From assembly GCA_020073565.1 (NCBI GenBank), contig JAIQEY010000029.1, forward strand, positions 1-64,000: a stretch of 64,000 nt of DNA, given 5' to 3'. Numbering within the stretch: position 1 is the stretch's first letter; each line of letters begins with the position of its first letter. The notes beneath the pieces are model-generated. The model saw only the letters and a list, made by a program, of their open reading frames with translations. It did no database searches and had not been told where the DNA came from. The DNA comes from Terriglobia bacterium. GTDB lineage: Bacteria > Acidobacteriota > Terriglobia > Terriglobales > Acidobacteriaceae. Below are positions 1-64,000 of this stretch, piece after piece. The position numbers and the translations under genes are program-made.

Positions 1-131
1 AGCAACTGCCAGATCAGACGCGCGCTATGATCCTCGTCGATCAACTGTTCGACGTCGATGCTGCGCAGCACAACTTGTTGTCGATTGATGGAGGCAAGTC
101 GCGGTTCAGCCGGCACGCCGTGGTCGCTCAC
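1..131 (-). CDS. IS1182-like transposase, N-terminus (runs off left edge)
   Basis: Reading the minus strand from a GTG at 131-129 gives about 43 codons with no stop before the window edge. They include the segments RLASINRQQVVLRSIDVEQ and LIDEDHSARLIWQL. From family knowledge, IS1182-type (DUF772) transposases begin with this pattern: a Arg/Gln-rich stretch, then 'VDVE-L---DH-AR-IW'. The catalytic part lies outside the window, so integrity cannot be judged. No terminal inverted repeat was identified. A C-terminal scrap of a transposase lies at 42.8 kb. The family assignment rests on memory of the N-terminal motif only. Confidence 0.55.
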   Translation of the reverse strand, partial: MSDHGVPAEPRLASINRQQVVLRSIDVEQLIDEDHSARLIWQL

Positions 132-276
132 ATCCGCAGTCTACCCACGCTGGCTAATTTCGCAATGACATTGTTGGATCGAGCGACAATTTCTTCACAG
201 CTTCCTGTCGCCAACTTCCTCGTTTCTTAGTGATTGCGGCGGAAGTCAAAATCCCAACAGGGCAGAGTCGCGGAAT

Positions 277-307
277 CCCACTCATCGCAAAGTGCGCGAT
301 GAGTGGG
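277..307. repeat. hairpin repeat, copy 1 (12-bp stem)
   Basis: A perfect 12-bp inverted repeat (277-288 with 296-307, arm CCCACTCATCGC) is followed by GGCACCC. The same architecture with compensated stem changes recurs at 1417-1449 and 1560-1592. It is a REP-like intergenic element. Confidence 0.8.
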
Positions 308-339
308 GCACCCGGCGGATGGCCTATTCTCAGTAGCCC

Positions 340-412
340 CAGTTCTCAGTTCCCGGTTCTCAGTTTTCAGAAGGACAACGGGTCCCGATCCTTGCGCGTT
401 GGTTGCGCAAGG
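340..412. repeat. CAGTTCTCAG tandem repeat plus hairpin
   Basis: Positions 340-370 hold degenerate tandem copies of a 'GTTCTCA' unit, also found at 16.13-16.17 kb, 17.47-17.50 kb and, inverted, 17.65-17.67 kb. Positions 390-397 and 405-412 form an 8-bp stem CCTTGCGC/GCGCAAGG, which recurs at 2218-2240. No gene is supported between 132 and 583; the stretch is repeat-rich spacer. Confidence 0.65.
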
Positions 413-583
413 GTGGGATTCCACGACCGTGTCCTGCTAGAGGATTTTCCTGCCCGTAACTAAAGGTACATTAACCAGTTAGTGCGGTGGGTACCCCCAT
501 CCCCCCGGTCTATTGGAATCATGGAGTTAGGCTGGCAAATATGCTAGACGCATGTTGCGGTTTCTTCTAGCATGTAGTCAGCT

Positions 584-1375
584 ATGTGGCCCCACTTCGT
601 CAATCTGCTGTCTCAATCATGGGATTCATTCCTACGCGCGATGGGAACAACCGGGTTGGGTTTCTTTACCCCTGTCGTTGTATTTGCAGCAACAATCATC
701 TTTACTCTTGCAATCATCGCTTTCCGTCAAGGGAAGGCAGCGATGAGGGCTCACTGGAAGGAAAATGCAGCCCTGACAACAGTTGTTACCTTAGCTGTGA
801 TGATAGTGTTCTACGGTCCGATTTTTGGGTGGAATGTTATTAAGACCGTGTATAACGACCACCAAGATTTGGTAACCGCAAATCGTAGCATGGTTGATCC
901 GAAGAGCAGAGATGAAGAAATAGTAGCACTGAGGAAGCAGGTGGAAGAGTTAAGAACCAGCCGGGGGAGGATGCAAACAGCTAAGATGCAAGACAATCAG
1001 TCGCGTGCCACACCACCTCTGCCACCACCTATTCAGGATATGCGGATTGTTTCCCAAGAGTGGGTACCATCGACTAATCCAAAGTTTACGTACCAGCTAA
1101 AGGTGGTTGTGCAGACTAATGTAAGAATCCAGCCTGTCTCCATTGTCTTTATATGTAACAATGAGATAGCAGATGGTGGGGTGTGGTTTGCAGGTGACCA
1201 AGGTGTGATGTTTACCATGGTACGGAATGGCGTTTTGATTGCCAATCGTAAGGCTTACCTAGCCTCTTTCGATCAGCCAGCTTTCACCCCGGAAAAGAAT
1301 ATGATTGTTACATTGTTTTCAAACGAGCCCATAAAAGTGCAATCATTCCAACAAGTGCCATTTAGGTCATTTTAA
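584..1375 (+). CDS. hypothetical membrane protein with coiled coil
   Basis: 263 residues of unknown function. There are two hydrophobic segments (about residues 27-48 and 61-82), then a charged stretch at about 95-118 with coiled-coil-like spacing, a Pro-rich linker (TPPLPPP) and a C-terminal region of about 110 residues rich in beta-type sequence. No catalytic motif is visible. The ATG at 584 puts the first membrane segment near the N-terminus; no strong Shine-Dalgarno sequence precedes it. Its base composition is more AT-rich than the housekeeping genes nearby, and it sits alone between repeat-filled spacers, which suggests acquired DNA. Confidence 0.7.
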   Translation: MWPHFVNLLSQSWDSFLRAMGTTGLGFFTPVVVFAATIIFTLAIIAFRQGKAAMRAHWKENAALTTVVTLAVMIVFYGPIFGWNVIKTVYNDHQDLVTANRSMVDPKSRDEEIVALRKQVEELRTSRGRMQTAKMQDNQSRATPPLPPPIQDMRIVSQEWVPSTNPKFTYQLKVVVQTNVRIQPVSIVFICNNEIADGGVWFAGDQGVMFTMVRNGVLIANRKAYLASFDQPAFTPEKNMIVTLFSNEPIKVQSFQQVPFRSF

Positions 1376-1416
1376 TGAAACAGAGAGAGTACATAGAAGG
1401 ACCGAAAGCCGGGTGC

Positions 1417-1592
1417 CCCACACATTCGCGTTCTGTGCGAATGTGTGGGCGCTGCGGTCGGATGGTACTCTCGCGGATCATGACAACAGTTCGATGATAA
1501 CTCGTTACGTACCGACCGACGTGCTGTGAGCATGAACTCGCGACCCGGTGGTGCCGACACCCACTCATTCGCAAAGAACGCGAATGAGTGGG
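1417..1592. repeat. hairpin repeats, copies 2 and 3
   Basis: There are two 13-bp inverted repeats: 1417-1429 with 1437-1449 (arm CCCACACATTCGC) and 1560-1572 with 1580-1592 (arm CCCACTCATTCGC). Both are flanked by GGTGCC or GGCACC. Relative to copy 1 the stem differences are matched on both arms, so pairing is preserved. No coding sequence is supported between 1376 and 1660. Confidence 0.75.
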
Positions 1593-1660
1593 GCACCCTG
1601 CTCCGCTCAAGATGACAAGGTGGGGGATACGGACAAGAAGCGCGAGACAGGAAGTCCGCG

Positions 1661-1987
1661 CTATTGCGCGGCCAGTTCGTCCAAGCGGGCCAGCGTGTCC
1701 GGGTACTTGCGGACGAGAAGTACGAGAGCGGCTGCCTGAGGATTCGGTTTCGCGCGGCCCTGTTCCCATTTTTCCAGCGTTCGTTCGTTGATCCGCAGTT
1801 TGCGGGCGAACACCGCTCGGGAGCAGCGCAGCTGCTTGCGAGTGTCCCGCAGGAACTTTGAATCCACCTTGGGGAGTGGCGACACCTCGACCTTGCAGGT
1901 GCGCAAGGTTAGCTTGCCTGCGCGGTGGGTCTTCATCGGGGCGACACCTTCCATCAGTTCACCAAAAATGTTGCGCTTCGCCTTCAT
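1661..1987 (-). CDS. XRE-family HTH protein, antitoxin-like (orphan)
   Basis: 108 residues from the ATG at 1987, which has a strong GGAGG 6 bases upstream; longer in-frame starts would translate repeat DNA. The C-terminal half carries a helix-turn-helix: SRAVFARKLRINERTLEKWE then QGRAKPNPQAAALVLLV. This is the layout of MqsA/HigA-type antitoxins, which bind their own promoter and neutralise an mRNA-interferase toxin. No RelE/HigB/MqsR-like frame is adjacent: upstream is repeat DNA and downstream is spacer. It may be an orphan antitoxin or a stand-alone regulator. Confidence 0.75.
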   Translation of the reverse strand: MKAKRNIFGELMEGVAPMKTHRAGKLTLRTCKVEVSPLPKVDSKFLRDTRKQLRCSRAVFARKLRINERTLEKWEQGRAKPNPQAAALVLLVRKYPDTLARLDELAAQ

Positions 1988-2255
1988 CGTGTCCTCCGTC
2001 GGCTGGGCCCTCAGGGCTAAAGCCCCGCATTTTGGCGAGGGCGGGCGGCACGGCTGAAAGCCGTGCCCTTCCACAAAACCCAATTCTTCCCAAAACCCGA
2101 TTCTTCCACAAAACCTGATCCGAATGAGTGTTTTTCCGCAACCTCTGAAGCCGTGCCTTTCCACAAATCGAGCCACGACTCTTGTCCTGCCGGTGCACGG
2201 ATGATCCCATCACCCACCCTTGCGCAACGAACGCGCAAGGATGGGCCACCCTCGG
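1988..2255. repeat. repeat-filled spacer between HTH gene and hemB
   Basis: About 2000-2065 carries the 'CAGGGCTAAAGCCC...CGGCTGAAAGCCGTGCCC' element, seen again at 17.54-17.61 kb and in related form inside mutS2 at 11.2 kb. It is followed by degenerate CTTCCACAAAACC copies. Positions 2218-2225 and 2233-2240 form the CCTTGCGC/GCGCAAGG hairpin. No gene is visible. Confidence 0.65.
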
Positions 2256-2269
2256 GCTTGTTGAGTGGT

Positions 2270-3298
2270 TTAGGCCAGCAGTCTTGCGGCTTCTTTGGCG
2301 TAGTAGGTCAGGATCATGCTGGCGCCGGCTCTCCGGATACATACGAGCGATTCCATCATGACCCGCTCCCGATCGATCCACTGATTGCGGGCGGCGGCTT
2401 CGATCATGGCGTACTCTCCGGAGACCTGGTAGGCGGCCAGCGGCAGGTCGAAGCGCTCGCGGGCGGCGGCGATGACATCCAGGTAGGGCATGGCGGGCTT
2501 GACCATGATCATGTCCGCTCCCTCTTCTACGTCGAGTTCGATCTCCCGCATCGCTTCGCGAAAGTTGGCCGGATCCATCTGGTAGGAACGGCGGTCGCCA
2601 AATTGGGGCGCGGAATCGGCCGCTTCGCGGAACGGTCCATAGAAACCGGACGCGAACTTGGCAGCGTAGGCAAGAATCGGTGTGTTCGGATAGCCGGCGT
2701 GGTCGAGCGCTTTGCGAATTGCTCCTACGCGTCCGTCCATCATGTCGGAGGGCGCGATGATGTCCACACCGGCGCGGGTCTGCGAAACCGCGGTCCGGGA
2801 CAACAATTCCAGGCTCGCATCATTGACGATTTCGTACTCGGCGGTCGCCGGTGGCGCGGCTGCTGCTGCTCCCAGTGATTGCGGACTGCTCTTCACGATC
2901 CCGCAGTGTCCGTGCGACATGTACTCGCACAGGCAAACGTCGCCCATGATGAGCAGGTCGCGCACCTCGCTCTTGATGGCGCGCGCGGCTCTTTGAACGA
3001 TGCCATCATCCGCCCACGCTCCGGTCGCGGCCTCGTCTTTATGTTCCGGCAGGCCGAACAGAATGATCGACGGCACCCCGAGGGCGTGCACTTCGCGCGC
3101 TTCCTTCACGGCCTCATCCACCGATAAGTTGAAGACCCCGGGCATGGACCGCACTTCCTTGCGGATTCCCGAACCGGGACAGACGAACAGGGGATAGACA
3201 AAAGACTCGGGCGTCAGCCGGGTCTCGCGGACCATCGAGCGCAGGGTTTCCGTGCGCCGGAGGCGCCGGAGACGGTTAGCAGGGAATGCCATGAGCAA
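2270..3298 (-). CDS. hemB: delta-aminolevulinic acid dehydratase (porphobilinogen synthase)
   Basis: HemB condenses two 5-aminolevulinate molecules to porphobilinogen in tetrapyrrole synthesis, in the cytoplasm. The 342 residues match the family length. Both Schiff-base lysine contexts are present ([12 protein letters not shown] and [12 protein letters not shown]), as is the cysteine-type zinc site [12 protein letters not shown], so this is a Zn-dependent form. The start could be the ATG at 3298 or the one two codons on ([10 protein letters not shown]). It is divergent from the histidine kinase at 3457, with three GTAACC half-sites between them. No other haem gene is adjacent. Confidence 0.97.
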
Positions 3299-3381
3299 AT
3301 TCTAGCAGGCTCCGCAGCAACGGCAAGTTCATGTCCCGAGGCCACTTCCCTCCGGGACGGGCTTTGGCGCACGTGGGGTGA

Positions 3382-3411
3382 GTAACCTGATTACTGGTTA
3401 CCACAGTAACC
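3382..3411. promoter_or_regulatory. candidate operator: three GTAACC half-sites
   Basis: GTAACC occurs at 3382-3387 and 3406-3411, and its complement GGTTAC at 3396-3401. The last two form a 6-bp inverted repeat with a 4-base spacer. The cluster sits in the 158-base divergent space between hemB and the kinase gene, so it could be bound by a dimeric regulator. The function is inferred from symmetry and position only. Confidence 0.35.
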
Positions 3412-3456
3412 TTACCCAGCCTGCTTCGAATCCGTCCAAGGCACAAAAACCTCATA

Positions 3457-5214
3457 ATGTACGTAGTGGCGACGCGGCGTAAAATCTCGTTTCTTCTTGG
3501 CGGATTGGGCCTCCTGCTAGGCTTTGCCATTACTCCCCACATCTTCCCAAGTCCCTATCTCCGCGTGGCGATGGGCGATGTGGTCCCGCTTCTCCTGACT
3601 GCTGCCACCACTGTCCTCACCCTCAGAAATGCCGCCGACAGCCGTGGGCACGCACGCCTGTTTTGGAGCCTGATGACCGTCGGAATGGCGATGTGGGCGT
3701 TTAACCAGGCGGGATGGGTCTGGTATGAGGTCATTGCCCGGAAGCCGTTGCCGGACCCGTTTATCGGAGATGTTGTCTTATTTCTGCACGTCGTGCCGAT
3801 CATGGCCGCCGTTGCCCTTCGCCCTCACCAGGTCGACGACCGCGACGGCGTGCTCCCCAGCACTTTGAATGTTTTGATTCTCCTGGTGTGGTGGGTCATC
3901 GTCTATGCCTTCGTCGTTTTCCCTGACGAGTACATTCTCACCAATGTCTCCGTCTACACCCCGCGCTGGGATCTCTTGTATCTGATCGAAGGGCTGATGC
4001 TGATCGGCGTGTCGGGTTGGTCGTTCTTCACGAGTTCGGGTGCCTGGCGAAAACTATATGGCAACATCTTCATCGCCAGCATTGTTTACACATTCTGCTC
4101 GGAAGCCATGAACGCTGCCATTGCACGCGGCGTCTACGCATCGGGTGGACTCTACGACCTTCCTTTTCTCGTAGCCCTGCTGTTCTTCTTCTGGGTCGCT
4201 TTGGTCGGACGGCGCTGTCTTGGTGAAACGCAAGCGCTTCCCTCGGTCGCGCCCACCCGTCGCGCCTTGGCCCCTGCGATGGCGAAGCTGGCGTTGCTCT
4301 CGCTCCCCGTGATGGGTTATTGGGCGCTGTTCATGAGTGATGCGCCCCCCTACTTGCGGCAGGTTCGCTTTGCCGTGGCCATGGGCGGAATCGCCGCCTT
4401 TGCCTTCGTGGTTTTCCTCCGGCAGTACCTGCTCGACCGCAGGCTGGTGCAGTTGCTGAAGCAGTCGCGCGACGGCTACGACAATCTGCAACGCCTCCAG
4501 CGAAGAGTTGTCCTGCAAGCCAAGCTGGCATCTCTGGGGGAACTCATCGCCCTGGCCGCTGGGGAACTGGAGCAGCCGCTTTCGGACATCCTCCTGGGCT
4601 CGGAGCAAATGGCGACCAGCAACCTCACCCAGGATCAGCTCTCGACCGCGCGAAAGATTGGCCAGCAGGCGCGCCGTACCCGTGAATTGGTTTCCGATCT
4701 GCTTAGCTTCTCCCAGCAAACCCCGGGAGAGAAATCACCTCTCGAACTGAAACCTCTGCTGCAGCGTGCGGTCCAGATGGAAGGATTCAAGTTGGAGAAC
4801 CGCAACATCAGCCTGGTCGTGCGGGGCGACGATCCGCTGCCACGAGTCCTGGGCAACTCCAATCAGCTTTTGCAGGCCTTTGTGCAGATCATCGGGAATG
4901 CGGTGGACGCCTTGCAGGAAAGCGGCGGTGGACGCCTGATGGTCTCGTTGTGGCGCGAGGCGGGGGAATTCGTCGTCGAGTTCGCCGATAATGGCCCGGG
5001 CCTACGCGACCCCGAACGCGTATTCGACCCGTTCTACACAACCAAGCCAGTCGGCAAAGGCGCGGGTCTCGGGCTCAGCGCGGCCTATGGCGTCATTCAG
5101 GATCACAAAGGACAGATCACCTGCTACAACCGTCCCGAAGGCGGCGCCACATTCGAAATCCGTTTGCCTGTCTTCAAGGCGGGCGCAGCACTCACCGAAG
5201 CCGCCCGCGTCTGA
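3457..5214 (+). CDS. membrane histidine-kinase-like protein lacking the phosphoacceptor His
   Basis: 585 residues. The first about 310 are very hydrophobic (roughly eight or nine membrane segments), so it is an integral membrane sensor. A dimerisation helix follows, then a HATPase_c domain with N-box (IIGNAVDAL), G1 (FADNGPGL), F-box (FDPFYTTKP) and G2 (GKGAGLGLS). The H-box reads ASLGELIALAAGELEQPL where NtrB-like kinases read ASLGEL-A-VAHEINNPL, so the phosphorylated His is Gly369. ATP-binding residues look intact, so it may be a pseudokinase, a trans-acting partner or a phosphatase-type regulator. No response regulator is adjacent. Confidence 0.85.
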   Translation: MYVVATRRKISFLLGGLGLLLGFAITPHIFPSPYLRVAMGDVVPLLLTAATTVLTLRNAADSRGHARLFWSLMTVGMAMWAFNQAGWVWYEVIARKPLPDPFIGDVVLFLHVVPIMAAVALRPHQVDDRDGVLPSTLNVLILLVWWVIVYAFVVFPDEYILTNVSVYTPRWDLLYLIEGLMLIGVSGWSFFTSSGAWRKLYGNIFIASIVYTFCSEAMNAAIARGVYASGGLYDLPFLVALLFFFWVALVGRRCLGETQALPSVAPTRRALAPAMAKLALLSLPVMGYWALFMSDAPPYLRQVRFAVAMGGIAAFAFVVFLRQYLLDRRLVQLLKQSRDGYDNLQRLQRRVVLQAKLASLGELIALAAGELEQPLSDILLGSEQMATSNLTQDQLSTARKIGQQARRTRELVSDLLSFSQQTPGEKSPLELKPLLQRAVQMEGFKLENRNISLVVRGDDPLPRVLGNSNQLLQAFVQIIGNAVDALQESGGGRLMVSLWREAGEFVVEFADNGPGLRDPERVFDPFYTTKPVGKGAGLGLSAAYGVIQDHKGQITCYNRPEGGATFEIRLPVFKAGAALTEAARV

Positions 5215-5224
5215 ACCCCAATTG

Positions 5225-5300
5225 CAGAGGGCAGAGGTCAGATTGCAGGAGGTTGAAGCCCTGCTGTGTTTTACTTCTGCAATCTGACCTCTGCCCTCTG
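5225..5300. repeat. perfect 24-bp inverted repeat between convergent genes
   Basis: The arm at 5225-5248 is the exact reverse complement of 5277-5300, with a 28-base loop. It fills the 93-base space between the convergent kinase gene and folP. It could end transcription in both directions, although no T-run follows. The arm resembles the 'AGAAGTCAGAATGCAGAAG' unit at 19.32 kb, so it is probably a dispersed repeat pair. Confidence 0.8.
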
Positions 5301-5307
5301 ACTTCTC

Positions 5308-6216
5308 CTACCCTCCGCTGGCCACGATCGCATCCGCGACCCGCGCCGCCTCCGCCGCCACTCGCACGTCGTGCGTGCGCAGGATGTGGGCCCCTTTCAG
5401 GATGAGCGCTGCCTCGGCTGCCAGCGTGCCATAGAGCCGCTCAGCCACCGGAGCGTCTTTGTGATCCCGCGCCAGCGTTCGTCCAATGAAGGATTTGCGC
5501 GAAACTCCCGCCAGAAGCGGGAATCCTGTTTGCTGCAGCTCTCCGAAACGTGCCAGCAACGGGTAGTTCTCCTCGAAGTTTTTCCCGAACCCAAACCCCG
5601 GATCGAGCACCAGGTGATCGTGCTTGACCCCGGCCAGGGTCGCCACCTCCGCCCACTGCCGCAGCTCCCGCTTCACCAGCAGCACGGGATCTCCGATCGG
5701 CGGCAGCGACCGCCATTCTTCCGGCCGCCCGCGCGTGTGCATCAGCACCGCACCGACCTTAAGCTCGGCCAGCGTCTTGGCCATTTTCGGATCCCAGCGG
5801 AAACCGCTGATGTCGTTCACGACTTCCGCTCCCGCCTCGACCGCCGCACGGGCCACGTTTGCCTTGTAGGTGTCAACGCTCACCACCGTTTCCGGCCTGC
5901 GCCGTTTCAACTCCCGGATCACCGGCAAGACGCGCTTGCGTTCTTCTTCTTCCGATACCGGCGTTCGCACCCGCGCCGCCTCACTCCCGGAGGCCATCAC
6001 GCTCACCCCTGGGCGCGTCGACTCCCCGCCGACGTCAATAATGCTGGCGCCGTCCGAGATCAAGTACTCGGCATGCGCAACCGCCTGCTCCGGAGCAACA
6101 TAGAGTCCGCCATCGGAAAAGGAATCGGGCGTCACATTTACGATCCCCATGATCAAAGTGCGCCGCCCGAGTTCCAGAACCCGAGAGCCGATGTTCCACT
6201 GGAAAATAGCTCGCAT
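5308..6216 (-). CDS. folP: dihydropteroate synthase
   Basis: FolP joins p-aminobenzoate to hydroxymethyl-dihydropterin diphosphate in folate synthesis and is the sulfonamide target. The 302 residues carry the family signatures in order: GIVNVTPDSFSDGG, DVGGESTRPG, VNDISGF, DPGFGFGKNFEEN and GVSRKSFIG. The ATG at 6216 fits the family N-terminus. It is divergent from dacB with about 50 bases between the genes. The segment between GESTRPG and the next helix is slightly longer than usual (VMASGSEAARV). Confidence 0.96.
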   Translation of the reverse strand: MRAIFQWNIGSRVLELGRRTLIMGIVNVTPDSFSDGGLYVAPEQAVAHAEYLISDGASIIDVGGESTRPGVSVMASGSEAARVRTPVSEEEERKRVLPVIRELKRRRPETVVSVDTYKANVARAAVEAGAEVVNDISGFRWDPKMAKTLAELKVGAVLMHTRGRPEEWRSLPPIGDPVLLVKRELRQWAEVATLAGVKHDHLVLDPGFGFGKNFEENYPLLARFGELQQTGFPLLAGVSRKSFIGRTLARDHKDAPVAERLYGTLAAEAALILKGAHILRTHDVRVAAEAARVADAIVASGG

Positions 6217-6268
6217 CTTCCCGCTATTCTAGAACGGCCCGATTTCCGTGGGTGCTACAATTTAGGCA

Positions 6269-7831
6269 ATGGTCATGCGGCGTTCATTTTCCTTGCTGAT
6301 TGTCTTGCTGGTTGCCGTGCCGCTGCTGGCCGCGCCCCGCAAACCCCTGCAGGAACGCATCGCCAGTGTGCTCAGCGCGCCCGATCTCGCGCGCGGGTTC
6401 TGGGGCATCGAAGTCGTGTCGGTCTCCACCGGCGAGACTCTGTATTCGCAGAACGCCGACAAGCTCTTTACTCCCGCCTCCAACACCAAGCTTTTCACCA
6501 CTGCCGCGGCGCTCGCCCTGATCGGCCCGGACTATAAATTCCGCACCACCGTCGAAACCACCGGCACGCTCGACCGCTACGGTCGCCTCAACGGTGACCT
6601 GGTACTGGTCGGCCACGGCGATCCTAATCTCTCCGGACGAGAGCTTCCCTACGATCTGCGGACGCAGCGTAACGACGATCCCATTCAGGCTCTCGAAACG
6701 CTCGCCGACGCGCTGGTGCAAAAAGGCGTGAAGTACGTCGATGGCGACATCGTCGCCGATGACTCCTACTTCGCCTTCGAGCGCTATGGAGAAGGCTGGA
6801 GCCAGGATGATCTGGTGTGGGCTGACGGCGCGCCCGTCTCAGCGCTGACGATCAATGACAACGTCGTCTTCGTGAACATCCTGCCCGCCGACCGGCCCGG
6901 CGAGAAAGCTTTCGTCAGCATCAAGCCCTTTGCCGATTATTACCGCATCGACAATCGTGTTATCACCACTCCGGCCGGCACGGGACGCAAGTTCTTCGTC
7001 AACCGCGAGCCCGGCTCAACCGTGATCACGCTCTGGGGTAACATGCCGCTCGATGACCAAGGCGCCAACGAAGCGCTCGCCATCGAAGATCCTGCCGAGT
7101 TCGCGGCGGTGCTCTTCCGCCAGTTGCTCGAAAAACGCGGCATCGCTGTCTACGGACATCAACGTACGCGCCACACCGAACTGGCTACCCTTTCCACGTT
7201 TACTGCGACCGCCATCGCTCCCTCGCACGGCGGGAGTGACGGCCTTTCGCGTCCATTCAAGAGCGACCAGCCCCTCACGCTTGCCAGCTACGAGTCGAAA
7301 CCTCTGCTTGAGGACCTCCGCGTCATCAACAAGGTCAGCCAGAACCTGCATGCCGAGATTCTGCTCCGCCTGCTCGGACGCGAGCGCGGCAACGCCGGTA
7401 CCATCGAAGGCGGGTTGGAAGTTCTGCGTGAATTCTTGACCCAGGCGGGTATCTCCAGCGACCAGTACGTTTTCTATGATGGCTCGGGCCTGTCGCGACA
7501 GAACCTGGTTACACCGCACGCGATCGTGCAGATGCTACGCTACGCGTCGGCTAAACCATGGGCCGCAGCCTACCGATCCACATTTCCGGTCTCCGGTGTC
7601 GACGGTTCGCTCTCCGACCGTCTCAACGCTCCCCGCCTGCAAAGCCGCATCCTGGGAAAGACGGGCTCACTCGGCGGCGTGAAAACCCTCTCCGGCTACG
7701 CCACCACCGACGCCGGACAGACCGTGGCCTTCTCGATCCTCTCCAACAATTTCAATCTTCCCGCGAAGCGTGTGACCGACGCGATTGACCAGGTTGTGCA
7801 GGCGATTGTGGAAGACACGGCGGGACGGTAG
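6269..7831 (+). CDS. dacB: D-alanyl-D-alanine carboxypeptidase/endopeptidase (PBP4, family S13)
   Basis: A periplasmic penicillin-binding protein that trims or cleaves peptidoglycan peptide cross-links. The 520 residues start with an export signal (RRSFSLLIVLLVAVPLLAA). The serine-peptidase motifs are complete: SxxK at Ser71-Lys74 (PASNTKLF), SxN in YDGSGLSRQN and KTG in ILGKTGSLGG. The length fits PBP4 with its inserted domains between SxxK and SxN. Its stop codon ends one base before the truncated end of a dnaG remnant on the other strand. Confidence 0.95.
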   Translation: MVMRRSFSLLIVLLVAVPLLAAPRKPLQERIASVLSAPDLARGFWGIEVVSVSTGETLYSQNADKLFTPASNTKLFTTAAALALIGPDYKFRTTVETTGTLDRYGRLNGDLVLVGHGDPNLSGRELPYDLRTQRNDDPIQALETLADALVQKGVKYVDGDIVADDSYFAFERYGEGWSQDDLVWADGAPVSALTINDNVVFVNILPADRPGEKAFVSIKPFADYYRIDNRVITTPAGTGRKFFVNREPGSTVITLWGNMPLDDQGANEALAIEDPAEFAAVLFRQLLEKRGIAVYGHQRTRHTELATLSTFTATAIAPSHGGSDGLSRPFKSDQPLTLASYESKPLLEDLRVINKVSQNLHAEILLRLLGRERGNAGTIEGGLEVLREFLTQAGISSDQYVFYDGSGLSRQNLVTPHAIVQMLRYASAKPWAAAYRSTFPVSGVDGSLSDRLNAPRLQSRILGKTGSLGGVKTLSGYATTDAGQTVAFSILSNNFNLPAKRVTDAIDQVVQAIVEDTAGR

Positions 7832-8002
7832 CACCCGGCGCGTGGCGTGGACGGAGAACGACCGCGTCTTTTCGTTATGGAAGGGACAAAGGCCGGAGAA
7901 GTTCTGCGCCCCAGCCTTCTTCAGCTTGACGTAGTCGCCCACCATGCGGACGATGTCGGCCTGCTGCTTCAGGGCTTCTTTGAAGTTGTCGGACGAGGTC
8001 AT
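7832..8002 (-). pseudogene. dnaG: dnaG (DNA primase) 5' remnant
   Basis: From the ATG at 8002 the minus strand encodes about 55 residues of a primase zinc-binding domain: NFKEALKQQADIVRMVGDYV, then KLKKAGAQNFSGLCPFHNEK and SFSVHATR. Similarity stops after HATR, about where dacB begins on the other strand. The second zinc-ligand pair and the whole catalytic core are missing, so it cannot be a functional primase. The frame stays open to 7667 only as antisense of dacB. A recombination or rearrangement breakpoint, or an assembly join, is implied. Nothing else is seen in 8003-8155. Confidence 0.75.
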
Positions 8003-8155
8003 GGGCGGCGCACACTGCTCAACATGCATTGTGAGGCTTGGGAACGGTGAGGGGAATATAGCAGGGAAGCGATTGCTGTGGGAAAGGTGTGGAATTGCTT
8101 CAGCTCTCGGTTGGCCCAAGAGGAAAACCCGCTCTACCTGTCCTCTCTTGCGGTT

Positions 8156-9316
8156 TCACTGACGGTCAATCCAGTTGCCCTCGGAGTCAAAGTTCCTCGA
8201 CGAAGGAAACCCACAGGCATTCCAAACGAGGTCGAATAGAGGCTTCAGGATTTTGCCAATCGGCGTTAACAAATCTTCCACCAGTGTTTCCGGGAGAATG
8301 ATGGTGTCCGAATTGATAGGATAGCCCCGTTCAATGTCGAAATCATCAACGGCCATTTCGAGGCCCCGCGTTTTTATCAGAGACAGCGCAACCGCTACAG
8401 GAGCTGTGCAACCTAATTCCCGTAGATATTGAAAACAGCGGGGCAAGTATTTGAAAACATTTTGTTCGTACGCAATGCTGTGAATCACTACCCGGCCCCG
8501 ATGTTTCATCGCCAAGGCATATGCATTAACGACCTCGATAACACCTGTTCGGTAGAGTTGGGTGTAGGTATGGGCGGGCTGGTGCCTTCCGAAAGCAAGT
8601 ACGCCTTCAAGATTTAGCCGCAGATCCCAACTAGTGGTTCCCATGGGCTGTAGCCGCATTGGACCTTCGTAAAAAGGGAGGATGTCGTACTGGGTCTGGC
8701 TCGCAAACGAATCTACGGGAATGCAGTGCAGCACAATCTTGGGGTCCTCTACAAACGGGATCGGCGTTTCGTTGTTGGCCAATGCGATTATTCTGTCGGT
8801 GCGGAATGCTCGGATTCGTTCGATCGCTGTCCCGGAGAGCGTGAAAGCAGTCCTAAGTTCGTTCACGTCCAGCGGGTATTTTCCAGCAGAGTTCCGACCA
8901 TAGAACTTGTCGTGCCCTTGGAAAATAACTCGATGCGGGCCAGTCCAGCCGCGTTCGACGCGCATCACCAGGACCTGGCCATTCGCGACTGAGACGACTT
9001 TAATTGCATATCGAATTCTTGGACTGAGCCCGGCGGCCAAGATGCTCTCGAGGCGACGTATTTCAAGATCAAGATCGGCAGTCTGAATTCCTGTCACTTG
9101 GGTCGGAAGGCCTTGATCCTCATCCATTCCGAAAACCAAATCTCCCGTTGCTGTATTTGCAAACGACGATGCATCCGCCAAGAACTCCTTTTTGTCAGCA
9201 TCAGTACTGCCGGGTAGTCCGCGCTTATAGTCGATAGTGCGCCCCTCTCTCACCCCGTTACTGATGAGGGCGGCGAGAACTTGCTCGGTGATGTCATCCA
9301 AACGCTTCTGGATCAT
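8156..9316 (-). CDS. AlbA_2 (Schlafen-type) domain protein
   Basis: 386 residues. The N-terminal about 150 residues match the AlbA_2/Schlafen-like divergent AAA fold seen in putative transcriptional regulators and some defence proteins: E-x-x-x-IDYK near residue 25, DASSFANTATGDLVFGMDE with its Asn-Gly-rich turn, then FYGRNSAGKYPLD. The rest (about 170-386) is unrecognised. It lies between a dnaG remnant and a gene remnant, which suggests insertion into an older mutS2-dnaG arrangement. Molecular function is not determined; nucleic-acid binding is the family expectation. Confidence 0.75.
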   Translation of the reverse strand: MIQKRLDDITEQVLAALISNGVREGRTIDYKRGLPGSTDADKKEFLADASSFANTATGDLVFGMDEDQGLPTQVTGIQTADLDLEIRRLESILAAGLSPRIRYAIKVVSVANGQVLVMRVERGWTGPHRVIFQGHDKFYGRNSAGKYPLDVNELRTAFTLSGTAIERIRAFRTDRIIALANNETPIPFVEDPKIVLHCIPVDSFASQTQYDILPFYEGPMRLQPMGTTSWDLRLNLEGVLAFGRHQPAHTYTQLYRTGVIEVVNAYALAMKHRGRVVIHSIAYEQNVFKYLPRCFQYLRELGCTAPVAVALSLIKTRGLEMAVDDFDIERGYPINSDTIILPETLVEDLLTPIGKILKPLFDLVWNACGFPSSRNFDSEGNWIDRQ

Positions 9317-9364
9317 GACTCAGTCTGCTCGATTGAAGCTTCAGTGACTGTCAGGGGGGCGGCG

Positions 9365-9511
9365 TTATTCCTCGGGCGCGTCCACATCGGGCTTGGGAGT
9401 CTTCCACAAACCTTGCTCCAACTCCTGCTCCTCCCGCAACTCTTCCTCAGAGAGGTTCTCGAAGTACGCAGCCGTGTCGCGTTCCAGCTTTGATTGTTCG
9501 CTCTGTCTTCT
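9365..9511 (-). pseudogene. remnant of a small acidic protein gene (3' end)
   Basis: The minus strand stays open from just after a TAG at 9512-9514 to a TAA at 9365-9367: 48 codons with no start codon. The product contains LERDTAAYFENLSEEELREE followed by an acidic tail ending DAPEE. The highly biased charged composition resembles short accessory proteins that pair with toxins or recombinases, but the family is not recognised. Because the 5' end is lost it is probably broken. The remaining spacer to 9667 shows nothing else. Confidence 0.4.
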
Positions 9512-9667
9512 CTACTCTACGGTAGTCTAATCGGCTCGGCCGCCGCTTTCGTGAGCATACCGATTTGGGCTTGATAAATTTTGCTAGGTCATTTGGTTTC
9601 AAAGATTAAAACAAAACAGGGGGAGGGGAAGCCCACACCAGTTAGTAAACACCCAAGGAAGCACTCG

Positions 9668-12235
9668 CTACACCCTTAACTCCACCACCGTGGCTCCGCC
9701 TCCGCCTTCGTTTTGGGGGGCTTCGCTGACCGACTCCACGTGCGGGTGCTTTTGCAGGTACTGGCGGAGGGCTTTGCGGAGGATGCCCATGCCGCTGCCA
9801 TGAACGATGCGGACTTTGGGCATGCCGGCCAAGAAAGCGCGGTCGACAAACTTCTCTACTTCGCTGGTGGCCTCGTCGACAGTGCGGCCGATGACGTTGA
9901 TCTCGGTGGGCATGGTTAGATCGCTGTCGTCGCTCTGCAACTGAACGCTGATGCCGCGGGCGCGGGCGGCTTTAACCGGGGAGTCGGCAGCGCGCGCGAT
10001 GACCTCGGCGACGTCTTCGCGGGCGATGCGCATTTTCATCGAGCCGATTTCGACTTCGAAGTGCTGGTCGTCGATCTTTTTCTTGACGACGGCGGCGCGG
10101 CCCATGGACTTGAGCTTTACTGTGTCGCCTTCGGCAACGTGTTTCACGAGCGCGGGCTGGGCGTGCGGGTCGTCGCGATCGGCGCCGGTGGCATGCGCGA
10201 CCACCGTCGAATCGAATTGCTCGCGGAATTCGCGGCGCAGTTTGGCGATGCGGCGCTCGGCATCTTTCGAGAGTTTTTGTGCGGCGGCTCGGTCCTGCAC
10301 GGCGTTGACGGCTTCGCGCGCGTGATATTCGAAATCGCGGAAGAGCGTTTCGAGCTTCTTTTCCATCTCGCGAACTTTGTTCTGTTGCTCTTTGCGGCCC
10401 TCGGTGGCTAGCTGCGATTTCTCGCGCTCCAGTTCCTGTTCGCGGGCTTGCATGCGGGCGCGCTCTTTTTCCACGTCGCGGAGATCGGCGTGGAGGCGGT
10501 CGAGGAAGCGGGCTACGTCTTGCGTCTGCGATCCCAGGCGGGAGCGAGCGGAGGTGATGATCGCAGAATTCAGGCCGAGGCGCTGCGCGATGTTAATTCC
10601 GGCGGAGGCTCCGGGGACGCCGATCTTCAGCTCATACGTCGGCTGCAGGGTGGCTTCGTCGAACCCTACGGCGGCGTTGATTACTCCGGTCGTGTTCGCT
10701 CCGTAAACTTTGAGCGACGTGTGATGGGTGGAGATCACACTCCTACACCCGAGTTTGCGGAAATGCTCGGCGATGGCTACGGCCAGGGCGGCGCCTTCTT
10801 CGGGATCGGTGGCGGAGCCTAGTTCATCGAGCAGCACAAGCGAATTCGCGGTCGCGGTGCGGGAGATGAAGTCGATGTTGGTGACGTGGGCGGAGAAGGT
10901 GGACAGATTTTGCTCGATGGATTGATAGTCGCCGATGTCGGCGAGAATGGCGTCGAAGACCGGCAGGTCGGCGCGGTCGGCCGGCACGGGGATTCCAGAT
11001 TGCGCCATCAGGGCCAGCAGGCCAAGAGTTTTCAGCGTGACCGTTTTTCCGCCGGTGTTGGGGCCGGTGATGACGAGTTGGCGGCGGACGTCTTCCAGTT
11101 CGATGGTGACCGGGACAATTTGCGCGTTTTTCAGTTTCAGGTTGCGTTCGAGAAGTGGGTGGCGGGCTCGATGGAGGATGAGGCTCGCGACCTCGGGGTC
11201 TAAAGCCCCATCTTTTTGCCCCTGCTGAATTGCAGGGCTGAAGCCCTGCTCCACCCGAGAGCCTTGCTCGGGTTGGGGACGGCGGGGCGCCGTCCCGACT
11301 GCCGGCGAGGGCGCCGGCGCTACGGCAACACAGTTATAGTCCTCTGCGAATCTCGCCTTCGCGAATTGAAGTTCGAGTTCGGCGAGGATGTCGGCCGCGG
11401 CCAGGATGGCCTCGGCTTTCTCTCCGATGGTGCGGGTCATTTCGAGCAGGATGCGGTGGATCTCGGCTTGTTCCTCGTCAAGCAGGCGGACGAGTTCGTT
11501 GTTTTGCTCGATCGTTTCGAGCGGCTCCACGAAAACGGTCTGCCCGCTGGAGCTTGCGCCGTGGACTACTCCTTGCACGCGGCGCTTCTGCTCGACTTTG
11601 ACTGGGATGACGAAGCGCTCGCCGCGGATGGTGATCAACTCATCTTGCACGGTGCCGCCTTCAGCGAGACGGCGCAGATAACCGCGCAGCGATTCCTGGA
11701 TCTGGCGCCTTTGTTTTTCGATCTCGCGGCGGATGCGGCTCAGTTCGGGCGAGGCACGGTCGTCGAGCGTGCCGTCGGGCAGGATCTTGTTACGAAACGT
11801 TCGCAGGAATGCGGTGAAGTCCTGAATACCGGCGGAGAGTTCGTTAACGGCTGTCCACTGGCTGCGCATCGCAGCGGGAGGCTGGCGGACGATTTCGCGC
11901 CATTCGGCGGCGCGGTCGGCGATGAGGACAACGTCGCGGATCTCATTGGTTTCGAGAGCGGCTCCGGTAATGCGGGATTTCTCGATCAGTTTGCCAACTT
12001 CAGGCAATCCCGCAAATTCGAAACGGCCGCCGACTCGGCGATACTCGCGGATTTCCGTAGTGAGCTGTTGTTGTGTTTCAATCCAGCTGCGATCGAGCGA
12101 AGGTGTGAGGTCCGCGATGCGATGCTGGCCGAGAGGCGAAGACGCGTAGCCCTGCAACAATTCGCGCAGCGACTCGAACTCGAGCAGTCGCGAACTGGTG
12201 TGCTTCACCGGGTTGGGCACGAACAACATGCGCAT
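9668..12235 (-). CDS. mutS2: MutS2 family ATPase/endonuclease with Smr domain
   Basis: About 855 residues from the ATG at 12235 (MRMLFVPNPVKHTS...). MutS2 proteins act in recombination control or on stalled, collided ribosomes rather than in mismatch repair. In order: core/lever helices, Walker A (ITGPNTGGKTVTLK), Walker B (SLVLLDELGSATDPEEG), a long coiled coil (EKERARMQAREQELE...), a KOW-like patch, and a C-terminal Smr nuclease domain (INVIGRTVDEA, VRIVHGSGMGILRKAL). Between the lever and the ATPase lies an in-frame Pro/Gly/Ala-rich insertion (11.20-11.33 kb) made of dispersed hairpin repeats. Confidence 0.95.
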   Translation of the reverse strand: MRMLFVPNPVKHTSSRLLEFESLRELLQGYASSPLGQHRIADLTPSLDRSWIETQQQLTTEIREYRRVGGRFEFAGLPEVGKLIEKSRITGAALETNEIRDVVLIADRAAEWREIVRQPPAAMRSQWTAVNELSAGIQDFTAFLRTFRNKILPDGTLDDRASPELSRIRREIEKQRRQIQESLRGYLRRLAEGGTVQDELITIRGERFVIPVKVEQKRRVQGVVHGASSSGQTVFVEPLETIEQNNELVRLLDEEQAEIHRILLEMTRTIGEKAEAILAAADILAELELQFAKARFAEDYNCVAVAPAPSPAVGTAPRRPQPEQGSRVEQGFSPAIQQGQKDGALDPEVASLILHRARHPLLERNLKLKNAQIVPVTIELEDVRRQLVITGPNTGGKTVTLKTLGLLALMAQSGIPVPADRADLPVFDAILADIGDYQSIEQNLSTFSAHVTNIDFISRTATANSLVLLDELGSATDPEEGAALAVAIAEHFRKLGCRSVISTHHTSLKVYGANTTGVINAAVGFDEATLQPTYELKIGVPGASAGINIAQRLGLNSAIITSARSRLGSQTQDVARFLDRLHADLRDVEKERARMQAREQELEREKSQLATEGRKEQQNKVREMEKKLETLFRDFEYHAREAVNAVQDRAAAQKLSKDAERRIAKLRREFREQFDSTVVAHATGADRDDPHAQPALVKHVAEGDTVKLKSMGRAAVVKKKIDDQHFEVEIGSMKMRIAREDVAEVIARAADSPVKAARARGISVQLQSDDSDLTMPTEINVIGRTVDEATSEVEKFVDRAFLAGMPKVRIVHGSGMGILRKALRQYLQKHPHVESVSEAPQNEGGGGATVVELRV
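11200..11326. repeat. dispersed hairpin repeats inside mutS2
   Basis: Three successive inverted repeats lie in the coding sequence: GCAGGGC/GCCCTGC around 11234-11251, GGACGGC/GCCGTCC around 11277-11295, and GCCGGC/GCCGGC around 11303-11320 ending GCTACGG. Related units are intergenic at 2.0 kb, 17.55 kb and 29.9 kb (GGGCGAGGGCGCCCGCC). They are translated as about 42 low-complexity residues (PQPEQGSRVEQGFSP...). Confidence 0.7.
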
Positions 12236-12463
12236 TGATGGTACAACGGAAAGAGGGCTGAGTTTCGAGATGGGAGTAGGAGTGCTTCGACTCCGCCGAT
12301 TGCATCGCTTCGCGAAGCATTCTGCTCCGCTCAGCATGACAATGGTAGAAGGCTCGCAGTGGGACTACGGATTCAGCCGCCATGGATCATCCCGGGCACC
12401 TACACTCTAGTTACTTGCCAGTGGTCCTGTTTTCGCGGTGCAATTACACCTGCGGAGCGAACT
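12236..12463. other. spacer between mutS2 and pseudopilin-like gene
   Basis: This divergent space must hold both promoters. It also carries a 'GCATCGCTTCGCGAAGCATTC...GCTCAGCATGAC' element (about 12303-12342), related to the CGCTTCGCTCGCCATGAC unit at 16.18 kb. No specific promoter is assigned. Confidence 0.4.
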
Positions 12464-12844
12464 ATGGGACGTGCTTTTGGCTTTATCGGGACGATCGTCA
12501 CGCTGGCGATCGGGATGTACATCTATTCTGTGCAGATTAAAACGCTGTCGCCATCGACCGGAGGCGGCAATTCGGAAGACGTTGCCACCATCGCGGGCGT
12601 GAAGAATGATCTGATCGGGATCGCGAATGCCGAACGCGGCTATCTTGCGTCACAAGGAAAGTATGCTTCCCTCGATGAGCTGATTGCGGGCAACTACATC
12701 ACCATTAAGGGTGAGCGTCCGCCTTACGTTTACGATGTTCAGACCACTGACAGCAGCTTTCGTGCGACCGCCACGCGCACCACGAAAGGCGCGCCCGCAC
12801 AAATCTGGATTACTGAAAGCATGCAGGTCCAAGGTTCCGATTGA
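12464..12844 (+). CDS. membrane-anchored pseudopilin-like protein
   Basis: 126 residues from the ATG at 12464, which has a GGAG upstream. One N-terminal hydrophobic helix (FGFIGTIVTLAIGMYIYSVQ) precedes a globular domain with ANAERGYLASQGKYASLDEL and a Gly/Tyr-containing beta region. That order, and the 'A-ER-Y-A--G-Y-SL-EL' motif, resembles type II/IV pseudopilins, but the classic G-F-x-x-x-E prepilin site is absent. It is probably a single-pass protein with a periplasmic domain. It is followed by a strong terminator, so it is a monocistron. Confidence 0.7.
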   Translation: MGRAFGFIGTIVTLAIGMYIYSVQIKTLSPSTGGGNSEDVATIAGVKNDLIGIANAERGYLASQGKYASLDELIAGNYITIKGERPPYVYDVQTTDSSFRATATRTTKGAPAQIWITESMQVQGSD

Positions 12845-12904
12845 ACTTGCTCCCGGCTGTCTGAGCAGGATCAAGACGGCGATCAACTGAATTCAATCCC
12901 GACT

Positions 12905-12942
12905 CGGCGTCTTCGATACATTTGGAGACGCCGTGGTTTTTT
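12905..12942 (+). terminator. rho-independent terminator
   Basis: CGGCGTCT (12905-12912) pairs with AGACGCCG (12926-12933), followed by TGG and six T residues. It lies about 60 bases after the pseudopilin-like gene and just before the methyltransferase gene. Confidence 0.85.
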
Positions 12943-12957
12943 CTGTACCTTTGAGAC

Positions 12958-13710
12958 ATGCCGCGCATCCTGAGGACGGTCATTCCCCGGATCAAAAAGT
13001 CGATTCAGGAGCAGGGCCTTCTGCTTAGTCTCTATCGAAGCGTGCGTTTGCCGGTCCATCTCTTACGTGAGTACCGGGAATCTCTCGAGGCGACCCCTTC
13101 TCGGGAACCAAGCCGTTTTGACAAAGACTACGGCGTCGACACCGACGGCGATCGTGATGGCTGGACTTATCTGAGCGACCTGAGCATCCCCAGTTCTAAC
13201 TGGATTCATGGAAACAACTATGCCGCGATCGAACCGGAACGCTTTCGCGCAATTCTATCGAGCCTGGCGCTCCGGTTTGAGGACTTAGTGTTCGTCGATT
13301 TCGGGTCGGGGAAAGGGCGGGCGTTGCTGATGGCCTCAGAGTTTCCCTTCAAGAAGATTGTAGGCATTGAATTTGCGCCGGAGTTGCACAGCGCGGCACA
13401 ACGGAATATCGCGAAGTTCTACCCTTCCGAGCGCCGGTGTGGGGTTATCGAGTCGGCGTGCATGGACTTTCTTGAGTTTCCGCTGCCGCCTGAACCCTCG
13501 GTGCTTTTTCTTTTTGATCCTTGCGACGAAACCGTGCTGGCCAAGTTGATGGCGAACCTTTCGCAATCCCTGCGCGCCCATCCGAGAGAACTGTACCTGG
13601 TTTACGTCGCTCCCACTCCAACCAAGGAGCGGATACTCGCTTCTACGGGCTGCTTGACTCAGGTCAGGCGGGATGTCGAGCAGAATTTCTGTGTCTATAA
13701 GGCCAATTAA
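12958..13710 (+). CDS. class I SAM-dependent methyltransferase
   Basis: 250 residues. The SAM-binding motif I is clear (FVDFGSGKGRALLMAS), then motif II (KIVGIEFAPELHSAA) and a post-motif acidic/aromatic loop (LFLFDPCDE). The N-terminal about 90 residues are not recognised. The substrate is unknown; proteins of this build are often annotated only as methyltransferases. The ATG at 12958 lies 16 bases after the terminator T-run, so it must have its own start site or depend on read-through. Confidence 0.85.
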   Translation: MPRILRTVIPRIKKSIQEQGLLLSLYRSVRLPVHLLREYRESLEATPSREPSRFDKDYGVDTDGDRDGWTYLSDLSIPSSNWIHGNNYAAIEPERFRAILSSLALRFEDLVFVDFGSGKGRALLMASEFPFKKIVGIEFAPELHSAAQRNIAKFYPSERRCGVIESACMDFLEFPLPPEPSVLFLFDPCDETVLAKLMANLSQSLRAHPRELYLVYVAPTPTKERILASTGCLTQVRRDVEQNFCVYKAN

Positions 13711-13737
13711 TGCGACTGTTCTGCGCATCCCGCGTTT

Positions 13738-14187
13738 TCAAAACGTTTTTGCCGAGTCGAGCAGGATGGTGACTGGACCTTCGTTCACCAGTTCCACTTG
13801 CATCATCTCCTGGAAGCGTCCGGTTTCGCAGCGCAGGCCAGCGGCTCGGATCCTCTCCACAAAATAGTCGTAGAGTTCGCGCGCCTGCTGGGGCGGAGCG
13901 GCGGCGTCGAAGGATGGACGCTTGCCGCGTCGGACGTCGCCGTAGAGAGTGAATTGTGAGACGGCGAGCACCGCGCCCCCGATATCCACGACAGACAAGT
14001 TCATTTTCCCGCCGGTATCCTCGAAAATCCGCAGGCCGATGATTTTGTCGGCAAGGTACTCGATGTCGGAGCGAGTGTCGCCGATTCCGACTCCGAGCAA
14101 CACGAGCAGGCCGCGGCCGATTTCGCCGGTGATCTCACCGTTGACCGTGACTTTGGCTCGGCTGACGCGTTGCACCACGGCACGCAT
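13738..14187 (-). CDS. dtd: D-aminoacyl-tRNA deacylase
   Basis: Dtd hydrolyses D-aminoacyl-tRNAs (and Gly-tRNA-Ala), protecting translation from D-amino acids. The 149 residues match the family. Signatures: [15 protein letters not shown] at the start, [17 protein letters not shown] in the middle and the cross-subunit NEGPVTI motif near the C-terminus. Its ATG overlaps the stop codon of the upstream gene (TGATG), so the two are co-translated. Confidence 0.96.
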
Positions 14188-14636
14188 CAGCGACTGACCT
14201 CGCCCAGCAGCGTTTCGTGGCCGGCGAGGGCCTGCCAGCGTCCATCGCGGTAGGTGAAGATGTCGGTGAAGCGGACCCGGGCCACGATCTTGCCGGAAGG
14301 ATCGAGCACTTCGTTCAGACCGCGCACGAATCCGAAGTTGCCTTCAACGTGCGCGCGCATTTCTGTGAGGTGATTCGAGCCCGGCTTGCGCTGCGGGATG
14401 TGCTCGAGCATCTGGCTGCGCGTATGGAGGGAGCCGTCGACGTCGGCATCTTCGAATTCGTCGGCCACCATGCAGGCGACGGCGTCGGCGTCGTGTCGGC
14501 CGAGCGCCTGGGCCCAGTTTTGTTCGAGTTCCAGAAGAGCCGCTTCGGTTTTGGGTTGGTTCTTGGGGCAATCGGCCGCTTGAGCAGCCAGCGTGAGCAG
14601 GAGTACGACTGGCACGATCAGAATTTTCACCTCCAA
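14187..14636 (-). CDS. secreted NTF2-like (DUF4440-type) protein
   Basis: 149 residues with a signal peptide ([18 protein letters not shown]) and an NTF2/SnoaL-like fold: [31 protein letters not shown] and [20 protein letters not shown]. Members of this superfamily are cone-shaped barrels that bind or transform small molecules, and function cannot be deduced from sequence. It overlaps dtd by one base (TGATG). Export is inferred from the leader. Confidence 0.8.
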
Positions 14637-14829
14637 ATGGTCACATGACCCGCGCGCGTGGGCAAGTTGCTGAGAGCGCTGTGACGATGCTCGGGCCGAA
14701 GTCTAAAACCCTTACCACAGAGACACAGAGGAACACAGAGGAAATCCGGAGTTCTCGCGATTGACCACGATCGGCCGGGGCTCTACAATCCACAGTCTCC
14801 ACTGGGAATTCTCTTCTGAGGCTCATTGC

Positions 14830-16128
14830 ATGCGATCAATCAGAAAGTATGCGCTCAACTTTGTCTGGGCCGCGGTGACGCTTGCCTCGTCACTGGCCTC
14901 CTCGCAATCGACGAGTGCCGCGCATCACGACCTGCTCATCAAGAACGCCACGGTGATGACCGTGACGCACGGCAACATCAAGAATGGATCGATCTACATC
15001 AAGGATGGCAAGATCGCGGCGGTCGGTGAGAACGTCAATGCACCTGCCGATGTGGCCGTGATCGACGCGGGCGGCAAATACCTTACGCCGGGGATTGTCG
15101 ATTCGCACTCGCACATCGCGCTGGACGACGATGTCAACGAAGCCACCAGCCCCGTGACTCCACACATGATGATGAAAGACGCCTTCGACTATCAGGACAA
15201 GGCGATCTATCGCGCTCTGGCCGGGGGCGTGACCACGTCGCTATTGCTGCACGGGTCAGCGAACATGATTGGCGGCCAAGCGATCGTCATCAAGCACAAG
15301 TACGGCGCAGGGCGCGACCAGATGCTGTTTCCCAATGCCCCAGGGTCGATCAAGTTTGCCAGTGGCGAGAACCCGAAGCGAGTTTACGGCGGCCGCGAAC
15401 AACTGCCTTCTACGCGCATGGGCAATTTTGAAGTGCAGCGCGAAGCGCTGGTCCAGGCGCAGGACTACATGCGCGAGTGGGACCTCTACAACGAAAAGGT
15501 GAAGCGCGGCGACAACGACGCGAGCGCGCCCAAGCACGATCTGAAATTGGAGGCGCTGTCCGATGTTTTGCGCGGCAAGCTGATGGTGCAGATTCATTGC
15601 TACCGATCGGACGAAATTCTGACGGAAATCGCCATGGCCAAGGAATTTGGCTACAAGATTCGCGGCTTCCATCACGCGCTCGAAGCCTACAAGGTGGCCG
15701 ACCAGATTGCCGCAGCGAATATCGGGATCGCCACTTTCGCGGACTGGTGGGGATACAAGCAGGAGGCCTGGGACGCAATTCCGTGGAATGCCGTGATCTC
15801 CATGCGCAAGGGGGTCCGGGTGGCGATCAAGAGCGATTCGGAGGACTATACGCGACGTTTGAGTCAGGAAGCGGCGAAGATGATGCGCTATGGCGGCGCT
15901 ACGGAAGAAGAAGCTTTGAAGATGATTACGCTGAATGCCGCATGGATCGTGGGTGTGGACGACCGCGTCGGCTCGATCGACGTGGGGAAAGACGCGGATC
16001 TAGTGATCTGGGACGGATACCCGCTGTCGAGCTACGGCGTGCCGGAGAAGGTGCTGATTGACGGCGACGTGTACTTCGACCGGTCGCAAGCGGGACTGGG
16101 AACGACGCACTACAAGGAGGGAGAATGA
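14830..16128 (+). CDS. exported amidohydrolase with intact metal site
   Basis: 432 residues from the ATG at 14830, which begins a signal peptide (FVWAAVTLASSLASSQSTSA); upstream in-frame starts lack one. This is a metal-dependent TIM-barrel amidohydrolase (imidazolonepropionase/dihydroorotase-like). Metal ligands are visible: HxH in PGIVDSHSHIALD, His in MVQIHCYRSDE, His in GFHHALEAYK and Asp in AIKSDSEDYT. The C-terminal beta-sandwich closure GSIDVGKDADLVIWDG is also present. The substrate is unknown; cyclic amides or dipeptides are typical for secreted members. It overlaps the next gene by ATGA. Confidence 0.92.
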   Translation: MRSIRKYALNFVWAAVTLASSLASSQSTSAAHHDLLIKNATVMTVTHGNIKNGSIYIKDGKIAAVGENVNAPADVAVIDAGGKYLTPGIVDSHSHIALDDDVNEATSPVTPHMMMKDAFDYQDKAIYRALAGGVTTSLLLHGSANMIGGQAIVIKHKYGAGRDQMLFPNAPGSIKFASGENPKRVYGGREQLPSTRMGNFEVQREALVQAQDYMREWDLYNEKVKRGDNDASAPKHDLKLEALSDVLRGKLMVQIHCYRSDEILTEIAMAKEFGYKIRGFHHALEAYKVADQIAAANIGIATFADWWGYKQEAWDAIPWNAVISMRKGVRVAIKSDSEDYTRRLSQEAAKMMRYGGATEEEALKMITLNAAWIVGVDDRVGSIDVGKDADLVIWDGYPLSSYGVPEKVLIDGDVYFDRSQAGLGTTHYKEGE

Positions 16129-17471
16129 AAAACCAGTTCTCAGTTCTCGGTTCTCAGTTCTCAGCGAGATGCAGATTCCTCGCTTCGCTCGCCATGACAA
16201 TTCTGATTGGGACACTGACCATCGCCGCCCAGGACCAGCCGGTTGTGCTCAAGGGTGGGAAACTGCTGACCATTACCCACGGCGTGATCGAAAACGGTGT
16301 GCTGGTCATGCAGGGTGGGAAGATCGCTGCGGTGGGCTCAGCGAGTTCGGCACCTATTCCGAGCGGCGCGCTGGTCATCGATGCTACCGGCATGACGATT
16401 TATCCGGGACTGATCGATTCGGAAACCCAGCTTGGGCTGACGGAGATTTCAGCCGAGGCCATGACCAACGATCTGGTCGAGATGAGCGATGAGATCATGC
16501 CGCACATGCACACGGCCGAGGCCTTTCACGCCGAGTCGGCGCTGATCCCGGTGGCGCGCATGAACGGGATCACCAATGCCGTGGTTGCCCCGGAGAGCAG
16601 CGACACGCTGCCGGGCCAGGATTCGTTCATTCAGCTTGCCGGGGCTTCGGCCACGGAAATGCTGCTGATTCGCGACAACGCCATGCCGCTGAACTTCACC
16701 GGCGACGAACGCCGGAACAAAGGCGGTTTTGAAAAGCGCAAGTTTCCCTCAACGCGCATGGGTCTGGCCGCACAACTGCGCCAGACATTTCTGGATGCGC
16801 AGGACTACCAATCGAAATGGGCGGAGTACGAACGCAAAAAGGCCGATGCTGTCCGCGGCAAGAAATCGGAGCCGGCGTCCCCGAAGCACGATCTGAAGCT
16901 GGAAGCGCTGCTGCCGTATCTCGAAGGCAAGAAAACGATCGTGCTCGCGGCCGAAGGTCCCAGCGACCTGGAGACCGTGGTCAGCCTGGCTAACGAATTC
17001 AAGTTGAAGTATGTGCTGAATCACATCAGCCACTCGCAGGCCGTGCTTGATTACGTGGCTTCGTTGAAAGCGCCGGTGATTGTCGGGCCAATTTATGAGG
17101 CTCCGAAAGAGGACGAGCGTTACGACACTGTTTTCAAGTTGCCGGCCGAACTCTACAAACGCGGCGTGAAGATTGCGTTTGCATCGTACTCGGCTCACAA
17201 CGTGCGCAACTTGCCCGACCAGGCAGGATACGCGACCGCATTCGGGCTCCCTTACGACGAGGCGCTCAAGGCGATTACCATCAATCCGGCGGAAATCTGG
17301 GGCGTGGCCGACAAACTTGGTTCGCTCGAAGTCGGGAAAACTGCCAACGTCGTCGTCGCCCAGGGCGATCCGCTCGATGTGAAGACGGACGTGAAGCGCG
17401 TGTTCATCGAAGGCCGCGACGTGCCCATGACCGACCGGCAGACCCGGTTGAGGGACGAGTACTCGAAATGA
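16125..17471 (+). CDS. amidohydrolase-like protein without metal ligands
   Basis: 448 residues, start overlapping the previous stop (ATGA). The fold matches the upstream protein (KHDLKLEALLPYLEGK, NPAEIWGVADKLGSLEVGKT) but the metal site is gone: HxH is replaced by Glu-Thr-Gln in YPGLIDSETQLGL, the barrel His is replaced in VLAAEGPSD, and the terminal Asp is replaced in FASYSAHNV. It may be a structural partner of the active protein. The first 23 residues (NQFSVLGSQFSAR..., RFLASLAMT) are translated dispersed repeats. An ATG at 16194 begins a plausible leader (MTILIGTLTIAAQ) and may be the older start. Confidence 0.88.
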   Translation: MKNQFSVLGSQFSARCRFLASLAMTILIGTLTIAAQDQPVVLKGGKLLTITHGVIENGVLVMQGGKIAAVGSASSAPIPSGALVIDATGMTIYPGLIDSETQLGLTEISAEAMTNDLVEMSDEIMPHMHTAEAFHAESALIPVARMNGITNAVVAPESSDTLPGQDSFIQLAGASATEMLLIRDNAMPLNFTGDERRNKGGFEKRKFPSTRMGLAAQLRQTFLDAQDYQSKWAEYERKKADAVRGKKSEPASPKHDLKLEALLPYLEGKKTIVLAAEGPSDLETVVSLANEFKLKYVLNHISHSQAVLDYVASLKAPVIVGPIYEAPKEDERYDTVFKLPAELYKRGVKIAFASYSAHNVRNLPDQAGYATAFGLPYDEALKAITINPAEIWGVADKLGSLEVGKTANVVVAQGDPLDVKTDVKRVFIEGRDVPMTDRQTRLRDEYSK

Positions 17472-17675
17472 GTTCGCAGTTCTCAGTTCTCGGTTCTCAG
17501 TAGAATTGGTTTCATAAATGACTCTGGAGGCCGAGAACTGGACCCTCAGGGGCTAAAGCCCGCATTCTTGGCGGACGCTTGCGGCACGGCTGAAGCCGTG
17601 CCCTCCCAAAACCATTTGTGAAAACAGAAACAGGTTCTGGTTATCCCAGACTGAGAACTGAGAACCGGGAACTGC
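17465..17675. repeat. composite repeat cluster upstream of acpP
   Basis: A direct run of GTTCTCA-type units (about 17469-17500) and an inverted run (GAGAACTGAGAACCGGGAAC, about 17652-17671) flank a 'CAGGGGCTAAAGCCC...CGGCTGAAGCCGTGCCC' element at 17547-17606. The same element lies at 2.0 kb. The remaining bases up to 17817 hold the acpP leader with GAGGAG before the ATG. Confidence 0.7.
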
Positions 17676-17817
17676 CTTTGCATACTTTCCCGTTCCCTTT
17701 TAGACTACTGATTCCGATTTCATTCGAAAGAAGAAGCCGTGGGCAGCAGTAATTTTCAGTAAACGCCGGTCTCGGAAGTCGGGCCGCGATTCTCAGAGCT
17801 TAGAAACGAGGAGAAAC

Positions 17818-18063
17818 ATGGCAGCCGTTGATGAAAAAGTAAAACAGATTATTGTTGAGCAGTTGGGTGTGGACGAGGGTGAAGTCACCCCGAGCGCTTC
17901 CTTTGTGGACGATTTGGGGGCGGACTCCCTGGATACCGTCGAGCTGGTCATGGCTTTTGAAGAAGCCTTTGACATCGAAATTCCGGACGAGGACGCGGAG
18001 AAGATCCGCACGGTGCAGGACGCCGTGGACTACATCGGCAAGCACGCGAAAGCAGGCAAGTAG
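17818..18063 (+). CDS. acpP: acyl carrier protein
   Basis: 81 residues; carries growing acyl chains in type II fatty acid synthesis on a 4'-phosphopantetheine arm. The attachment site is Ser37 in [19 protein letters not shown]. The acidic helix II and the IPDEDAEKI segment are typical. GAGGAG lies 4 bases before the ATG. fabF begins 3 bases after its stop codon, so the two form an operon. Confidence 0.98.
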
Positions 18064-18065
18064 CT

Positions 18066-19301
18066 TTGGCGCGACGGGTGGTCATTACCGGGCTCGGCCT
18101 GATCTGCGCGGTCGGGAACACCACCGCCAGCGTTTGGCAAGCGTTGTTGGCGGGCAAAAGCGGGGTGGACCGCATCAGCGGTTTCGACGCTTCCGCGTTT
18201 GCCTGCCAGATTGCCGCCGAGGTCAAGAATTTCGATCCCCTCCGGTTCATCGAAAAAAAAGAAGTCAAGAAGATGGGGCGCTTCATCCACTTCGCGATGG
18301 CGGCGGCGGAAGAAGCGTTGAAGACGTCGGGGCTCCAGATCACGCCGGAGAACGCCGAGCAGGTGGGAGTGCATATCGGCTCGGGCATCGGCGGATTCGA
18401 CATCATCGAGCGTGAACATTCGGCGCTGATCGAGGGTGGTCCACGCAAGATTTCCCCGTTCTTCATTCCCGCCGCCATCATCAACCTGGCCGCCGGGCAG
18501 GTTTCCATGAAGTATGGCGCGAAAGGCCCGAATGAAGCGACCGCCACGGCCTGCACCACGAGCGCACACTCGGTCGGAGATTCGTTTCGCATTATTCAAC
18601 ACTGCGACGCCGACGTGATGATCGCGGGCGGCGCGGAGGCCGCCATCACTCCGATGGGCGTGGGCGGGTTTGCAGCCATGCGCGCCCTTTCGACGCGCAA
18701 CGACGAACCGGCGCGGGCGAGCCGCCCGTGGGACAAGGATCGCGACGGCTTCGTCATCGGCGAAGGCGCAGGCATTTTGATCCTTGAAGAACTCGAACAC
18801 GCGCGGCGGCGGGGCGCGCCGATTCTGGCAGAGATCGTGGGCTACGGCATGAGTTCGGACGCCTATCACATGACGCAACCCGCCCCCGAGCACGAAGGCG
18901 GATTCCGCGTCATGCGCAACGCGCTCCGTGATGCGAGCCTTGATGCGAGCGCGGTTGGCTACGTGAACGCCCACGGAACATCGACGCCCATCGGCGACAC
19001 GCTGGAAGCCCACGCCATCCGCAATCTGTTCGGCAAAAGGATTCCAGTCAGTTCAACCAAGTCGATGACCGGACATCTGCTGGGTGGGGCAGGCGGGCTG
19101 GAGGCCGGGGTTACGGTGCTGGCGCTGCGCGATCAGATCCTGCCGCCGACGATCAACCTCGAGAACCAGGATCCGGATACCGATGGCATGGACTTCGTCC
19201 CCAATCAAGCGCGCAAGGCGCAGTTCGAGTACGCGATGTCGAATTCATTCGGCTTCGGCGGAACGAATGGGGCGCTGCTGTTCCGGCGGTGGAGCGAGTG
19301 A
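18066..19301 (+). CDS. fabF: beta-ketoacyl-ACP synthase II
   Basis: FabF elongates acyl-ACP by Claisen condensation with malonyl-ACP. The 411 residues match the family. The Cys-His-His triad is visible: TATACTTSAHSVGD, VNAHGTSTPIGDT and KSMTGHLLGGAGG. Translation starts at TTG (18066), two bases after the acpP stop, giving ARRVVITGLGLICAVG; no ATG fits. It overlaps no other gene; a short repeat-rich spacer follows. Confidence 0.97.
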   Translation: MARRVVITGLGLICAVGNTTASVWQALLAGKSGVDRISGFDASAFACQIAAEVKNFDPLRFIEKKEVKKMGRFIHFAMAAAEEALKTSGLQITPENAEQVGVHIGSGIGGFDIIEREHSALIEGGPRKISPFFIPAAIINLAAGQVSMKYGAKGPNEATATACTTSAHSVGDSFRIIQHCDADVMIAGGAEAAITPMGVGGFAAMRALSTRNDEPARASRPWDKDRDGFVIGEGAGILILEELEHARRRGAPILAEIVGYGMSSDAYHMTQPAPEHEGGFRVMRNALRDASLDASAVGYVNAHGTSTPIGDTLEAHAIRNLFGKRIPVSSTKSMTGHLLGGAGGLEAGVTVLALRDQILPPTINLENQDPDTDGMDFVPNQARKAQFEYAMSNSFGFGGTNGALLFRRWSE

Positions 19302-19522
19302 GAGAAAGTCAAAAGTAAGAAGTCAGAATGCAGAAGTAAAGGGCGTGTCAGGATAACTGGTCAAAGTTAGAGTGCGAACTCTCCGCACGCACGCCAGTCG
19401 AGCCGTGCTGCGGAAGAAACCGACTCCGCGGCCTCAGCGGCCAAGAGCCGCCCATAGTAACAGGGGCCTTATCGCAGCGTTAAGAACGCTGCGCCACCCA
19501 AACCCAAACTCTTCGCTGCCCG
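19302..19522. other. repeat-containing spacer after fabF
   Basis: It holds an 'AAGTAAGAAGTCAGAATGCAG' unit (about 19311-19335) and a 'GCGTTAAGAACGC' hairpin near 19475-19490. No coding sequence is supported. The two flanking genes converge here. Confidence 0.4.
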
Positions 19523-20899
19523 CTAGAACACTCCGCTCATAACCGGGTCGTCGCCCAGGGCATTGGTGTTGGCTCCAAATGTGGTGTGCGTTCCTTCCCG
19601 GCCGCCCCATGCGTAGTAGAGCTTAATCACCGGCAAGTTTCCCGCGCGGATCGTCATGCCAATGCCAAAGCTGTGGCGCATGTGGCTGATGTCGAGATCG
19701 GAGCGCTGGAGAGCGACTCTGCCGACATCGTAAAAGAACAGTGCCCCCAGGGGATCTTTGATGACACGTTCGTAGTCGGCCTGGAAGGAGAGAGCATTCG
19801 GAGCGCGGAAGCGATAGTCTCGGTAGCTGCGGAGATCGCTTACGCTGTCGATGTCGGATCCGCCGAGAGTCGGCTGCAGGTAGAACGGGACGGCGTTGCC
19901 CGCGGGGCCAAAGGATTCAACCAGGCGACTGGTAAGAGAGAATGATCCGAAGTCGAATCTCGTATCTGGGGTGTAATGCTGTTCCCAGGCTGCATTGAGG
20001 CGGCGGAACGAGAAGGGCGCACCGGTCGTTTCGTGAAACATCCGAAAGGAGCCACCTACGTTTGTGCGATAGCCGTACATTTTCTCTGCTGAGGGATACT
20101 TCCATGCCAACCCCGCGCCATATACGAAGTATGTTGTGGAGACATCTAAGGCCGGAGTGTCGGCGGGAGTAAAATTCTGCTCGATCGAAGGCAGCTTGGA
20201 ATCGTGATTACCCTCTGGATTTGCCCATAGACCTTCGGAAGCGGCGGAAAAGGTGAACGAGTATGGGAGGGGAATCGCGATCTCAGCGCGCACGTTCGTT
20301 TTCTCTATCCCGTAGACAGACTCGTTGGAGAGCAGGCTCGAATTGTCTAATCCGAAATAGGTGAGTTTGGGCAGGCTGTGGTGTTTGACGGAGAAGGTCG
20401 CGTGAATGTGCTCGTCGTTATCGCTCGCCCCAGCCCCCAGCAGATTCAATTGCCCGCCCGCGACCCAGAAACCGTTCATTGAGCCTCGGGCCTCGACGTT
20501 GCCGCTGTAACGAATAGGAGGCGAGTTGGTAGCACGGGCAAGGTTTAATGCCAATCCGCCGGCCATACCGCTGCCCGGGACAATGCTGCCCAGCGAAGGG
20601 TGAATGCCCTCTCCGGTGAACACCATTCTGCCAAAGTCCTCCACCTGGTGTACGCGTTCATAACCCGGCGTTACCCAGATGTGGCACCAGGTTTGTTTTG
20701 TTTCTACCTGCTGGTTGTGGAGCTTGCTGCTCAGCCAAACGTGTTTACCAGCCTTCCCCCAGCGATCTTTTTCCTGGCTGGCGCGCCGATCGCAGTCTTC
20801 CGCCGTTGATGCGGCGCCTGTGGTCTGCGCACACGTCAGGGGAACTGAACCTATCCAAGTGGCGCACAAGAATGCGGCAATGCGGAACACGGTCTTCAC
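19523..20899 (-). CDS. Omp85/BamA-like outer-membrane beta-barrel protein
   Basis: 458 residues. A GTG start at 20899 is preferred because AAAGGA lies 9 bases upstream and a signal peptide follows at once (KTVFRIAAFLCATWIGSVPLTCAQ). The body is rich in alternating hydrophobic strands. The C-terminal third has the Omp85-type segment LGGSDIDSVSDLRSYRDYRF, then FQADYERVIKDPLGALFFYD, comparable to the 'LRGY---RF' strand/loop of BamA/TamA. No POTRA domain is evident, so it may be a barrel-only surface-antigen relative. The substrate or role is not known. Confidence 0.75.
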   Translation of the reverse strand: MKTVFRIAAFLCATWIGSVPLTCAQTTGAASTAEDCDRRASQEKDRWGKAGKHVWLSSKLHNQQVETKQTWCHIWVTPGYERVHQVEDFGRMVFTGEGIHPSLGSIVPGSGMAGGLALNLARATNSPPIRYSGNVEARGSMNGFWVAGGQLNLLGAGASDNDEHIHATFSVKHHSLPKLTYFGLDNSSLLSNESVYGIEKTNVRAEIAIPLPYSFTFSAASEGLWANPEGNHDSKLPSIEQNFTPADTPALDVSTTYFVYGAGLAWKYPSAEKMYGYRTNVGGSFRMFHETTGAPFSFRRLNAAWEQHYTPDTRFDFGSFSLTSRLVESFGPAGNAVPFYLQPTLGGSDIDSVSDLRSYRDYRFRAPNALSFQADYERVIKDPLGALFFYDVGRVALQRSDLDISHMRHSFGIGMTIRAGNLPVIKLYYAWGGREGTHTTFGANTNALGDDPVMSGVF

Positions 20900-20936
20900 G
20901 ATTAGGAGTCCTTTCTGCGGAAATCGCCCTCCAGCG

Positions 20937-22325
20937 TCAGGCATTCGGATGAATCGCAGCCATGGCCTTGTTTAGAAACTGGGTGGCCTGCTGTTCGGTT
21001 TTCACCTTCGTCGGATCCAGCTTCCTGGCAAGATCGGGGTGATTTCGTACCAAAACCTGGTGCACCTCATTGACAAGATTCTGGTGAAGTTGGGAAAGGC
21101 GAGGAGGCGGCATGGCGGTGGCCGCAGTTCGTGCCGCTGCCGCGGAGATTGCCGGTATTTTTGCCGGAGCTGGCGCCGGGAAATCAACTGGTTCCATGCG
21201 CGGCTGATCGAGCGTCAACAGGTGCAGAAAGGTGTTGGCAAATTGCTCGCGGGCGTAGGGTGCGTTGCTGTGGGGATCGCCGATCAGCCACTCGGTGGCC
21301 GCGGCCGGAATGGATGCGTGCTCGTAAACCGTGTGGTCGACGATGCCAGGGGCGGTGTAAGGGGAAATCACGATGGCGGGCACGCGCACTCCCAGGCGAT
21401 CGAAGTTGAAGCCCGGCGCTACGAAGCCATCCGGATGGCCCACCATGGGCGGGATCTCGTGGTCATAGATACCGCCGTGTTCGTCATACACGACCAGAAG
21501 CAGGGTTGATTTCCAGGTGTCATTGTTGGAGCGAATGGCCTGGTAGACCTGGCGAATGAAGGTTTCGCCGGCTTGGATGCTATGGTCGGGATGCTGGTCG
21601 GACGCCAGGATGCCGCCTCTGTCGGAGTAGGCGGGTTCCACGAAGGAGTAATCCGGCAGCCGATTCTTCTTGCAGTCGTCCTGGAAGTCGCCCCACAGCC
21701 GGAAGAATTGGCGCTGATCGGAGAGAAGAAATGTCAGGCCCTGGGTGCCGCTCCAACCGGCGTAGTAATAGATGATTGCCCTTTTGCCGGCCTTCGCCAG
21801 TCGCTGATAGATGCTTGGCTTGGCGCGGAAGTAATCGGGAGACATGTCGAGGCGTCCGAACGAGGTGCCAAAGTGAGCAAAGGCGCGGTTGGGAAGAGTC
21901 GGCCCCGGCACTGAGGAGAACCACTGATCGCAGACGGCATACTGCCGCGCCAGAGTACAGAGAACGGGAACCTGCTCGGGCCGGAAACAACGCATGATGT
22001 CGGCAGCGTTTCCGCCTACCTGTTCGTAGCTCTTGGCAAACCCGGACATATTCACGGGACTGGGGTGGCTGCCGAAGGGCACTCCGTACATCTGCATATA
22101 AACATCCGTGAAGTCGTGGCCGGGATCGATCACCAGTTGGCCCTGGTCTTTGGCCCCGTCGGTTACGGGCACATCCGGTCCGGCATTACTCGGATTGGTG
22201 TAGTCATTGCCGAGCACCCCGCGGATGTCTGGGTTCTCATTCTTCAGGAACCCGATCATGTGATCGAAAGAACGGTTTTCCATCATGAGAACTACGATGT
22301 GCTTGATCTGGTCCAACGCTGACAT
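20937..22325 (-). CDS. phosphoesterase (phospholipase C / acid phosphatase AcpA-like)
   Basis: 462 residues from the ATG at 22325, with GGAGGG four bases upstream. The N-terminus is the phosphoesterase signature IKHIVVLMMENRSFDHMIGF. Further conserved parts are NRAFAHFGTS, LLVVYDEHGGIYDHEIPPM, RVPAIVISPY and DHTVYEHASIPAA, which fit the non-haemolytic phospholipase C/AcpA family. Family members are usually exported, but no signal peptide precedes the motif here. The N-terminal extension upstream of 22325 is repeat DNA. Confidence 0.88.
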   Translation of the reverse strand: MSALDQIKHIVVLMMENRSFDHMIGFLKNENPDIRGVLGNDYTNPSNAGPDVPVTDGAKDQGQLVIDPGHDFTDVYMQMYGVPFGSHPSPVNMSGFAKSYEQVGGNAADIMRCFRPEQVPVLCTLARQYAVCDQWFSSVPGPTLPNRAFAHFGTSFGRLDMSPDYFRAKPSIYQRLAKAGKRAIIYYYAGWSGTQGLTFLLSDQRQFFRLWGDFQDDCKKNRLPDYSFVEPAYSDRGGILASDQHPDHSIQAGETFIRQVYQAIRSNNDTWKSTLLLVVYDEHGGIYDHEIPPMVGHPDGFVAPGFNFDRLGVRVPAIVISPYTAPGIVDHTVYEHASIPAAATEWLIGDPHSNAPYAREQFANTFLHLLTLDQPRMEPVDFPAPAPAKIPAISAAAARTAATAMPPPRLSQLHQNLVNEVHQVLVRNHPDLARKLDPTKVKTEQQATQFLNKAMAAIHPNA

Positions 22326-22594
22326 GAGCCCTCCAAGGCATGGGGAGATGAGGTGTTTTTTGCGACAGGCCGGGGCGAATCGAAATCCGAGTAGCAACAA
22401 GCGACGGTTTCGGGGCACCTCCCGGGACTCTGACTCCGTTTCTGTGGGAAGGTCCCGCAATCTCAGTGGGGCAACGCGGGAGATTCGAGGAACATACTCC
22501 AGATGTGAGCGAGAGTCAACCGCGGGTGGGTTTGAGGGTTGGGAAACGCGGGCAAGAATCCCTTCGACTGCGCTCAGGGCAGGTCCGCGCCACA
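22326..22594. other. spacer between phosphoesterase and DsbA-like gene
   Basis: 269 bases, with a 'CCCTTCGACTGCGCTCAGGGCA' dispersed repeat at about 22559-22580. The rest holds the phosphoesterase leader. No gene is visible. Confidence 0.4.
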
Positions 22595-23176
22595 CTACTC
22601 CCGCTTTATGCTCTCGATCAGCGCATAGAGCTGGGTACGATCGACGACCTCCACAAACGGTTTCCCCGCACGCTTGTTGCTGACCACGAAGATCGTGGGC
22701 GTGTGCTGGAGGTTGATGCTCTTGCCCAGGTCCCGGTCGGCAATCACCAACGCGGCCAGCCTGCCGGCTGGGTCCACCACGAATGGCAAGTCAACCTTGT
22801 GCTCGGAGGCGAACTTCTCGGCAAAGCCGTGCAGGTTGTCGGGTGTGATTTCCAGCTGATGTTCGAAGACAGAATCCCGGAAGGCGTTCCCCAGGATTTT
22901 TGAATGCGTGTCGAAGTAGCGCGCCAGAATCGCGGCCTCGAAGGACCAGTTGTGCATGGGCAGCGGGAAGTCGTGGCGGACAACAGGAATCTTGTAGGTC
23001 TGGCCGGCCTGGGCCACCAGCGGCGCGGCCCGGCGGCAATCGGGGCATTGCAGGTCTTCAAACACCACCAGAGCGACTTGAGCGCCTTTGGGCGGACGCA
23101 GGACCTCCGGCACGTCCTCGGCGAAGGCGGTTAGGCTGACGAGAAGCAGAAGGGGCAAGAGTTGGCGAATCTTCAT
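22595..23176 (-). CDS. exported DsbA-like thiol-disulfide protein
   Basis: 193 residues: signal peptide (KIRQLLPLLLLVSLTAFA), then a thioredoxin/DsbA fold. The redox centre is CPDC in VVFEDLQCPDCRRAAPLVAQ, and the cis-proline loop is HTPTIFVVSN. Between them lies a helical insertion with FPLPMHNWSFEAAILARYF, typical of DsbA/BdbD-like enzymes. It probably oxidises or isomerises periplasmic disulfides. No DsbB partner is nearby. Confidence 0.9.
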   Translation of the reverse strand: MKIRQLLPLLLLVSLTAFAEDVPEVLRPPKGAQVALVVFEDLQCPDCRRAAPLVAQAGQTYKIPVVRHDFPLPMHNWSFEAAILARYFDTHSKILGNAFRDSVFEHQLEITPDNLHGFAEKFASEHKVDLPFVVDPAGRLAALVIADRDLGKSINLQHTPTIFVVSNKRAGKPFVEVVDRTQLYALIESIKRE

Positions 23177-23269
23177 ATTCTGGTTTGATGCAAATTACGA
23201 TCTTTCCTCTTATGGTAGCGAATGGGAGCCATTCGCGCACCGGGCCGGCTACTTCATCCCGACCGCAGT

Positions 23270-24400
23270 TTACTTCATGTCAGTAACTTCCAGGTTGTAG
23301 AAGTAGTAAAACCGCAGGCCGAGATACTGGCCCGGAAATTCTTTGGGCAGGGGTGGGAACGGAGTCGAGGCGGTGATGCTCGCCCAGGCCGCCCGATCGA
23401 GCGCCACATCCCCCGACGGCAGGTGAACCTGCATGCCGCTGACCTTCCCGTCTTTCAGGATGAAGAACTCAATCGACACCTTGCCCTGCTTCAGAATCGG
23501 CGGATACACCGACGGCGGCATCAGGTTATACCAGTTATTGCGGACGATCGCCGTGATGCGCGCCATGTACGGGCCGAAGTCGACCCCCATCGTGTCGGTA
23601 AGAATTTCCGCCTGATCCAGAGTCTTCGCGCCATTGCGGCCCTGGCTCAATCCATAGTCCCCGCCTTCGCCCCCGCCGTAGCGGCCGCGATTGGCAGCCG
23701 CCGCCCGGGCGGCTTGCTCGATGGCCGAGCCGGCCGTCATCGGCGTTTTAAAACTCGGCGTCGGGCGGCCTCCCTGCGGAGGCACCTGCAGCTGCGCGAT
23801 TTGAGGATTCTGCGCGGGCGCCACAAGACCCGAATTATTGTTCTGTTGCGGATTTTCCTGCGCCGCGGGCGGCGGTTGCTGCGCCATCTGCGCCGGCGGC
23901 TGCATGGGCTGCTGCTGGGCCGATTCGCCGGGGCGTCCGGGACGCGCACTCTGCAGAATCTTCCTCAGTTCATCGCGGTCGATCTGCGGCGCCTTACTGG
24001 TGGCGATGCGGTCCTTATCCGAAATGACCTTTGCGTCCGGGCGGCGCGTCAGTTTCTGCTCATCCGGCGGAAGTTCGAGGAAGGTTGCGTCTTTGTCGCG
24101 GACCACATTCGCCGGGATGGCCAAAGCCACTGGCCGATGCGGCAACAGCCCCATCAGTTTTTCGCCGTTCCATAGCAGGATAACGACGAACAGGTGCAGA
24201 ATGACGGAAAGCCAGACCGCCTCTCGCTTGCGCGCGCGCGAGAGATCGTCCTGTAACTGGATCAGAAGATGCGGAACCGCGTCGGGATTGAAGCTGCGGT
24301 AGGCAGTCTCCCAGTGTTGCGCCTCAAACAGGTCGCGCTGTTCGGCTGGGTGCGCAACCGGCGTGATCGGATCGCGGGGCGGAATTTGGGTCACTGCCAT
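23270..24400 (-). CDS. TonB-like energy-transducer protein
   Basis: 376 residues. One membrane helix at about 62-80 (AVWLSVILHLFVVILLW) is followed by a Pro/Gln-rich periplasmic spacer (QQQPMQPPAQMAQQPPPAAQ) and a C-terminal TonB_C-like domain (GKVSIEFFILKDGKVSGMQV, ALDRAAWASITASTPFPPLP). The layout is that of TonB/TolA proteins, which pass proton-motive energy to outer-membrane receptors. No exbB/exbD genes are adjacent. It follows the lipid A block on the same strand. Confidence 0.85.
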   Translation of the reverse strand: MAVTQIPPRDPITPVAHPAEQRDLFEAQHWETAYRSFNPDAVPHLLIQLQDDLSRARKREAVWLSVILHLFVVILLWNGEKLMGLLPHRPVALAIPANVVRDKDATFLELPPDEQKLTRRPDAKVISDKDRIATSKAPQIDRDELRKILQSARPGRPGESAQQQPMQPPAQMAQQPPPAAQENPQQNNNSGLVAPAQNPQIAQLQVPPQGGRPTPSFKTPMTAGSAIEQAARAAAANRGRYGGGEGGDYGLSQGRNGAKTLDQAEILTDTMGVDFGPYMARITAIVRNNWYNLMPPSVYPPILKQGKVSIEFFILKDGKVSGMQVHLPSGDVALDRAAWASITASTPFPPLPKEFPGQYLGLRFYYFYNLEVTDMK

Positions 24401-24580
24401 CTGCTGCGACTATAAACCGTTAGAGACACGGCCAAGTCCCTGAGTTGCGTAAAGTTACGTAAAAACGCGGGAAGTGCGGCCGTTATTCTCTAATTGTCGC
24501 ATTTTTTCGAGCGTTGGGGTGAGTACTGGAGTAATCTACCGCGCCGCGCCCGCCTCAGCGCTCCATGACCAGGGTCGCGC

Positions 24581-25579
24581 CTAGGCAACGCCAATGCGCC
24601 CTGCGTGGCTCTTGATTTCGGAGACGATGGCGAGGCCCAGTTCCAGGGCCCGACGACCATCTTCCAGAGAAACCACCGGGCGCGACCGATCGCGCACGGC
24701 TTGCAGAAACGCCTTGATCTCGGCCAGCAGTGGCTCCTCGGCGGTGATGGGCGGTTTCGACATCTGGATCTGCGGATTGACGCTGGGCCTGGCATCCGCC
24801 CCGGCCGCGCCATCCACCGAAAACACCAGCACATCCTGCCGCCCGTAGTCGATCGAAATGTACTGGCGCGGCTGGAAGAAACGCAGCTTGCGCACGCGCT
24901 CGGTCGAGACCCGGCTGGCCGTAAAATTCGCCACGCAGCCGGATTCGAACTCCAACCGCACGTTGGCAATGTCCACCTTGCCGGACAGAATCGGGAGGCC
25001 GACGGCGCGAATCTCCCGCACTCGCGAATTGACGAACGTCAGCACGATGTCCAGATCATGAATCATCAGGTCGAGCACGACGTCCACATCGAGCGAGCGC
25101 GGCGTGAATTCGCTCAACCGGTGCACCTCAAAAAACATGGGCTTGGTGATCAGCGGGAGCGTCGCGCGCACCGCCGGATTGAAACGTTCCAAGTGCCCCA
25201 CCTGCACCACGCGGTTGTGTTTGTCCTTGAGACTCCCAATCTCGCCCGCCTCGGCAATGGTCGACACGAGTGGCTTTTCGATCAGTACATCGACCCCAGC
25301 TTCCATCAGGGTGCGCGCCACCGCGAGATGTTTCACGGTCGGCACGGCGACGGATGCGGCCTGCACTTCGCTATGGGTCGTCAGCATCTGCTGGATCGAG
25401 CCGAACGCTTTGCAGCCAAACTCACGAGCCACCGCATCGGCACGGGCCGTATCCGGATCCACCACGCCCACCAGTCGCACGCTGCCCGCTTGCTGCAATT
25501 GCTGGTAGACGCGAGTGTGGTTACGCCCGAAGGCGCCCGCCCCCACTACCGCGACATTGAGAGGAAGTTGCGAACCCAC
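24581..25579 (-). CDS. Gfo/Idh/MocA family NAD(P)-dependent oxidoreductase
   Basis: 332 residues. A Rossmann N-terminus (NVAVVGAGAFGRNHTRVYQQ), the EKPLVST catalytic-lysine motif and the MIHDLDIVLTF segment identify the family. It lies downstream of lpxI and lpxA on the same strand. Precedent: GnnA, a member of this family encoded beside lpxA in some bacteria, oxidises the 3-OH of UDP-GlcNAc on the way to 3-amino lipid A. No GnnB-type transaminase is in the window, so that role is only a suggestion. Confidence 0.88.
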   Translation of the reverse strand: MGSQLPLNVAVVGAGAFGRNHTRVYQQLQQAGSVRLVGVVDPDTARADAVAREFGCKAFGSIQQMLTTHSEVQAASVAVPTVKHLAVARTLMEAGVDVLIEKPLVSTIAEAGEIGSLKDKHNRVVQVGHLERFNPAVRATLPLITKPMFFEVHRLSEFTPRSLDVDVVLDLMIHDLDIVLTFVNSRVREIRAVGLPILSGKVDIANVRLEFESGCVANFTASRVSTERVRKLRFFQPRQYISIDYGRQDVLVFSVDGAAGADARPSVNPQIQMSKPPITAEEPLLAEIKAFLQAVRDRSRPVVSLEDGRRALELGLAIVSEIKSHAGRIGVA

Positions 25580-25693
25580 AGTGTGCCCCGCTCGGCTCAG
25601 GACGAACGCGCTATTCTGTCAGTTCCGTCCCCGATTGGCAACGGCAACCAGCGCTTGCGGTCCAAGCGCGCCGATCGTCGCGGATTTCAGTCC

Positions 25694-26158
25694 TCATTTT
25701 TTCTTTAAGAGCGCAATCTGTCCGGCGTGATACAGCTCGTGCTGCAAAACGCCGTGGAGCATGTAGTAGTAGTTGTAGTGCGCTCCCTGCTTTCCGGGGA
25801 CCTGTTCGCTGAGGCGAGCATCGGGAAACTCGGATACCGCCTGGACTAGTTCGTCGTGCACGCGCCGCACATGTTCCATGGTCTTGCGCCAGGCGGATTC
25901 GCTGGTATCCCGCGCCGGTGGAAAGTTCTGGTCATCGCTGAGAGTTACGGCCTCGCCGCCCAAGCGCCGGCGCACGGCACCATCCCACGCCGCAATGTGG
26001 AGCACGAGTTCCCAGATGGTATGGGCATGCGGAATGGGGCGTGCGGCCGCTTGTGCCGCGGCGACGCCATCAAGGATTTCAAGCAGCGAGTCGCCGTGCC
26101 AGGCATCTCCACTGAAGGCACGGCGAAGTTGGTCGGCGATGCGGGCGGTTTCGGTCAT
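25694..26158 (-). CDS. DinB-family metal-binding protein
   Basis: 154 residues forming the DinB/YfiT four-helix bundle. Probable metal-ligand histidines are in ELVLHIAAWDG and in the C-terminal HGVLQHELYHAGQIALLKKK (H-x3-H type). Members include thiol transferases and many uncharacterised stress proteins; the exact reaction is unknown. Its position inside the lipid A block does not imply a shared function. Confidence 0.85.
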   Translation of the reverse strand: MTETARIADQLRRAFSGDAWHGDSLLEILDGVAAAQAAARPIPHAHTIWELVLHIAAWDGAVRRRLGGEAVTLSDDQNFPPARDTSESAWRKTMEHVRRVHDELVQAVSEFPDARLSEQVPGKQGAHYNYYYMLHGVLQHELYHAGQIALLKKK

Positions 26159-26209
26159 GGGAGCCTCCTCAGAGCTTCTGCTACAAACGTGAATTCCGCT
26201 TAATCTCGC

Positions 26210-27040
26210 TTATCCCGATTGGATCGAGATTTGCGCCTGATTTGCGGCTTCTATGATCGCCTCTCCATCCAGCAGCAGGCATCGCCCGGCATCGATCGCT
26301 AGACAACTGGCGCCCGCCCGCTGCATGGTCTCGATGGTCTTTACGCCGATCACCGGCACATCAAAGCGCATGTCCTGATTGGGCTTGGCAATCTTCACGA
26401 CGGTGAGCGCGCGGCTCAAAGTCGAGGCCTCGCCTTCGAGCGAACGCATCAGTTCCCCGGCGCGTTCGATGGTCGCGTCCGTACCCTCCATGGCCTCAAC
26501 CGCCACGCAAGCCGACTCGGCGATCACGACCGTCTGACCGATGTCATACTGTGCGAGGTGTCGCGCCACCGCGCGCCCGTACTCGATGTTCTTGCGCTCT
26601 GGTTCACTGGGCGCGCGCTGGGTCAGCACGCCCGTCCTGGCCAGCAGCGGATCAAGCAGCGCCGTCGAGTTTTCCAGCAGAATGCCTTCATCGGCGAGAA
26701 CCTTGGCGACGGCGCCGAGTAGCGAGTCCGTATTGCGCGTGCCCAGCGCAAGCAGCACCTTGGCGAGCCGCCAGTCGGGCTTGATGCTGGAAAAAATCTG
26801 CTTGTGCTTGACTTGACCCGCCATGACGGCACGCGTGACGCCCTCAGCCTTGAACGTGTCGATGAGCTTGGACAGTTCGCCGAGCGAAAACCAGTGAACG
26901 GACACGGCGCCTTTCGACTCGATCTCAGGGAAGGCCTCTTCCCTGATGGCAGCAACAACGACGTCGTACCCTTGCGCACAAGCAGCGTCGAGCACGAGGA
27001 AGGGAAACCTGCCGTTGCCGGCGATGAGACCAAGTTTCAT
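26210..27040 (-). CDS. lpxI: UDP-2,3-diacylglucosamine pyrophosphatase LpxI
   Basis: LpxI hydrolyses UDP-2,3-diacylglucosamine to lipid X in lipid A synthesis and replaces LpxH in many bacteria. The 276 residues carry the family start (KLGLIAGNGRFPFLVLDAA), the VTRAVMAGQVKHKQIF segment and the C-terminal IGVKTIETMQRAGASCLAID. The ATG at 27040 is preceded directly by the TGACAACTGACAACT repeat rather than a Shine-Dalgarno sequence, so initiation may be weak or coupled. lpxA lies 223 bases upstream on the same strand. Confidence 0.93.
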   Translation of the reverse strand: MKLGLIAGNGRFPFLVLDAACAQGYDVVVAAIREEAFPEIESKGAVSVHWFSLGELSKLIDTFKAEGVTRAVMAGQVKHKQIFSSIKPDWRLAKVLLALGTRNTDSLLGAVAKVLADEGILLENSTALLDPLLARTGVLTQRAPSEPERKNIEYGRAVARHLAQYDIGQTVVIAESACVAVEAMEGTDATIERAGELMRSLEGEASTLSRALTVVKIAKPNQDMRFDVPVIGVKTIETMQRAGASCLAIDAGRCLLLDGEAIIEAANQAQISIQSG

Positions 27041-27263
27041 AGTTGTCAGTTGTCAGTTGTCAGTGGTCAGTGGTCAACGGCACGACGAAGCTGGCTTGTC
27101 ATCCCGTAGAGTTCCGCCTTCGGAAATCCATTCGTAGCTTGGTAGACCGCTGCCGCCAAGTCCATCGCCCTTTGCCAGGCTATTAGTTGTCGGTAGCACT
27201 GTACAGGCATGAGTCATCCGTAGGGTGGATTTTAACTGGCCACCGACCACCGGCCACTGACCA
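27041..27263. repeat. GTCAGTGG-type repeats at both ends of the lpxA-lpxI spacer
   Basis: About 27042-27078 holds tandem GTTGTCA/GTGGTCA units touching the lpxI start codon. About 27236-27263 holds ACTGGCCACCGACCACCGGC-type units touching the lpxA stop codon. The middle shows no gene. The same unit occurs at 28.05-28.14 kb and inside maf. Confidence 0.75.
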
Positions 27264-28040
27264 CTACTTAATCACGCCGCGTTCCGACTCCTCGATGAAC
27301 CGGATCAGCATGTCGACATCTTCTCCGCGATCCGCTTCTGCCTTTAACTTCTCTAGCGCTTGCGACGTATTCAGCTTGGATGCGAGCAGGACGCGATACG
27401 CATGATGCAGCTTCTTGATCCGTTCTTTCGAGAATCCCCGCCGCTCCAGACCCACCGCATTCAACCCGTATGCATTCGTACCACGTTCGGCGGAAGTTTT
27501 CGAAAACGGCAGCACATCGCGCGTGATCGTGCTGCCCCCGCCAATAATGGAGTGCGCGCCAATCCGCACATAATGATGCACCGGGCAAAGCGCGCCGACG
27601 TTTGCCCAGTCACCCACCGTCACGTGCCCGCCGAGCGTGGCGGCGTTGGCCATGATGATGTGGTTGCCGATCTGGCAGTCGTGCGCGATGTGGGTGTAAG
27701 CCATGATCAGGTTGTAGTCCCCAATCTTGGTCAGCCCGCCGCCTTTGACAGTGCCCCGATTGATGGTGGCAAACTCGCGGATTTCATTGTGGTCGCCGAT
27801 TTCAAGTCGCGTAGGCTCGCCAGCGTAACTGAGGTCCTGCGGCGCCATCCCGATCGACGTGAACGGAAAGAACCCGTTATCGACTCCAATCTTCGTGGGC
27901 CCCTCGATCGTGACGTGCGAGACGAGGTGGCAGTCTTCACCCAGTTCGACGTCCGCCCCAATCACGCAATACGGTCCCAATTTGCAGGACGGGTGAACCT
28001 TGGCTTTCGGATCAACAATCGCGGTGGGATGAATGGACAT
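27264..28040 (-). CDS. lpxA: UDP-N-acetylglucosamine acyltransferase LpxA
   Basis: First step of lipid A synthesis: transfers a 3-hydroxyacyl chain from ACP to UDP-GlcNAc (or its 3-amino analogue). 258 residues of left-handed beta-helix hexapeptide repeats (IHPTAIVDPKAKVHPS onward). The catalytic His is in LIMAYTHIAHDCQIG, and the C-terminal helical domain contains KKLHHAYRVL. The TAG stop codon is immediately followed by TGGTCAGTGGCC repeat units. It lies downstream of fabZ on the same strand. Confidence 0.97.
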   Translation of the reverse strand: MSIHPTAIVDPKAKVHPSCKLGPYCVIGADVELGEDCHLVSHVTIEGPTKIGVDNGFFPFTSIGMAPQDLSYAGEPTRLEIGDHNEIREFATINRGTVKGGGLTKIGDYNLIMAYTHIAHDCQIGNHIIMANAATLGGHVTVGDWANVGALCPVHHYVRIGAHSIIGGGSTITRDVLPFSKTSAERGTNAYGLNAVGLERRGFSKERIKKLHHAYRVLLASKLNTSQALEKLKAEADRGEDVDMLIRFIEESERGVIK

Positions 28041-28045
28041 GCTTT

Positions 28046-28141
28046 AGCTGGAGTGGCCAGTGGGCAGTGGCCAGTGGCCAGTAAAAACACAATTGGCGTT
28101 GTTCGGTTGCTCGCTGACCACCGACCACTGACCACTGACCA
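28046..28141. repeat. GTCAGTGG-type repeat cluster between fabZ and lpxA
   Basis: Direct units GTGGCCAGTGGGCAGTGGCC (about 28052-28082) and inverted units GACCACCGACCACTGACCAC (about 28118-28141) flank a short non-repeat core. The inverted set abuts the fabZ stop codon. The lpxA leader is squeezed into the remainder. Confidence 0.75.
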
Positions 28142-28654
28142 CTACTCGGCCTCCGAGCTTCCGGGGCCCATAGCCCGCGGCACCAGGCGGCAGGTCACGG
28201 TTGCTTCGGCAGCAACCTTCCCGTCCACATATGCTTTACCCTCGAGCCGTGCTGCCGTGATGCGCCAAGCCCGCACCTCGACCTCGATGCGTAATTGATC
28301 TCCGGGCACCACGGGGCGGCGGAAACGTGCTTTCTCGATCCCGGTAAACACCATCAGCATCTCGTCGCGGTTCGGAACCTCGGTCAGCAGCAAGAGCCCG
28401 CCCGCCTGCGCGATCGCTTCCACGATCAGCACTCCCGGCATGATCGGCTTACCGGGAAAGTGTCCCTGGAAAAAGGGCTCGGTGATGGTCACATTCTTCA
28501 GGGCGACAATGCGCTTCATGCGCACCAGTTCAAGGACGCGGTCGATCAGCAGAAAAGGGTAGCGATGCGGCAGGATGTTGAAGATGTCGCCGATCTCCAT
28601 CGCGGGTTTCGCCGGTGCTGAGGCGTCAGGCGTGGGTTGGGCTGTATCAGTCAT
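28142..28654 (-). CDS. fabZ: 3-hydroxyacyl-ACP dehydratase FabZ
   Basis: Dehydrates 3-hydroxyacyl-ACP in fatty acid synthesis, competing with LpxA for the same acyl-ACP, hence the frequent linkage. 170 residues from the ATG at 28654. The hot-dog motifs are HRYPFLLIDRVLEL with catalytic His and GHFPGKPIMPGVLIVEAIAQ with catalytic Glu. The N-terminus is about 20 residues longer than typical (TDTAQPTPDASAPAKPA), and the C-terminal tail is also extended. The TAG stop is followed at once by repeat DNA. Confidence 0.96.
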   Translation of the reverse strand: MTDTAQPTPDASAPAKPAMEIGDIFNILPHRYPFLLIDRVLELVRMKRIVALKNVTITEPFFQGHFPGKPIMPGVLIVEAIAQAGGLLLLTEVPNRDEMLMVFTGIEKARFRRPVVPGDQLRIEVEVRAWRITAARLEGKAYVDGKVAAEATVTCRLVPRAMGPGSSEAE

Positions 28655-28707
28655 GCCGTTTCTCAAGAGGCGAAGATTATACTGTAGCGCACGTCGCAGG
28701 ATCGAGA

Positions 28708-29886
28708 ATGGCGCGTTCCACAAAAATACTCCTCCCGTCCACCTTCGAAGCCGGGCGTCGCCTCGCGTATTTCGCCGAGCGGCGCGACCAGATCCTTGCC
28801 ACCCTTCGCAAACTAGTCGAACTCGAATCCCCAAGTGACAACAAGGCCGCTGTAGACCATCTGAGCGACGTGGTCGCCGCGAAATTTGTCGCCCTCGGCG
28901 GGGCCCTGACCATCCATCGGGCTGATGATTTTGGCAATCACCTCCAAGTCGACTTCGCAGGCAAATCGGGCGCCCAGCCGGTACTGCTGCTGGGCCACTA
29001 CGACACGGTCTATCCCCTCGGCACGTTGGCTACGATGCCCTGTCGGCTTGCGAACGACAAGCTGACCGGTCCCGGCGTACTCGACATGAAGTCCGGCATT
29101 GCCCTGATGCTTCACTCGATCGCGGCGCTGAAAGACTGGCATGGCGAACTCCCGCGCCCGGTCACCGTACTGCTCGTTTCGGACGAAGAAGTGGGCAGTG
29201 ACTCGTCCCGCGTCATCACCGAAGCGCTTGCGAAAAAGGCAGCCGCGGTGCTGGTACTCGAGCCTTCCTACGGATTTGAGGGCGCAGTGAAAACCGCCCG
29301 TAAGGGGGTGGGAGAGTATCAGATCAAGGTCACCGGCAAGGCGTCGCATGCAGGACTGGATTTCCAGAAGGGCGTGAACGCGATCGTCGAACTCGCCCGT
29401 CAGATCGAGAAAGTGACAGGCTTTACCGACCTGAAAAAGGGTCTGACGGTGAACGTCGGGATCATCAGCGGCGGCTCAAGAACGAACGTTGTTCCCGCCG
29501 AAGCCACAGCCCAGGTCGATGTCCGCATCGCGCGCCTGAAAGACGCCGCGGGCATCGACCGAAAGATGCGTGCCCTCCGCTCCTTCAACCGCAAATGCAA
29601 GCTGGAGATCACAGGCGGAATCAACCGTCCGCCGATGGAGCGGACGGCGGGCGTCGCCGCGCTGTACGCAAAGGCAGTGGCCATCGCCCGCGATCTGGGA
29701 TGGAAACTTGGCGAAGCAGCGGTCGGCGGCGGCTCCGACGGAAACTTCACCGCCGGCCTCGGGATTCCAACCCTGGATGGCCTCGGCGGGGTAGGGGACG
29801 GAGCCCATGCTACCCACGAGCACATCCTGATCTCCGAATTGCCAAGGCGGGCCGCGCTGATCGCAGGCCTGATCGAGAGTGTTTAA
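28708..29886 (+). CDS. M20-family metallopeptidase (carboxypeptidase G2-like)
   Basis: 392 residues from the ATG at 28708. Di-zinc site motifs are visible: LLGHYDTVYPLG (His, Asp), GPGVLDMKSG (bridging Asp), LLVSDEEVGSDSS (catalytic Glu pair) and a C-terminal THEHI His. The lid domain follows KASHAGLDFQKGVNAI. It probably removes C-terminal glutamate or a similar residue from peptides or folate-like substrates. No signal peptide is seen. It is divergent from fabZ. Confidence 0.93.
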   Translation: MARSTKILLPSTFEAGRRLAYFAERRDQILATLRKLVELESPSDNKAAVDHLSDVVAAKFVALGGALTIHRADDFGNHLQVDFAGKSGAQPVLLLGHYDTVYPLGTLATMPCRLANDKLTGPGVLDMKSGIALMLHSIAALKDWHGELPRPVTVLLVSDEEVGSDSSRVITEALAKKAAAVLVLEPSYGFEGAVKTARKGVGEYQIKVTGKASHAGLDFQKGVNAIVELARQIEKVTGFTDLKKGLTVNVGIISGGSRTNVVPAEATAQVDVRIARLKDAAGIDRKMRALRSFNRKCKLEITGGINRPPMERTAGVAALYAKAVAIARDLGWKLGEAAVGGGSDGNFTAGLGIPTLDGLGGVGDGAHATHEHILISELPRRAALIAGLIESV

Positions 29887-30102
29887 TGATGATCGCCGTG
29901 GCTCGGCGGGCGAGGGCGCCCGCCGGACAGCCGGCAAGGTGCCGACGCTACTTCGGCGCTACTCGTGACCCGGGTTAACCCTGCCGGTGAGAAGAAATCC
30001 GGGCTGCCTTTTGACGGGCGAGGCGCGGTACCCTAGAATCTAGGTGGGGTCCTAGAGCGATGGTATGCCCGCCTGGGCGATGGACAACCCTTGGAGGTAG
30101 GT
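29887..30102. repeat. hairpin repeats between M20 peptidase and tatA
   Basis: GGCGGGC/GCCCGCC with the GAGG loop (about 29906-29926), then GCCGGC...GCTAC, matches the third hairpin embedded in mutS2. CCTAGAATCTAGG lies near 30031-30043. The end holds the tatA Shine-Dalgarno sequence (GGAGG). Confidence 0.6.
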
Positions 30103-30276
30103 ATGTTTGGTGGAAAAATTGGCCCGATGGAGTTGCTCGTCATTCTTGCGATCGCTCTCCTCATCTTTGGCCCCAGCAAGTTGGCCGATTTAGGCAAGGG
30201 CCTGGGCGAAGGCATCAAGAATTTCAAGAATTCGATGAAAGACGGCGAGCAGAGCAGCGAAGAGAAGAAATCGTAA
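30103..30276 (+). CDS. tatA: twin-arginine translocase subunit TatA/E
   Basis: 57 residues from the ATG at 30103, with GGAGG upstream. One N-terminal membrane helix ([20 protein letters not shown]) is followed by the amphipathic helix [19 protein letters not shown] and a charged tail. TatA oligomers form the variable pore that exports folded proteins. tatC is not adjacent, as is common in this phylum. Confidence 0.95.
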
Positions 30277-30338
30277 CTGTGTGGCGCGGACACTCTTGTC
30301 CGCGCAGGCCTGCGCCGCACGATAGTCGGGTTCTTATC

Positions 30339-30902
30339 TCACCTGGCAGCGAGTTCCAGATCTCGCAGCATCTGACACACCAAGGCAACCGGCAATCCCA
30401 CTACATTGCTGTAGTCTCCTTCAATGCGCGGAATCCAGCGCGAAGCGATGCCTTGGATCGCGTAGGCTCCAGCTTTGTCCATCGGCTCGCCGGTGGCGAC
30501 GTAGCTGGCGATTTCCGTGTCGGTGATGGCGGACATGGTCACTGCGGTGATTTCACTGGCCACCGACCACTGGCCACTGGTCACTAAACAGACGCCCGTA
30601 ATCACCTGATGCTCCCGTCCCGAGAGCACCCGCAGCATGCGGGCGGCGTCGGCCGCGTCGGTCGGCTTGCCGAGGATCTGGCCGTCGATCACGACCACCG
30701 TGTCTGCTCCCAGCACGACGTCGGCAGGGCGCTTCTCCGAGATTGCCAATGCCTTCTCGCGCGCCAACCGCTCGGCACACCCTCTTGCGCCTTCCCCTGG
30801 CAGCGGGTCCTCAGGAATGTGCGCGGGTTGCACCTCGAATGGGATGCCGGCGTTGCGCAGCAATTCCTGGCGTCGCGGAGAGGCAGAGGCGAGCACGAGC
30901 AT
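30339..30902 (-). CDS. maf: Maf-family nucleotide pyrophosphatase
   Basis: 187 residues from the ATG at 30902. Maf proteins hydrolyse dTTP/UTP or modified nucleotides. Motifs: LVLASASPRRQELLRNAG, VVLGADTVVVIDG and DKAGAYAIQG. After TGVCLV the chain reads TSGQWSVASE, the in-frame translation of the GTCAGTGGCCA dispersed repeat, replacing the usual variable loop. The frame then returns to family sequence (ITAVTMSAITDTEIASYVAT). The enzyme looks otherwise complete. Confidence 0.94.
   Translation of the reverse strand: MLVLASASPRRQELLRNAGIPFEVQPAHIPEDPLPGEGARGCAERLAREKALAISEKRPADVVLGADTVVVIDGQILGKPTDAADAARMLRVLSGREHQVITGVCLVTSGQWSVASEITAVTMSAITDTEIASYVATGEPMDKAGAYAIQGIASRWIPRIEGDYSNVVGLPVALVCQMLRDLELAAR
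30553..30587. repeat. GTCAGTGG-type repeat inside maf
   Basis: About 35 bases made of CACTGGCC/ACCGACC/ACTGGTC units lie within the maf coding sequence, in frame. The same units are intergenic at 27.05, 27.24, 28.06 and 28.12 kb. Confidence 0.75.
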
Positions 30903-30979
30903 GGGAACATTGTAAGGGTCTGTGTCGGGCGGCTGGTCGGTCAGTGAGTGTAATCGGGATGTTTCGCTAGTTGACGAAA

Positions 30980-31633
30980 TCATTGAGCTTTGAAAGCGCG
31001 ACTCGGTGGTGGTGGCGGTGGCGGCGGCGACCGCCAGCTGCTTAAGGCTTCGGGCGGAATTTCGTAGACTTGCGCGTGTATCCACACAAGGAGCGCAATC
31101 ACAATCAGCAGAACGGTGACAGCGGAGCGAACGATTAGCCTGAGCGAGGGTTGCTGGGCCGGAGGTGAAGTTTCTCTGACGAAAAAGAATGATTTTATCG
31201 GCAACAGCAGCGCCATCACCATGAGTACGAATATCACAACCAGCTCAGCGGCGGATCGAGGAGATCCCGGCTCGTAGATCGCATTGTAGATCCACTCGGG
31301 AAGCGTAAAGACTCTCGGTCCCTTAAGTTGCGGCCAAGCGAAAAGCGGGAATGCCCAAGCCCACGCGATGACGAACAATACCGGCCATGCGGAGCGAACT
31401 CGTTTAACGTAGCCTGTCCATGTCACCATCAGTCCGATGAGAATGATTGCCAGACAAGCAACGCCGAGATAGTGCGCCATCATGGCAGCTTGTTGAAAGC
31501 CTATATCAAGCTTCGCCAGCGCCACTTTGTCACTTTGACTGAAGTAAAGCCACAAGGCGGGTCGAATGAGGCCAAGCAGCGCGAACGTAAACAATGCGCT
31601 TGATATTAAGGCTGCATTAGCACGGATTTTCAT
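30980..31633 (-). CDS. hypothetical polytopic membrane protein
   Basis: 217 residues from the ATG at 31633, with GGAGGAG upstream. About five hydrophobic helices (e.g. LISSALFTFALLGLIRPALW, LGVACLAIILIGLMV, VLFVIAWAWAFPLF, VVIFVLMVMALLLPI, AVTVLLIVIALLVWI). The C-terminus ends in eight consecutive prolines encoded by a GGT/GGC microsatellite (31004-31030). No family is recognised. It sits between maf and the IS110 element. Confidence 0.75.
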   Translation of the reverse strand: MKIRANAALISSALFTFALLGLIRPALWLYFSQSDKVALAKLDIGFQQAAMMAHYLGVACLAIILIGLMVTWTGYVKRVRSAWPVLFVIAWAWAFPLFAWPQLKGPRVFTLPEWIYNAIYEPGSPRSAAELVVIFVLMVMALLLPIKSFFFVRETSPPAQQPSLRLIVRSAVTVLLIVIALLVWIHAQVYEIPPEALSSWRSPPPPPPPPSRAFKAQ

Positions 31634-31737
31634 GGCGCTCCTCCCACAGAAGACGCCGATCAAGTTCTATTGTCGCGCTGAAGGCAAGGACTCGCCACTG
31701 GGCCTAGGCCGACATGAGGGTAACTGTTGAAATCAGC

Positions 31738-33165
31738 GTTTACACTCCGTCGAAAATCCCACGTAAGACTTAGGTAGCATTTGGGGCAGCAACTTGGTTT
31801 ATGGCGGTGAGAACGACCTCGTAACCGAGCTTGCGAAGTGCTCGCGCCAACATCTGGGCGCGCTTCTTTTTGGCTTGAGGGTCAGGTTCGCGGCCTTGCT
31901 CGATAAATCGGACTCCTTCATGCAAGATCTTCCAAACCACACGGCAGAGGCGATGGGCCACGGCCCAGATGGCGGATTGGTAGCCGAGACGGGGTAACAG
32001 ACGCCGGAAGACGACCTGGAAATGACTGCCCTTCTTCGCGACGGCTGCGTGCGCCGCCTGATTTAGCACCCGCCGCAGATATTTATTGCCTTTCGCAGAC
32101 CGACTGCTGTGGTTCTGTTCGGCACTTTCCTGCTTGCCGGGACAGGTTCCCACCCAAGAGGACAACTCCACCGCCGACGGGAACGTACTGGCCTGGACGC
32201 CCACTTCCGCGATGATCTGCTGCGCCGAATCCACTCCCAGTCCGGGAACTTCCGCCAGTCGCATCACCGCCTCTTGATGCGGCTTCATGGCCTGCGCGAT
32301 CAGGCCGTTGAGTTGGGCAATTTGTTGATCGATCAACTGCAGCCGCTGGAGCTGTAAGGCCAGCATTGCCCGGTGCATGGGTTGCACTTTCCCCGTCAGA
32401 GCATCCACCAGTTGCTCCTCGGTGCATTGCAACCGCTCATCGCCCAGCTGCGCCAACATCTTGGGGTCAGTCTCGCCGCTTGCCAAAGCCTGCAGAATGC
32501 GCAACCCGCGGCACCCAGTAGATTGCTGACCACAATCGACAGCTTGATCCGCATCTCTTCCAGCAGACACTCCATCTGGCTCTGCAGTCGCACTCGGTCG
32601 CGTGTGAGCTGCACCTTCATGCGTGTCATACTGCGCCAGATACGCTGTTCTCCGTTGGGCACAAAACTCAAAATCAACTCGTCGGCAATCAGTCGGCGCA
32701 CCAACCGCTCGGCATCCTTGAAATCATGCTTACGCCCCCGTGGAGCACGGTTGGAGAACGCCTGCGCCAAGTGCAAACGCATATGGGGCTCCAGTTCCAG
32801 CCACACCGACCGCCAGTACTGAGCGGTCGACTCCATCACCGCCTCTTCCACTTCCTGTTCCTGTAACCAGATCAAAAGTCGGTGTAATTCGCTCGGCATG
32901 GTGGTAAATCGCCGCCGCCATGGTTTCTCTTCCGGCATACTCGCATCGATGACAACCACCATCAGTACTTTCTTGTGTACGTCAATCCCCGCGATCTTCA
33001 TCGCTTCCTCCTTCGCGTGGAAGCGGCAGAACGCACGCGAGAAAGGTTACACACCGTCACGTGCTACCACCCTCCTACTCCGAGGAGTGGCGCGACATAG
33101 ATTGGTTCAAAACGCGCGTTCCTAATCAAACTCACAAACGGCCTCACTTTATCCAGAGTGTAAAC
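31738..33165 (-). mobile_element. IS110-family insertion sequence (frameshifted)
   Basis: An IS110/IS1111-type transposase gene is flanked by a 10-bp inverted repeat, GTTTACACTC at 31738-31747 and its complement at 33156-33165, giving a 1428-bp candidate element. The transposase reads on the minus strand, leaving about 155 non-coding bases upstream of its ATG. That is where IS110-group elements encode the bridge RNA that guides target choice. The boundaries are inferred from the repeat alone. The sequence TTTCGACGGAGTGTAA at the 31.74 kb end also occurs at about 38998-39013. Confidence 0.6.
31770..33001 (-). pseudogene. IS110-family transposase, frameshifted
   Basis: From the ATG at 33001 (GGAGG upstream): MKIAGIDVHKKVLMVVVIDA, ESTAQYW and KHDFKDAERLVRR give the DEDD-type catalytic domain. 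The frame changes near 32510, inside a SNLLGA-x-GLRILQALASG segment. The second frame carries the C-terminal Tnp_20 domain (EVPGLGVDSAQQIIAEVG, SWVGTCPGKQESAE, NKYLRRVLNQAAHAA). A single missing base explains the shift. IS110 transposases are not known for programmed frameshifting, so this copy is probably inactive. Confidence 0.88.
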
Positions 33166-33418
33166 AGACCTTCGCCGTCCACGCTCCATGAGCGTACACC
33201 TACAGACTCGACCAGATTTTCATGTCAATGGGTGGGCCAAAGGCCCATGGAAACTCACAACCCGGTAAATAGCTTATATGTGTTCTTCTTCGGCGTGCGT
33301 GGGGTGAACGTCCTCAAACCGTCGCGGCTTTTGGGAAGAAAGCAATTGTTCTTTAAAGGAGAAAACGATATAAAACAGGTCCCGAAAGAAAGACGTATAT
33401 CATCCGCTTCACGGGCAG
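33166..33418. repeat. spacer with ATGGGTGGGCC/GGCCCAT hairpin
   Basis: Positions 33218-33259 are homologous, in inverted orientation, to 38912-38953. Both contain a TGGGCC-NNN-GGCCCA hairpin next to GAGTTT. No gene is supported in this stretch. Confidence 0.6.
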
Positions 33419-34285
33419 CTATTGAACTGCTGCTTCCAGAATCGTGCCCTTGTCGCCAACGACCCACAGCCGCTTGCCGTCGCTGGTTCCGAAGATCGAA
33501 TAAAGATTGTTCGGAGTGCCGCTGGTGCGCGCATTCCAGTGTTCGCCGCCGTCGTCGGACTCTAGAATCGTGCCCCTCGTGCCGACGGCCCATAGCCGCT
33601 TGCGGTCACTGGCCCCGAAGATCGAATAAAGATTGTTCGGAGTGCCGCTGTCGCGCGCATCCCAGTGTTCGCCGCCGTCGTCGGACTCCCGAATCGTGCC
33701 ACTTTGGCTCGCGGCCCACAGTCGCTTGCCGTCGCTGGTTCCGAAGATCGAATGAAGCTCGTCTCGAGTCCCGCTGTTGCGCGCATCCCAGTGTTCACCA
33801 TCGTCCGACTCCAGAATCGCGCCACCCGAGCCGACGGCCCATAACCGCTTACCGTCGCTGGTTCCGAAGATCGAATGAAGACCTTCAAAAATTCCGCTGG
33901 TGCGGGCTTTCCAGTGTTCGCCGTCGTCCGACTCCAGAATCGTGCCCTTGTCGCCAACGACCCACAGCCGCTTGCCGTCACTGGTCCCGAAGATCGAACA
34001 AAGCTCCTCTCGAGTGCCGCTGTCGCGCGCATTCCAGTGTTCGCCGCCGTCCGACTCCAGAATCGTGCCACCCCAGCCGACGGCCCATAGCCGCTTGCCG
34101 TCGCTGGTTCCGAAGATCGAAAAAAGAATGTACGGAGTGCCGCTGGTGCGCGCATTAAAGTGTTCGGGACTTCGCGGCGCGGGAAAACCAAAGTGATATA
34201 CCAGCCAGGAACCGATAGCGATGACCAAGATCATCGCCCCTGCGCGGATCAGAGCTTGTGCTTTCGTCTTTGTGTGTTGCACCAC
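33419..34285 (-). CDS. membrane-anchored YCF48/BNR-like tandem-repeat protein
   Basis: 288 residues: one N-terminal membrane helix (IRAGAMILVIAIGSWLVYHF), then six near-identical 41-42-residue repeats with the core LYSIFGTSDGKRLWAVG, GTILESDDGEHW and NARTSGT. The sequence pattern is that of YCF48/Asp-box beta-propeller blades (cf. photosystem assembly factor-like proteins). The repeats are almost identical at DNA level too, so they expanded recently or are homogenised by recombination. The last blade ends early (ILEAAVQ). The ligand is unknown. It faces outward from the cytoplasmic membrane. Confidence 0.8.
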   Translation of the reverse strand: MVQHTKTKAQALIRAGAMILVIAIGSWLVYHFGFPAPRSPEHFNARTSGTPYILFSIFGTSDGKRLWAVGWGGTILESDGGEHWNARDSGTREELCSIFGTSDGKRLWVVGDKGTILESDDGEHWKARTSGIFEGLHSIFGTSDGKRLWAVGSGGAILESDDGEHWDARNSGTRDELHSIFGTSDGKRLWAASQSGTIRESDDGGEHWDARDSGTPNNLYSIFGASDRKRLWAVGTRGTILESDDGGEHWNARTSGTPNNLYSIFGTSDGKRLWVVGDKGTILEAAVQ

Positions 34286-34684
34286 CGCGCGATTATATTC
34301 CTCTGGAAGTTCCGATTGAGTGTTCGGAAAATCGCGCTTTCACTCATTGACCCGTCGTGAGTGTAAAGGCGATTTTGCAACAACAACACAACAACGGCGG
34401 TCTTTGCACCGTAACCGATGGCCGCACATCAAGAAGTGACATTTCTCACTGACAACTAGGGCTTATTTGTGTTGGCATGAATACGTCCCGCCTCTCTTCG
34501 AAGCGCACTTCCCACCAGTTGAGACGCGCACTCCCCCTGAGGCGAGAGCTTTGAACGTCGGCCCCGTTAGCAATTGGTTGTCGGTGACCATTCGTATTTT
34601 TGGCCTGGCAGTTCGAGATCAGGCCGCGCGTCACTGAATGATCGACCTCGACCGCCGCCCCTAGTTCCGTGAAGGAGGTCTTCT
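34286..34684. other. spacer with half of a dispersed inverted repeat
   Basis: Positions 34490-34543 (GTTGAGACGC core, ending CCCCCTGAGGCG) are about 80% identical to the reverse complement of 42558-42610. The GGAGG of the next gene lies at 34673-34677. No gene is visible here. Confidence 0.55.
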
Positions 34685-37258
34685 ATGACTCACAGGCGGA
34701 GTCGCAATTATTCTCTCAGCGTTGTTGTTGCTTTCTTCGCAATTCTGATCGTGTCCGTCGCCTTCGTTGCCCAGGCGCAAATGACAGCTTCAGGTCAGCA
34801 ATCTGTTCAGCAAGCCGTTCTATCCGCGCGGCAGGATAGCGCACGCTCGCATGCCCTGCATCACCCGGCGCTACCCGGAGCCAACAACGCCGAACCCACT
34901 CCTGCGATCCGCAGGCAGAGCGACAGACTCGCCGCCGGCCCGATGGCTTCGGACACGCCGATACTCATTTTAGCGGCGACCTACAGCTCAGGAGGAGAGG
35001 GTGCCCTCTCGGTAGCCGTGGCGGATGTGAACAACGATGGCAAGCCCGACCTAATCGTGGCGAACTGCGGCAAGACCCTTGACACTTGCTTGAGCGGCGT
35101 AGTTGGAGTGCTGCTGGGGAACGGCGACGGGACTTTTAAGCCTCCCGTGACCTACGGCTCGGGCGGGGCAATAGCGCAGTCCGTTGCCGTGGGGGATGTG
35201 AACAATGACGGCAAGCCCGACCTGGTCGTCGCGAATGGCTGCGACAGCCAAGGCTGCGCCCACGCTGTAATTGGTGTGCTCCTGGGCAACGGCGACGGAA
35301 GCTTTCAGCCTGCGCTGACCTACAGCTCAGGCGGGTATTATTCCGACTCGGTGGCCGTGGCAGATGTGAACAACGACAGCAAACCCGACCTGCTTGTGTC
35401 GAACTTTTGCTCGGATTCCAGTTGTGCAAATGGCACGGTGGCTGTGCTGCTCGGCAATGGCGATGGAAGTTTCGGGACGGCTCTCACTTACAACTCTGGT
35501 GGGATTCAGACCACCTCGATCGCTGTGCGTGATGTGAACAACGACGGCAAGCCCGACCTGTTGATCACGAACGAATGCGTTAGCAAAAGTAGCTGTGACG
35601 GCTCAGTCGGGGTGTTGCTGGGCAACGGCGACGGAACTTTCCAGCCGGCCACTACCCGCGGCTCGGGCGGGTCGGCGGCAGAATCCATCGCGGTGGCAGA
35701 TGTGAACAACGACGGCAAGCCCGACCTACTCGTGGCCAACCAACAGGGCAGCAGCCCCAATTACAGTCAGGTATTGGCTGTGCTGCTGGGCAACGGCGAC
35801 GGAACCTTCCAGCCTACAGTGAGCTACAGCTTCGGCGGCTCTGGAGCGCAATCTGGAGCCGTGGGGGATGTGAACGGGGATGGCAAGCCCGATCTAGTAT
35901 TAGCGGGCGGTTCAGCGGTGGGTGTGCTGCTGGGCAACGGCGACGGAACCTTCCAGCCTGCGGAGACCTATAGCTCGGGCGGGTATCCGGCCTACTCGGT
36001 AGCCGTTGCGGATATCAACGGGGATGGCAGGCCCGACGTGCTGGTGACGAACTATTGTACGAGCATCGACCCGTGTGGCGGCGGCTTGGTGGGCGTGCTA
36101 CTAAACAACACAGGACCCCACATTTCTACGACGACGGCTCTGGTGTCGAGTGCCAACCCGTCGGACATCCGCCAAATTGTGACCTACACTGCGGTTGTCA
36201 CCAGCCAGTCCGGCGAACCGGTGACGGGAACCGTGGCATTCCAAGACGGGGGCTCGGCGGTCGCAACGTTCACCGTAGCGGGCAATCAGGCTGCCTACAG
36301 CACACAGTACAAAACAGTAGGCGTTCACGCGATCACAGCCGCATACTCCGGTGATCTTCACAACTCTAACAGCATTTCCGCGACGCTGACGGAATACATT
36401 CGCGGTGCTTCGCACACGGTTGTGATCACGTCAGGTACGCCCTCGTTCGTGGGTCAGCCAGTGACCTTCACGTCGACAGTGACATCGGCATATGGCGCGA
36501 TTCCGAACGGCGAGCTGATGACATTCTACGACGGCACCACTGCGATCGGCACGGGCACCACGGCTGGTGGTGTGGCGACCTTCACAACCTCCTCGCTGAC
36601 TGTCAAGACGCACAGCATAAAGGCGACCTACGCCGGGGACACGACATTCAAGCCGAGTAGTGGGATGGTTACGCAGGTGGTGGTCAAGGACCAGACGAAC
36701 ACGACCCTGAGCTCGAGTCTCAATCCCTCAATCTATGGACAACCTGTGACCTTGACGGCGACCGTTACACCGACCGGGCCTTACCCGCTGACAGGTGCCG
36801 TGACGTTTCGGGACGGAACGCTCGCGATTGGAACGGCGACGCCGCGCGGAGGCGTAGCGACTGTTACCAAGCCCAGACTCGCCGTGGGCACACACTCGAT
36901 TACAGCGGCCTACGGCGGGGATGCGTCTAACGGCAAAAGTGGGTCGTCAGCGATCAAGCAGACCGTGAGTCAGGCTTCAATCAGTATGGTGCTGACCTCA
37001 ACTCCAAATCCGTCGGCTTTCGGCGCATCAGTCAAGTTCACGGCCAGGTTGACCAGCAATGGCGGCCTGCCGTCGGGGCAGCCCGTCACTTTCAGCTACA
37101 ACGGCGGGACCCAGGGGACTGCGAACGTCAGCAGTACGGGCGTGGCAACGTTCTCGACCATAACGCTGCCGCGCGGATCGGACGTGGTCACAGCTGCGTA
37201 TGCGGGCAGCGCGGGCTACAGTTCGGCTTCGGCGACCGTGACCCAGGTGGTGCACTGA
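34685..37258 (+). CDS. secreted FG-GAP (VCBS) and Ig-like repeat protein
   Basis: 857 residues with a signal peptide (YSLSVVVAFFAILIVSVAFVAQAQ). Residues about 100-475 are seven FG-GAP/VCBS repeats of about 55 residues (VAVADVNNDGKPDLLVAN, then GVLLGNGDGTFQPA), each with the Ca-binding D-x-N-x-D-G loop, forming a beta-propeller. Residues about 480-857 are four Ig-like (Big_3-type) domains (PVTGTVAFQDGG; HAITAAYSGD). Such proteins are extracellular adhesion or surface proteins, and the Ig part may anchor or space the propeller. It has its own terminator and no partner genes. Confidence 0.92.
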   Translation: MTHRRSRNYSLSVVVAFFAILIVSVAFVAQAQMTASGQQSVQQAVLSARQDSARSHALHHPALPGANNAEPTPAIRRQSDRLAAGPMASDTPILILAATYSSGGEGALSVAVADVNNDGKPDLIVANCGKTLDTCLSGVVGVLLGNGDGTFKPPVTYGSGGAIAQSVAVGDVNNDGKPDLVVANGCDSQGCAHAVIGVLLGNGDGSFQPALTYSSGGYYSDSVAVADVNNDSKPDLLVSNFCSDSSCANGTVAVLLGNGDGSFGTALTYNSGGIQTTSIAVRDVNNDGKPDLLITNECVSKSSCDGSVGVLLGNGDGTFQPATTRGSGGSAAESIAVADVNNDGKPDLLVANQQGSSPNYSQVLAVLLGNGDGTFQPTVSYSFGGSGAQSGAVGDVNGDGKPDLVLAGGSAVGVLLGNGDGTFQPAETYSSGGYPAYSVAVADINGDGRPDVLVTNYCTSIDPCGGGLVGVLLNNTGPHISTTTALVSSANPSDIRQIVTYTAVVTSQSGEPVTGTVAFQDGGSAVATFTVAGNQAAYSTQYKTVGVHAITAAYSGDLHNSNSISATLTEYIRGASHTVVITSGTPSFVGQPVTFTSTVTSAYGAIPNGELMTFYDGTTAIGTGTTAGGVATFTTSSLTVKTHSIKATYAGDTTFKPSSGMVTQVVVKDQTNTTLSSSLNPSIYGQPVTLTATVTPTGPYPLTGAVTFRDGTLAIGTATPRGGVATVTKPRLAVGTHSITAAYGGDASNGKSGSSAIKQTVSQASISMVLTSTPNPSAFGASVKFTARLTSNGGLPSGQPVTFSYNGGTQGTANVSSTGVATFSTITLPRGSDVVTAAYAGSAGYSSASATVTQVVH

Positions 37259-37312
37259 AAAGGACCGGGCCGAGGAGGCTTACCGATTTGTCCGACCCAA
37301 GATCGCAGATGA

Positions 37313-37341
37313 GCCGCCCGATGTTTGGGCGGCCTTTCTTT
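37313..37341 (+). terminator. rho-independent terminator
   Basis: GCCGCCC (37313-37319) pairs with GGGCGGC (37327-37333), followed by CTTTCTTTT. It lies 55 bases after the FG-GAP/Ig gene. Confidence 0.85.
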
Positions 37342-37449
37342 TGCATCCCGCCGACAGTGGTTGCGCGGTGAGCGTTGTAAGCAGTATGTGTTGTAACCAA
37401 AAACTGTCAACTGACGCTAACAGGCAATTTCACTCAGAACCCCGCGGCG

Positions 37450-37812
37450 TCAGGTCGCAAATTGGGCGTGGTCGCGGATGATACGGAGCTTGTCTTCGCC
37501 CAGGCCATGCAACTCATCCGGGTTGATACGCCCTTCCCGCACGAGGTCAGCCAAGACGAGGAGGAGCATGGAGTATTTGAATTCGTACTTCGCGTCGATC
37601 TCTTTCCGACGCTGCGTCAAATGGCGTTCAAGTTCCCACAGCTCGTCTGGCTCCTTGATCCGCGCTGCGATCTGCTTCGCTTCTTGGATGGTTGCTTCCA
37701 ACTCCCGATGCAGGGCGCGGTCGAAGGCTCGACGGGCAATCGTCTTCTCCTTCGGTGACCAACGCAGGTCGCGCATCTTCGAATAGATGTTTTGAGTCGG
37801 CAGGGTGGCCAT
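37450..37812 (-). CDS. hypothetical protein linked to a recombinase
   Basis: 120 residues from the ATG at 37812, with GAGGAG about 9 bases upstream. Mostly helical and charged (KTIARRAFDRALHRELEATI, LWELERHLTQRRKEIDAKYE), ending DELHGLGEDKLRIIRD. No known domain. It reads in the same direction as the recombinase upstream, and the recombinase frame runs into it, so the two probably move together. Confidence 0.7.
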   Translation of the reverse strand: MATLPTQNIYSKMRDLRWSPKEKTIARRAFDRALHRELEATIQEAKQIAARIKEPDELWELERHLTQRRKEIDAKYEFKYSMLLLVLADLVREGRINPDELHGLGEDKLRIIRDHAQFAT

Positions 37813-38835
37813 GATCGCAATCTCCTCGCCGAATTGTATCTCCAGCCCCTGTTGCTTGCATGCTTTTCGGCTGGTTCTGTTCGGCACTAGCTTTGGCCAC
37901 AATTCCAAGGTTGAAGCGGTCGTTCACCGGATGCCCAAGGTTCTGCTTGCAGCCCAGGTATCGTTCGGTCGTCTGCACAGAGGCGTGCCCGAGCAGAAAT
38001 TGAATCTGTTCGATCTCGCCGCCACTCGAATGGCACAACTTCGCGCACGTTCGCCGCAGATCGTGCGGCGCGATGCGCTCCAGCCCCGCTTTTTCGCAGC
38101 ACCCCTTTACCACGTACCAGACCACGTTCTGGGAGATCGCTTTGCCCCAAACCTTTCCGGTCCGGCTCACTCGCCGAAAAATCTTTCCGTCCCTGATCCC
38201 GGCAGCCTCCGCCCACTCGTCGAGCGCCCCCTTCGCCCATCCCGGAATCGGAACCGTGCGAATGTGCCCACCCTTGCCGATCAAATCCACGATGGCCCAG
38301 TGCTCCTGCCGTTGTTGCACATCGCTCATCTCCAACCCGACCAGCTCGGATCGGCGGAGTCCACAACCAAAAAGCAACGCGAGCATGGCATAGTCGCGTT
38401 TCTCACGCATGCGGTCGCCTCGGGCGCGGCTTAGCACCTGTGAGCTTTGCTCCAGGCTCAGCCAGTTGCCCGAGCGGAGCCCGAGCTGCTTCACGCCTTT
38501 GACTCGGCTGATCCCGGCTGCCAGGTCGGGACTGAGCAGCCCGGCGTCTGCGGCCTCGTGCGCCAGCCGCCGCACGGCGGCCAGTTGCTGATTGATGGTG
38601 TTGGCCGCGAGCCTTCGGGATTCCAGGTACATGCGGTAGCGCACCACGACGATGCGATTGAACGCCAAGCGGGGTTCGGAGCAGTACCAGGTGATGAACT
38701 GATTGATCGCAAACTGATAGACCGGCGCGAGCCCGGCGAAGTGAGGCTGTTGAGCACGGCCATTTTGGAATGGTCGAGGTCGGGGAGTCGGAGTACGATC
38801 CGACGATAGTTCAGTTTGGCTTTTCGCTTTCGCAT
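37628..38835 (-). pseudogene. tyrosine recombinase, frameshifted near the N-terminus
   Basis: The ATG at 38835 starts MRKRKAKLNYRRIVLRLPDL...VLNSLTSPGSR. The matching continuation (YQFAINQFITWYCSEPRLAF) is in a different frame, so one base was probably lost near 38731. The core is then complete: Arg in GCGLRRSELVGL, Lys in GKGGHIRTVPI, HxxR in PHDLRRTCAK, and His...Tyr in LLGHASVQTTERYLGC. Past the usual end (VNDR) the frame stays open for about 85 codons, overlapping the next gene. Confidence 0.8.
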
Positions 38836-38851
38836 GCTGGCGGCCCTCCAC

Positions 38852-39121
38852 TCCGCAGCATGGGATTAAGGCACAGGCCTAGTCTTGGCGAAAAGCTGAT
38901 ATGCAAGTCGTTCTGAGTTTGCCATGGGCCTGCGGCCCACCCATAGGGATGAAAGCGCGTAGCTAAGGTTCATTGATTCCAAATGGGTTACTTGCGACTT
39001 TCGACGGAGTGTAATCGCCTGATAACAGAAGTTACCGCGCAACCACTTCCGCGTGACGCAAAAGAAACGTCGCCCCGACATCAGGCGGCAGATCGTTCCT
39101 TCCTTCAACACCCACGACGAT
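38852..39121. repeat. spacer with hairpin and IS-end-like sequence
   Basis: Positions 38912-38953 repeat (inverted) the 33218-33259 hairpin element. About 38998-39013 is TTTCGACGGAGTGTAA, identical to the 31.74 kb end of the IS110 element. It may be the trace of a related insertion. No gene is seen. Confidence 0.5.
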
Positions 39122-40939
39122 TTAATCTACGGCGAAGCTGGAAATGGTAAACCAGTCGTAGGGGTCAGTCGGCAAAGTTGTGATGCTTGCGATTTCTGTG
39201 CCGAAAATGCCGATTGGATCACTCAAATTGTCGGTCCTGTGCACTAGCTCGCCGTTATCGCTGTTCCACAGCAGAAGAGCGCGGGACGTCAGTACGACGA
39301 AAATATTGCTTGTGGCCACAGCGGCCGTGACTCGCACCTTTTCCCTTGAAAGCTTTAGCTGCGATTTCACCTTGTTGATGCGTGTATCGAACCACGTCAA
39401 TTCATCATCCTGGCCGTCGACCTTGGAATGGGCAGCGATGAACCGGACGCCGGGCGCTGGGGAAAGTACCGCGCAGTGACAGACTCTGACTCTGTCCAGC
39501 ACGACACCGTCGGCGGTGCGGATCACGGTCACGTCGTTGGTGACGCTGTTGAGCGCATAGACCAGGCTGCCGTCGGCCGTGGGAACGAGTTGCGCATGCC
39601 GTTGCGGCTCACCACCGCCGCCGAGCGGTTCATTCATCCCAACCGCCAGAAGCCCGCCCGCCAGAGCGAGCAGGGAGTTCGCTATTGTGTTGCCGACGCT
39701 GTTCTTCCCGGTAGTGATGACTCGCTCCACACGCTGCTGGCGGAAGTCGATCAGGGCCACCTTGCCCTGCGCGTTGCCCTCTCTGTCGGTGATTAGCATC
39801 ACTCCCTTACTTTGTCGGGGAAGGTAGATCATTGGGCCGGGGCTTCCGCCGATGCCGATTTCTTTTTCCGATGAGCCAAGCAGCGTGATGCGCGTGCTCG
39901 TCCCGTCACCTCCGGCGGGAAGGTACCGCATCTGATCCATGTTGGTGATCCAAATCCCTTGCTGGTCGCCGACCCGGTACCAACGCTGCGGACGTGGCCC
40001 CGTTTCGATGGTAAGCGGGGCGGAAGCCCCATTGAATTCCATGAAACGTCCGCCGGTGTAGTCTCCTCCTCCAATGTACAAGGCACGCCCGGTCGCGGGA
40101 TTGATCCCCAAGTGGTGCGTAAGAACGGACCCTAGATTACCGACAGGGAATTCAGCTGCGACGGTTAGCTCTTTGGGATCGACGACCAACACGCGAGCAC
40201 CATCCTCGTGCTTGGTTTTGTCCGAATCGGCGCCGAGGGCCAATACATACAGCCACGACCCCTCAGGCGAGAGCACCATGTCCCATAAACCGCGCACCTG
40301 CGAGCTTTTTGCAAGTTCGTAGCGGCTCGCGCCGGATTCGGTCCGCCGCTCAAATGAATGCACGACCCACTGGTCCTGGGCCCGCTGAGCCCCTTGCCGT
40401 AAGAACACGCGGCTGGCATCGGCATTGCTCGCTGCCAAATGCGCGCGGTAATCGAGCTTAATTGCCGCCGACTCGAAGTTCTTCTCCGTATCGATGACCG
40501 TGACCTGGGTCCGATCTGGGCTCGCGTGGTAGCACACGCACAACAGGCGGCCCCTGTTCGCCGTCGGAGAACAATCGACGGACGTTCCACTGCCCAGGGG
40601 TATGTTCTGCCTGATCTGTCGCGCAACCGCATCGATGACGATTAAGCGAAAGTGGTTCGTGTTGCTGGTCGGTTGCCCGTCACGCCCGGCCGGAATCGCG
40701 GGCAGTTCTTCGGCAACGATATAGAGGGTGGCGGAGCGCGCATCGAATTGCGCCACCCGTGGTCGTGATTCTAGCGGAATGGTCGCGGTCTGATTCCATT
40801 TCGTAGTGTCGAAGACCGCTACCGCCGGTGGGTTTCGCAGGACGATGTACGCTTCGTGCCGGTTCTGCGCGAATATGAAAGAACTCAGCAAAGACGCTGC
40901 GGCAAAGCCGCAGAAGGATGAGGTGAGAAGGTACCGCAT
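39122..40939 (-). CDS. secreted beta-propeller-like protein
   Basis: 605 residues from the ATG at 40939 (GGAGGTGTGTG upstream) with a signal peptide (RYLLTSSFCGFAAASLLSSFIFAQ). Repeated blocks of YVTN/6-bladed-propeller type follow: AYIVLRNPPAVAVFDTTKWN, ATLYIVAEELPAI, WLYVLALGADSDK, ALYIGGGDYTGG and SLVYALNSVTNDVTVIRTADG. The C-terminus again has WDTR/WNSDNGELVHR blades. No catalytic residues are recognised; a scaffold or sensor role outside the membrane is likely. It appears monocistronic. Confidence 0.75.
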   Translation of the reverse strand: MRYLLTSSFCGFAAASLLSSFIFAQNRHEAYIVLRNPPAVAVFDTTKWNQTATIPLESRPRVAQFDARSATLYIVAEELPAIPAGRDGQPTSNTNHFRLIVIDAVARQIRQNIPLGSGTSVDCSPTANRGRLLCVCYHASPDRTQVTVIDTEKNFESAAIKLDYRAHLAASNADASRVFLRQGAQRAQDQWVVHSFERRTESGASRYELAKSSQVRGLWDMVLSPEGSWLYVLALGADSDKTKHEDGARVLVVDPKELTVAAEFPVGNLGSVLTHHLGINPATGRALYIGGGDYTGGRFMEFNGASAPLTIETGPRPQRWYRVGDQQGIWITNMDQMRYLPAGGDGTSTRITLLGSSEKEIGIGGSPGPMIYLPRQSKGVMLITDREGNAQGKVALIDFRQQRVERVITTGKNSVGNTIANSLLALAGGLLAVGMNEPLGGGGEPQRHAQLVPTADGSLVYALNSVTNDVTVIRTADGVVLDRVRVCHCAVLSPAPGVRFIAAHSKVDGQDDELTWFDTRINKVKSQLKLSREKVRVTAAVATSNIFVVLTSRALLLWNSDNGELVHRTDNLSDPIGIFGTEIASITTLPTDPYDWFTISSFAVD

Positions 40940-41267
40940 CACACACCTCCTTCTTGTCCCCGGCGAAGGTCGTCTCATTCACCGGGCAAGATGGGCCCGC
41001 GCATTCTCGGAAGCAAGAGAATTCCAACTCTTTGTGTAGGAGCCACTCTTCGAGAGAGACAGATCAATCCAATACGGCGGAGCACATTACGTCAGTGATG
41101 CCGGTCACGTCCTGGGGCGGAGGGGTGGATTCGGGCCGCCCCCCCCATCTGCGTTGGGTATAGGCGTTGCTGTCGATAAATGTCGTTTAGACTCTTTGAC
41201 CTTGGTTCCCGGCGAACAAATGGCGCAAGCTGGTGAGAACGCCTGATTGCGACACCTCGCCTGGGTC
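40940..41267. other. spacer, no gene
   Basis: 328 bases between two minus-strand genes, with an eight-C run at about 41138-41146. Short frames here overlap neighbours or lack coding character. The promoter of the 39.1 kb gene should lie here but is not identified. Confidence 0.4.
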
Positions 41268-41675
41268 TCAACAATGGGGGCCACCTTCGGCAGAGCAAGC
41301 GACGGCGAATGCTATGCCGATAAGGGCACCCACAACGACTAGGCTGACAATCAGAATCTTCGCACCCTTCGACAATCCTTTTTGATGTACTTCCCGAACA
41401 TCTTCGTATGTCAACTTGTGAATTCTTCCGGTTTTCTGGTCGGTAACGACGAAGGCTGTATCCGAGATATCGCTCACCTTGCCACTGAATTTCTTCTGAT
41501 TGTCGATCTTCTTTCTTACGGTGATCTTGACAGCCTTGTCCTTCCCCTGGGCTTGGTGGAGGATTTGTTGCATCTCGGCCGGGGTTTGCACTGGAGACTG
41601 CGGCTGGGTTTGTGCAATCAGACTCCCGTGCAGAAGGACAGCGACAAGCACTACCGCGATCATTTTGTACAGCAT
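41268..41675 (-). CDS. hypothetical exported/membrane protein with SH3/LSM-like domain
   Basis: 135 residues: signal peptide (YKMIAVVLVAVLLHGSLIAQ), a small beta domain (VKITVRKKIDNQKKFSGKVS, DISDTAFVVTDQKTGRIHKL, TYEDVREV) resembling LSM/SH3 barrels, and a C-terminal hydrophobic segment (GAKILIVSLVVVGALIGIAF) ending in two Cys. This 'K-x2-G-V--I---F-V-D--TG----L-Y-DV--V' arrangement is common in acidobacterial secreted proteins of unknown role. It is downstream of the outer-membrane protein gene on the same strand. Confidence 0.75.
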   Translation of the reverse strand: MLYKMIAVVLVAVLLHGSLIAQTQPQSPVQTPAEMQQILHQAQGKDKAVKITVRKKIDNQKKFSGKVSDISDTAFVVTDQKTGRIHKLTYEDVREVHQKGLSKGAKILIVSLVVVGALIGIAFAVACSAEGGPHC

Positions 41676-41729
41676 TTCGCACCTCCTGTGGGGTGCTGGC
41701 TCTATCGAGCCGCGCTACGGAATTTGTTA

Positions 41730-42452
41730 TTACTTCCGGGAGCCCTTCTCCCCCAAGCGGAACGTGATGCCGCAGGAGAAACGGTAATTGTCCTGCCACC
41801 CGCTCAGCGTCGGCAGACCTTGGACAGGCGAGAAGTCTGCGTTATCACGACTGAGGTTTGTCCGAATCCAGTCAAACTGCACCAGTCGTAGCGAAACCTG
41901 CGGGTGAACGTGCCAGTCCATTCCCCCGCCCACTCCGGTAGCGAATCCGGCCTCCTTCGCGATGTCGAAGTGATCCTGGTAGCAGGTAAAGTCGATACAG
42001 ATCCAGTTGCCATTAGGTACGGCATAGTGCCGGAACGCCACGCCCACCAGCCCGTGCACAAACGGCGTCACCTTCGGACTGGTACGAATCGTCAATTCCG
42101 GTCCGAACAGGAGCTGGTAGTCGTCGGCACTCGCTCTTTTGCCGTTGGTCCAGACAATGTTCGTGTCGTGTATTTCCGCACCGAAGTCTGCCAACAGGCG
42201 CAGATTGCGCGCTGCGTTGTAGCCGAAGCTGAAGTGCACACCCGGCGAGTTGTGCCGGTCTGTCCCGTATTCATTGTTCAGCATGGTGAAACCGATATAG
42301 CCCTCGGCCGCAGGATAGACTTGGGCTTGTGCGAGCGGCACGCACAAAGATCCCGCGAGGACCATCACACCGAGAACAAGGGTCCACATGGCCTGATAAC
42401 GTGAGAGGCGGAAGCAGAGAGACGGTGCGCTGAGTTTAAGTGTACGTTTCAC
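41730..42452 (-). CDS. outer-membrane beta-barrel protein
   Basis: 240 residues. The GTG at 42452 is chosen because GGAGGA lies 6 bases upstream. A leader (AMWTLVLGVMVLAGSLCVPL, AQA) precedes a small barrel of the OmpA/OprF-like type (AEGYIGFTMLNNEY, NLRLLADFGAEIH, FGPELTIRTSPKVTPFVHGL, GMDWHVHPQVSLRLVQFDWI) ending RFSCGITFRLG. Eight strands are plausible. The function is unknown. Confidence 0.78.
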   Translation of the reverse strand: MKRTLKLSAPSLCFRLSRYQAMWTLVLGVMVLAGSLCVPLAQAQVYPAAEGYIGFTMLNNEYGTDRHNSPGVHFSFGYNAARNLRLLADFGAEIHDTNIVWTNGKRASADDYQLLFGPELTIRTSPKVTPFVHGLVGVAFRHYAVPNGNWICIDFTCYQDHFDIAKEAGFATGVGGGMDWHVHPQVSLRLVQFDWIRTNLSRDNADFSPVQGLPTLSGWQDNYRFSCGITFRLGEKGSRK

Positions 42453-42794
42453 GATGTCCTCCTCTTTGTTCCTCTTTCCCACACAGCATGCTCAGGCCCA
42501 GAGGCGGAAAGTCGTCGGTCTGTCCGAAGGTGATGGGCCTAGAGGTTCTGTCGAAATCGCCTCAGGGGGTGCTGCGTCTCAACTGGCGGGAACTGCTCTT
42601 CGGGGAGGCGAGACACTTACCAGTCTAGTTCCGTTTGATCGGTGGCGGCTCAAGAAAAACCGTTAACCCGAGCGATTCCCAAAATGGGACGTTGCGGCAA
42701 GAAGCCCCCGTGAGTGTTGAAAAAGGGCTGTGCGGAATCGGAAGTTGGTGGATATGAATACCGCAGCACTGAGGAGTTTCTTGCGAGGATGAAA
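42453..42794. repeat. repeat-rich spacer (inverted partner of 34.5 kb)
   Basis: Positions 42558-42610 are the inverted partner of 34490-34543. Both copies happen to encode a similar RLNW-x-E-x-x-F string, so this may be a decayed gene end. No intact gene is present. Confidence 0.5.
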
Positions 42795-42963
42795 CTAAGT
42801 TGTTGCCGGGAGCAGTGATCTTGGTCCTTGGCTGAGGAAGCGGACCAATCTCTTGATGTTCTGCGCGGCCGCAGCCAGGAAGAACTGCTCGCGAACAATA
42901 ACTTAAGGCGTACAGGTCGAAATTTAGGACTGGGTTCTTATTTGTCCCGCTATTAGTTATCAT
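42795..42963 (-). pseudogene. transposase C-terminal remnant
   Basis: Reading the minus strand, VREQFFLAAAAQNIKRLVRF then LSQGPRSLLPATT and TAG (42797-42795). The 'EQ-FLAA-AQNIKRLV--L' pattern is the C-terminal end of IS1182/IS5-type transposases. The preceding NPVLNFDLYALSY is in another frame, so the scrap is itself frameshifted. The rest of the element is missing. Confidence 0.6.
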
Positions 42964-43002
42964 ACACCAGCATGTGTACTAGCTTATACCGGTTAACTTT
43001 TC

Positions 43003-43040
43003 GGTAGTGTCCTAATGCTGCGCACCTTTAGGACACTACC
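43003..43040. repeat. 13-bp inverted repeat (facing IS ends or regulatory hairpin)
   Basis: GGTAGTGTCCTAA (43003-43015) pairs with TTAGGACACTACC (43028-43040). It overlaps the start codon of the next gene. TAGTGTCC-type ends are common in IS elements, and a transposase scrap lies just upstream. Confidence 0.65.
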
Positions 43041-43305
43041 AACGTTTCCGCGTTCTTTAGTACATAAATTGACAAAACTAGAGGTTTTGCAGATCTTCGC
43101 GCACGTTAACGGGTTCCTTAAACCGGACTACGTGCGTACTCGGCTTCGCCCCGCCCCTGACCGGCGTTCCCTCTACAGCTATCTCGGACGCCTCAGGCGT
43201 CAGGGATTGCTCGACCGACATCCGAATTCCAGGCGCGGCCATTTGACCTACCGCCTTACGGACCGAGGGCGTGCCAGGCTGGAATACCTGCGTCGAGGGT
43301 CCTGA
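43015..43305 (+). CDS. small winged-helix DNA-binding protein
   Basis: 96 residues. LTKLEVLQIFAHVNGFL, then SLYSYLGRLRRQGLLDRH and GHLTYRLTDRGRARLEYLRR have the helix / recognition helix / beta-wing order of PadR- or MarR-like winged helices. Its ATG sits in a 13-bp hairpin, which could block translation. It may regulate the small-gene cluster that follows. A later start is possible. Confidence 0.6.
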   Translation: MLRTFRTLPTFPRSLVHKLTKLEVLQIFAHVNGFLKPDYVRTRLRPAPDRRSLYSYLGRLRRQGLLDRHPNSRRGHLTYRLTDRGRARLEYLRRGS

Positions 43306-43316
43306 GGCCGTCCTAA

Positions 43317-43336
43317 CGTTACGTACGTATGTAACG
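43317..43336. promoter_or_regulatory. 20-bp near-palindrome CGTTACGTACGTATGTAACG
   Basis: Two-fold symmetric except for one base pair. It lies between the convergent winged-helix gene and the 43371-43958 gene. It could be an operator or part of a bidirectional terminator; no T-run is present. Confidence 0.35.
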
Positions 43337-43370
43337 GGTGGCTCCGAGGGGCGAACCCTTCACATCGAAA

Positions 43371-43958
43371 TTAGGGGTTTTCTTTAGAAATCAAGTCCCA
43401 CGACAACTCCCAGGTACCACAGTCTCGGCACGCTCCGTCCAGTGCTGGCCCTGTATAGCCGCACGAGCACTCAATGTAGTATTCCCGCCGAACAATCACG
43501 TGCCGTACCTTGTTCCTTCCTTCCGCACAAATTTCCCGAGATCGGCGTGGTGTCACGAACCCCTGCCCGCCCAGCGAATCCGCCAAGAAATGAATTTGAG
43601 ATGCGGGCCGAACCGTGGGAAATTTCGCATCCCGCACAATGTCGAGGATGAGCTGCGAATACGGGGCCAAGCTGGCGCTAACGCCCGGCGCAAGCTCACG
43701 GAGCGCCGTCCTCACTTCTCCTGAAGACTTTGCCGCCAAGAGTCGCGGACCTAACTTCGGCCACAACTGCGGCAACCATCGGCGATAGGTATCGGCGGCT
43801 CCGACCACGGTCGAAGGATCGATCTTTGGTGGCCTGCCTCTTCCCTGCTTTTTCGACGGTCCAGGCGAAATAGTTGTTTGAACGGAGGGAGTCTTCGCTA
43901 CCGAGGGCGTTTTTCGGGAAATTCTTTTTGACACGGCACGATTATACGGATATTCCAC
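43371..43958 (-). CDS. hypothetical protein with AT-hook-like and zinc-ribbon-like motifs
   Basis: 195 residues. A basic, Ser/Pro-rich N-terminus contains GRGRPPK (AT-hook core). The middle is helical (TYRRWLPQLWPKLGPRLLAA). The C-terminus has CSCGYTGPALDGACRDCGTW, a four-Cys zinc-ribbon pattern. DNA binding is inferred; no family is recognised. It is divergent from the next zinc-finger gene, with a TGCGTA/TACGCA inverted repeat (44000-44014) between them. Confidence 0.6.
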   Translation of the reverse strand: MEYPYNRAVSKRISRKTPSVAKTPSVQTTISPGPSKKQGRGRPPKIDPSTVVGAADTYRRWLPQLWPKLGPRLLAAKSSGEVRTALRELAPGVSASLAPYSQLILDIVRDAKFPTVRPASQIHFLADSLGGQGFVTPRRSREICAEGRNKVRHVIVRREYYIECSCGYTGPALDGACRDCGTWELSWDLISKENP

Positions 43959-44090
43959 TCTTCAGGAAAGCATTACTTGGGAGAAAGACCCTCCGCTACT
44001 GCGTAAAGTACGCATTAACAATGGATATCATGTGATTTTTCAATTGCGCACCAGCAAAACCTGTAGTAACACTTTATAAGGAGACTACAG

Positions 44091-44453
44091 ATGATTAATG
44101 CGGATACGAAGTGGTTCCCTTGCCCTCTTTGCCTGAGGCCCCTCGACGTACGGATGACCAAGCGGAAGAAGCCTTATGTCATCTGCTCGCTATGCGGAGT
44201 CCAGATGTTCGTTCGTGAAAGGGCGGGAATCGAGACCCTTTCCAAGCTCGTAGAGCAAGGGATCAAAGCAGACGTGTTGACCCGCATCGGTCAACTCGAA
44301 CAACGCTATCGCCTAACGTGTCCCGATTGCACCAAGCCCTTTTGGGTGAATCCAGAATTGACGGGAACGAATTGGTTGAACGGAAAAGTATCCGGCTATC
44401 GCTGCCCGGAAAAGAATTGCTCAGGTGTCGTTCCCACAGGACAGCACTCATAA
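44091..44453 (+). CDS. small zinc-finger protein
   Basis: 120 residues, with AAGGAG upstream of the ATG at 44091. Two zinc-ribbon pairs: CPLC ... CSLC (residues about 11-36) and CPDC ... CPEKNC (about 77-110), joined by a helix (GIETLSKLVEQGIKADVLTR). It probably binds DNA or protein. It reads toward the recombinase and is a likely accessory gene of the same mobile unit. Confidence 0.7.
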   Translation: MINADTKWFPCPLCLRPLDVRMTKRKKPYVICSLCGVQMFVRERAGIETLSKLVEQGIKADVLTRIGQLEQRYRLTCPDCTKPFWVNPELTGTNWLNGKVSGYRCPEKNCSGVVPTGQHS

Positions 44454-44601
44454 GCCTCTCCGGGCTGCGAAACAAACTGGCCGGAACTGACTCTCGCACC
44501 TTCGCATGAAACGCACTAGCCAAATTTCGATACCGAAGCCGCAAGCGACACAGTGTATGCTTCCGGCTGAGGCAACAACCCGAGCAAGCCATGGAGAAGC
44601 C

Positions 44602-45784
44602 ATGGCGCGACGGAGGTTTCAAAGTCCGAAACCATTTAAGGAGGGTCAATACTGGTGGTTGCGCGTTTGGGATACCAACCTGACAGGCAACCGAAAACGT
44701 CAACGCTTGAAACTAGCACCGGCAGACATGCCACTGCGAGAAGTGCAAAAGATCGCCGAACAGAAACTGCACCCCGTCAATCAAGGTTTGGTTCTGACCG
44801 GCTCGGCAATGAACTTCGGTGACTTTGTGACCGAAAAGTACATCAAAACGTACCTGCCACTGCTTTCGAGCAGCACGCAAGATTCCTACTACCGCGTGAT
44901 CTCGAAGTACCTCAAGCCAGAATTTTCGCGGCTGTCTCTCTGCGAACTGACACGGCTCAAGGTGCAAGAGTATTTTTCGAGCATGGCAGTACCTTATCCC
45001 ACAATCTCGAAAATCAGGGACACCATGTCTTCCATCCTCCGCTCTGCGGTCGATGCGGACTGCCTGCTCAAAAATCCGTTAGACGGATTGCGCTTGCCCT
45101 TGGACAAGCGCCCCCGTCAGCCGAAATCGACCATCACGCCTGAGCAGTTCCACGCGCTGCTCACCCTCGTGCCCGAGCCTTACGCTTCGATGCTGTTTGT
45201 CAGTGTGTGGACTGGGTTGCGCGTCTCCGAGTTAATCGGGCTGAAGTGGCGTTGCATCCATTCCGACAGCATCACGGTCGAGGAACGATTCTGCCGTGGT
45301 GATTGGTCAACTCCAAAAACCAGTGCCTCAGCAGCAACGATTGGCGTTGCTCCGCAGGTAATCGCCCGCATCAACCGCTTGAAATCTCTCACGGTGGAAG
45401 TTCGTGCGGGACGTGCGGTGCGAAAAACATAAACTCGTCAAAGCATCGGGACCGGATGATCTGGTTTTTCAGAGCGTTCAGAAAGGCAAGCCGATGAATG
45501 ACCAAAACGTTTTGCGAAGGCACATCAAACCAGCAGCCACAGCGTTGGGGCTGCATGTTAATTGGCGATGCCTCCGCACTTCACACGCGACATGGTTGGT
45601 TCAGGCGGGAGCCGATCCCAAATCGGTGCAAGGTCAGCGCCACTCGCGCATTTCGACCACGATGGAGATTTACGCTCAAATCGTGCCGCTGGCGCAACGC
45701 CGAGCACTAGAACAGCTCTCGGAGTTTGCTAAAGCGAGCGCAACAGACGCACGGTCCGATTCACGGTCCATTACGGTCCAATAA
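44602..45784 (+). pseudogene. tyrosine recombinase/integrase, frameshifted
   Basis: The N-terminal part from about 44602 (MARRRFQSPKPFKEGQYWWL) has the SAM-like core-binding domain and the first catalytic Arg (TGLRVSELIGLKWR). The frame ends at a TAA at 45430-45432, but family sequence continues one frame over (HKLVKASGPDDLVFQ, WRCLRTSHATWLVQAGADP, QRHSRISTTMEIYAQ with the Tyr nucleophile) to 45784. One indel near 45.40-45.43 kb explains it. The gene ends 38 bases from a tRNA-Ala 3' end, typical of a tRNA-targeting island integrase. Confidence 0.8.
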
Positions 45785-45821
45785 GAGCAGGCTGCAATTA
45801 TCGCCAACCCATTGAGAAGAT

Positions 45822-45897
45822 TGGTGGAGCTAGTCGGGCTCGAACCGACGACCTCATCGTTGCGAACGATGCGCTCTCCCAGCTGAGCTATAGCCCC
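45822..45897 (-). tRNA. tRNA-Ala (anticodon CGC)
   Basis: A 76-base cloverleaf on the minus strand: acceptor GGGGCTA pairs with TAGCTCC, D-arm AGCTCAGCTGGGAGAGC, anticodon stem CATCG/CGATG with loop TTCGCAA (CGC reads GCG, Ala) and T-arm GTCGGTTCGAGCCCGAC. The 3' CCA is encoded. Its 3' end faces the integrase remnant. Confidence 0.95.
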
Positions 45898-46042
45898 ACA
45901 GAAGGGCGGGTGATGCAACTTTCGATTCTACCAGCCATGCGCGGAGTTTTCGACTGTCAGCGTTCGAAATCCCAGAACCTGTGGCAGCGGCGAGCGGCAA
46001 ACGATCCAGGATTCTGCGCACCGTGATCTGGATCACAGTCTC

Positions 46043-46480
46043 ATGTTTGGCACTTCCGGTACATTGTTGTCACGCATGGGCGGATTCTCCATTCTCACCA
46101 ACCGCAAGCGTGCCATCGTCGCCTTGGCACATTCTATCGGGTTCCTCCTGCTGGCAGTGAGGCAGATGATTGTGGCCAATCCCGCCGCCGGCATCTGGAC
46201 ACCCTCCACAGTATCCCGTGGCACGTGGATTCTCTGCGGGATCTTTGCGATCGTGTCCGCGATTCTGCTGTGGCTCTTCATTATTTCCCGCGGATGGATG
46301 GAAAAACTCTACTTCGCACTTTGCACCATCAGCGCAACGTCGGGCCTGCTGCGCACCGTCGCTGGAGACCAGGCGTTTCACACCGGCCTCTTCATTCGCA
46401 TCGTCATGCTGGCGAGCGCGGTACTGGTTGGTCTGCTAATCGTTCGCGTGCACTCGGAGTACGCCGAAAGTGGTTCCTAA
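46043..46480 (+). CDS. hypothetical four-helix membrane protein
   Basis: 145 residues with about four hydrophobic helices (IVALAHSIGFLLLAVRQMIV, TWILCGIFAIVSAILLWLFI, LYFALCTISATSGLLRTV, LFIRIVMLASAVLVGLLIV). No catalytic motif; unknown family. A start 11 codons on (MGGFSILTNRKR) is also possible. It converges with the deiodinase-like gene. Confidence 0.7.
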   Translation: MFGTSGTLLSRMGGFSILTNRKRAIVALAHSIGFLLLAVRQMIVANPAAGIWTPSTVSRGTWILCGIFAIVSAILLWLFIISRGWMEKLYFALCTISATSGLLRTVAGDQAFHTGLFIRIVMLASAVLVGLLIVRVHSEYAESGS

Positions 46481-46620
46481 CCCGCTCTTCCAATTTCTGG
46501 CCCCTGCTTTTCGCAACAGCCAATTTGCGGATGCGAGGTCCGGTGTGCGCTGTTTTGCGAACGTCTGAAGTACGTCTCAAACTCCCGATTTACCCCTTGT
46601 CGGACGCGCGCAATGTTCGC

Positions 46621-47367
46621 CTACTGGGGTTGCAGTAACCGGGTCAAGGTGTACTTCAACTCTTCCGGTTTGAACCCGAAGGGGCCCGGCCTACTCTTGT
46701 ACGCCACACGCCCGTTCGCATCGATCAAGTAGATGCGATCTGGCCAGGCTGTGTATGCCTGCTCGGTTGAGTTGCCAAACACATCCAACACCGCTGGAAT
46801 TTCAATTCCCAGCTTTCGCACACATGCGCCGGCAACGAGGGCACGTTCCTCTTCGCTCTTGGGGCTGGAGAAAATAACTTTGTCTTTAATGTTGCTCTGC
46901 ATCTGCCAGACGTCACTGGGATGCGCTTCGGTGATGTAGACAACCAGGAACGCGACCTGGCTTTTGTACTGCTCGTACAGCTTGTTGAGGGCAGGAACCT
47001 CCCGCCGGAACGGAGGTCAGGTGTAGCTTCCAAATACCAGCACCACCGGTTGCCGGTGTGCCGTAAGCGCCGACAACTGTATCTGCGCGCTCTTGTCCAG
47101 TTTGGTCAGCGCGAAGTCGGGCGCCGGACTGCCCACCTGCAGCGAACCGGCACGGGCGCGCGTCCACAACGTTTCAAACGGAAAGACAAGAAATGCGACC
47201 GGCCCCGGTATCCTCGCCATGACTCGAGCAAATTCTTCTGGCGGCTGCCGCATAACGGCGTAGATCGACATGCAGCCGATCACCCACAGCAGGGCAATCA
47301 CTCCCAACCCGCGAACCAACGCTCTTCTTACGGCCTTGCGTTTCGTGTTCGAAACATCGTTTTGCAT
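46621..47367 (-). CDS. iodothyronine-deiodinase-like selenoprotein (in-frame UGA)
   Basis: Read through one in-frame TGA (47019-47017), this is a 248-residue protein. The ATG at 47367 has GGAGG upstream. A membrane anchor (about 17-40; LGVIALLWVIGCMSIYAVM) precedes a thioredoxin-like domain (GSLQVGSPAPDFAL). The active site reads VVLVFGSYT-U-PPFRREVPAL with U at residue 117, matching the vertebrate FGSCT-U-P motif. After the UGA the family sequence continues unbroken: FLVVYITEAHPSDVW, then YTAWPDRIYLIDANGRVAYK and GPFGFKPEE. A plain redox role is as likely as dehalogenation. The alternative is a Cys (TGC/TGT) to TGA nonsense mutation. The gene lies 23 bases after a TonB-dependent receptor on the same strand. 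Confidence 0.85.
46995..47019 (-). promoter_or_regulatory. candidate bacterial SECIS hairpin at the UGA
   Basis: Starting at the UGA, ACCTCC pairs with GGAGGT (47017-47012 with 47002-46997); an extra G-C pair is possible with one bulged G, leaving a loop around TTCCGG. A hairpin immediately 3' of the UGA is where bacterial SelB-binding elements lie. The loop lacks the E. coli GGUCU consensus, but bacterial SECIS loops vary. Confidence 0.45.
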
Positions 47368-47390
47368 AAGCTTCCTCCGAAACCGCAGCC

Positions 47391-50300
47391 CTAAAACAAA
47401 AATTTCAACGCGAACTGGATCAGCCGTGGGTTTTGGGCCGAAAGAATTTGATTGAAGGTTGGCGAACCTTTGTCGCTGTCGGGCAGACGGAAATTAGTAT
47501 GGTTGAGGATATTGAAGAACTCAGCCCGGAACTGAAACTCTCTGGACTCCGTGATGCGAATGTTCTTGAACGCAGAAAAGTCCCAATTTGCGTATCCCGG
47601 TCCTTCTGCGATGTTGCGGCCTGCGGTGCCAAACTGCTGCACCGGGGAGTTGGGATCCTGCGTGATTCGTTGAAACGCATCTCCGTTGAGCCATGCACTC
47701 GGGCTGTGGGGTCCTGCGTTGGGATTCTGTCCGGGAACCAGATTCGGCCGGTTGGAGAAAAATCCGCTGATTTCCGGCGCCGAGCCCTGCACGGAAAAGT
47801 CAGTCGAATCGAAGACGGTGAACGGAGTACCCGTCATCAGGGTCGCAATTCCGTTGAGTTGCCAGTGGCCGAGGGCCTGCTGATACCAGTTGCGCGGGTG
47901 ATTCCAGAAGGGAAGACTCCACTGGTAGCTCAGCACAAACCGCTGACGGGCATCGAACAAGGAGCGGCCCCGTTCCGCAGCGACGTCGAAAGGATTCTGT
48001 GCCAGATCATTCTCGCCGGCCACAGGTTTGGCCGCTGAGCCGGTCATGTTGAATGAAGAAGCGTCATCAATCGACTTGGAGTAGGTGTAGGAGGCAAGAA
48101 ACGAAATGCCGTGGCTCAACCGCTTCTTAAGGCTGGCCTCCAGCGCGTTGTAGGAGGAATTGGCAATGCCCGCGATCAGACCAGTTGAAGAGTAAACGCA
48201 AGGAGGAGAGCTAGCATCCAATGTGCATCCCGAATGTAGCCGCCGCTGGTCCGCGTTGCTCGAGGTGGAGATCGGATGACCGCTGCTGTCAACACCCGGA
48301 ATGTACACAGCCGGGTTGCCTTCGATGAAGCGCGGCAGCTTGGTTCCTTTTGTTCCCACGTAGCCGATTTCGAATAGTAGATCGGAGCCAAAGGACCTTT
48401 GAACGTTCAGGTCCCAGTCCTGCGAGTAGGGCAGCGGCAGGTTGGGAGCAAGCGTCAGGTTGGTCAGCGGCTTCGCAAACGTCCCGTCGGGAGGTGGGTT
48501 TCCATTGTAGGGATCGGAAAAATTGAGACCCGTTGGACCAAGACTGATCTGCTGGGTCTGCAGATAGGGCGGAGCGCTGATGGGCGACTGGAGCGGCCCG
48601 CCCTGCCCCGTGTAGTACGGCTCGAAAAAGATTCCATACGCAGAAGTCACCAGCCACTTCGTACTTCCAGTCGGATCCCATGCCACGCCCACGCGCGGAG
48701 CAAAACCTTTCTTGAAGGTTGGGATCAAGCCCGCGGGCACGCCCGGATCACCGGGGTAAAGCAGTCCGTTGGGTGCATCGGGCATGACTGTGGACTGGCG
48801 GCCCGGAATCCACAACGTTTGCCGATTCTTGATTTCCGTATAAGGGAAGGGAAGTTCATAACGCAGACCGGCGTTCAGAGTCAGGCGCCGCGTGACTTTG
48901 TATGTGTCCTGAGCGTAACCATTCAGGGAGTTCCCTCGTATACCGCGAGAGAAGTCGCCGCGGCCCTGGAGAAAGAAGACCGGCTGGCCAAACAGGAAGC
49001 TTGCGAACGCATCGCCTACGACCGGGAAGCCCGCGAACACAAAAAAGCCGTTAGTAGCGATGCCCTGCAATACATTGAACTGCAGGTGCTGGTACCCGCC
49101 TCCGAATCTAAGGTCGTGCTGCCCGTGCACCCAACTCAAAGAGCCGGAATAGTCAAAAGAGTTTTCATAAGTGTTGCGCGGTCCGGTAATCGGATCCCCA
49201 ATGGTTGTGTACCCGTTCACCTGGATAAAGGGAGGACCGGTGGCCACGTCCAAGCTTGGCTGGTAGTCAAAGCCGAGGCTGGCGGGCGTGGTGTGGTTAG
49301 TACGTTCACCGTACAGAAATTTATTCCGCAGGTATGAGAAACGGAGGACACCAATCACGGCGGGAGAAAAGCTGTGGGTCTCCTGCGCGACGAAATTCTG
49401 CGCCCGTTGTTCCTGCCCCACCGGAAAGCCCGGCACGCTGGCACCGGATGTGGGGATGGGGTTGAATTGTGTGCCGTCGCTGAATGAGTAGCGAAAGTTA
49501 AAAGTGTCGGAGACTGAAAGATAGTGGTCCAGCCGCAAGCCGAACTGATTCGAGTCCTGGCGCACGACTTGAGTCGAGGTAAAGACGTTCGTTCCGCCCT
49601 TGGGTTCCGGAAACGAGTCCAGAAGGCCCAGAGAAAGTGAACTTGCGTCAGTGGCGATTGGGAACTGGTTGTAGAGGTATGGATGGTTAAGGAAGACATT
49701 GAAAAGCTGATGAACGGGCTGTCCCGTGACTGGATCCCGATCCTTGCAGATGCCGGTGGTCGGACCACTGGTGTCAAAACCGCCCAGGCATATTTCTGAA
49801 AAATCGCCATTTCGCTCATTCAGCGAAGGCACGGTTGAAGAGCGCGTTTCTCCCTGACGGTTGCGGAAGCCTTCGTAATATCCGAAGAAGAAGGTCTTGT
49901 TTCTGCGGATGGGCCCACCCAAACTCGCGCCGAACTGGTTCTGTTTCAGCGGTTCGACGGTTTGCGCCAAGTAGCCTTTGGAGTCAAGAGCGTCATTGCG
50001 CAGGAATTCCCAGAGCGCGCCATGAATTGCGTTGGAGCCAGAGCGCGTGATGATGTTGGTGGTCGAGCCCAGGCTGTTTCCGAATTCCGCATTGGAGTTG
50101 TGCGTAAGAATTCTGAACTCGGTGATGGCGTCCACGGGCGGCTTGAGAACGAAGCCGCCGTCCACGCCATTAAAGTTGTTGGCTCCGTCGATTAGGAAGT
50201 TATTAGACTCGGGCCGCTGGCCGTTCACTGCGTACGCTTGTCCTTCGCGCAATGACCCCCCCGCTTCCAGCAGGCCGGGAGTCACCGGCACCACTCCCGG

Positions 50301-50777
50301 TTGCAGCCATCCAAGCTGAGTGAAGTTACGGCCATCCAGGGGCAGGTCGAGCAGTTCGCGCTCCTCGACCGTCTTCCCGAGGCTGGTCACCGTCCCCTGA
50401 ATCAGTTGTGCGTCGGCCTGCACCTGGATCTGTTGCGTCTCTACTCCCACCACCAGATGGATCGGCACCGATGCCGTCTCATTCACATCCAACGAGATCC
50501 CTTCTTGCACATACTTCTGGAAATTCTTGGCGGCAACTTCCAGCCGGTAGTGCCCGACAGGTAGCTCGAGCAACAGGTAGTTTCCACTGCGATCGGTAGT
50601 CGTTGTACGTGTCAGCCCAGTCTCAATCTGCTTGGCGCTAACCGTGGCAGACTGCACCAGTGCACCCGTGGGGTCCGAAACGATCCCACGGATATTGCCC
50701 GTGATTTGCTGCGCAAAGAGGTTCAATCCTGCAAAGATCGTTACTAAGACACAGGCCAGCTTTCCAAAACTAGTCAT
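47391..50777 (-). CDS. TonB-dependent receptor with carboxypeptidase-regulatory-like domain
   Basis: 1128 residues. Signal peptide (KLACVLVTIFAGLNLFAQ); an Ig-like carboxypeptidase-regulatory domain (about 25-105; ITGNIRGIVSDPTGALVQSA, GNYLLLELPVGHYRLEV); a plug domain (about 135-240; VNGQRPESNNFLIDGANNFN, EFGNSLGSTTNIITRSGSN); then a large beta-barrel with C-terminal Phe (PRLIQFALKFLF). This is the Oar-like/SusC-like receptor type expanded in Acidobacteria. The ligand is unknown. Its coupling to the redox selenoprotein downstream suggests import linked to periplasmic redox or halogen chemistry, which is an inference. Confidence 0.96.
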   Translation of the reverse strand: MTSFGKLACVLVTIFAGLNLFAQQITGNIRGIVSDPTGALVQSATVSAKQIETGLTRTTTTDRSGNYLLLELPVGHYRLEVAAKNFQKYVQEGISLDVNETASVPIHLVVGVETQQIQVQADAQLIQGTVTSLGKTVEERELLDLPLDGRNFTQLGWLQPGVVPVTPGLLEAGGSLREGQAYAVNGQRPESNNFLIDGANNFNGVDGGFVLKPPVDAITEFRILTHNSNAEFGNSLGSTTNIITRSGSNAIHGALWEFLRNDALDSKGYLAQTVEPLKQNQFGASLGGPIRRNKTFFFGYYEGFRNRQGETRSSTVPSLNERNGDFSEICLGGFDTSGPTTGICKDRDPVTGQPVHQLFNVFLNHPYLYNQFPIATDASSLSLGLLDSFPEPKGGTNVFTSTQVVRQDSNQFGLRLDHYLSVSDTFNFRYSFSDGTQFNPIPTSGASVPGFPVGQEQRAQNFVAQETHSFSPAVIGVLRFSYLRNKFLYGERTNHTTPASLGFDYQPSLDVATGPPFIQVNGYTTIGDPITGPRNTYENSFDYSGSLSWVHGQHDLRFGGGYQHLQFNVLQGIATNGFFVFAGFPVVGDAFASFLFGQPVFFLQGRGDFSRGIRGNSLNGYAQDTYKVTRRLTLNAGLRYELPFPYTEIKNRQTLWIPGRQSTVMPDAPNGLLYPGDPGVPAGLIPTFKKGFAPRVGVAWDPTGSTKWLVTSAYGIFFEPYYTGQGGPLQSPISAPPYLQTQQISLGPTGLNFSDPYNGNPPPDGTFAKPLTNLTLAPNLPLPYSQDWDLNVQRSFGSDLLFEIGYVGTKGTKLPRFIEGNPAVYIPGVDSSGHPISTSSNADQRRLHSGCTLDASSPPCVYSSTGLIAGIANSSYNALEASLKKRLSHGISFLASYTYSKSIDDASSFNMTGSAAKPVAGENDLAQNPFDVAAERGRSLFDARQRFVLSYQWSLPFWNHPRNWYQQALGHWQLNGIATLMTGTPFTVFDSTDFSVQGSAPEISGFFSNRPNLVPGQNPNAGPHSPSAWLNGDAFQRITQDPNSPVQQFGTAGRNIAEGPGYANWDFSAFKNIRITESREFQFRAEFFNILNHTNFRLPDSDKGSPTFNQILSAQNPRLIQFALKFLF

Positions 50778-51078
50778 ATCTCCCCCACACGCTCTCGCGA
50801 GTCGCTCCTGGACGCGGGACGCAAAAACACACCTCGCGGGAAAGGAGTCATCTCTGTCTGCAGCAATTGAACCCCAACCGAAGTGCGGCGATTATAGGGA
50901 GGCTGGAAGGAAGATCAATAATCTGAAAGTAGTATCTGTTCTCACCATGGGCGAGATTCACCGCTCTGTGGCAAATAACGTAGTGTCTTTGCACTATTGC
51001 GCGGCTACGTCCACCCGATTAGATTTTCGCAACTTCAATCGCTCTCATTGGTCTGATTTCGAGTTGAGGATACCGACA
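50778..51078. other. divergent promoter region of the receptor and a small exported protein
   Basis: 301 bases between divergent genes. Both promoters must be here, but no clear -35/-10 pair or operator is assigned. No gene is supported. Confidence 0.4.
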
Positions 51079-51462
51079 ATGAATCTCCGAAAAGTAGCAC
51101 ACATTCTGCTCCCCAGCGCATTGGTCATCGCTGCTCTGGCAGCGGGCGCAGACGCCGGCAAGCCCGTCACCGTGAAGGGCTACGTTCTGGACTCAGCCTG
51201 CGCATTCACGAAAAGTCTCAAGAAGCCCATCAGCACGCAGTGTGCGGTGGCTTGCGCGAAAGCGGGGTCGCCGCTGGTGATCCTGACCGACAGCGGCACA
51301 GTCTATTGGCCGATTGCTGACACCACGCCGTCTTCTGGACAGAACGAAAAACTGCTACCCTTTGCAGGGCAGAAGGTCACAGCCAGCGGGAAGGTTTTTC
51401 AGCGGGGCGGTTCGAGCGCATTGGTGATCGAGAAGATCGAAGCGCTATCCGATCAAAAGTAG
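51079..51462 (+). CDS. small exported Cys-containing protein
   Basis: 127 residues from the ATG at 51079. Signal peptide (NLRKVAHILLPSALVIAALA), then VKGYVLDSACAF and QCAVACAKAGSPLVILTDSG, giving four conserved-looking cysteines, and a small OB-like beta domain (GQKVTASGKVFQRGGSSALV). The 'KGYVLDSAC-F' type occurs in acidobacterial secreted proteins with no assigned function. A metal- or redox-linked role is possible. It is divergent from the receptor gene. Confidence 0.75.
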   Translation: MNLRKVAHILLPSALVIAALAAGADAGKPVTVKGYVLDSACAFTKSLKKPISTQCAVACAKAGSPLVILTDSGTVYWPIADTTPSSGQNEKLLPFAGQKVTASGKVFQRGGSSALVIEKIEALSDQK

Positions 51463-51498
51463 ATCTCTTCGCGGGTGCGTGGTTCTCGGTTTCACGCA

Positions 51499-51660
51499 CT
51501 AGACAGACGGACACGTCCGAGAGACGTGCCGGAGTGTCTGCCCCTCCAGTTGTTCCGTGGCGATGAAGGCGCGCCCATCGCCCTCATCGATGCCGCAGAT
51601 CGCGCAGATATTCGTGTGGTTCAGCGCGGAGGCAGCACGCGCCTTGCGGCGAAGGTTACC
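51499..51660 (-). pseudogene. Ser/Thr protein kinase remnant
   Basis: The minus strand encodes [38 protein letters not shown] and QTLRH before a TAG (51501-51499). This matches the segment of Pkn-type kinases around '[32 protein letters not shown]' (helix C to hinge). The ATP loop and the whole catalytic loop are missing. Confidence 0.65.
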
Positions 51661-51669
51661 ACGCGAATG

Positions 51670-51903
51670 TTATGGCATGTCCCACCAAGCGCCCTGTCGT
51701 TCCGCGAACCGCGCTATGCGTTCTCGGATGAAGCCAATCGTCTGTCTGTCGGCAACGTCGGTCCGTTGTGATTCGCGCGCCACACCCAGGGACCGCATAA
51801 CGACGAGCAATTCGCGATGCGTCAATGGCATTGCGACAACTTCCTTTTCAAGCGGCTCGTTCCGGTAATCTTGTTTGTTGGTCAACCAATCCTTCAGCCT
51901 CAT
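51670..51903 (-). CDS. possible small protein of unknown function
   Basis: 77 residues (MRLKDWLTNKQDYRNEPLEK...), charged, helical, ending RFAERQGAWWDMP. Another 62-codon frame (51904-52092, ending CRACDLTSGTVCSKC...) stops immediately before its ATG, so both may be decayed pieces beside the kinase remnant. There is no recognised family and no good Shine-Dalgarno sequence. Confidence 0.25.
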   Translation of the reverse strand: MRLKDWLTNKQDYRNEPLEKEVVAMPLTHRELLVVMRSLGVARESQRTDVADRQTIGFIRERIARFAERQGAWWDMP

Positions 51904-52092
51904 TCAAACCCCCAACACCCGAGAGCATTTAGAGCAAACGGTTCCCGACGTCAAATCACAGGCTCGGCAGTGGCCTGCGTTGGTGGAACCGAGAATCAGC
52001 AATGCAAAATGGTTTCGGTTAAGAGCCATCCCCACAGATGGCCGGAGGAGAGATCGAGGCATCGCCCCTGATGAGAATGGAAAGCGGGCCAA

Positions 52093-52603
52093 GCACAGCT
52101 AACGCGAATCGTGTCTCCCTCCCCCAAAGCAAGACACATTCGGAGGCTCAGCCCAGCCTCACTTTTGCGGGTTATCATGCTTCGGGTTATTCACCTCAGT
52201 CAAGGCAAATCTGAGTCTCGCGTCAAAAATTTATGACGGTTGTTAAGTTTTTAAACACATTGCATCAACGAAAACAGGTAGCCAGGATTTCGACCGATCG
52301 CCGGCGATTTCCATCGAAACTATCGCCAACTGACATCGTGAAACGACTGGACGATGCTGGTGAAAATGTTCGCTGACATCTCGTCAGCCTCTTGGCCAAT
52401 GCCGCATTGCTGGCAGCTCCAGTCGCGGCAGAATCCACCCGAGTAGGTCACCCCGCGATCGGCAGGCAAGTGAGCACGGCTCTTCCCACTTTGGCTCCGG
52501 TCAACAACCCGTGCCGAAACGGAACAGAGACTTTGCAGTAACGAACAAAAAGCCGCAAACCACTCGCTCAGTGGATCTATGCTCGATATGGAGCTAGGAC
52601 TTT
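52093..52603. other. spacer upstream of the second FG-GAP gene
   Basis: 511 bases, AT-richer around 52215-52265. No coding sequence is supported. The FG-GAP promoter is expected here but no -35/-10 pair is assigned. Confidence 0.4.
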
Positions 52604-55600
52604 ATGACGAAAAAAATACTTACTGAATCATCTAGATCAGGAACTCGTTGCGCCCTGCGAGCGTTTGCGGTTGTCCTCTTTCTGACCGCGGCGCTGGTTG
52701 CTGTTCCACTAACGGCCTACGCCCAGAATCCTCCGCCGATCAGTTTCATCAGTGGGCAGCCTTTCAGCGGAGTCGGTCATGGCGACCGGATTCCGGGAGC
52801 GGCCAACGTCTATACGCTGGCGGTAGGCGATTTCAATAACGATGGCAAGCTCGACTTCATCACCACCAACAACTCCAACGTGTGGGGTCTCGGTTTGGTT
52901 CTCGGCAACGGCGATGGTACTTTCCAGCCACCCATCAAAGTCACCGGTTACGAAACCGGCGGGGCGTTCGGTGGGATCGTGGCGGGCGACTTTAACAAAG
53001 ATGGCAACCTCGATTTTGCCGTGCTGTGGGTCAGCGGCGGCCCCGTCTATGTTGGCGTTTACCTGAACGATGGACATGGCAACTTCACGCTCAATAGCTA
53101 CTACTCAATCGGAACGGCCGGATACAATGTGCCTCGTTCGCTGACGACCGCTGATGTGAACGGCGACGGCAACCTGGACCTGATCGCCCCCGACCGGTCG
53201 AACTGGGCGGTCGCAGTGTTCTACGGCAAGGGAGACGGCACGTTCCCAACCTCCGCCGAGTTCCTCGCCTCGGTTCCTAACCAGAACGCCCCGACTGGGG
53301 TAGCGGTAGGCGATCTCAATAAGGACGGCAAGCCGGACATCGTCGTTGCTTCCGCCACCGGATGTTGCCCGTGGGGCGGCGGCATCACGGTGCTGCTGAA
53401 CAACGGGAATGGCACGTTTGCGTCACCTGCGCTGTATACCGAGCCGATGGGCGTGGACAACGGATTGGTGGCGATCGCGGATCTGAACACCGATGGCAAA
53501 CTCGATGTGGTCGAGTCCTCGGAGGGCGGATTCAACGTCGCGGTCTTTCTGGGTAACGGCAACGGCACGTTCCAGACCGCCAAAACCTACGTGGTGCCGC
53601 ACGCGTCCGCGGTTGCGGTCGGCGAACTCACCGGAGACAAGAAACCAGAGATCGTCGTCAGTTCCTACTACGACGGAACTGTGTGGGTGCTGCTCAACAA
53701 AGGAAGCGGAAACTTCCAACTGTCGGGTGTTTACTCCGCGGACTCGAGCACCATGTACGTCGGAACCGGTATGTCGATTGCGCTCGCCGACTTTAACGGC
53801 GACAAGAAACTCGACTTCGTGGCCGGCAATCCCGCCGGACAGTTCGTCATCATCGGTCTCGGCAATGGCGACGGCACCTTCCAAGACAGCGCTCATTACA
53901 ACGAAAGCGTCTCGATGTGGACCTACGGCATTGCGGTGGCGGATTTTAATCTCGACGGCAGTCCCGACATCGTCCAGGCGGGTGGCGGCACCGGCGTTGG
54001 CCTCAACGTCATGCTGGGGAACTCACACGGCGTGCTGGGAGCGCCGACGGCGATCAACTTAGGCGCGTCGCAATGGGGCCCGATCACCTTCGTGCGCGCC
54101 GCTGACCTCGATGGCGACGGCAAGCCCGACATCGTCAGCAGCACGCCCTACACCGCAGGGACTCCCGGCGTGGAAGTGCTGCTGGGCCTCGGTACCGGCA
54201 AGTTCAAGACGCCGGTGATCTACCCCGTCAGCACGAACTCTTCCTATGCTGCAGTCGGGGTGCCCGCGGACATGAACGGCGACGGTAAGCTCGACATTGT
54301 GACTTCCAACTACGATGGCAGCGTGAGCGTCCTGGTCAATAAAGGCAGCGGAAAATATGGTGCGCCCCTTGTGGCTTCCGGGGTGACTACCGACCCGTCG
54401 TGGGTTGCGGTTGGTGACTTCAACAAAGACGGCAAGCTGGATCTGGTCCTGACCGACTATGCAGCGATGAAGACCGTACTGCTGCTCGGGAACGGCAATG
54501 GAACCTTCCAGCCACCGACGACCATCTTTACCGCGCTGCGGCCCACCGCTCCGGCGGTGGTCGGCGACTTTAACAAGGACAGCAAACTCGATTTGGCGAT
54601 CCTCAGCGCCGACGGCATCTGCCTCTATTGCGGCGGCAGCATGGCGGTTCTGCTCGGGAACGGCAATGGAACCTTCAACCAAACTCCCATCTACTACTTT
54701 TATCCCCAGAACGAAAACTACATCGGTGGATTCGTTCCAGGCTCGGGAGTTGCGGTTGATCTCAACGCAGACGGCAATCTCGACATCGCCATCGCGCCCG
54801 GCTATCAGAGCTACCAGGTCTGCGGCGCCTACCGCTGTGCCGAGCAGTATATGGGCGCGCTGGTGTACCTGGGCAAGGGTGACGGCAGCTTCGTTGAGCA
54901 ATTCGGTTGGCCGGCTGGTGTGTCGCCGGGCTATATCGCGGCCGCCGACTTCAACAGCGACGGCATGCCGGATCTGGCTTACGTGAGCAATAACGTCAAC
55001 TACGCTCTAACCTCGGTCTCCATGCTACACAACGCCACCCAGCCCGTGAGCATCTCGCCCCTGAGTGTTACGTTTGCGGGAATTCGAAACGTGGGCACCA
55101 GCATTTCGCAAACGGTCATTTTCACCAACAATCAATCTACCAAGCTGAACATCACCAGCATCGGGCTGACGGGCGACTTAACAGACTACAGCGCCAAATC
55201 GAATTGCGGCGCGTCGCTGGGCGCGGGGCTGCATTGCACGATCACCGTGACGTTCAAGCCATTGGCTCCCCTTACCCACACGGCGTCGCTGGTCATCACC
55301 GATGGCCTGGGCCTGGGAACCCAGACTGTGCCCGTGACCGGCGTTGCCACCGAAGTGAAACTCAGCAATACTTCGCGCGCTTTCGGCAGCGTTACGGTCG
55401 GGCAGACGAAGGCGATGGCCGTGACGCTGACCAACATCGGAACGTCGGCGATGTCGATCATCAGTCCCGGAATCGTCATCACGGGCGCAGCGGCGTCGGA
55501 CTACTCGCAGACCAACACCTGCGGAACCAGCGTCGGTGCCGGACAGAGTTGCACCATCACCGTGACCTTCCAGCCCACAAAGAAAGGAGCTCGAAGCGCG

Positions 55601-55669
55601 GTGCTCAACATCTACGATGACGGAGGTCCAAGCCCGCAGAAAGTCACGCTCAGCGGGACGGGCATCTGA
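52604..55669 (+). CDS. secreted FG-GAP (VCBS) repeat protein with ASH-type C-terminal domains
   Basis: 1021 residues with a signal peptide (AFAVVLFLTAALVAVPLTAY, AQ). About fourteen FG-GAP repeats follow (LAVGDFNNDGKLDFITTN, LGNGDGTFQPPIKV), each with a D-x-N-x-D-G Ca site: one or two beta-propellers. The last about 200 residues are two ASH/choice-of-anchor-D Ig-like domains (VTFAGIRNVGTSISQTVIFT, CTITVTFKPL; repeated as FGSVTVGQTKAMAVTLTN, CTITVTFQPT). It is an extracellular or surface protein, probably adhesive. It ends before a strong terminator. Confidence 0.93.
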   Translation: MTKKILTESSRSGTRCALRAFAVVLFLTAALVAVPLTAYAQNPPPISFISGQPFSGVGHGDRIPGAANVYTLAVGDFNNDGKLDFITTNNSNVWGLGLVLGNGDGTFQPPIKVTGYETGGAFGGIVAGDFNKDGNLDFAVLWVSGGPVYVGVYLNDGHGNFTLNSYYSIGTAGYNVPRSLTTADVNGDGNLDLIAPDRSNWAVAVFYGKGDGTFPTSAEFLASVPNQNAPTGVAVGDLNKDGKPDIVVASATGCCPWGGGITVLLNNGNGTFASPALYTEPMGVDNGLVAIADLNTDGKLDVVESSEGGFNVAVFLGNGNGTFQTAKTYVVPHASAVAVGELTGDKKPEIVVSSYYDGTVWVLLNKGSGNFQLSGVYSADSSTMYVGTGMSIALADFNGDKKLDFVAGNPAGQFVIIGLGNGDGTFQDSAHYNESVSMWTYGIAVADFNLDGSPDIVQAGGGTGVGLNVMLGNSHGVLGAPTAINLGASQWGPITFVRAADLDGDGKPDIVSSTPYTAGTPGVEVLLGLGTGKFKTPVIYPVSTNSSYAAVGVPADMNGDGKLDIVTSNYDGSVSVLVNKGSGKYGAPLVASGVTTDPSWVAVGDFNKDGKLDLVLTDYAAMKTVLLLGNGNGTFQPPTTIFTALRPTAPAVVGDFNKDSKLDLAILSADGICLYCGGSMAVLLGNGNGTFNQTPIYYFYPQNENYIGGFVPGSGVAVDLNADGNLDIAIAPGYQSYQVCGAYRCAEQYMGALVYLGKGDGSFVEQFGWPAGVSPGYIAAADFNSDGMPDLAYVSNNVNYALTSVSMLHNATQPVSISPLSVTFAGIRNVGTSISQTVIFTNNQSTKLNITSIGLTGDLTDYSAKSNCGASLGAGLHCTITVTFKPLAPLTHTASLVITDGLGLGTQTVPVTGVATEVKLSNTSRAFGSVTVGQTKAMAVTLTNIGTSAMSIISPGIVITGAAASDYSQTNTCGTSVGAGQSCTITVTFQPTKKGARSAVLNIYDDGGPSPQKVTLSGTGI

Positions 55670-55690
55670 CAGACGGGGTTCATCCTATAC

Positions 55691-55720
55691 AGTGGCCAAC
55701 TCGCAAGGGTTGGCCACTTT
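55691..55720 (+). terminator. rho-independent terminator
   Basis: AGTGGCCAAC (55691-55700) pairs perfectly with GTTGGCCACT (55709-55718), followed by TT. It lies between the convergent FG-GAP gene and the response-regulator gene and could serve both. Confidence 0.85.
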
Positions 55721-55773
55721 CCATATCGTTGTGCACAATTGCGTGATTCGGGACACCGAATGACGGCGGAATC

Positions 55774-56478
55774 TTACGAGGAGGCTGTCGTTCCTCTCCC
55801 GTTCTCGAACTTATATCCAAGCCCGGGAACGGTGATGATGAACTCGGGCCGCTTGGGATCCGCCTCTAACTTTTGCCGCAAGCTGGCCACGTGCACGTCC
55901 ACCGTGCGCGTGAAGGTGCTGGCGTCATACCCCCATACTTCTCTCAGGATCTCGTCACGCGAGAGGGTCGCGCCGACATGCTCGGCGAAATAGCGCAGAA
56001 GTTGAAACTCGCGGGCAGAAAGATAAACCGCAACCCCGTCGCGCGTGACCTTCGTACCGCGAACGTCAATGCGGATTGGCCCGAACTGATAGATGTTCTG
56101 TCCGGAAAGAGCTGAGACTCGACGTAACAAGGCTTCGATCCGGGCCATCAGTTCCAGCGTATCGAAGGGCTTGGTGACGTAGTCATCGGCGCCCAGTTTC
56201 AAGCCGAGAACCTTCTCCGCAGTCTGGTCGCGCGCCGTCAGCAGGAGAATCGGTGTTGCCAGGCCTTCGCGGCGGATGTCGCGGCACACATCGAAGCCGT
56301 TGCCAACCGGCAGCATGACGTCCAGGATGATCAGGTCGAAAGGCAAGCGCGTAGCTTTGTCCAGACCCTCCCGGCCATCGACCGCGAAGTCAACCACGTA
56401 GCCCTCGCTGCGCAAACGGTCGCCGAGGGTCATCCGTAGTGCTTCTTCGTCTTCAACTATCAGAATATTCTCATTCAT
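55774..56478 (-). CDS. OmpR/PhoB-family response regulator
   Basis: 234 residues. Receiver domain with the acidic pocket ILIVEDEEALRM and phospho-acceptor Asp in LIILDVMLPVGNG, Thr/Lys switch residues in LLLTARDQ and YVTKPFD. The C-terminal winged helix follows (YLSAREFQLLRYFAEHVGAT, RTVDVHVASLRQKLEADPKR, TVPGLGYKFE). It overlaps the kinase stop codon by ATGA, so the pair is co-translated. The target genes are unknown. Confidence 0.96.
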   Translation of the reverse strand: MNENILIVEDEEALRMTLGDRLRSEGYVVDFAVDGREGLDKATRLPFDLIILDVMLPVGNGFDVCRDIRREGLATPILLLTARDQTAEKVLGLKLGADDYVTKPFDTLELMARIEALLRRVSALSGQNIYQFGPIRIDVRGTKVTRDGVAVYLSAREFQLLRYFAEHVGATLSRDEILREVWGYDASTFTRTVDVHVASLRQKLEADPKRPEFIITVPGLGYKFENGRGTTASS

Positions 56479-57953
56479 TTTTGTGCTACCGCATCTCGGC
56501 CCTTAACTCCGGTCGCGGCCAGAGGTTGTTTTTGTTTTGCGACCGGCAAATGCAAAGTGAAAGTACTTCCACTGCCCAGTTTACTCTCGACCGTAAGCTT
56601 GCCGTTCATCGCTTCGGCGATGTTCTTGGCGAGAGGAAGTCCCAGGCCAGTGCCATGAATCTGAGCGGCGCTGACCGCCGGACTGCGGTAAAAGGGCTCG
56701 AAGATGTGCGGGAGTTCCGACTTATCGATCCCGATACCGCGGTCCTGAACAGAAATCTGGATTTCCCGGCTGCCGTGGGGGATTTTGGTTTCGTCGATGC
56801 AGGCACGGACGCAGATCCAGCGTGTTTGACCACTATACTTGATGGCATTCCCGATCAGGTTCTGCACACACTGCGACAGAGCCGACAAATCGCCGATGAT
56901 ACTAGGCAGACCCGGTTCGACCCTTCTCTCTACCACGAAGCCCGCTTCCCGCACCAGTTCGGCCGTATTCTCCATTGCCAAATCGATGATTTCTGAAGCC
57001 TGCAGCGGACGCAGGGTATAGCGGTTCTTCTTGTTTCGGGTGGAGGCAAACAGCAGGATCTCATTGACCAGGTCGGTAATCTGGCGACTCTGGTTTCTGA
57101 TCACCGATCCGTATCTTGCCAGTTGTTCTTTGCCTCCCACCACGCCGTCGGCAATGTTCTCGGCCGCCGAGCGAATTACCGCCAGCGGAGTTCGCAACTC
57201 GTGCGAGATGGAAGTCACAAATTCCATCTGCAACTTGGCAAGTTGTACCGCGCCCAGCATTCTGCTCCTCTGGATGGCCCAGACGGAGAAAGTAGCGAAG
57301 ATCAGCGTGAAGCACACGACGCCCACGAGCCGGACGATGGAGCGGCGCGACGAGGCTCCGACTCGCGCCAGCTGATCGGAGGCTTGCTGGTCGTACAGCC
57401 GCTTGATCTCCTCCAGGTCCTGGCGGACGCGCTCGAACGAAGGAACGCCCCCGTTCAGGTCCATGTCCACGGCTTCTTTGATGCTTCCCTCCAGAATGGA
57501 CGCCAACACTTCATCGCGAACCTTGAGATATGCCGACCAATCGCGTTGCAGGCCTCGTCCGACCTCGATCTCATTGGGCATCTGCGCCTGCTTGAGGTAC
57601 TCCGCAATTCCTTCGGTCACTCGGCGGTCGGCCTCGCGCGACTGGTCGGCGTATTCCACTTGCAGATTGCTGTCATTGGTGGTCAGCGCATAGAGGGTAC
57701 TTCGGCGAGTCTCTTGCGCCTGATATTGCAGCTCTCCAATCTGGCGAAGGCCGAGCACCGAGCGAGCGTACATTTGCTGGGCTTCCACGCTCGCGGTCCG
57801 CACGTCGCGGATAACGAACATGCCCACGCCGACCTCCACGGAGAACACAACCAGCAGCAGGAGTGCTGAGGGATAACGCGAGAACACCCGGAGAACCTGG
57901 TCTCTGGGCTGTACCGGCGCCGGCGCCGCCGCATTGTTGTCTGGCTCGCTCAT
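56475..57953 (-). CDS. sensor histidine kinase with periplasmic four-helix sensor
   Basis: 492 residues. TM1 at about 28-48 (SALLLLVVFSVEVGVGMFVI), a periplasmic helical region (4HB-type, with QQMYARSVLGLRQIGELQYQ), TM2 at about 207-227, then HisKA with an intact H-box (FVTSISHELRTPLAVIRSAA) and HATPase_c (LIGNAIKYSG, DRGIGIDKSE, FEPFYRSP, GTGLGLPLAKNIAEAM). It overlaps the gene before (ATGA) and the regulator after (ATGA). It probably reads a periplasmic signal tied to the upstream binding protein. Confidence 0.95.
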   Translation of the reverse strand: MSEPDNNAAAPAPVQPRDQVLRVFSRYPSALLLLVVFSVEVGVGMFVIRDVRTASVEAQQMYARSVLGLRQIGELQYQAQETRRSTLYALTTNDSNLQVEYADQSREADRRVTEGIAEYLKQAQMPNEIEVGRGLQRDWSAYLKVRDEVLASILEGSIKEAVDMDLNGGVPSFERVRQDLEEIKRLYDQQASDQLARVGASSRRSIVRLVGVVCFTLIFATFSVWAIQRSRMLGAVQLAKLQMEFVTSISHELRTPLAVIRSAAENIADGVVGGKEQLARYGSVIRNQSRQITDLVNEILLFASTRNKKNRYTLRPLQASEIIDLAMENTAELVREAGFVVERRVEPGLPSIIGDLSALSQCVQNLIGNAIKYSGQTRWICVRACIDETKIPHGSREIQISVQDRGIGIDKSELPHIFEPFYRSPAVSAAQIHGTGLGLPLAKNIAEAMNGKLTVESKLGSGSTFTLHLPVAKQKQPLAATGVKGRDAVAQK

Positions 57954-58495
57954 TGACTTTGGGCTGGGGCAGGCGGAATGCGCAGGCCGTACTCCTTGTC
58001 GTCGGGAAGACGTCCGTCCACTCGTAGGACTTTGACCGTGGAGTCGACGTCCGTCGCTCGCACATAGCCGATTGCGCCCGGCACGTTGAACACAAACTTG
58101 CGAACGCCCACCGGTGAGGCCAGAGTCTTCGGTGAAACAAACACTTCGCCGGTAAACACGCCATGTAGGAAGTGCTGGCTGAAGTCGCTTTCATTCATCT
58201 GGCACACTTCCCGGATCAGCGTTTTGCGCTCCGGCTGGCCCGGTTCCATCATCACCAGGGTGATACGACGGCCGTTCGGCCAATGTCTGCGCTCTCCCAG
58301 GAAGACCTTACGCAGTTCTGACACTGAAAGGTTGTCGACGGGATTCGACGTATTGACCACGATGGCCAGGTTATCTTCGGACGGCTTCACCTCGTTGAGA
58401 GCATTTGATCCCGCGCGGGCTCGCCCGTTCGACACTCCGAACAGGCAACTTGCGACGACTCCGATGATCAACCATCGTCCGATTGGACGCTGCAT
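57950..58495 (-). CDS. PstS-like periplasmic binding protein
   Basis: 181 residues with a signal peptide (RWLIIGVVASCLFGVSNGRA). Conserved parts: AIVVNTSNPVDNLSVSELRK, VFLGERRHWPNGRRITLV, FSQHFLHGVFTGEVF and NVPGAIGYVRATDVD. This is the short type-2 binding-protein (PBP-like) domain often annotated as phosphate ABC transporter substrate-binding. No ABC permease or ATPase is nearby, so it may act as a ligand sensor for the kinase, with whose start codon it overlaps. Eleven bases separate it from the porin gene. Confidence 0.85.
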   Translation of the reverse strand: MQRPIGRWLIIGVVASCLFGVSNGRARAGSNALNEVKPSEDNLAIVVNTSNPVDNLSVSELRKVFLGERRHWPNGRRITLVMMEPGQPERKTLIREVCQMNESDFSQHFLHGVFTGEVFVSPKTLASPVGVRKFVFNVPGAIGYVRATDVDSTVKVLRVDGRLPDDKEYGLRIPPAPAQSQ

Positions 58496-58506
58496 GTTAA
58501 GTCTCT

Positions 58507-59901
58507 CTAGAATGTGAAACCCACCTGCATCGCGAGCGAGTTGATGGCCTGCTGATTGCGAATCGTGGTGTAGTCATATTGCAGCTTGAGCGCAACCGAC
58601 TCGCTGGCATCGAATCGTATACCCGCGGATGGACCCTGACGACGTCCGACATCGGGGAAAATGGGTTCATTAACGGCGCTGTTCACGTATTGATATCGGA
58701 AGTACGGTCGGTAGGCGCCGAAACGTTTTGAAACCTGCGTGTAGAAGCCCGGCGTCTGGAAGATGTGCGACTGTCCTATCGGAGCGTGCCGCACCACCAT
58801 CGCTTCGTTGAGCCATTCGAAATTGGGACGGATGTAGACTGCGTGTGCTGCAATAATCGTTTCTCCGATTCGAGGCGACTCGAGGGGCGCCAGTACATCT
58901 CGATAGACGGAGACGCCCGCCTGCAAGCCGCGAATGGCCTCCGGCCGTGCAAACAGAGCCAGGTTGAAGGCTTTGTGGTTCTGATCGTCAATCACGTTCT
59001 GAACCGGCTCCTCGACGAACGGATTCCGGGAGGCACGACCGTTTCCCACTTCCGCCACGTAGTGCAAGCCCAGTCCGCCCGAGGGAATCATTCCGGACGC
59101 CGATGCGCCCACGGTGTGCACGGGCAGAATTCCTCCGCGATCTTCGAACTGGAACAGGAAAGGCCGTCCGGTGGTCGTCTGGAACCACGTGCTGTGATGG
59201 TAGGCGGTGTTGTAGTAACCAATCGCCGTGTGGTAGCGCCCGACCGACAGATTGATATAGTCATTGTAGGAATATTGCAGGACCATGCGTTCCACATCGA
59301 CGCCGAACGCGTTGTTCTCTCCCCGGGTCACGCCGTAAATGTTGTCGGGACCTCCCTCGAAAACGATTTCTCCCAGGAACTTGAATTTCTCCGAAATGTC
59401 AGAAGTCACGAACAGGTTGAGTTGGCCGAGTGTGAAAGACGTCGTGTCGCCCTTTTGGTTGTCGCCGTGGAGGTTAATATCGCCGAAGCCGCGAATCCGC
59501 AACAGGGTCTTGCTGACATCCATTCTCTCCGGTTCAAGACCGCTTCCTGGTTGCATCTCACTTTCCGTCTCCTGCTGAGCGTCGGCCACATCGCACGAAG
59601 CAGGCTTCGTTGTCGAACTGCCCGCTACAGGTGGCAGAGTGGCAGTTGCGGGAGCAGCCGTGGAAGCGGCCGCCGGGCCGGGCGGTTGCGCAGCTTCCAG
59701 CCGCGCTACTCGCGCCTCGAGTTGATCGATCCGCTGGAGGAGCTTCTGGATCGTCTGGGAGTCAGCGCTGTCCACAGATTGCGCGAACAGTATGGCGCTG
59801 TTGCCCAGGAGCGTCGGCAGCACGAGAAGCATTCGTATTCCCGATAGCCAGCGCGCCCTTCTCGGCCCCGTTGACTGGCGCGGGAATGTGGGAGTGTTCA
59901 T
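58507..59901 (-). CDS. outer-membrane porin with N-terminal coiled coil
   Basis: 464 residues, with AAGGAGG before the ATG at 59901. A leader (SGIRMLLVLPTLLGNSAILFA) is followed by a coiled-coil trimerisation stretch (TIQKLLQRIDQLEARVARLE), a Pro/Ala linker, and a beta-barrel rich in aromatic-ended strands (FGDINLHGDNQKGDTTSF, KLQYDYTTIRNQQ) ending MQVGFTF. It resembles OprP/OprO-type or carbohydrate porins. It is the first gene of a four-gene operon with the binding protein, kinase and regulator. Confidence 0.88.
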   Translation of the reverse strand: MNTPTFPRQSTGPRRARWLSGIRMLLVLPTLLGNSAILFAQSVDSADSQTIQKLLQRIDQLEARVARLEAAQPPGPAAASTAAPATATLPPVAGSSTTKPASCDVADAQQETESEMQPGSGLEPERMDVSKTLLRIRGFGDINLHGDNQKGDTTSFTLGQLNLFVTSDISEKFKFLGEIVFEGGPDNIYGVTRGENNAFGVDVERMVLQYSYNDYINLSVGRYHTAIGYYNTAYHHSTWFQTTTGRPFLFQFEDRGGILPVHTVGASASGMIPSGGLGLHYVAEVGNGRASRNPFVEEPVQNVIDDQNHKAFNLALFARPEAIRGLQAGVSVYRDVLAPLESPRIGETIIAAHAVYIRPNFEWLNEAMVVRHAPIGQSHIFQTPGFYTQVSKRFGAYRPYFRYQYVNSAVNEPIFPDVGRRQGPSAGIRFDASESVALKLQYDYTTIRNQQAINSLAMQVGFTF

Positions 59902-60427
59902 AAGGACCTCCTTGACAACGTAACAATTAGGTGTCTTTCATTGGCCATTACGGTCAGTACGCAGAGCAAAACCGGGCTCCCGGAAAAACCTGGAGGTAGC
60001 TAGTTGGCCACATCCGTGCTTCGCAGGCTACCGTTTCGCCAGAGCGGCCGCTCGTTTCCTGAACGGGTTTCGACCCATAACCGCAGGCCCGGGGGGATCA
60101 GAATGCATGTTAAAGTACAGCAACTCGTAGGCACGTTCAATGTAAAATCGGGTCCACGACGGTACCATTGGTTGACTGTTACCGGCCCCTGGCCGCATCG
60201 GAAACGACCCGGTGACTTTGCTCTTGCGCAAATACCCGTATCTTTGTTCCGCTATTATATGAGGTAAGTGCGGCTTGCAATCGAATTCCCCCCGGTCGGA
60301 GCCGTTGGAAAGTTGAACCGCTTTCTCAATCGCCACGAGGTGCAGCCGTGTACCTCATACCGCCGGCCGGTGGCACCGGATGGGGTCCGAATCGATGGGG
60401 ATGTTCTATCATGACCTTCGGGAAGCC
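59902..60427. other. divergent intergenic region
   Basis: 526 bases between the porin operon and the STN-domain gene; it must hold both promoters. Several short frames exist but show no family match or coding bias. No operator is assigned. Confidence 0.4.
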
Positions 60428-61375
60428 ATGAAAAACCAGGCGCAGGGCGCTTCGCCATTACCACGTATCCGGTGGACGGCCCTCGTGTGCGGGCTGGCAG
60501 TTACTATGGTCACTGCCGTCGCCTCCGCCCAGAAGGCTCCCGCGGCGCCCCCTCGGAGCCCAAAGAAAACACACCGTGCTACCAAACCCATGCCGGCTGT
60601 GCCTGAATCTATCCCGGAAGTGACCATGCCGGCGCCGCCTCCTCCCGAGCGTCGTACGCCGGAGCAGATGCCGCCCGGCATCCCGCAGGTTTCGTGGGAC
60701 GGCAGCGAGCTTACGATCAACGCAGACAACTCGACGCTGGCTGACATTCTGGTGGCGATCCGCACCCGCATGGGCGCGGAGATCGACGTGCCCCCCAATG
60801 CCTCGCGCGAGCGCATCGCCGCCCGGCTGGGCCCGGGACCCGCCCGCGACGTGATTGCAACGCTGCTGAGCTGGACCGATTACGATTACATCGTCCAGGC
60901 GTCCGATACCGATCCGCTGGGCGTCCAAAGTGTGCTGCTTACCCCGCGTAGCAAGTCTGATACCGCCGTGGCCAGCGCTGGTATGGGTGGTTACGGGGGT
61001 ACGCCGCGGCGAGGGAGGTTCGGCCAAGGCAACTCCAGCCCTGCGGAAACTTCCCGTGAGACTCCCAGTACTCCTGAACCGGAGACTCCAACGGAGACAC
61101 CAGTCGCAGCCACGCAGCCTACGCCAGCCGAATCGCAACCTGTCGCAGCGGTCGCGTCGCCGGCGTCAGATGCGCCGTCCGTGCAAGCGGAAGCGCAATC
61201 GGTGGCGGTCGACATCCCGCCCACGCAAGCCAACCTGAATGCTGTCGCCGCCTCATCGGGATCCGACTCGAGCCCGTCCCCGAGCAGTTTTGCCGAACGG
61301 GTCCAGAATTTACAGAATCTGTACCAGCAGCGGAAGCAGATGACTCAGGACGCCCGCAAGAACCCCGCAAACTAA
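60428..61375 (+). CDS. secreted STN (secretin/TonB short N-terminal) domain protein
   Basis: 315 residues from the ATG at 60428; earlier ATGs in frame exist at 60395 and 60401. Leader (WTALVCGLAVTMVTAVASAQ), a Pro-rich spacer, then an STN/N0-like domain (VSWDGSELTINADNSTLADI, LVAIRTRMGAEIDVPPNAS, LGPGPARDVIATLLSWTDYD, YIVQASD). The C-terminal 130 residues are low-complexity Pro/Glu/Thr/Ser, ending in a short coiled coil (VQNLQNLYQQRKQMTQDARK). N0 domains line secretin entrances; here it stands alone, with a secretin gene 2 kb away. Confidence 0.75.
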   Translation: MKNQAQGASPLPRIRWTALVCGLAVTMVTAVASAQKAPAAPPRSPKKTHRATKPMPAVPESIPEVTMPAPPPPERRTPEQMPPGIPQVSWDGSELTINADNSTLADILVAIRTRMGAEIDVPPNASRERIAARLGPGPARDVIATLLSWTDYDYIVQASDTDPLGVQSVLLTPRSKSDTAVASAGMGGYGGTPRRGRFGQGNSSPAETSRETPSTPEPETPTETPVAATQPTPAESQPVAAVASPASDAPSVQAEAQSVAVDIPPTQANLNAVAASSGSDSSPSPSSFAERVQNLQNLYQQRKQMTQDARKNPAN

Positions 61376-61778
61376 AGGCACGTCCATCAGTTGCGGATCG
61401 CCAGATCTACTTGCGGCATTGCCTAACCAATTCGACATAACAACGCCGAAGAGACTCGCCTTGCTGTGGAGGGGGAACTCTGGCTCCTGACGGAGCCGGG
61501 TTTCGCACCAGCACCGACGAAAACCAGGTACGCGCAAGAGCAGAATCGGGCTCAGTTGGTGATGGTCAATCTCGGGCTAACGGATCTGGGAGTCGGTAGG
61601 GGAATCGGAGCCGGTATCGCCAGCGGCCACGAGCAATTGCAGAACGTGCTTTCGTCGATGGATCGGCGGCAGAGCTTCCGGCTAGCATTCGGTTACGCAG
61701 ACCTGCATGAAGCGAGTTTCCAAAGTCTGGAATGATTTGGCGGCCATCGTTTGGGGCCGTTGGCCCCGACCCCAAGCC
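61376..61778. other. spacer between STN-protein and Crp/Fnr genes
   Basis: 403 bases between the convergent genes. An 89-codon plus-strand frame (61466-61735) lacks coding character and any recognised motif, so nothing is called. Confidence 0.35.
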
Positions 61779-62534
61779 TTAGTCGCCCTGCGACAGGTCC
61801 ATCAACGCCTGAACATTTCTGACCAGTACCATCTCTCGTCGGGCGCTTACGATTCCCTGCACTTCCCACTGGGAGAGCAACCGGCTGACGGTAAACAGAG
61901 TGGTACCGGTGAGTTGCGCTAACTCTTCTCGGGAAAGGCCGATCTCGACCTCGTCATTCACGCGTTTCCCAACCTGGGTCAGCAAGCGGAGGAGTTGACT
62001 GCTCAGCCGCGGAGAGACCTTCTCGGTGGAGATCTCTCGAAAGCGTTCTTCGAGTTCGTGCAAGCGCTGCTCGAGAACGCGCGCGGTATTGCGACGGAGA
62101 AGGGGAAAGCGTTCTGAGACCGCTTCGAAGTGGGCTGCATCCCATACCAACGCGGTGGCCATCTGCACCGTCCGTGCGGTCGACGAGTGGTTGCCCTTGG
62201 CGTGCAAGCCAAGCATCCCGACCATTTCTCCGGGCCCGTTGAGGCGCAAGATCACTTCCTGACCGTTGGGACTGAATTGTGTGACCTTCACACAACCTGA
62301 GAGCAGCAACGCGATGTGGCGGATCGGATCGCCTTCGAAGAAAATTGTCTGTCGGCGCGAGAAATGCTTCTCCTGCGCGCTAGAGATGATCTTGATGCAG
62401 TCCGCCAGCGGGATGCCGGTGAAGAGAGCAAACCGCTGAACCGACGCTGCCCTTTGGCTCATTAGACCGGCGATATCTAAGACTTGTCCTCTAACGGCCA
62501 TGGGTTGTATCTTCGTTGCAAAGCCCGGTTGCAT
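61779..62534 (-). CDS. Crp/Fnr-family transcriptional regulator
   Basis: About 250 residues. A cyclic-nucleotide-binding-like beta-roll (RQTIFFEGDPIRHIALLLSG, CVKVTQFSPNGQEVILRLNG, PGEMVGMLGL) is followed by a long dimerisation helix and a winged HTH (SREELAQLTGTTLFTVSRLL, SQWEVQGIVSARREMVLV). No Fe-S cysteine set is seen, so the effector is unknown. The start is uncertain: ATGs at 62534, 62501 and 62462 all precede the domain. It stands alone. Confidence 0.9.
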   Translation of the reverse strand: MQPGFATKIQPMAVRGQVLDIAGLMSQRAASVQRFALFTGIPLADCIKIISSAQEKHFSRRQTIFFEGDPIRHIALLLSGCVKVTQFSPNGQEVILRLNGPGEMVGMLGLHAKGNHSSTARTVQMATALVWDAAHFEAVSERFPLLRRNTARVLEQRLHELEERFREISTEKVSPRLSSQLLRLLTQVGKRVNDEVEIGLSREELAQLTGTTLFTVSRLLSQWEVQGIVSARREMVLVRNVQALMDLSQGD

Positions 62535-63279
62535 GAATTTCCGCCTCGATCCTTCCAAGGTCTACATCACCTTGACGCTCGTCTCCTAACGCCAGGCCCT
62601 GAACTCTCAAGGCCATGACCTTACGGAGTGTTTTTTGTATGGGAGTAACCTCGATTGCCCCCGAAGACCGTGAGAAAGCGCGAGCCTGGTTAACCTCGTC
62701 AAATGTTGCCAGGGAGAAGAGAACACGACGACCCTTGGCGAGAACCATCATCTCCTCGAACCCAGCTGATTCGGGGTTGTTTCGAAGATGTGCTGGTCGA
62801 GCGAAGATAGCATCGCTCTGGCCGGGGTCGGGGGATCCTAGCCTGCCAAAATCAAGAGTCTTCACTTTCCCCCCCACGAGTAACAGTGGCGCATTCAGTT
62901 ACTAAGGCAAGCAGGTTGCGTTTGATTGCCGGGCGAAGGACGGACAGTTACAAGCACAGGTAGGTCCCCGCAACTTGCTTACCGCCAGTTCTCAGTTCGC
63001 CTGCAGCAACCCGACTTGCCAGCTGCATCGAGCCCTAGGAAACAAGCGCAGAGGGGAGGAACCCGCGCTGAAACCTGGATTGCTAACACCAATGCAAGAG
63101 TCTCTTACAGTCAGATACTCCGCTTCGTATAAACTCTCAGACGCACGTTTGATTCCAGTGCTGGTTTAAGGTTGCAACATATTAAAGCTAATGGTCGAAG
63201 TGTTCAAAGAACCTTACTCCAAACACAGGAACTTGTACACAACTTTCACACAATCGGCAGCCGGTTTCTTCAGCGCATC
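62535..63279. other. spacer between Crp/Fnr and secretin genes
   Basis: 745 bases. A minus-strand frame (62491-62877) overlaps the regulator's 5' end and shows no family match. 62988-63000 has a short piece of the GTTCTCAGTT repeat. No gene is called. Confidence 0.35.
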
Positions 63280-64000
63280 TTAATCGAACGCACAGTTGAC
63301 GATACCGTCCTTCCGGTCCACCAGGTGTTGCCCATACGGGCAGGGATCAGCCGATGCCGCGGCCCGCGCCGCCGCGTTCGTCGGCTTGGGTCGGTTCCCC
63401 GACCGAGAAGGTCCTGCCACAAGGGGCGGTACCTCGTTCTTTGCGTGCGGCGAATCAGCGGACTGATCCGCACCGCTCGGCGGTGGGAGTTGTGCTGTAT
63501 TCGCCATCGGTGCGGGGGTGCCGTTCGCGGAATCTTGGGACTGCACCGGTCGGTTCGGGGGAGCAATCGCCGCGGTCGGAGTAGGGGCGTCCACCTTGGC
63601 AGCAGCAGGATCCTTCGACTGCACCGGTCCCCTCGGTAGTGCCGGGGTCGAGGTCGGGACCGCTGTGCCCGCCTTAGTGTTCTTCTGATCCTTAAGCGGT
63701 GTCGCACCACCCTGGGGTACGCGATTCGCGGACGGAGACGCGTTGCTTGCCTCTACGCCAGGTTCCTTCTGTCTTACGCCCACCGAATTCCCCGTGCCCA
63801 CATCCACCAGACGCAGATTCTGATCCGTGACGTCTAGTGCTCGGATAATGTGAGGCGTGATCGCAAACACGATCTCATTTTCACGCACATCTTTTTCTTC
63901 CTGCCCAAACAGATACTTGAGGACGGGAAGCTTGGATATCCACGGGTAGCCGGACAGCGACTGGCTCTCCGTCTCCTCCAGGATCCCGCCGATCAGATTC
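63280..64000 (-). CDS. secretin C-terminus (type II secretion/type IV pilus), runs off right edge
   Basis: Reading from the right edge: NLIGGILEETESQSLSGYPW, ISKLPVLKYLFGQEEKDVRE and NEIVFAITPHIIRALDV. This is the conserved C-terminal core of GspD/PilQ secretins, the outer-membrane ring of type II secretion or type IV pili ('NLIGGLI-----PWLSKIPVLGYLF'). The core is followed by an unusually long Pro/Ala/Gln-rich tail (about 165 residues) with QSKDPAAAK / QSQDSANG repeats, ending VNCAFD. The N-terminal domains lie outside the window. Confidence 0.9.
   Translation of the reverse strand, partial: NLIGGILEETESQSLSGYPWISKLPVLKYLFGQEEKDVRENEIVFAITPHIIRALDVTDQNLRLVDVGTGNSVGVRQKEPGVEASNASPSANRVPQGGATPLKDQKNTKAGTAVPTSTPALPRGPVQSKDPAAAKVDAPTPTAAIAPPNRPVQSQDSANGTPAPMANTAQLPPPSGADQSADSPHAKNEVPPLVAGPSRSGNRPKPTNAAARAAASADPCPYGQHLVDRKDGIVNCAFD

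Follow-up and report, generated by a model that had tools for sequence, protein, structure and literature searches.

The deiodinase-like gene and its surroundings

The window, i.e. the whole stretch of 64,000 nucleotides of a soil bacterium analyzed here, carries on its minus strand a deiodinase-like gene with an in-frame UGA (Table 1). The frame (47367-46621) comprises 116 codons, the UGA predicted to encode selenocysteine (U117), 131 further residues and the terminal TAG. A preliminary description of the locus had noted two minus-strand segments that share one frame and are split only by the TGA at 47019-47017. The sequence bears this out and the motifs quoted in that description are all found in the translated gene. 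Residues 75-243 of the read-through protein, thus spanning both sides of the UGA, match the Pfam family T4_deiodinase (PF00837) with 116.8 bits (cut-off 27), and the protein is the sole match to this family at E <= 0.001 in the source genome. Among proteins of solved structure, mouse Dio3 (E 3.6e-23) and Dio2 (E 1.6e-21) come closest in sequence, and alignment with both places the UGA exactly on their selenocysteine, as had been proposed from the motif around it. Gene annotation pipelines would be apt to split or shorten UGA genes of this kind.

Table 1. Positions of the selenoprotein gene, its predicted functional elements and the adjacent upstream gene in the window
Feature	Position	Strand	Remarks
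Predicted deiodinase-like selenoprotein gene	46621..47367	minus	ATG at 47367, in-frame UGA, TAG stop at 46623-46621; 248 residues
In-frame UGA, predicted selenocysteine U117, in FGSYT-U-PPF	47017..47019	minus	TGA in relatives; aligns with Sec of mouse Dio2/Dio3
Shine-Dalgarno-like GGAGGA	47373..47378	minus	5 nt upstream of ATG; read from the sequence
SECIS-like hairpin	46990..47006	minus	7-bp stem, 47006-47000 with 46996-46990; apical loop GGU at 46999-46997
Deiodinase signature Y144-xx-E147-A-H149-PSD-V-W154	46906..46938	minus	Dio relay and loop-D residues; roles as proposed in PMC11592359
Cys182, candidate resolving cysteine	46822..46824	minus	no further cysteine in the catalytic domain; found in all 19 A2 rows; putative role
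Predicted N-terminal membrane anchor	47251..47310	minus	about residues 20-39, after Lys/Arg-rich start; from sequence; helix 2-39 in the model; topology by positive-inside rule
Outer-membrane receptor, CarboxypepD_reg + OMP_b-brl_4 type	47391-50777	minus	ends 23 nt upstream of the selenoprotein start

The N-terminal segment, with basic residues at its start and a hydrophobic helix reaching to about residue 39, suggests an anchor in the inner membrane, with the catalytic domain probably residing outside the cytoplasm when the positive-inside rule is applied. Animal deiodinases also possess an N-terminal anchor. The receptor gene preceding the selenoprotein gene is located directly upstream in one relative (L014), too, and 1.3 kb upstream in another (L021). 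When a conserved neighbourhood was sought at 21 loci, many of which have short flanks, no neighbouring family occurred at more than four of them, and gene neighbourhood therefore gives no hint on function. Elsewhere in the window, two overlapping plus-strand ORFs in different frames (44506-45432 and 45404-45784) resemble a single tyrosine-recombinase (integrase) gene that a frameshift has broken up; the former matches Phage_int_SAM_3 and Phage_integrase only weakly, with scores below cut-off.

A SECIS-like hairpin downstream of the UGA

A small-loop SECIS-like hairpin with a G in its apical loop is predicted just past the UGA. It begins 10 nt after this codon (ggcggga[GGU]uccugcc) and its loop starts from the 18th nt. 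When windows of six scorable codons were slid along 19 genes, giving 163 windows, codons U+4 to U+9 exhibited the top excess of identical synonymous codons (0.517 versus a median of 0.057), and for Arg U+5, Glu U+6 and Val U+7 a single codon is used in every same-residue pair of these genes.

Folding of single sequences was not clearly better than that of dinucleotide shuffles for the six sequences analyzed (z 0.11, -0.66, -1.90, -0.73, 0.14 and 0.58). Because this approach proved uninformative, synonymous shuffles were adopted, in which codons +1 to +17 were redrawn synonymously, a GG was required in the loop and P<0.05 served as threshold. The hairpin beats its shuffles in 33 of 43 TGA genes, with P 0.006 for the window gene, versus none of seven genes with a Cys or Ser codon. 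A first scorer with a strict 3-nt GGT/GGC loop had returned 32 of 43 TGA genes and none of the seven others at P<0.05 and was loosened after it had missed loops of 4 nt. Two of the 43 TGA genes (L063, L064) are without a convincing hairpin, and one pair is broken in L025. A search of the hairpin region against Rfam yielded three chance matches, none of them at the family threshold.

Stems differ between clades around a similar loop, as exemplified by ggcggga[GGT]tcccgcc, ggcgggc[GGT]gcccgcc, gcgtca[GGT]tggcgc and cggtc[GGTC]gaccg and further by ccgctc[GGTC]gagcgg, gaagatc[GGT]gatcttc and cgcgggc[AGGT]gcccgcg. In an alignment of 33 of the 43 TGA rows (16 of them distinct), 90.2% of the stem cells are paired and five of the seven stem pairs have changes on both sides, a number that is matched by 11 of 500 shuffles; this alignment leans towards structure because ten rows were left out, namely those with 4-nt loops (L055, L056, L057, L060, L069, L070, L073, L074) and the hairpin-less L063 and L064, and three more (L058, L059, L062) were shifted 4 nt further on. 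The covariation score of 0.517 versus 0.160 in shuffles was matched by none of 500 and slid registers do not exceed 0.174, with the caveat that related rows may outscore shuffles even without structure. Within the close clade alone, zero stem pairs have changes on both sides.

Selenocysteine machinery of the source genome

The source genome assembly amounts to 6.10 Mb in 123 contigs (99.97% complete, 6.02% contamination). The preliminary description had recommended a search of the remaining genome for selA, selB, selD and tRNA-Sec, and all four were found. The tRNA-Sec resides at C47:96247-96339 (71 bits; called as tRNA-SeC with anticodon tca (UCA) by ARAGORN), selB on contig C78 (368.8 bits, cut-off 242.25), selA on C37 (545.9 bits, cut-off 267.9) and selD on C2 (361.2 bits, cut-off 125). 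Contamination as the origin of the sel genes is unsupported, as they are spread over four contigs with a composition that is ordinary for the assembly (tetranucleotide correlation 0.945 for tRNA-Sec, 0.983 for selB, 0.971 for selA and 0.980 for selD; 0.932-0.982 for twelve other stretches).

The selD gene (G000:C2:17091-18107; L042) itself contains an in-frame TGA in KAAG-U-ASK. Its hairpin, gtccggc[GGT]gctggac (P 0.00025), follows the same 7-bp/GGU design as that of the window gene. Furthermore, a gene for the alpha subunit of formate dehydrogenase (G000:C6:98191-101355; L092, L093; 1332.4 bits, cut-off 814.2) features one in-frame TGA in ARV-U-HGP. The hairpin there fails the small-loop scorer (P 0.12) and may have a larger loop. 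In all, the source genome contains at least three predicted selenoprotein genes.

Conservation and reading of the UGA codon

Relatives were collected by a short-peptide-pattern scan of GTDB r220 contigs, which reaches close relatives only and resulted in 22 loci, all of them from Acidobacteria-type MAGs. The catalytic codon is TGA in 21 of the 22 (20 by motif search plus L024, where Ns soon follow); the one relative without the UGA stretch, L030, has lost this region. The alternation with cysteine codons that had been envisaged in the preliminary description does occur, as seven distant homologues carry TGC or TGT, in one case TCC, at the catalytic codon. For codon comparisons, 19 of 23 sequences (the window gene and its 22 relatives) were used, L024, L027, L029 and L030 being excluded for gaps, Ns or frame breaks. 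Median pN/pS was 0.215 downstream of the UGA versus 0.312 in the 44 columns upstream (171 pairs), pointing at stronger constraint downstream. TGA also serves as the final stop in seven of 18 full-length A2 relatives (L010, L011, L012, L019, L023, L026, L028). The code is therefore not reassigned, and a reassigned UGA is ruled out as an explanation.

There is only a very slim chance that the UGA acts as a true stop and that the product is the 116-residue N-terminal piece, consisting of the anchor and the first strands, with or without a downstream re-start. An ORF of 93 codons beginning with ATG is indeed present downstream (46902-46621), and insertion of selenocysteine in bacteria is incomplete as a rule (30-40%; PMC4513850), so that some truncated product is to be expected. 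However, the downstream ATG corresponds to residue 156 and is situated past the entire Y-xx-E-A-H-PSD-x-W signature, the residues between UGA and ATG rank among the most conserved, and a true stop would leave the hairpin without use. A cysteine enzyme disrupted by a nonsense mutation or a sequencing error, which an in-frame TGA may look like at first sight and which would be in keeping with the draft-assembly relatives L024, L027, L029 and L030 and their gaps, Ns or broken frames, has practically no probability, since it is refuted by the TGA at the same codon in 21 of the 22 relatives, which stem from separate records, in combination with the strong protein constraint downstream, and the co-varying hairpin and the complete Sec machinery likewise argue against it. 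Judged from sequence, we consider it nearly certain that the window gene is a real selenoprotein gene encoding a full-length Sec product.

Fold and active site

An AlphaFold2 model based on the family profile A2 has a mean pLDDT of 82.5 and a pTM of 0.78, with loop-D residues 160-163 falling below 50. In a Foldseek search, mouse Dio2 (9h48) and Dio3 (4tr3) rank first and second by E-value and are followed by ResA-type chains. TM-scores normalized over the query are highest for the deiodinases (Dio2 0.56, Dio3 0.52, versus about 0.49 for ResA chains), whereas those over the target are higher for ResA chains (0.82-0.86) than for Dio2 (0.74) and Dio3 (0.67).

For Dio2, a proton relay consisting of Ser127, Thr129, Tyr157, Glu160, His162 and His182 has been proposed, while in Dio3 a role in gating the site has been suggested for Phe258 and a thyronine-clamping role for Arg275 (PMC11592359). 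With the Dio residue numbers assigned in the alignment from residue identity and spacing, five of the relay residues are retained as S114, T116, Y144, E147 and H149, and the loop-D Trp167 corresponds to W154. The sixth, Dio2 His182, is replaced by Pro169. Likewise, the gating phenylalanine (258 in Dio3, 224 in Dio2) is exchanged for Pro209 and the clamping Arg/Lys (275 in Dio3, 241 in Dio2) for Pro227. All 50 rows in the comparison have Tyr, Glu and His at positions 144, 147 and 149, including the Cys and Ser forms. The part of the deiodinase site predicted to serve selenium chemistry is thus retained in the window protein and the putative thyroid-hormone part is lost.

A candidate partner cysteine

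Further cysteines were compared over the aligned catalytic stretch, the A2 rows beginning just before APDF and the anchors lying outside the comparison. Exactly one is present in 39 of the 41 bacterial Sec rows, two are found in L057 and none in L073, and L065 is a fragment. The cysteine occupies position 182 in the clade of the window gene (19 of 19 A2 rows) and in L049-L054 and L064, position 165 in L055-L057 and L060, position 183 in L066-L067, position 204 in L063, position 97 in L069, L070 and L074, position 140 in the fragment L065 and position 115, the 'proximal' place of deiodinases, in L058, L059 and L062. Only three of the seven non-Sec rows have a further cysteine, in L061 at position 182, versus 40 of the 41 Sec rows (Fisher P 0.0009, kinship uncorrected). 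From this distribution we infer that the resolving cysteine has been positioned anew in different lineages.

The proximal and distal cysteines of deiodinases are absent from the window protein, which has Tyr115 and Ile190 instead; Dio2 likewise does without the proximal one. A UxxC motif is not present either, as the window protein reads U-P-P-F and none of the 41 bacterial Sec rows has a cysteine at U+3. It appears somewhat probable that Cys182 is the redox partner of Sec117.

Proposed function

With high probability, the best overall explanation is a full-length Sec protein that works by the following mechanism. In line with what is known of selenium biology in bacteria, SelB would bind to the hairpin and deliver Sec-tRNA at the UGA. 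The N-terminal helix would hold the protein in the inner membrane with its thioredoxin/deiodinase-fold domain in the periplasm, where the selenolate of Sec117, aided by the conserved network of S114, T116, Y144, E147 and H149, could attack an oxidised or halogenated substrate. Cys182 would then resolve the selenenyl intermediate and a periplasmic thiol system would re-reduce the selenenylsulfide. In more general terms, the protein is very likely an outward-facing selenol oxidoreductase, and thiol/peroxide-type redox chemistry is its most likely role, with reductive dehalogenation as the main alternative.

There is a reasonable probability that the enzyme is a thiol/lipid peroxidase or a disulfide reductase of the peroxiredoxin or ResA kind, which uses Sec for speed and is not a dehalogenase. 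The read-through protein scores 44 bits with AhpC-TSA and 42.8 bits with Redoxin, in both cases above cut-off, ResA-type chains come next after Dio2 and Dio3 in the fold search and surpass them in target-normalized TM-score, and there is one conserved partner cysteine. The anchor of the window protein, which presumably faces outward, would resemble that of ResA and CcmG, both of them outward-facing anchored proteins. Speaking against such an enzyme, neither CxxC nor UxxC is present, and the deiodinase loop-D signature, which plain peroxiredoxins are not known to possess, is retained.

A bacterial reductive dehalogenase, the selenolate of which would strip iodine, bromine or chlorine from soil aromatics just as animal deiodinases do with the iodine of thyronine, is unlikely, even though Dio2 and Dio3 are the top fold matches by E-value and the Ser, Thr, Tyr, Glu and His of the proposed deiodinase relay are retained along with the loop-D Trp (roles from PMC11592359). 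The places of Dio2 His182, Dio3 Phe258 and Dio3 Arg275 are taken by prolines (Pro169, Pro209 and Pro227), and the unconserved gene neighbourhood gives no hint in this direction.

Relation to known proteins

As early as 2005, the Sargasso Sea data yielded bacterial deiodinase-like selenoproteins that have a bacterial SECIS (four Sec sequences; PMC1088965), and the window gene therefore belongs to a known kind. They were found again in the GOS data in 2008, where the respective table row reads 22, 12, 21 and gives no motif (PMC2398784). The window gene shares with these proteins the affiliation to Pfam00837, the bacterial SECIS and the side-by-side occurrence of Sec and Cys forms, and for them, too, a redox rather than a thyroid role has been proposed (PMC1088965, PMC2398784). 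Unlike these sequences from marine metagenomes, it is a complete, anchored gene in an Acidobacteriota genome equipped with the machinery. Two reviews ascribe a UxxC motif to the family (PMC13188914, PMC9312934), which differs from U-P-P-F in the window protein, and the newer of them regards the functions of such families as largely unsettled. As to acidobacteria, three selenoprotein genes are listed for Occallatibacter riparius (PMC12013277), and a survey from 2006 gives three selenoprotein families for Acidobacteria, the word 'deiodinase' being absent from its main text (PMC1794560). Among the open-access papers searched, we found no report on topic by title that links deiodinase to acidobacteria, and none on this family among the titles listed for selenoproteins of acidobacteria. 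What is added here is an entire gene along with the machinery, a co-varying predicted SECIS, a Sec form that is common in Acidobacteriota, an active site with the relay kept and the thyronine residues lost, and a clade-specific candidate partner cysteine.

With mouse Dio2 (9h48) and Dio3 (4tr3), the window protein has in common the fold, the Sec position, U-P-P-F and Y-xx-E-A-H-P-S-D-x-W. In contrast to the mouse enzymes, its hairpin lies within the coding frame, the residues proposed to bind thyronine are missing and Cys182 is present instead of the proximal and distal cysteines. Animal SECIS elements reside in the 3' UTR. The NCBIfam model NF038285 (deiodinase_rel) is matched by 19 of 19 A2 rows; the 192.7 bits of the window protein are below the curated cut-off of 250, and of the 347 model positions only 177-344 match. 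ResA-type thiol-disulfide oxidoreductases share the thioredoxin fold, and the ResA model PRK03147 is hit with 41.9 bits, which is below its cut-off of 170; unlike ResA, the window protein is devoid of CxxC and features the deiodinase signature and Sec. A search of plasmids resulted in three matches, all with less than 60% identity and less than 80% coverage, one of which is annotated as 'deiodinase-like protein' in Mycolicibacterium vanbaalenii.

A tree of 50 rows requires four changes among Sec, Cys and Ser states. Mouse Dio2 and Dio3 group with eight Sec proteins of Acidobacteriota (support 97/84), but the branch in question has a length of 3.07 and the tree is unrooted and samples one bacterial phylum plus mouse, and we take this placement as a lead, not as a result. 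L058, L059 and L062, which carry a cysteine at the proximal place of Dio3, are part of the group beside the mouse enzymes. A far-reaching scenario, in which soil Acidobacteriota harbor a large, mostly Sec-containing deiodinase branch performing reductive dehalogenation at the cell surface, animal thyroid deiodinases descend from such an enzyme and bacterial lineages have re-placed the resolving cysteine around an unchanged Sec site, strikes us as quite improbable.

The proteins described here are complete, anchored relatives, from bacteria, of an enzyme family that is central to medicine, and they include natural Sec forms, Cys forms and shifts of the partner cysteine. These natural forms and shifts render two questions testable in a simple system, namely which job deiodinase-like selenoproteins have in organisms other than animals and how the features of the deiodinase site divide into those for selenium chemistry at large and those for thyroid hormone.

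Distribution in Acidobacteriota

A survey of 396 evenly drawn Acidobacteriota genomes with the family profile A2 (E <= 1e-10) returned matches in 40 genomes. In 23 of these 40, a match contains TGA as the only type of stop, and it is located at the catalytic codon in every case; G327 (42 bits) has TGA plus TAA, and the other 16 have none. The view of Sec-containing members as rare, adopted in the preliminary description, thus needs correction for Acidobacteriota. Seventeen of the 18 top-scoring matches (131 bits or above) contain TGA, and the closer members of the family in this phylum thus usually have the predicted Sec form. selA occurs in 252 of the 396 genomes (E <= 1e-40), among them 20 of the 23 with the UGA form. 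The remaining three (G341, G314, G140) have selB above cut-off, such that selA or selB is present in 23 of 23. Because selA is that common across the phylum, its association with the UGA form is only modest (Fisher P 0.011, kinship uncorrected).

Three genomes from one Acidobacteriota family (G218, G234 and G314; loci L069, L070 and L073) contain two or three family matches each. In G218 and G234, TGA is present in some of the matches and absent from others. The genomes harboring the seven non-Sec homologues (L061, L068, L071, L072, L075, L076, L077) all possess selA. L077 has a serine at the catalytic position and retains the Tyr, Glu and His residues.
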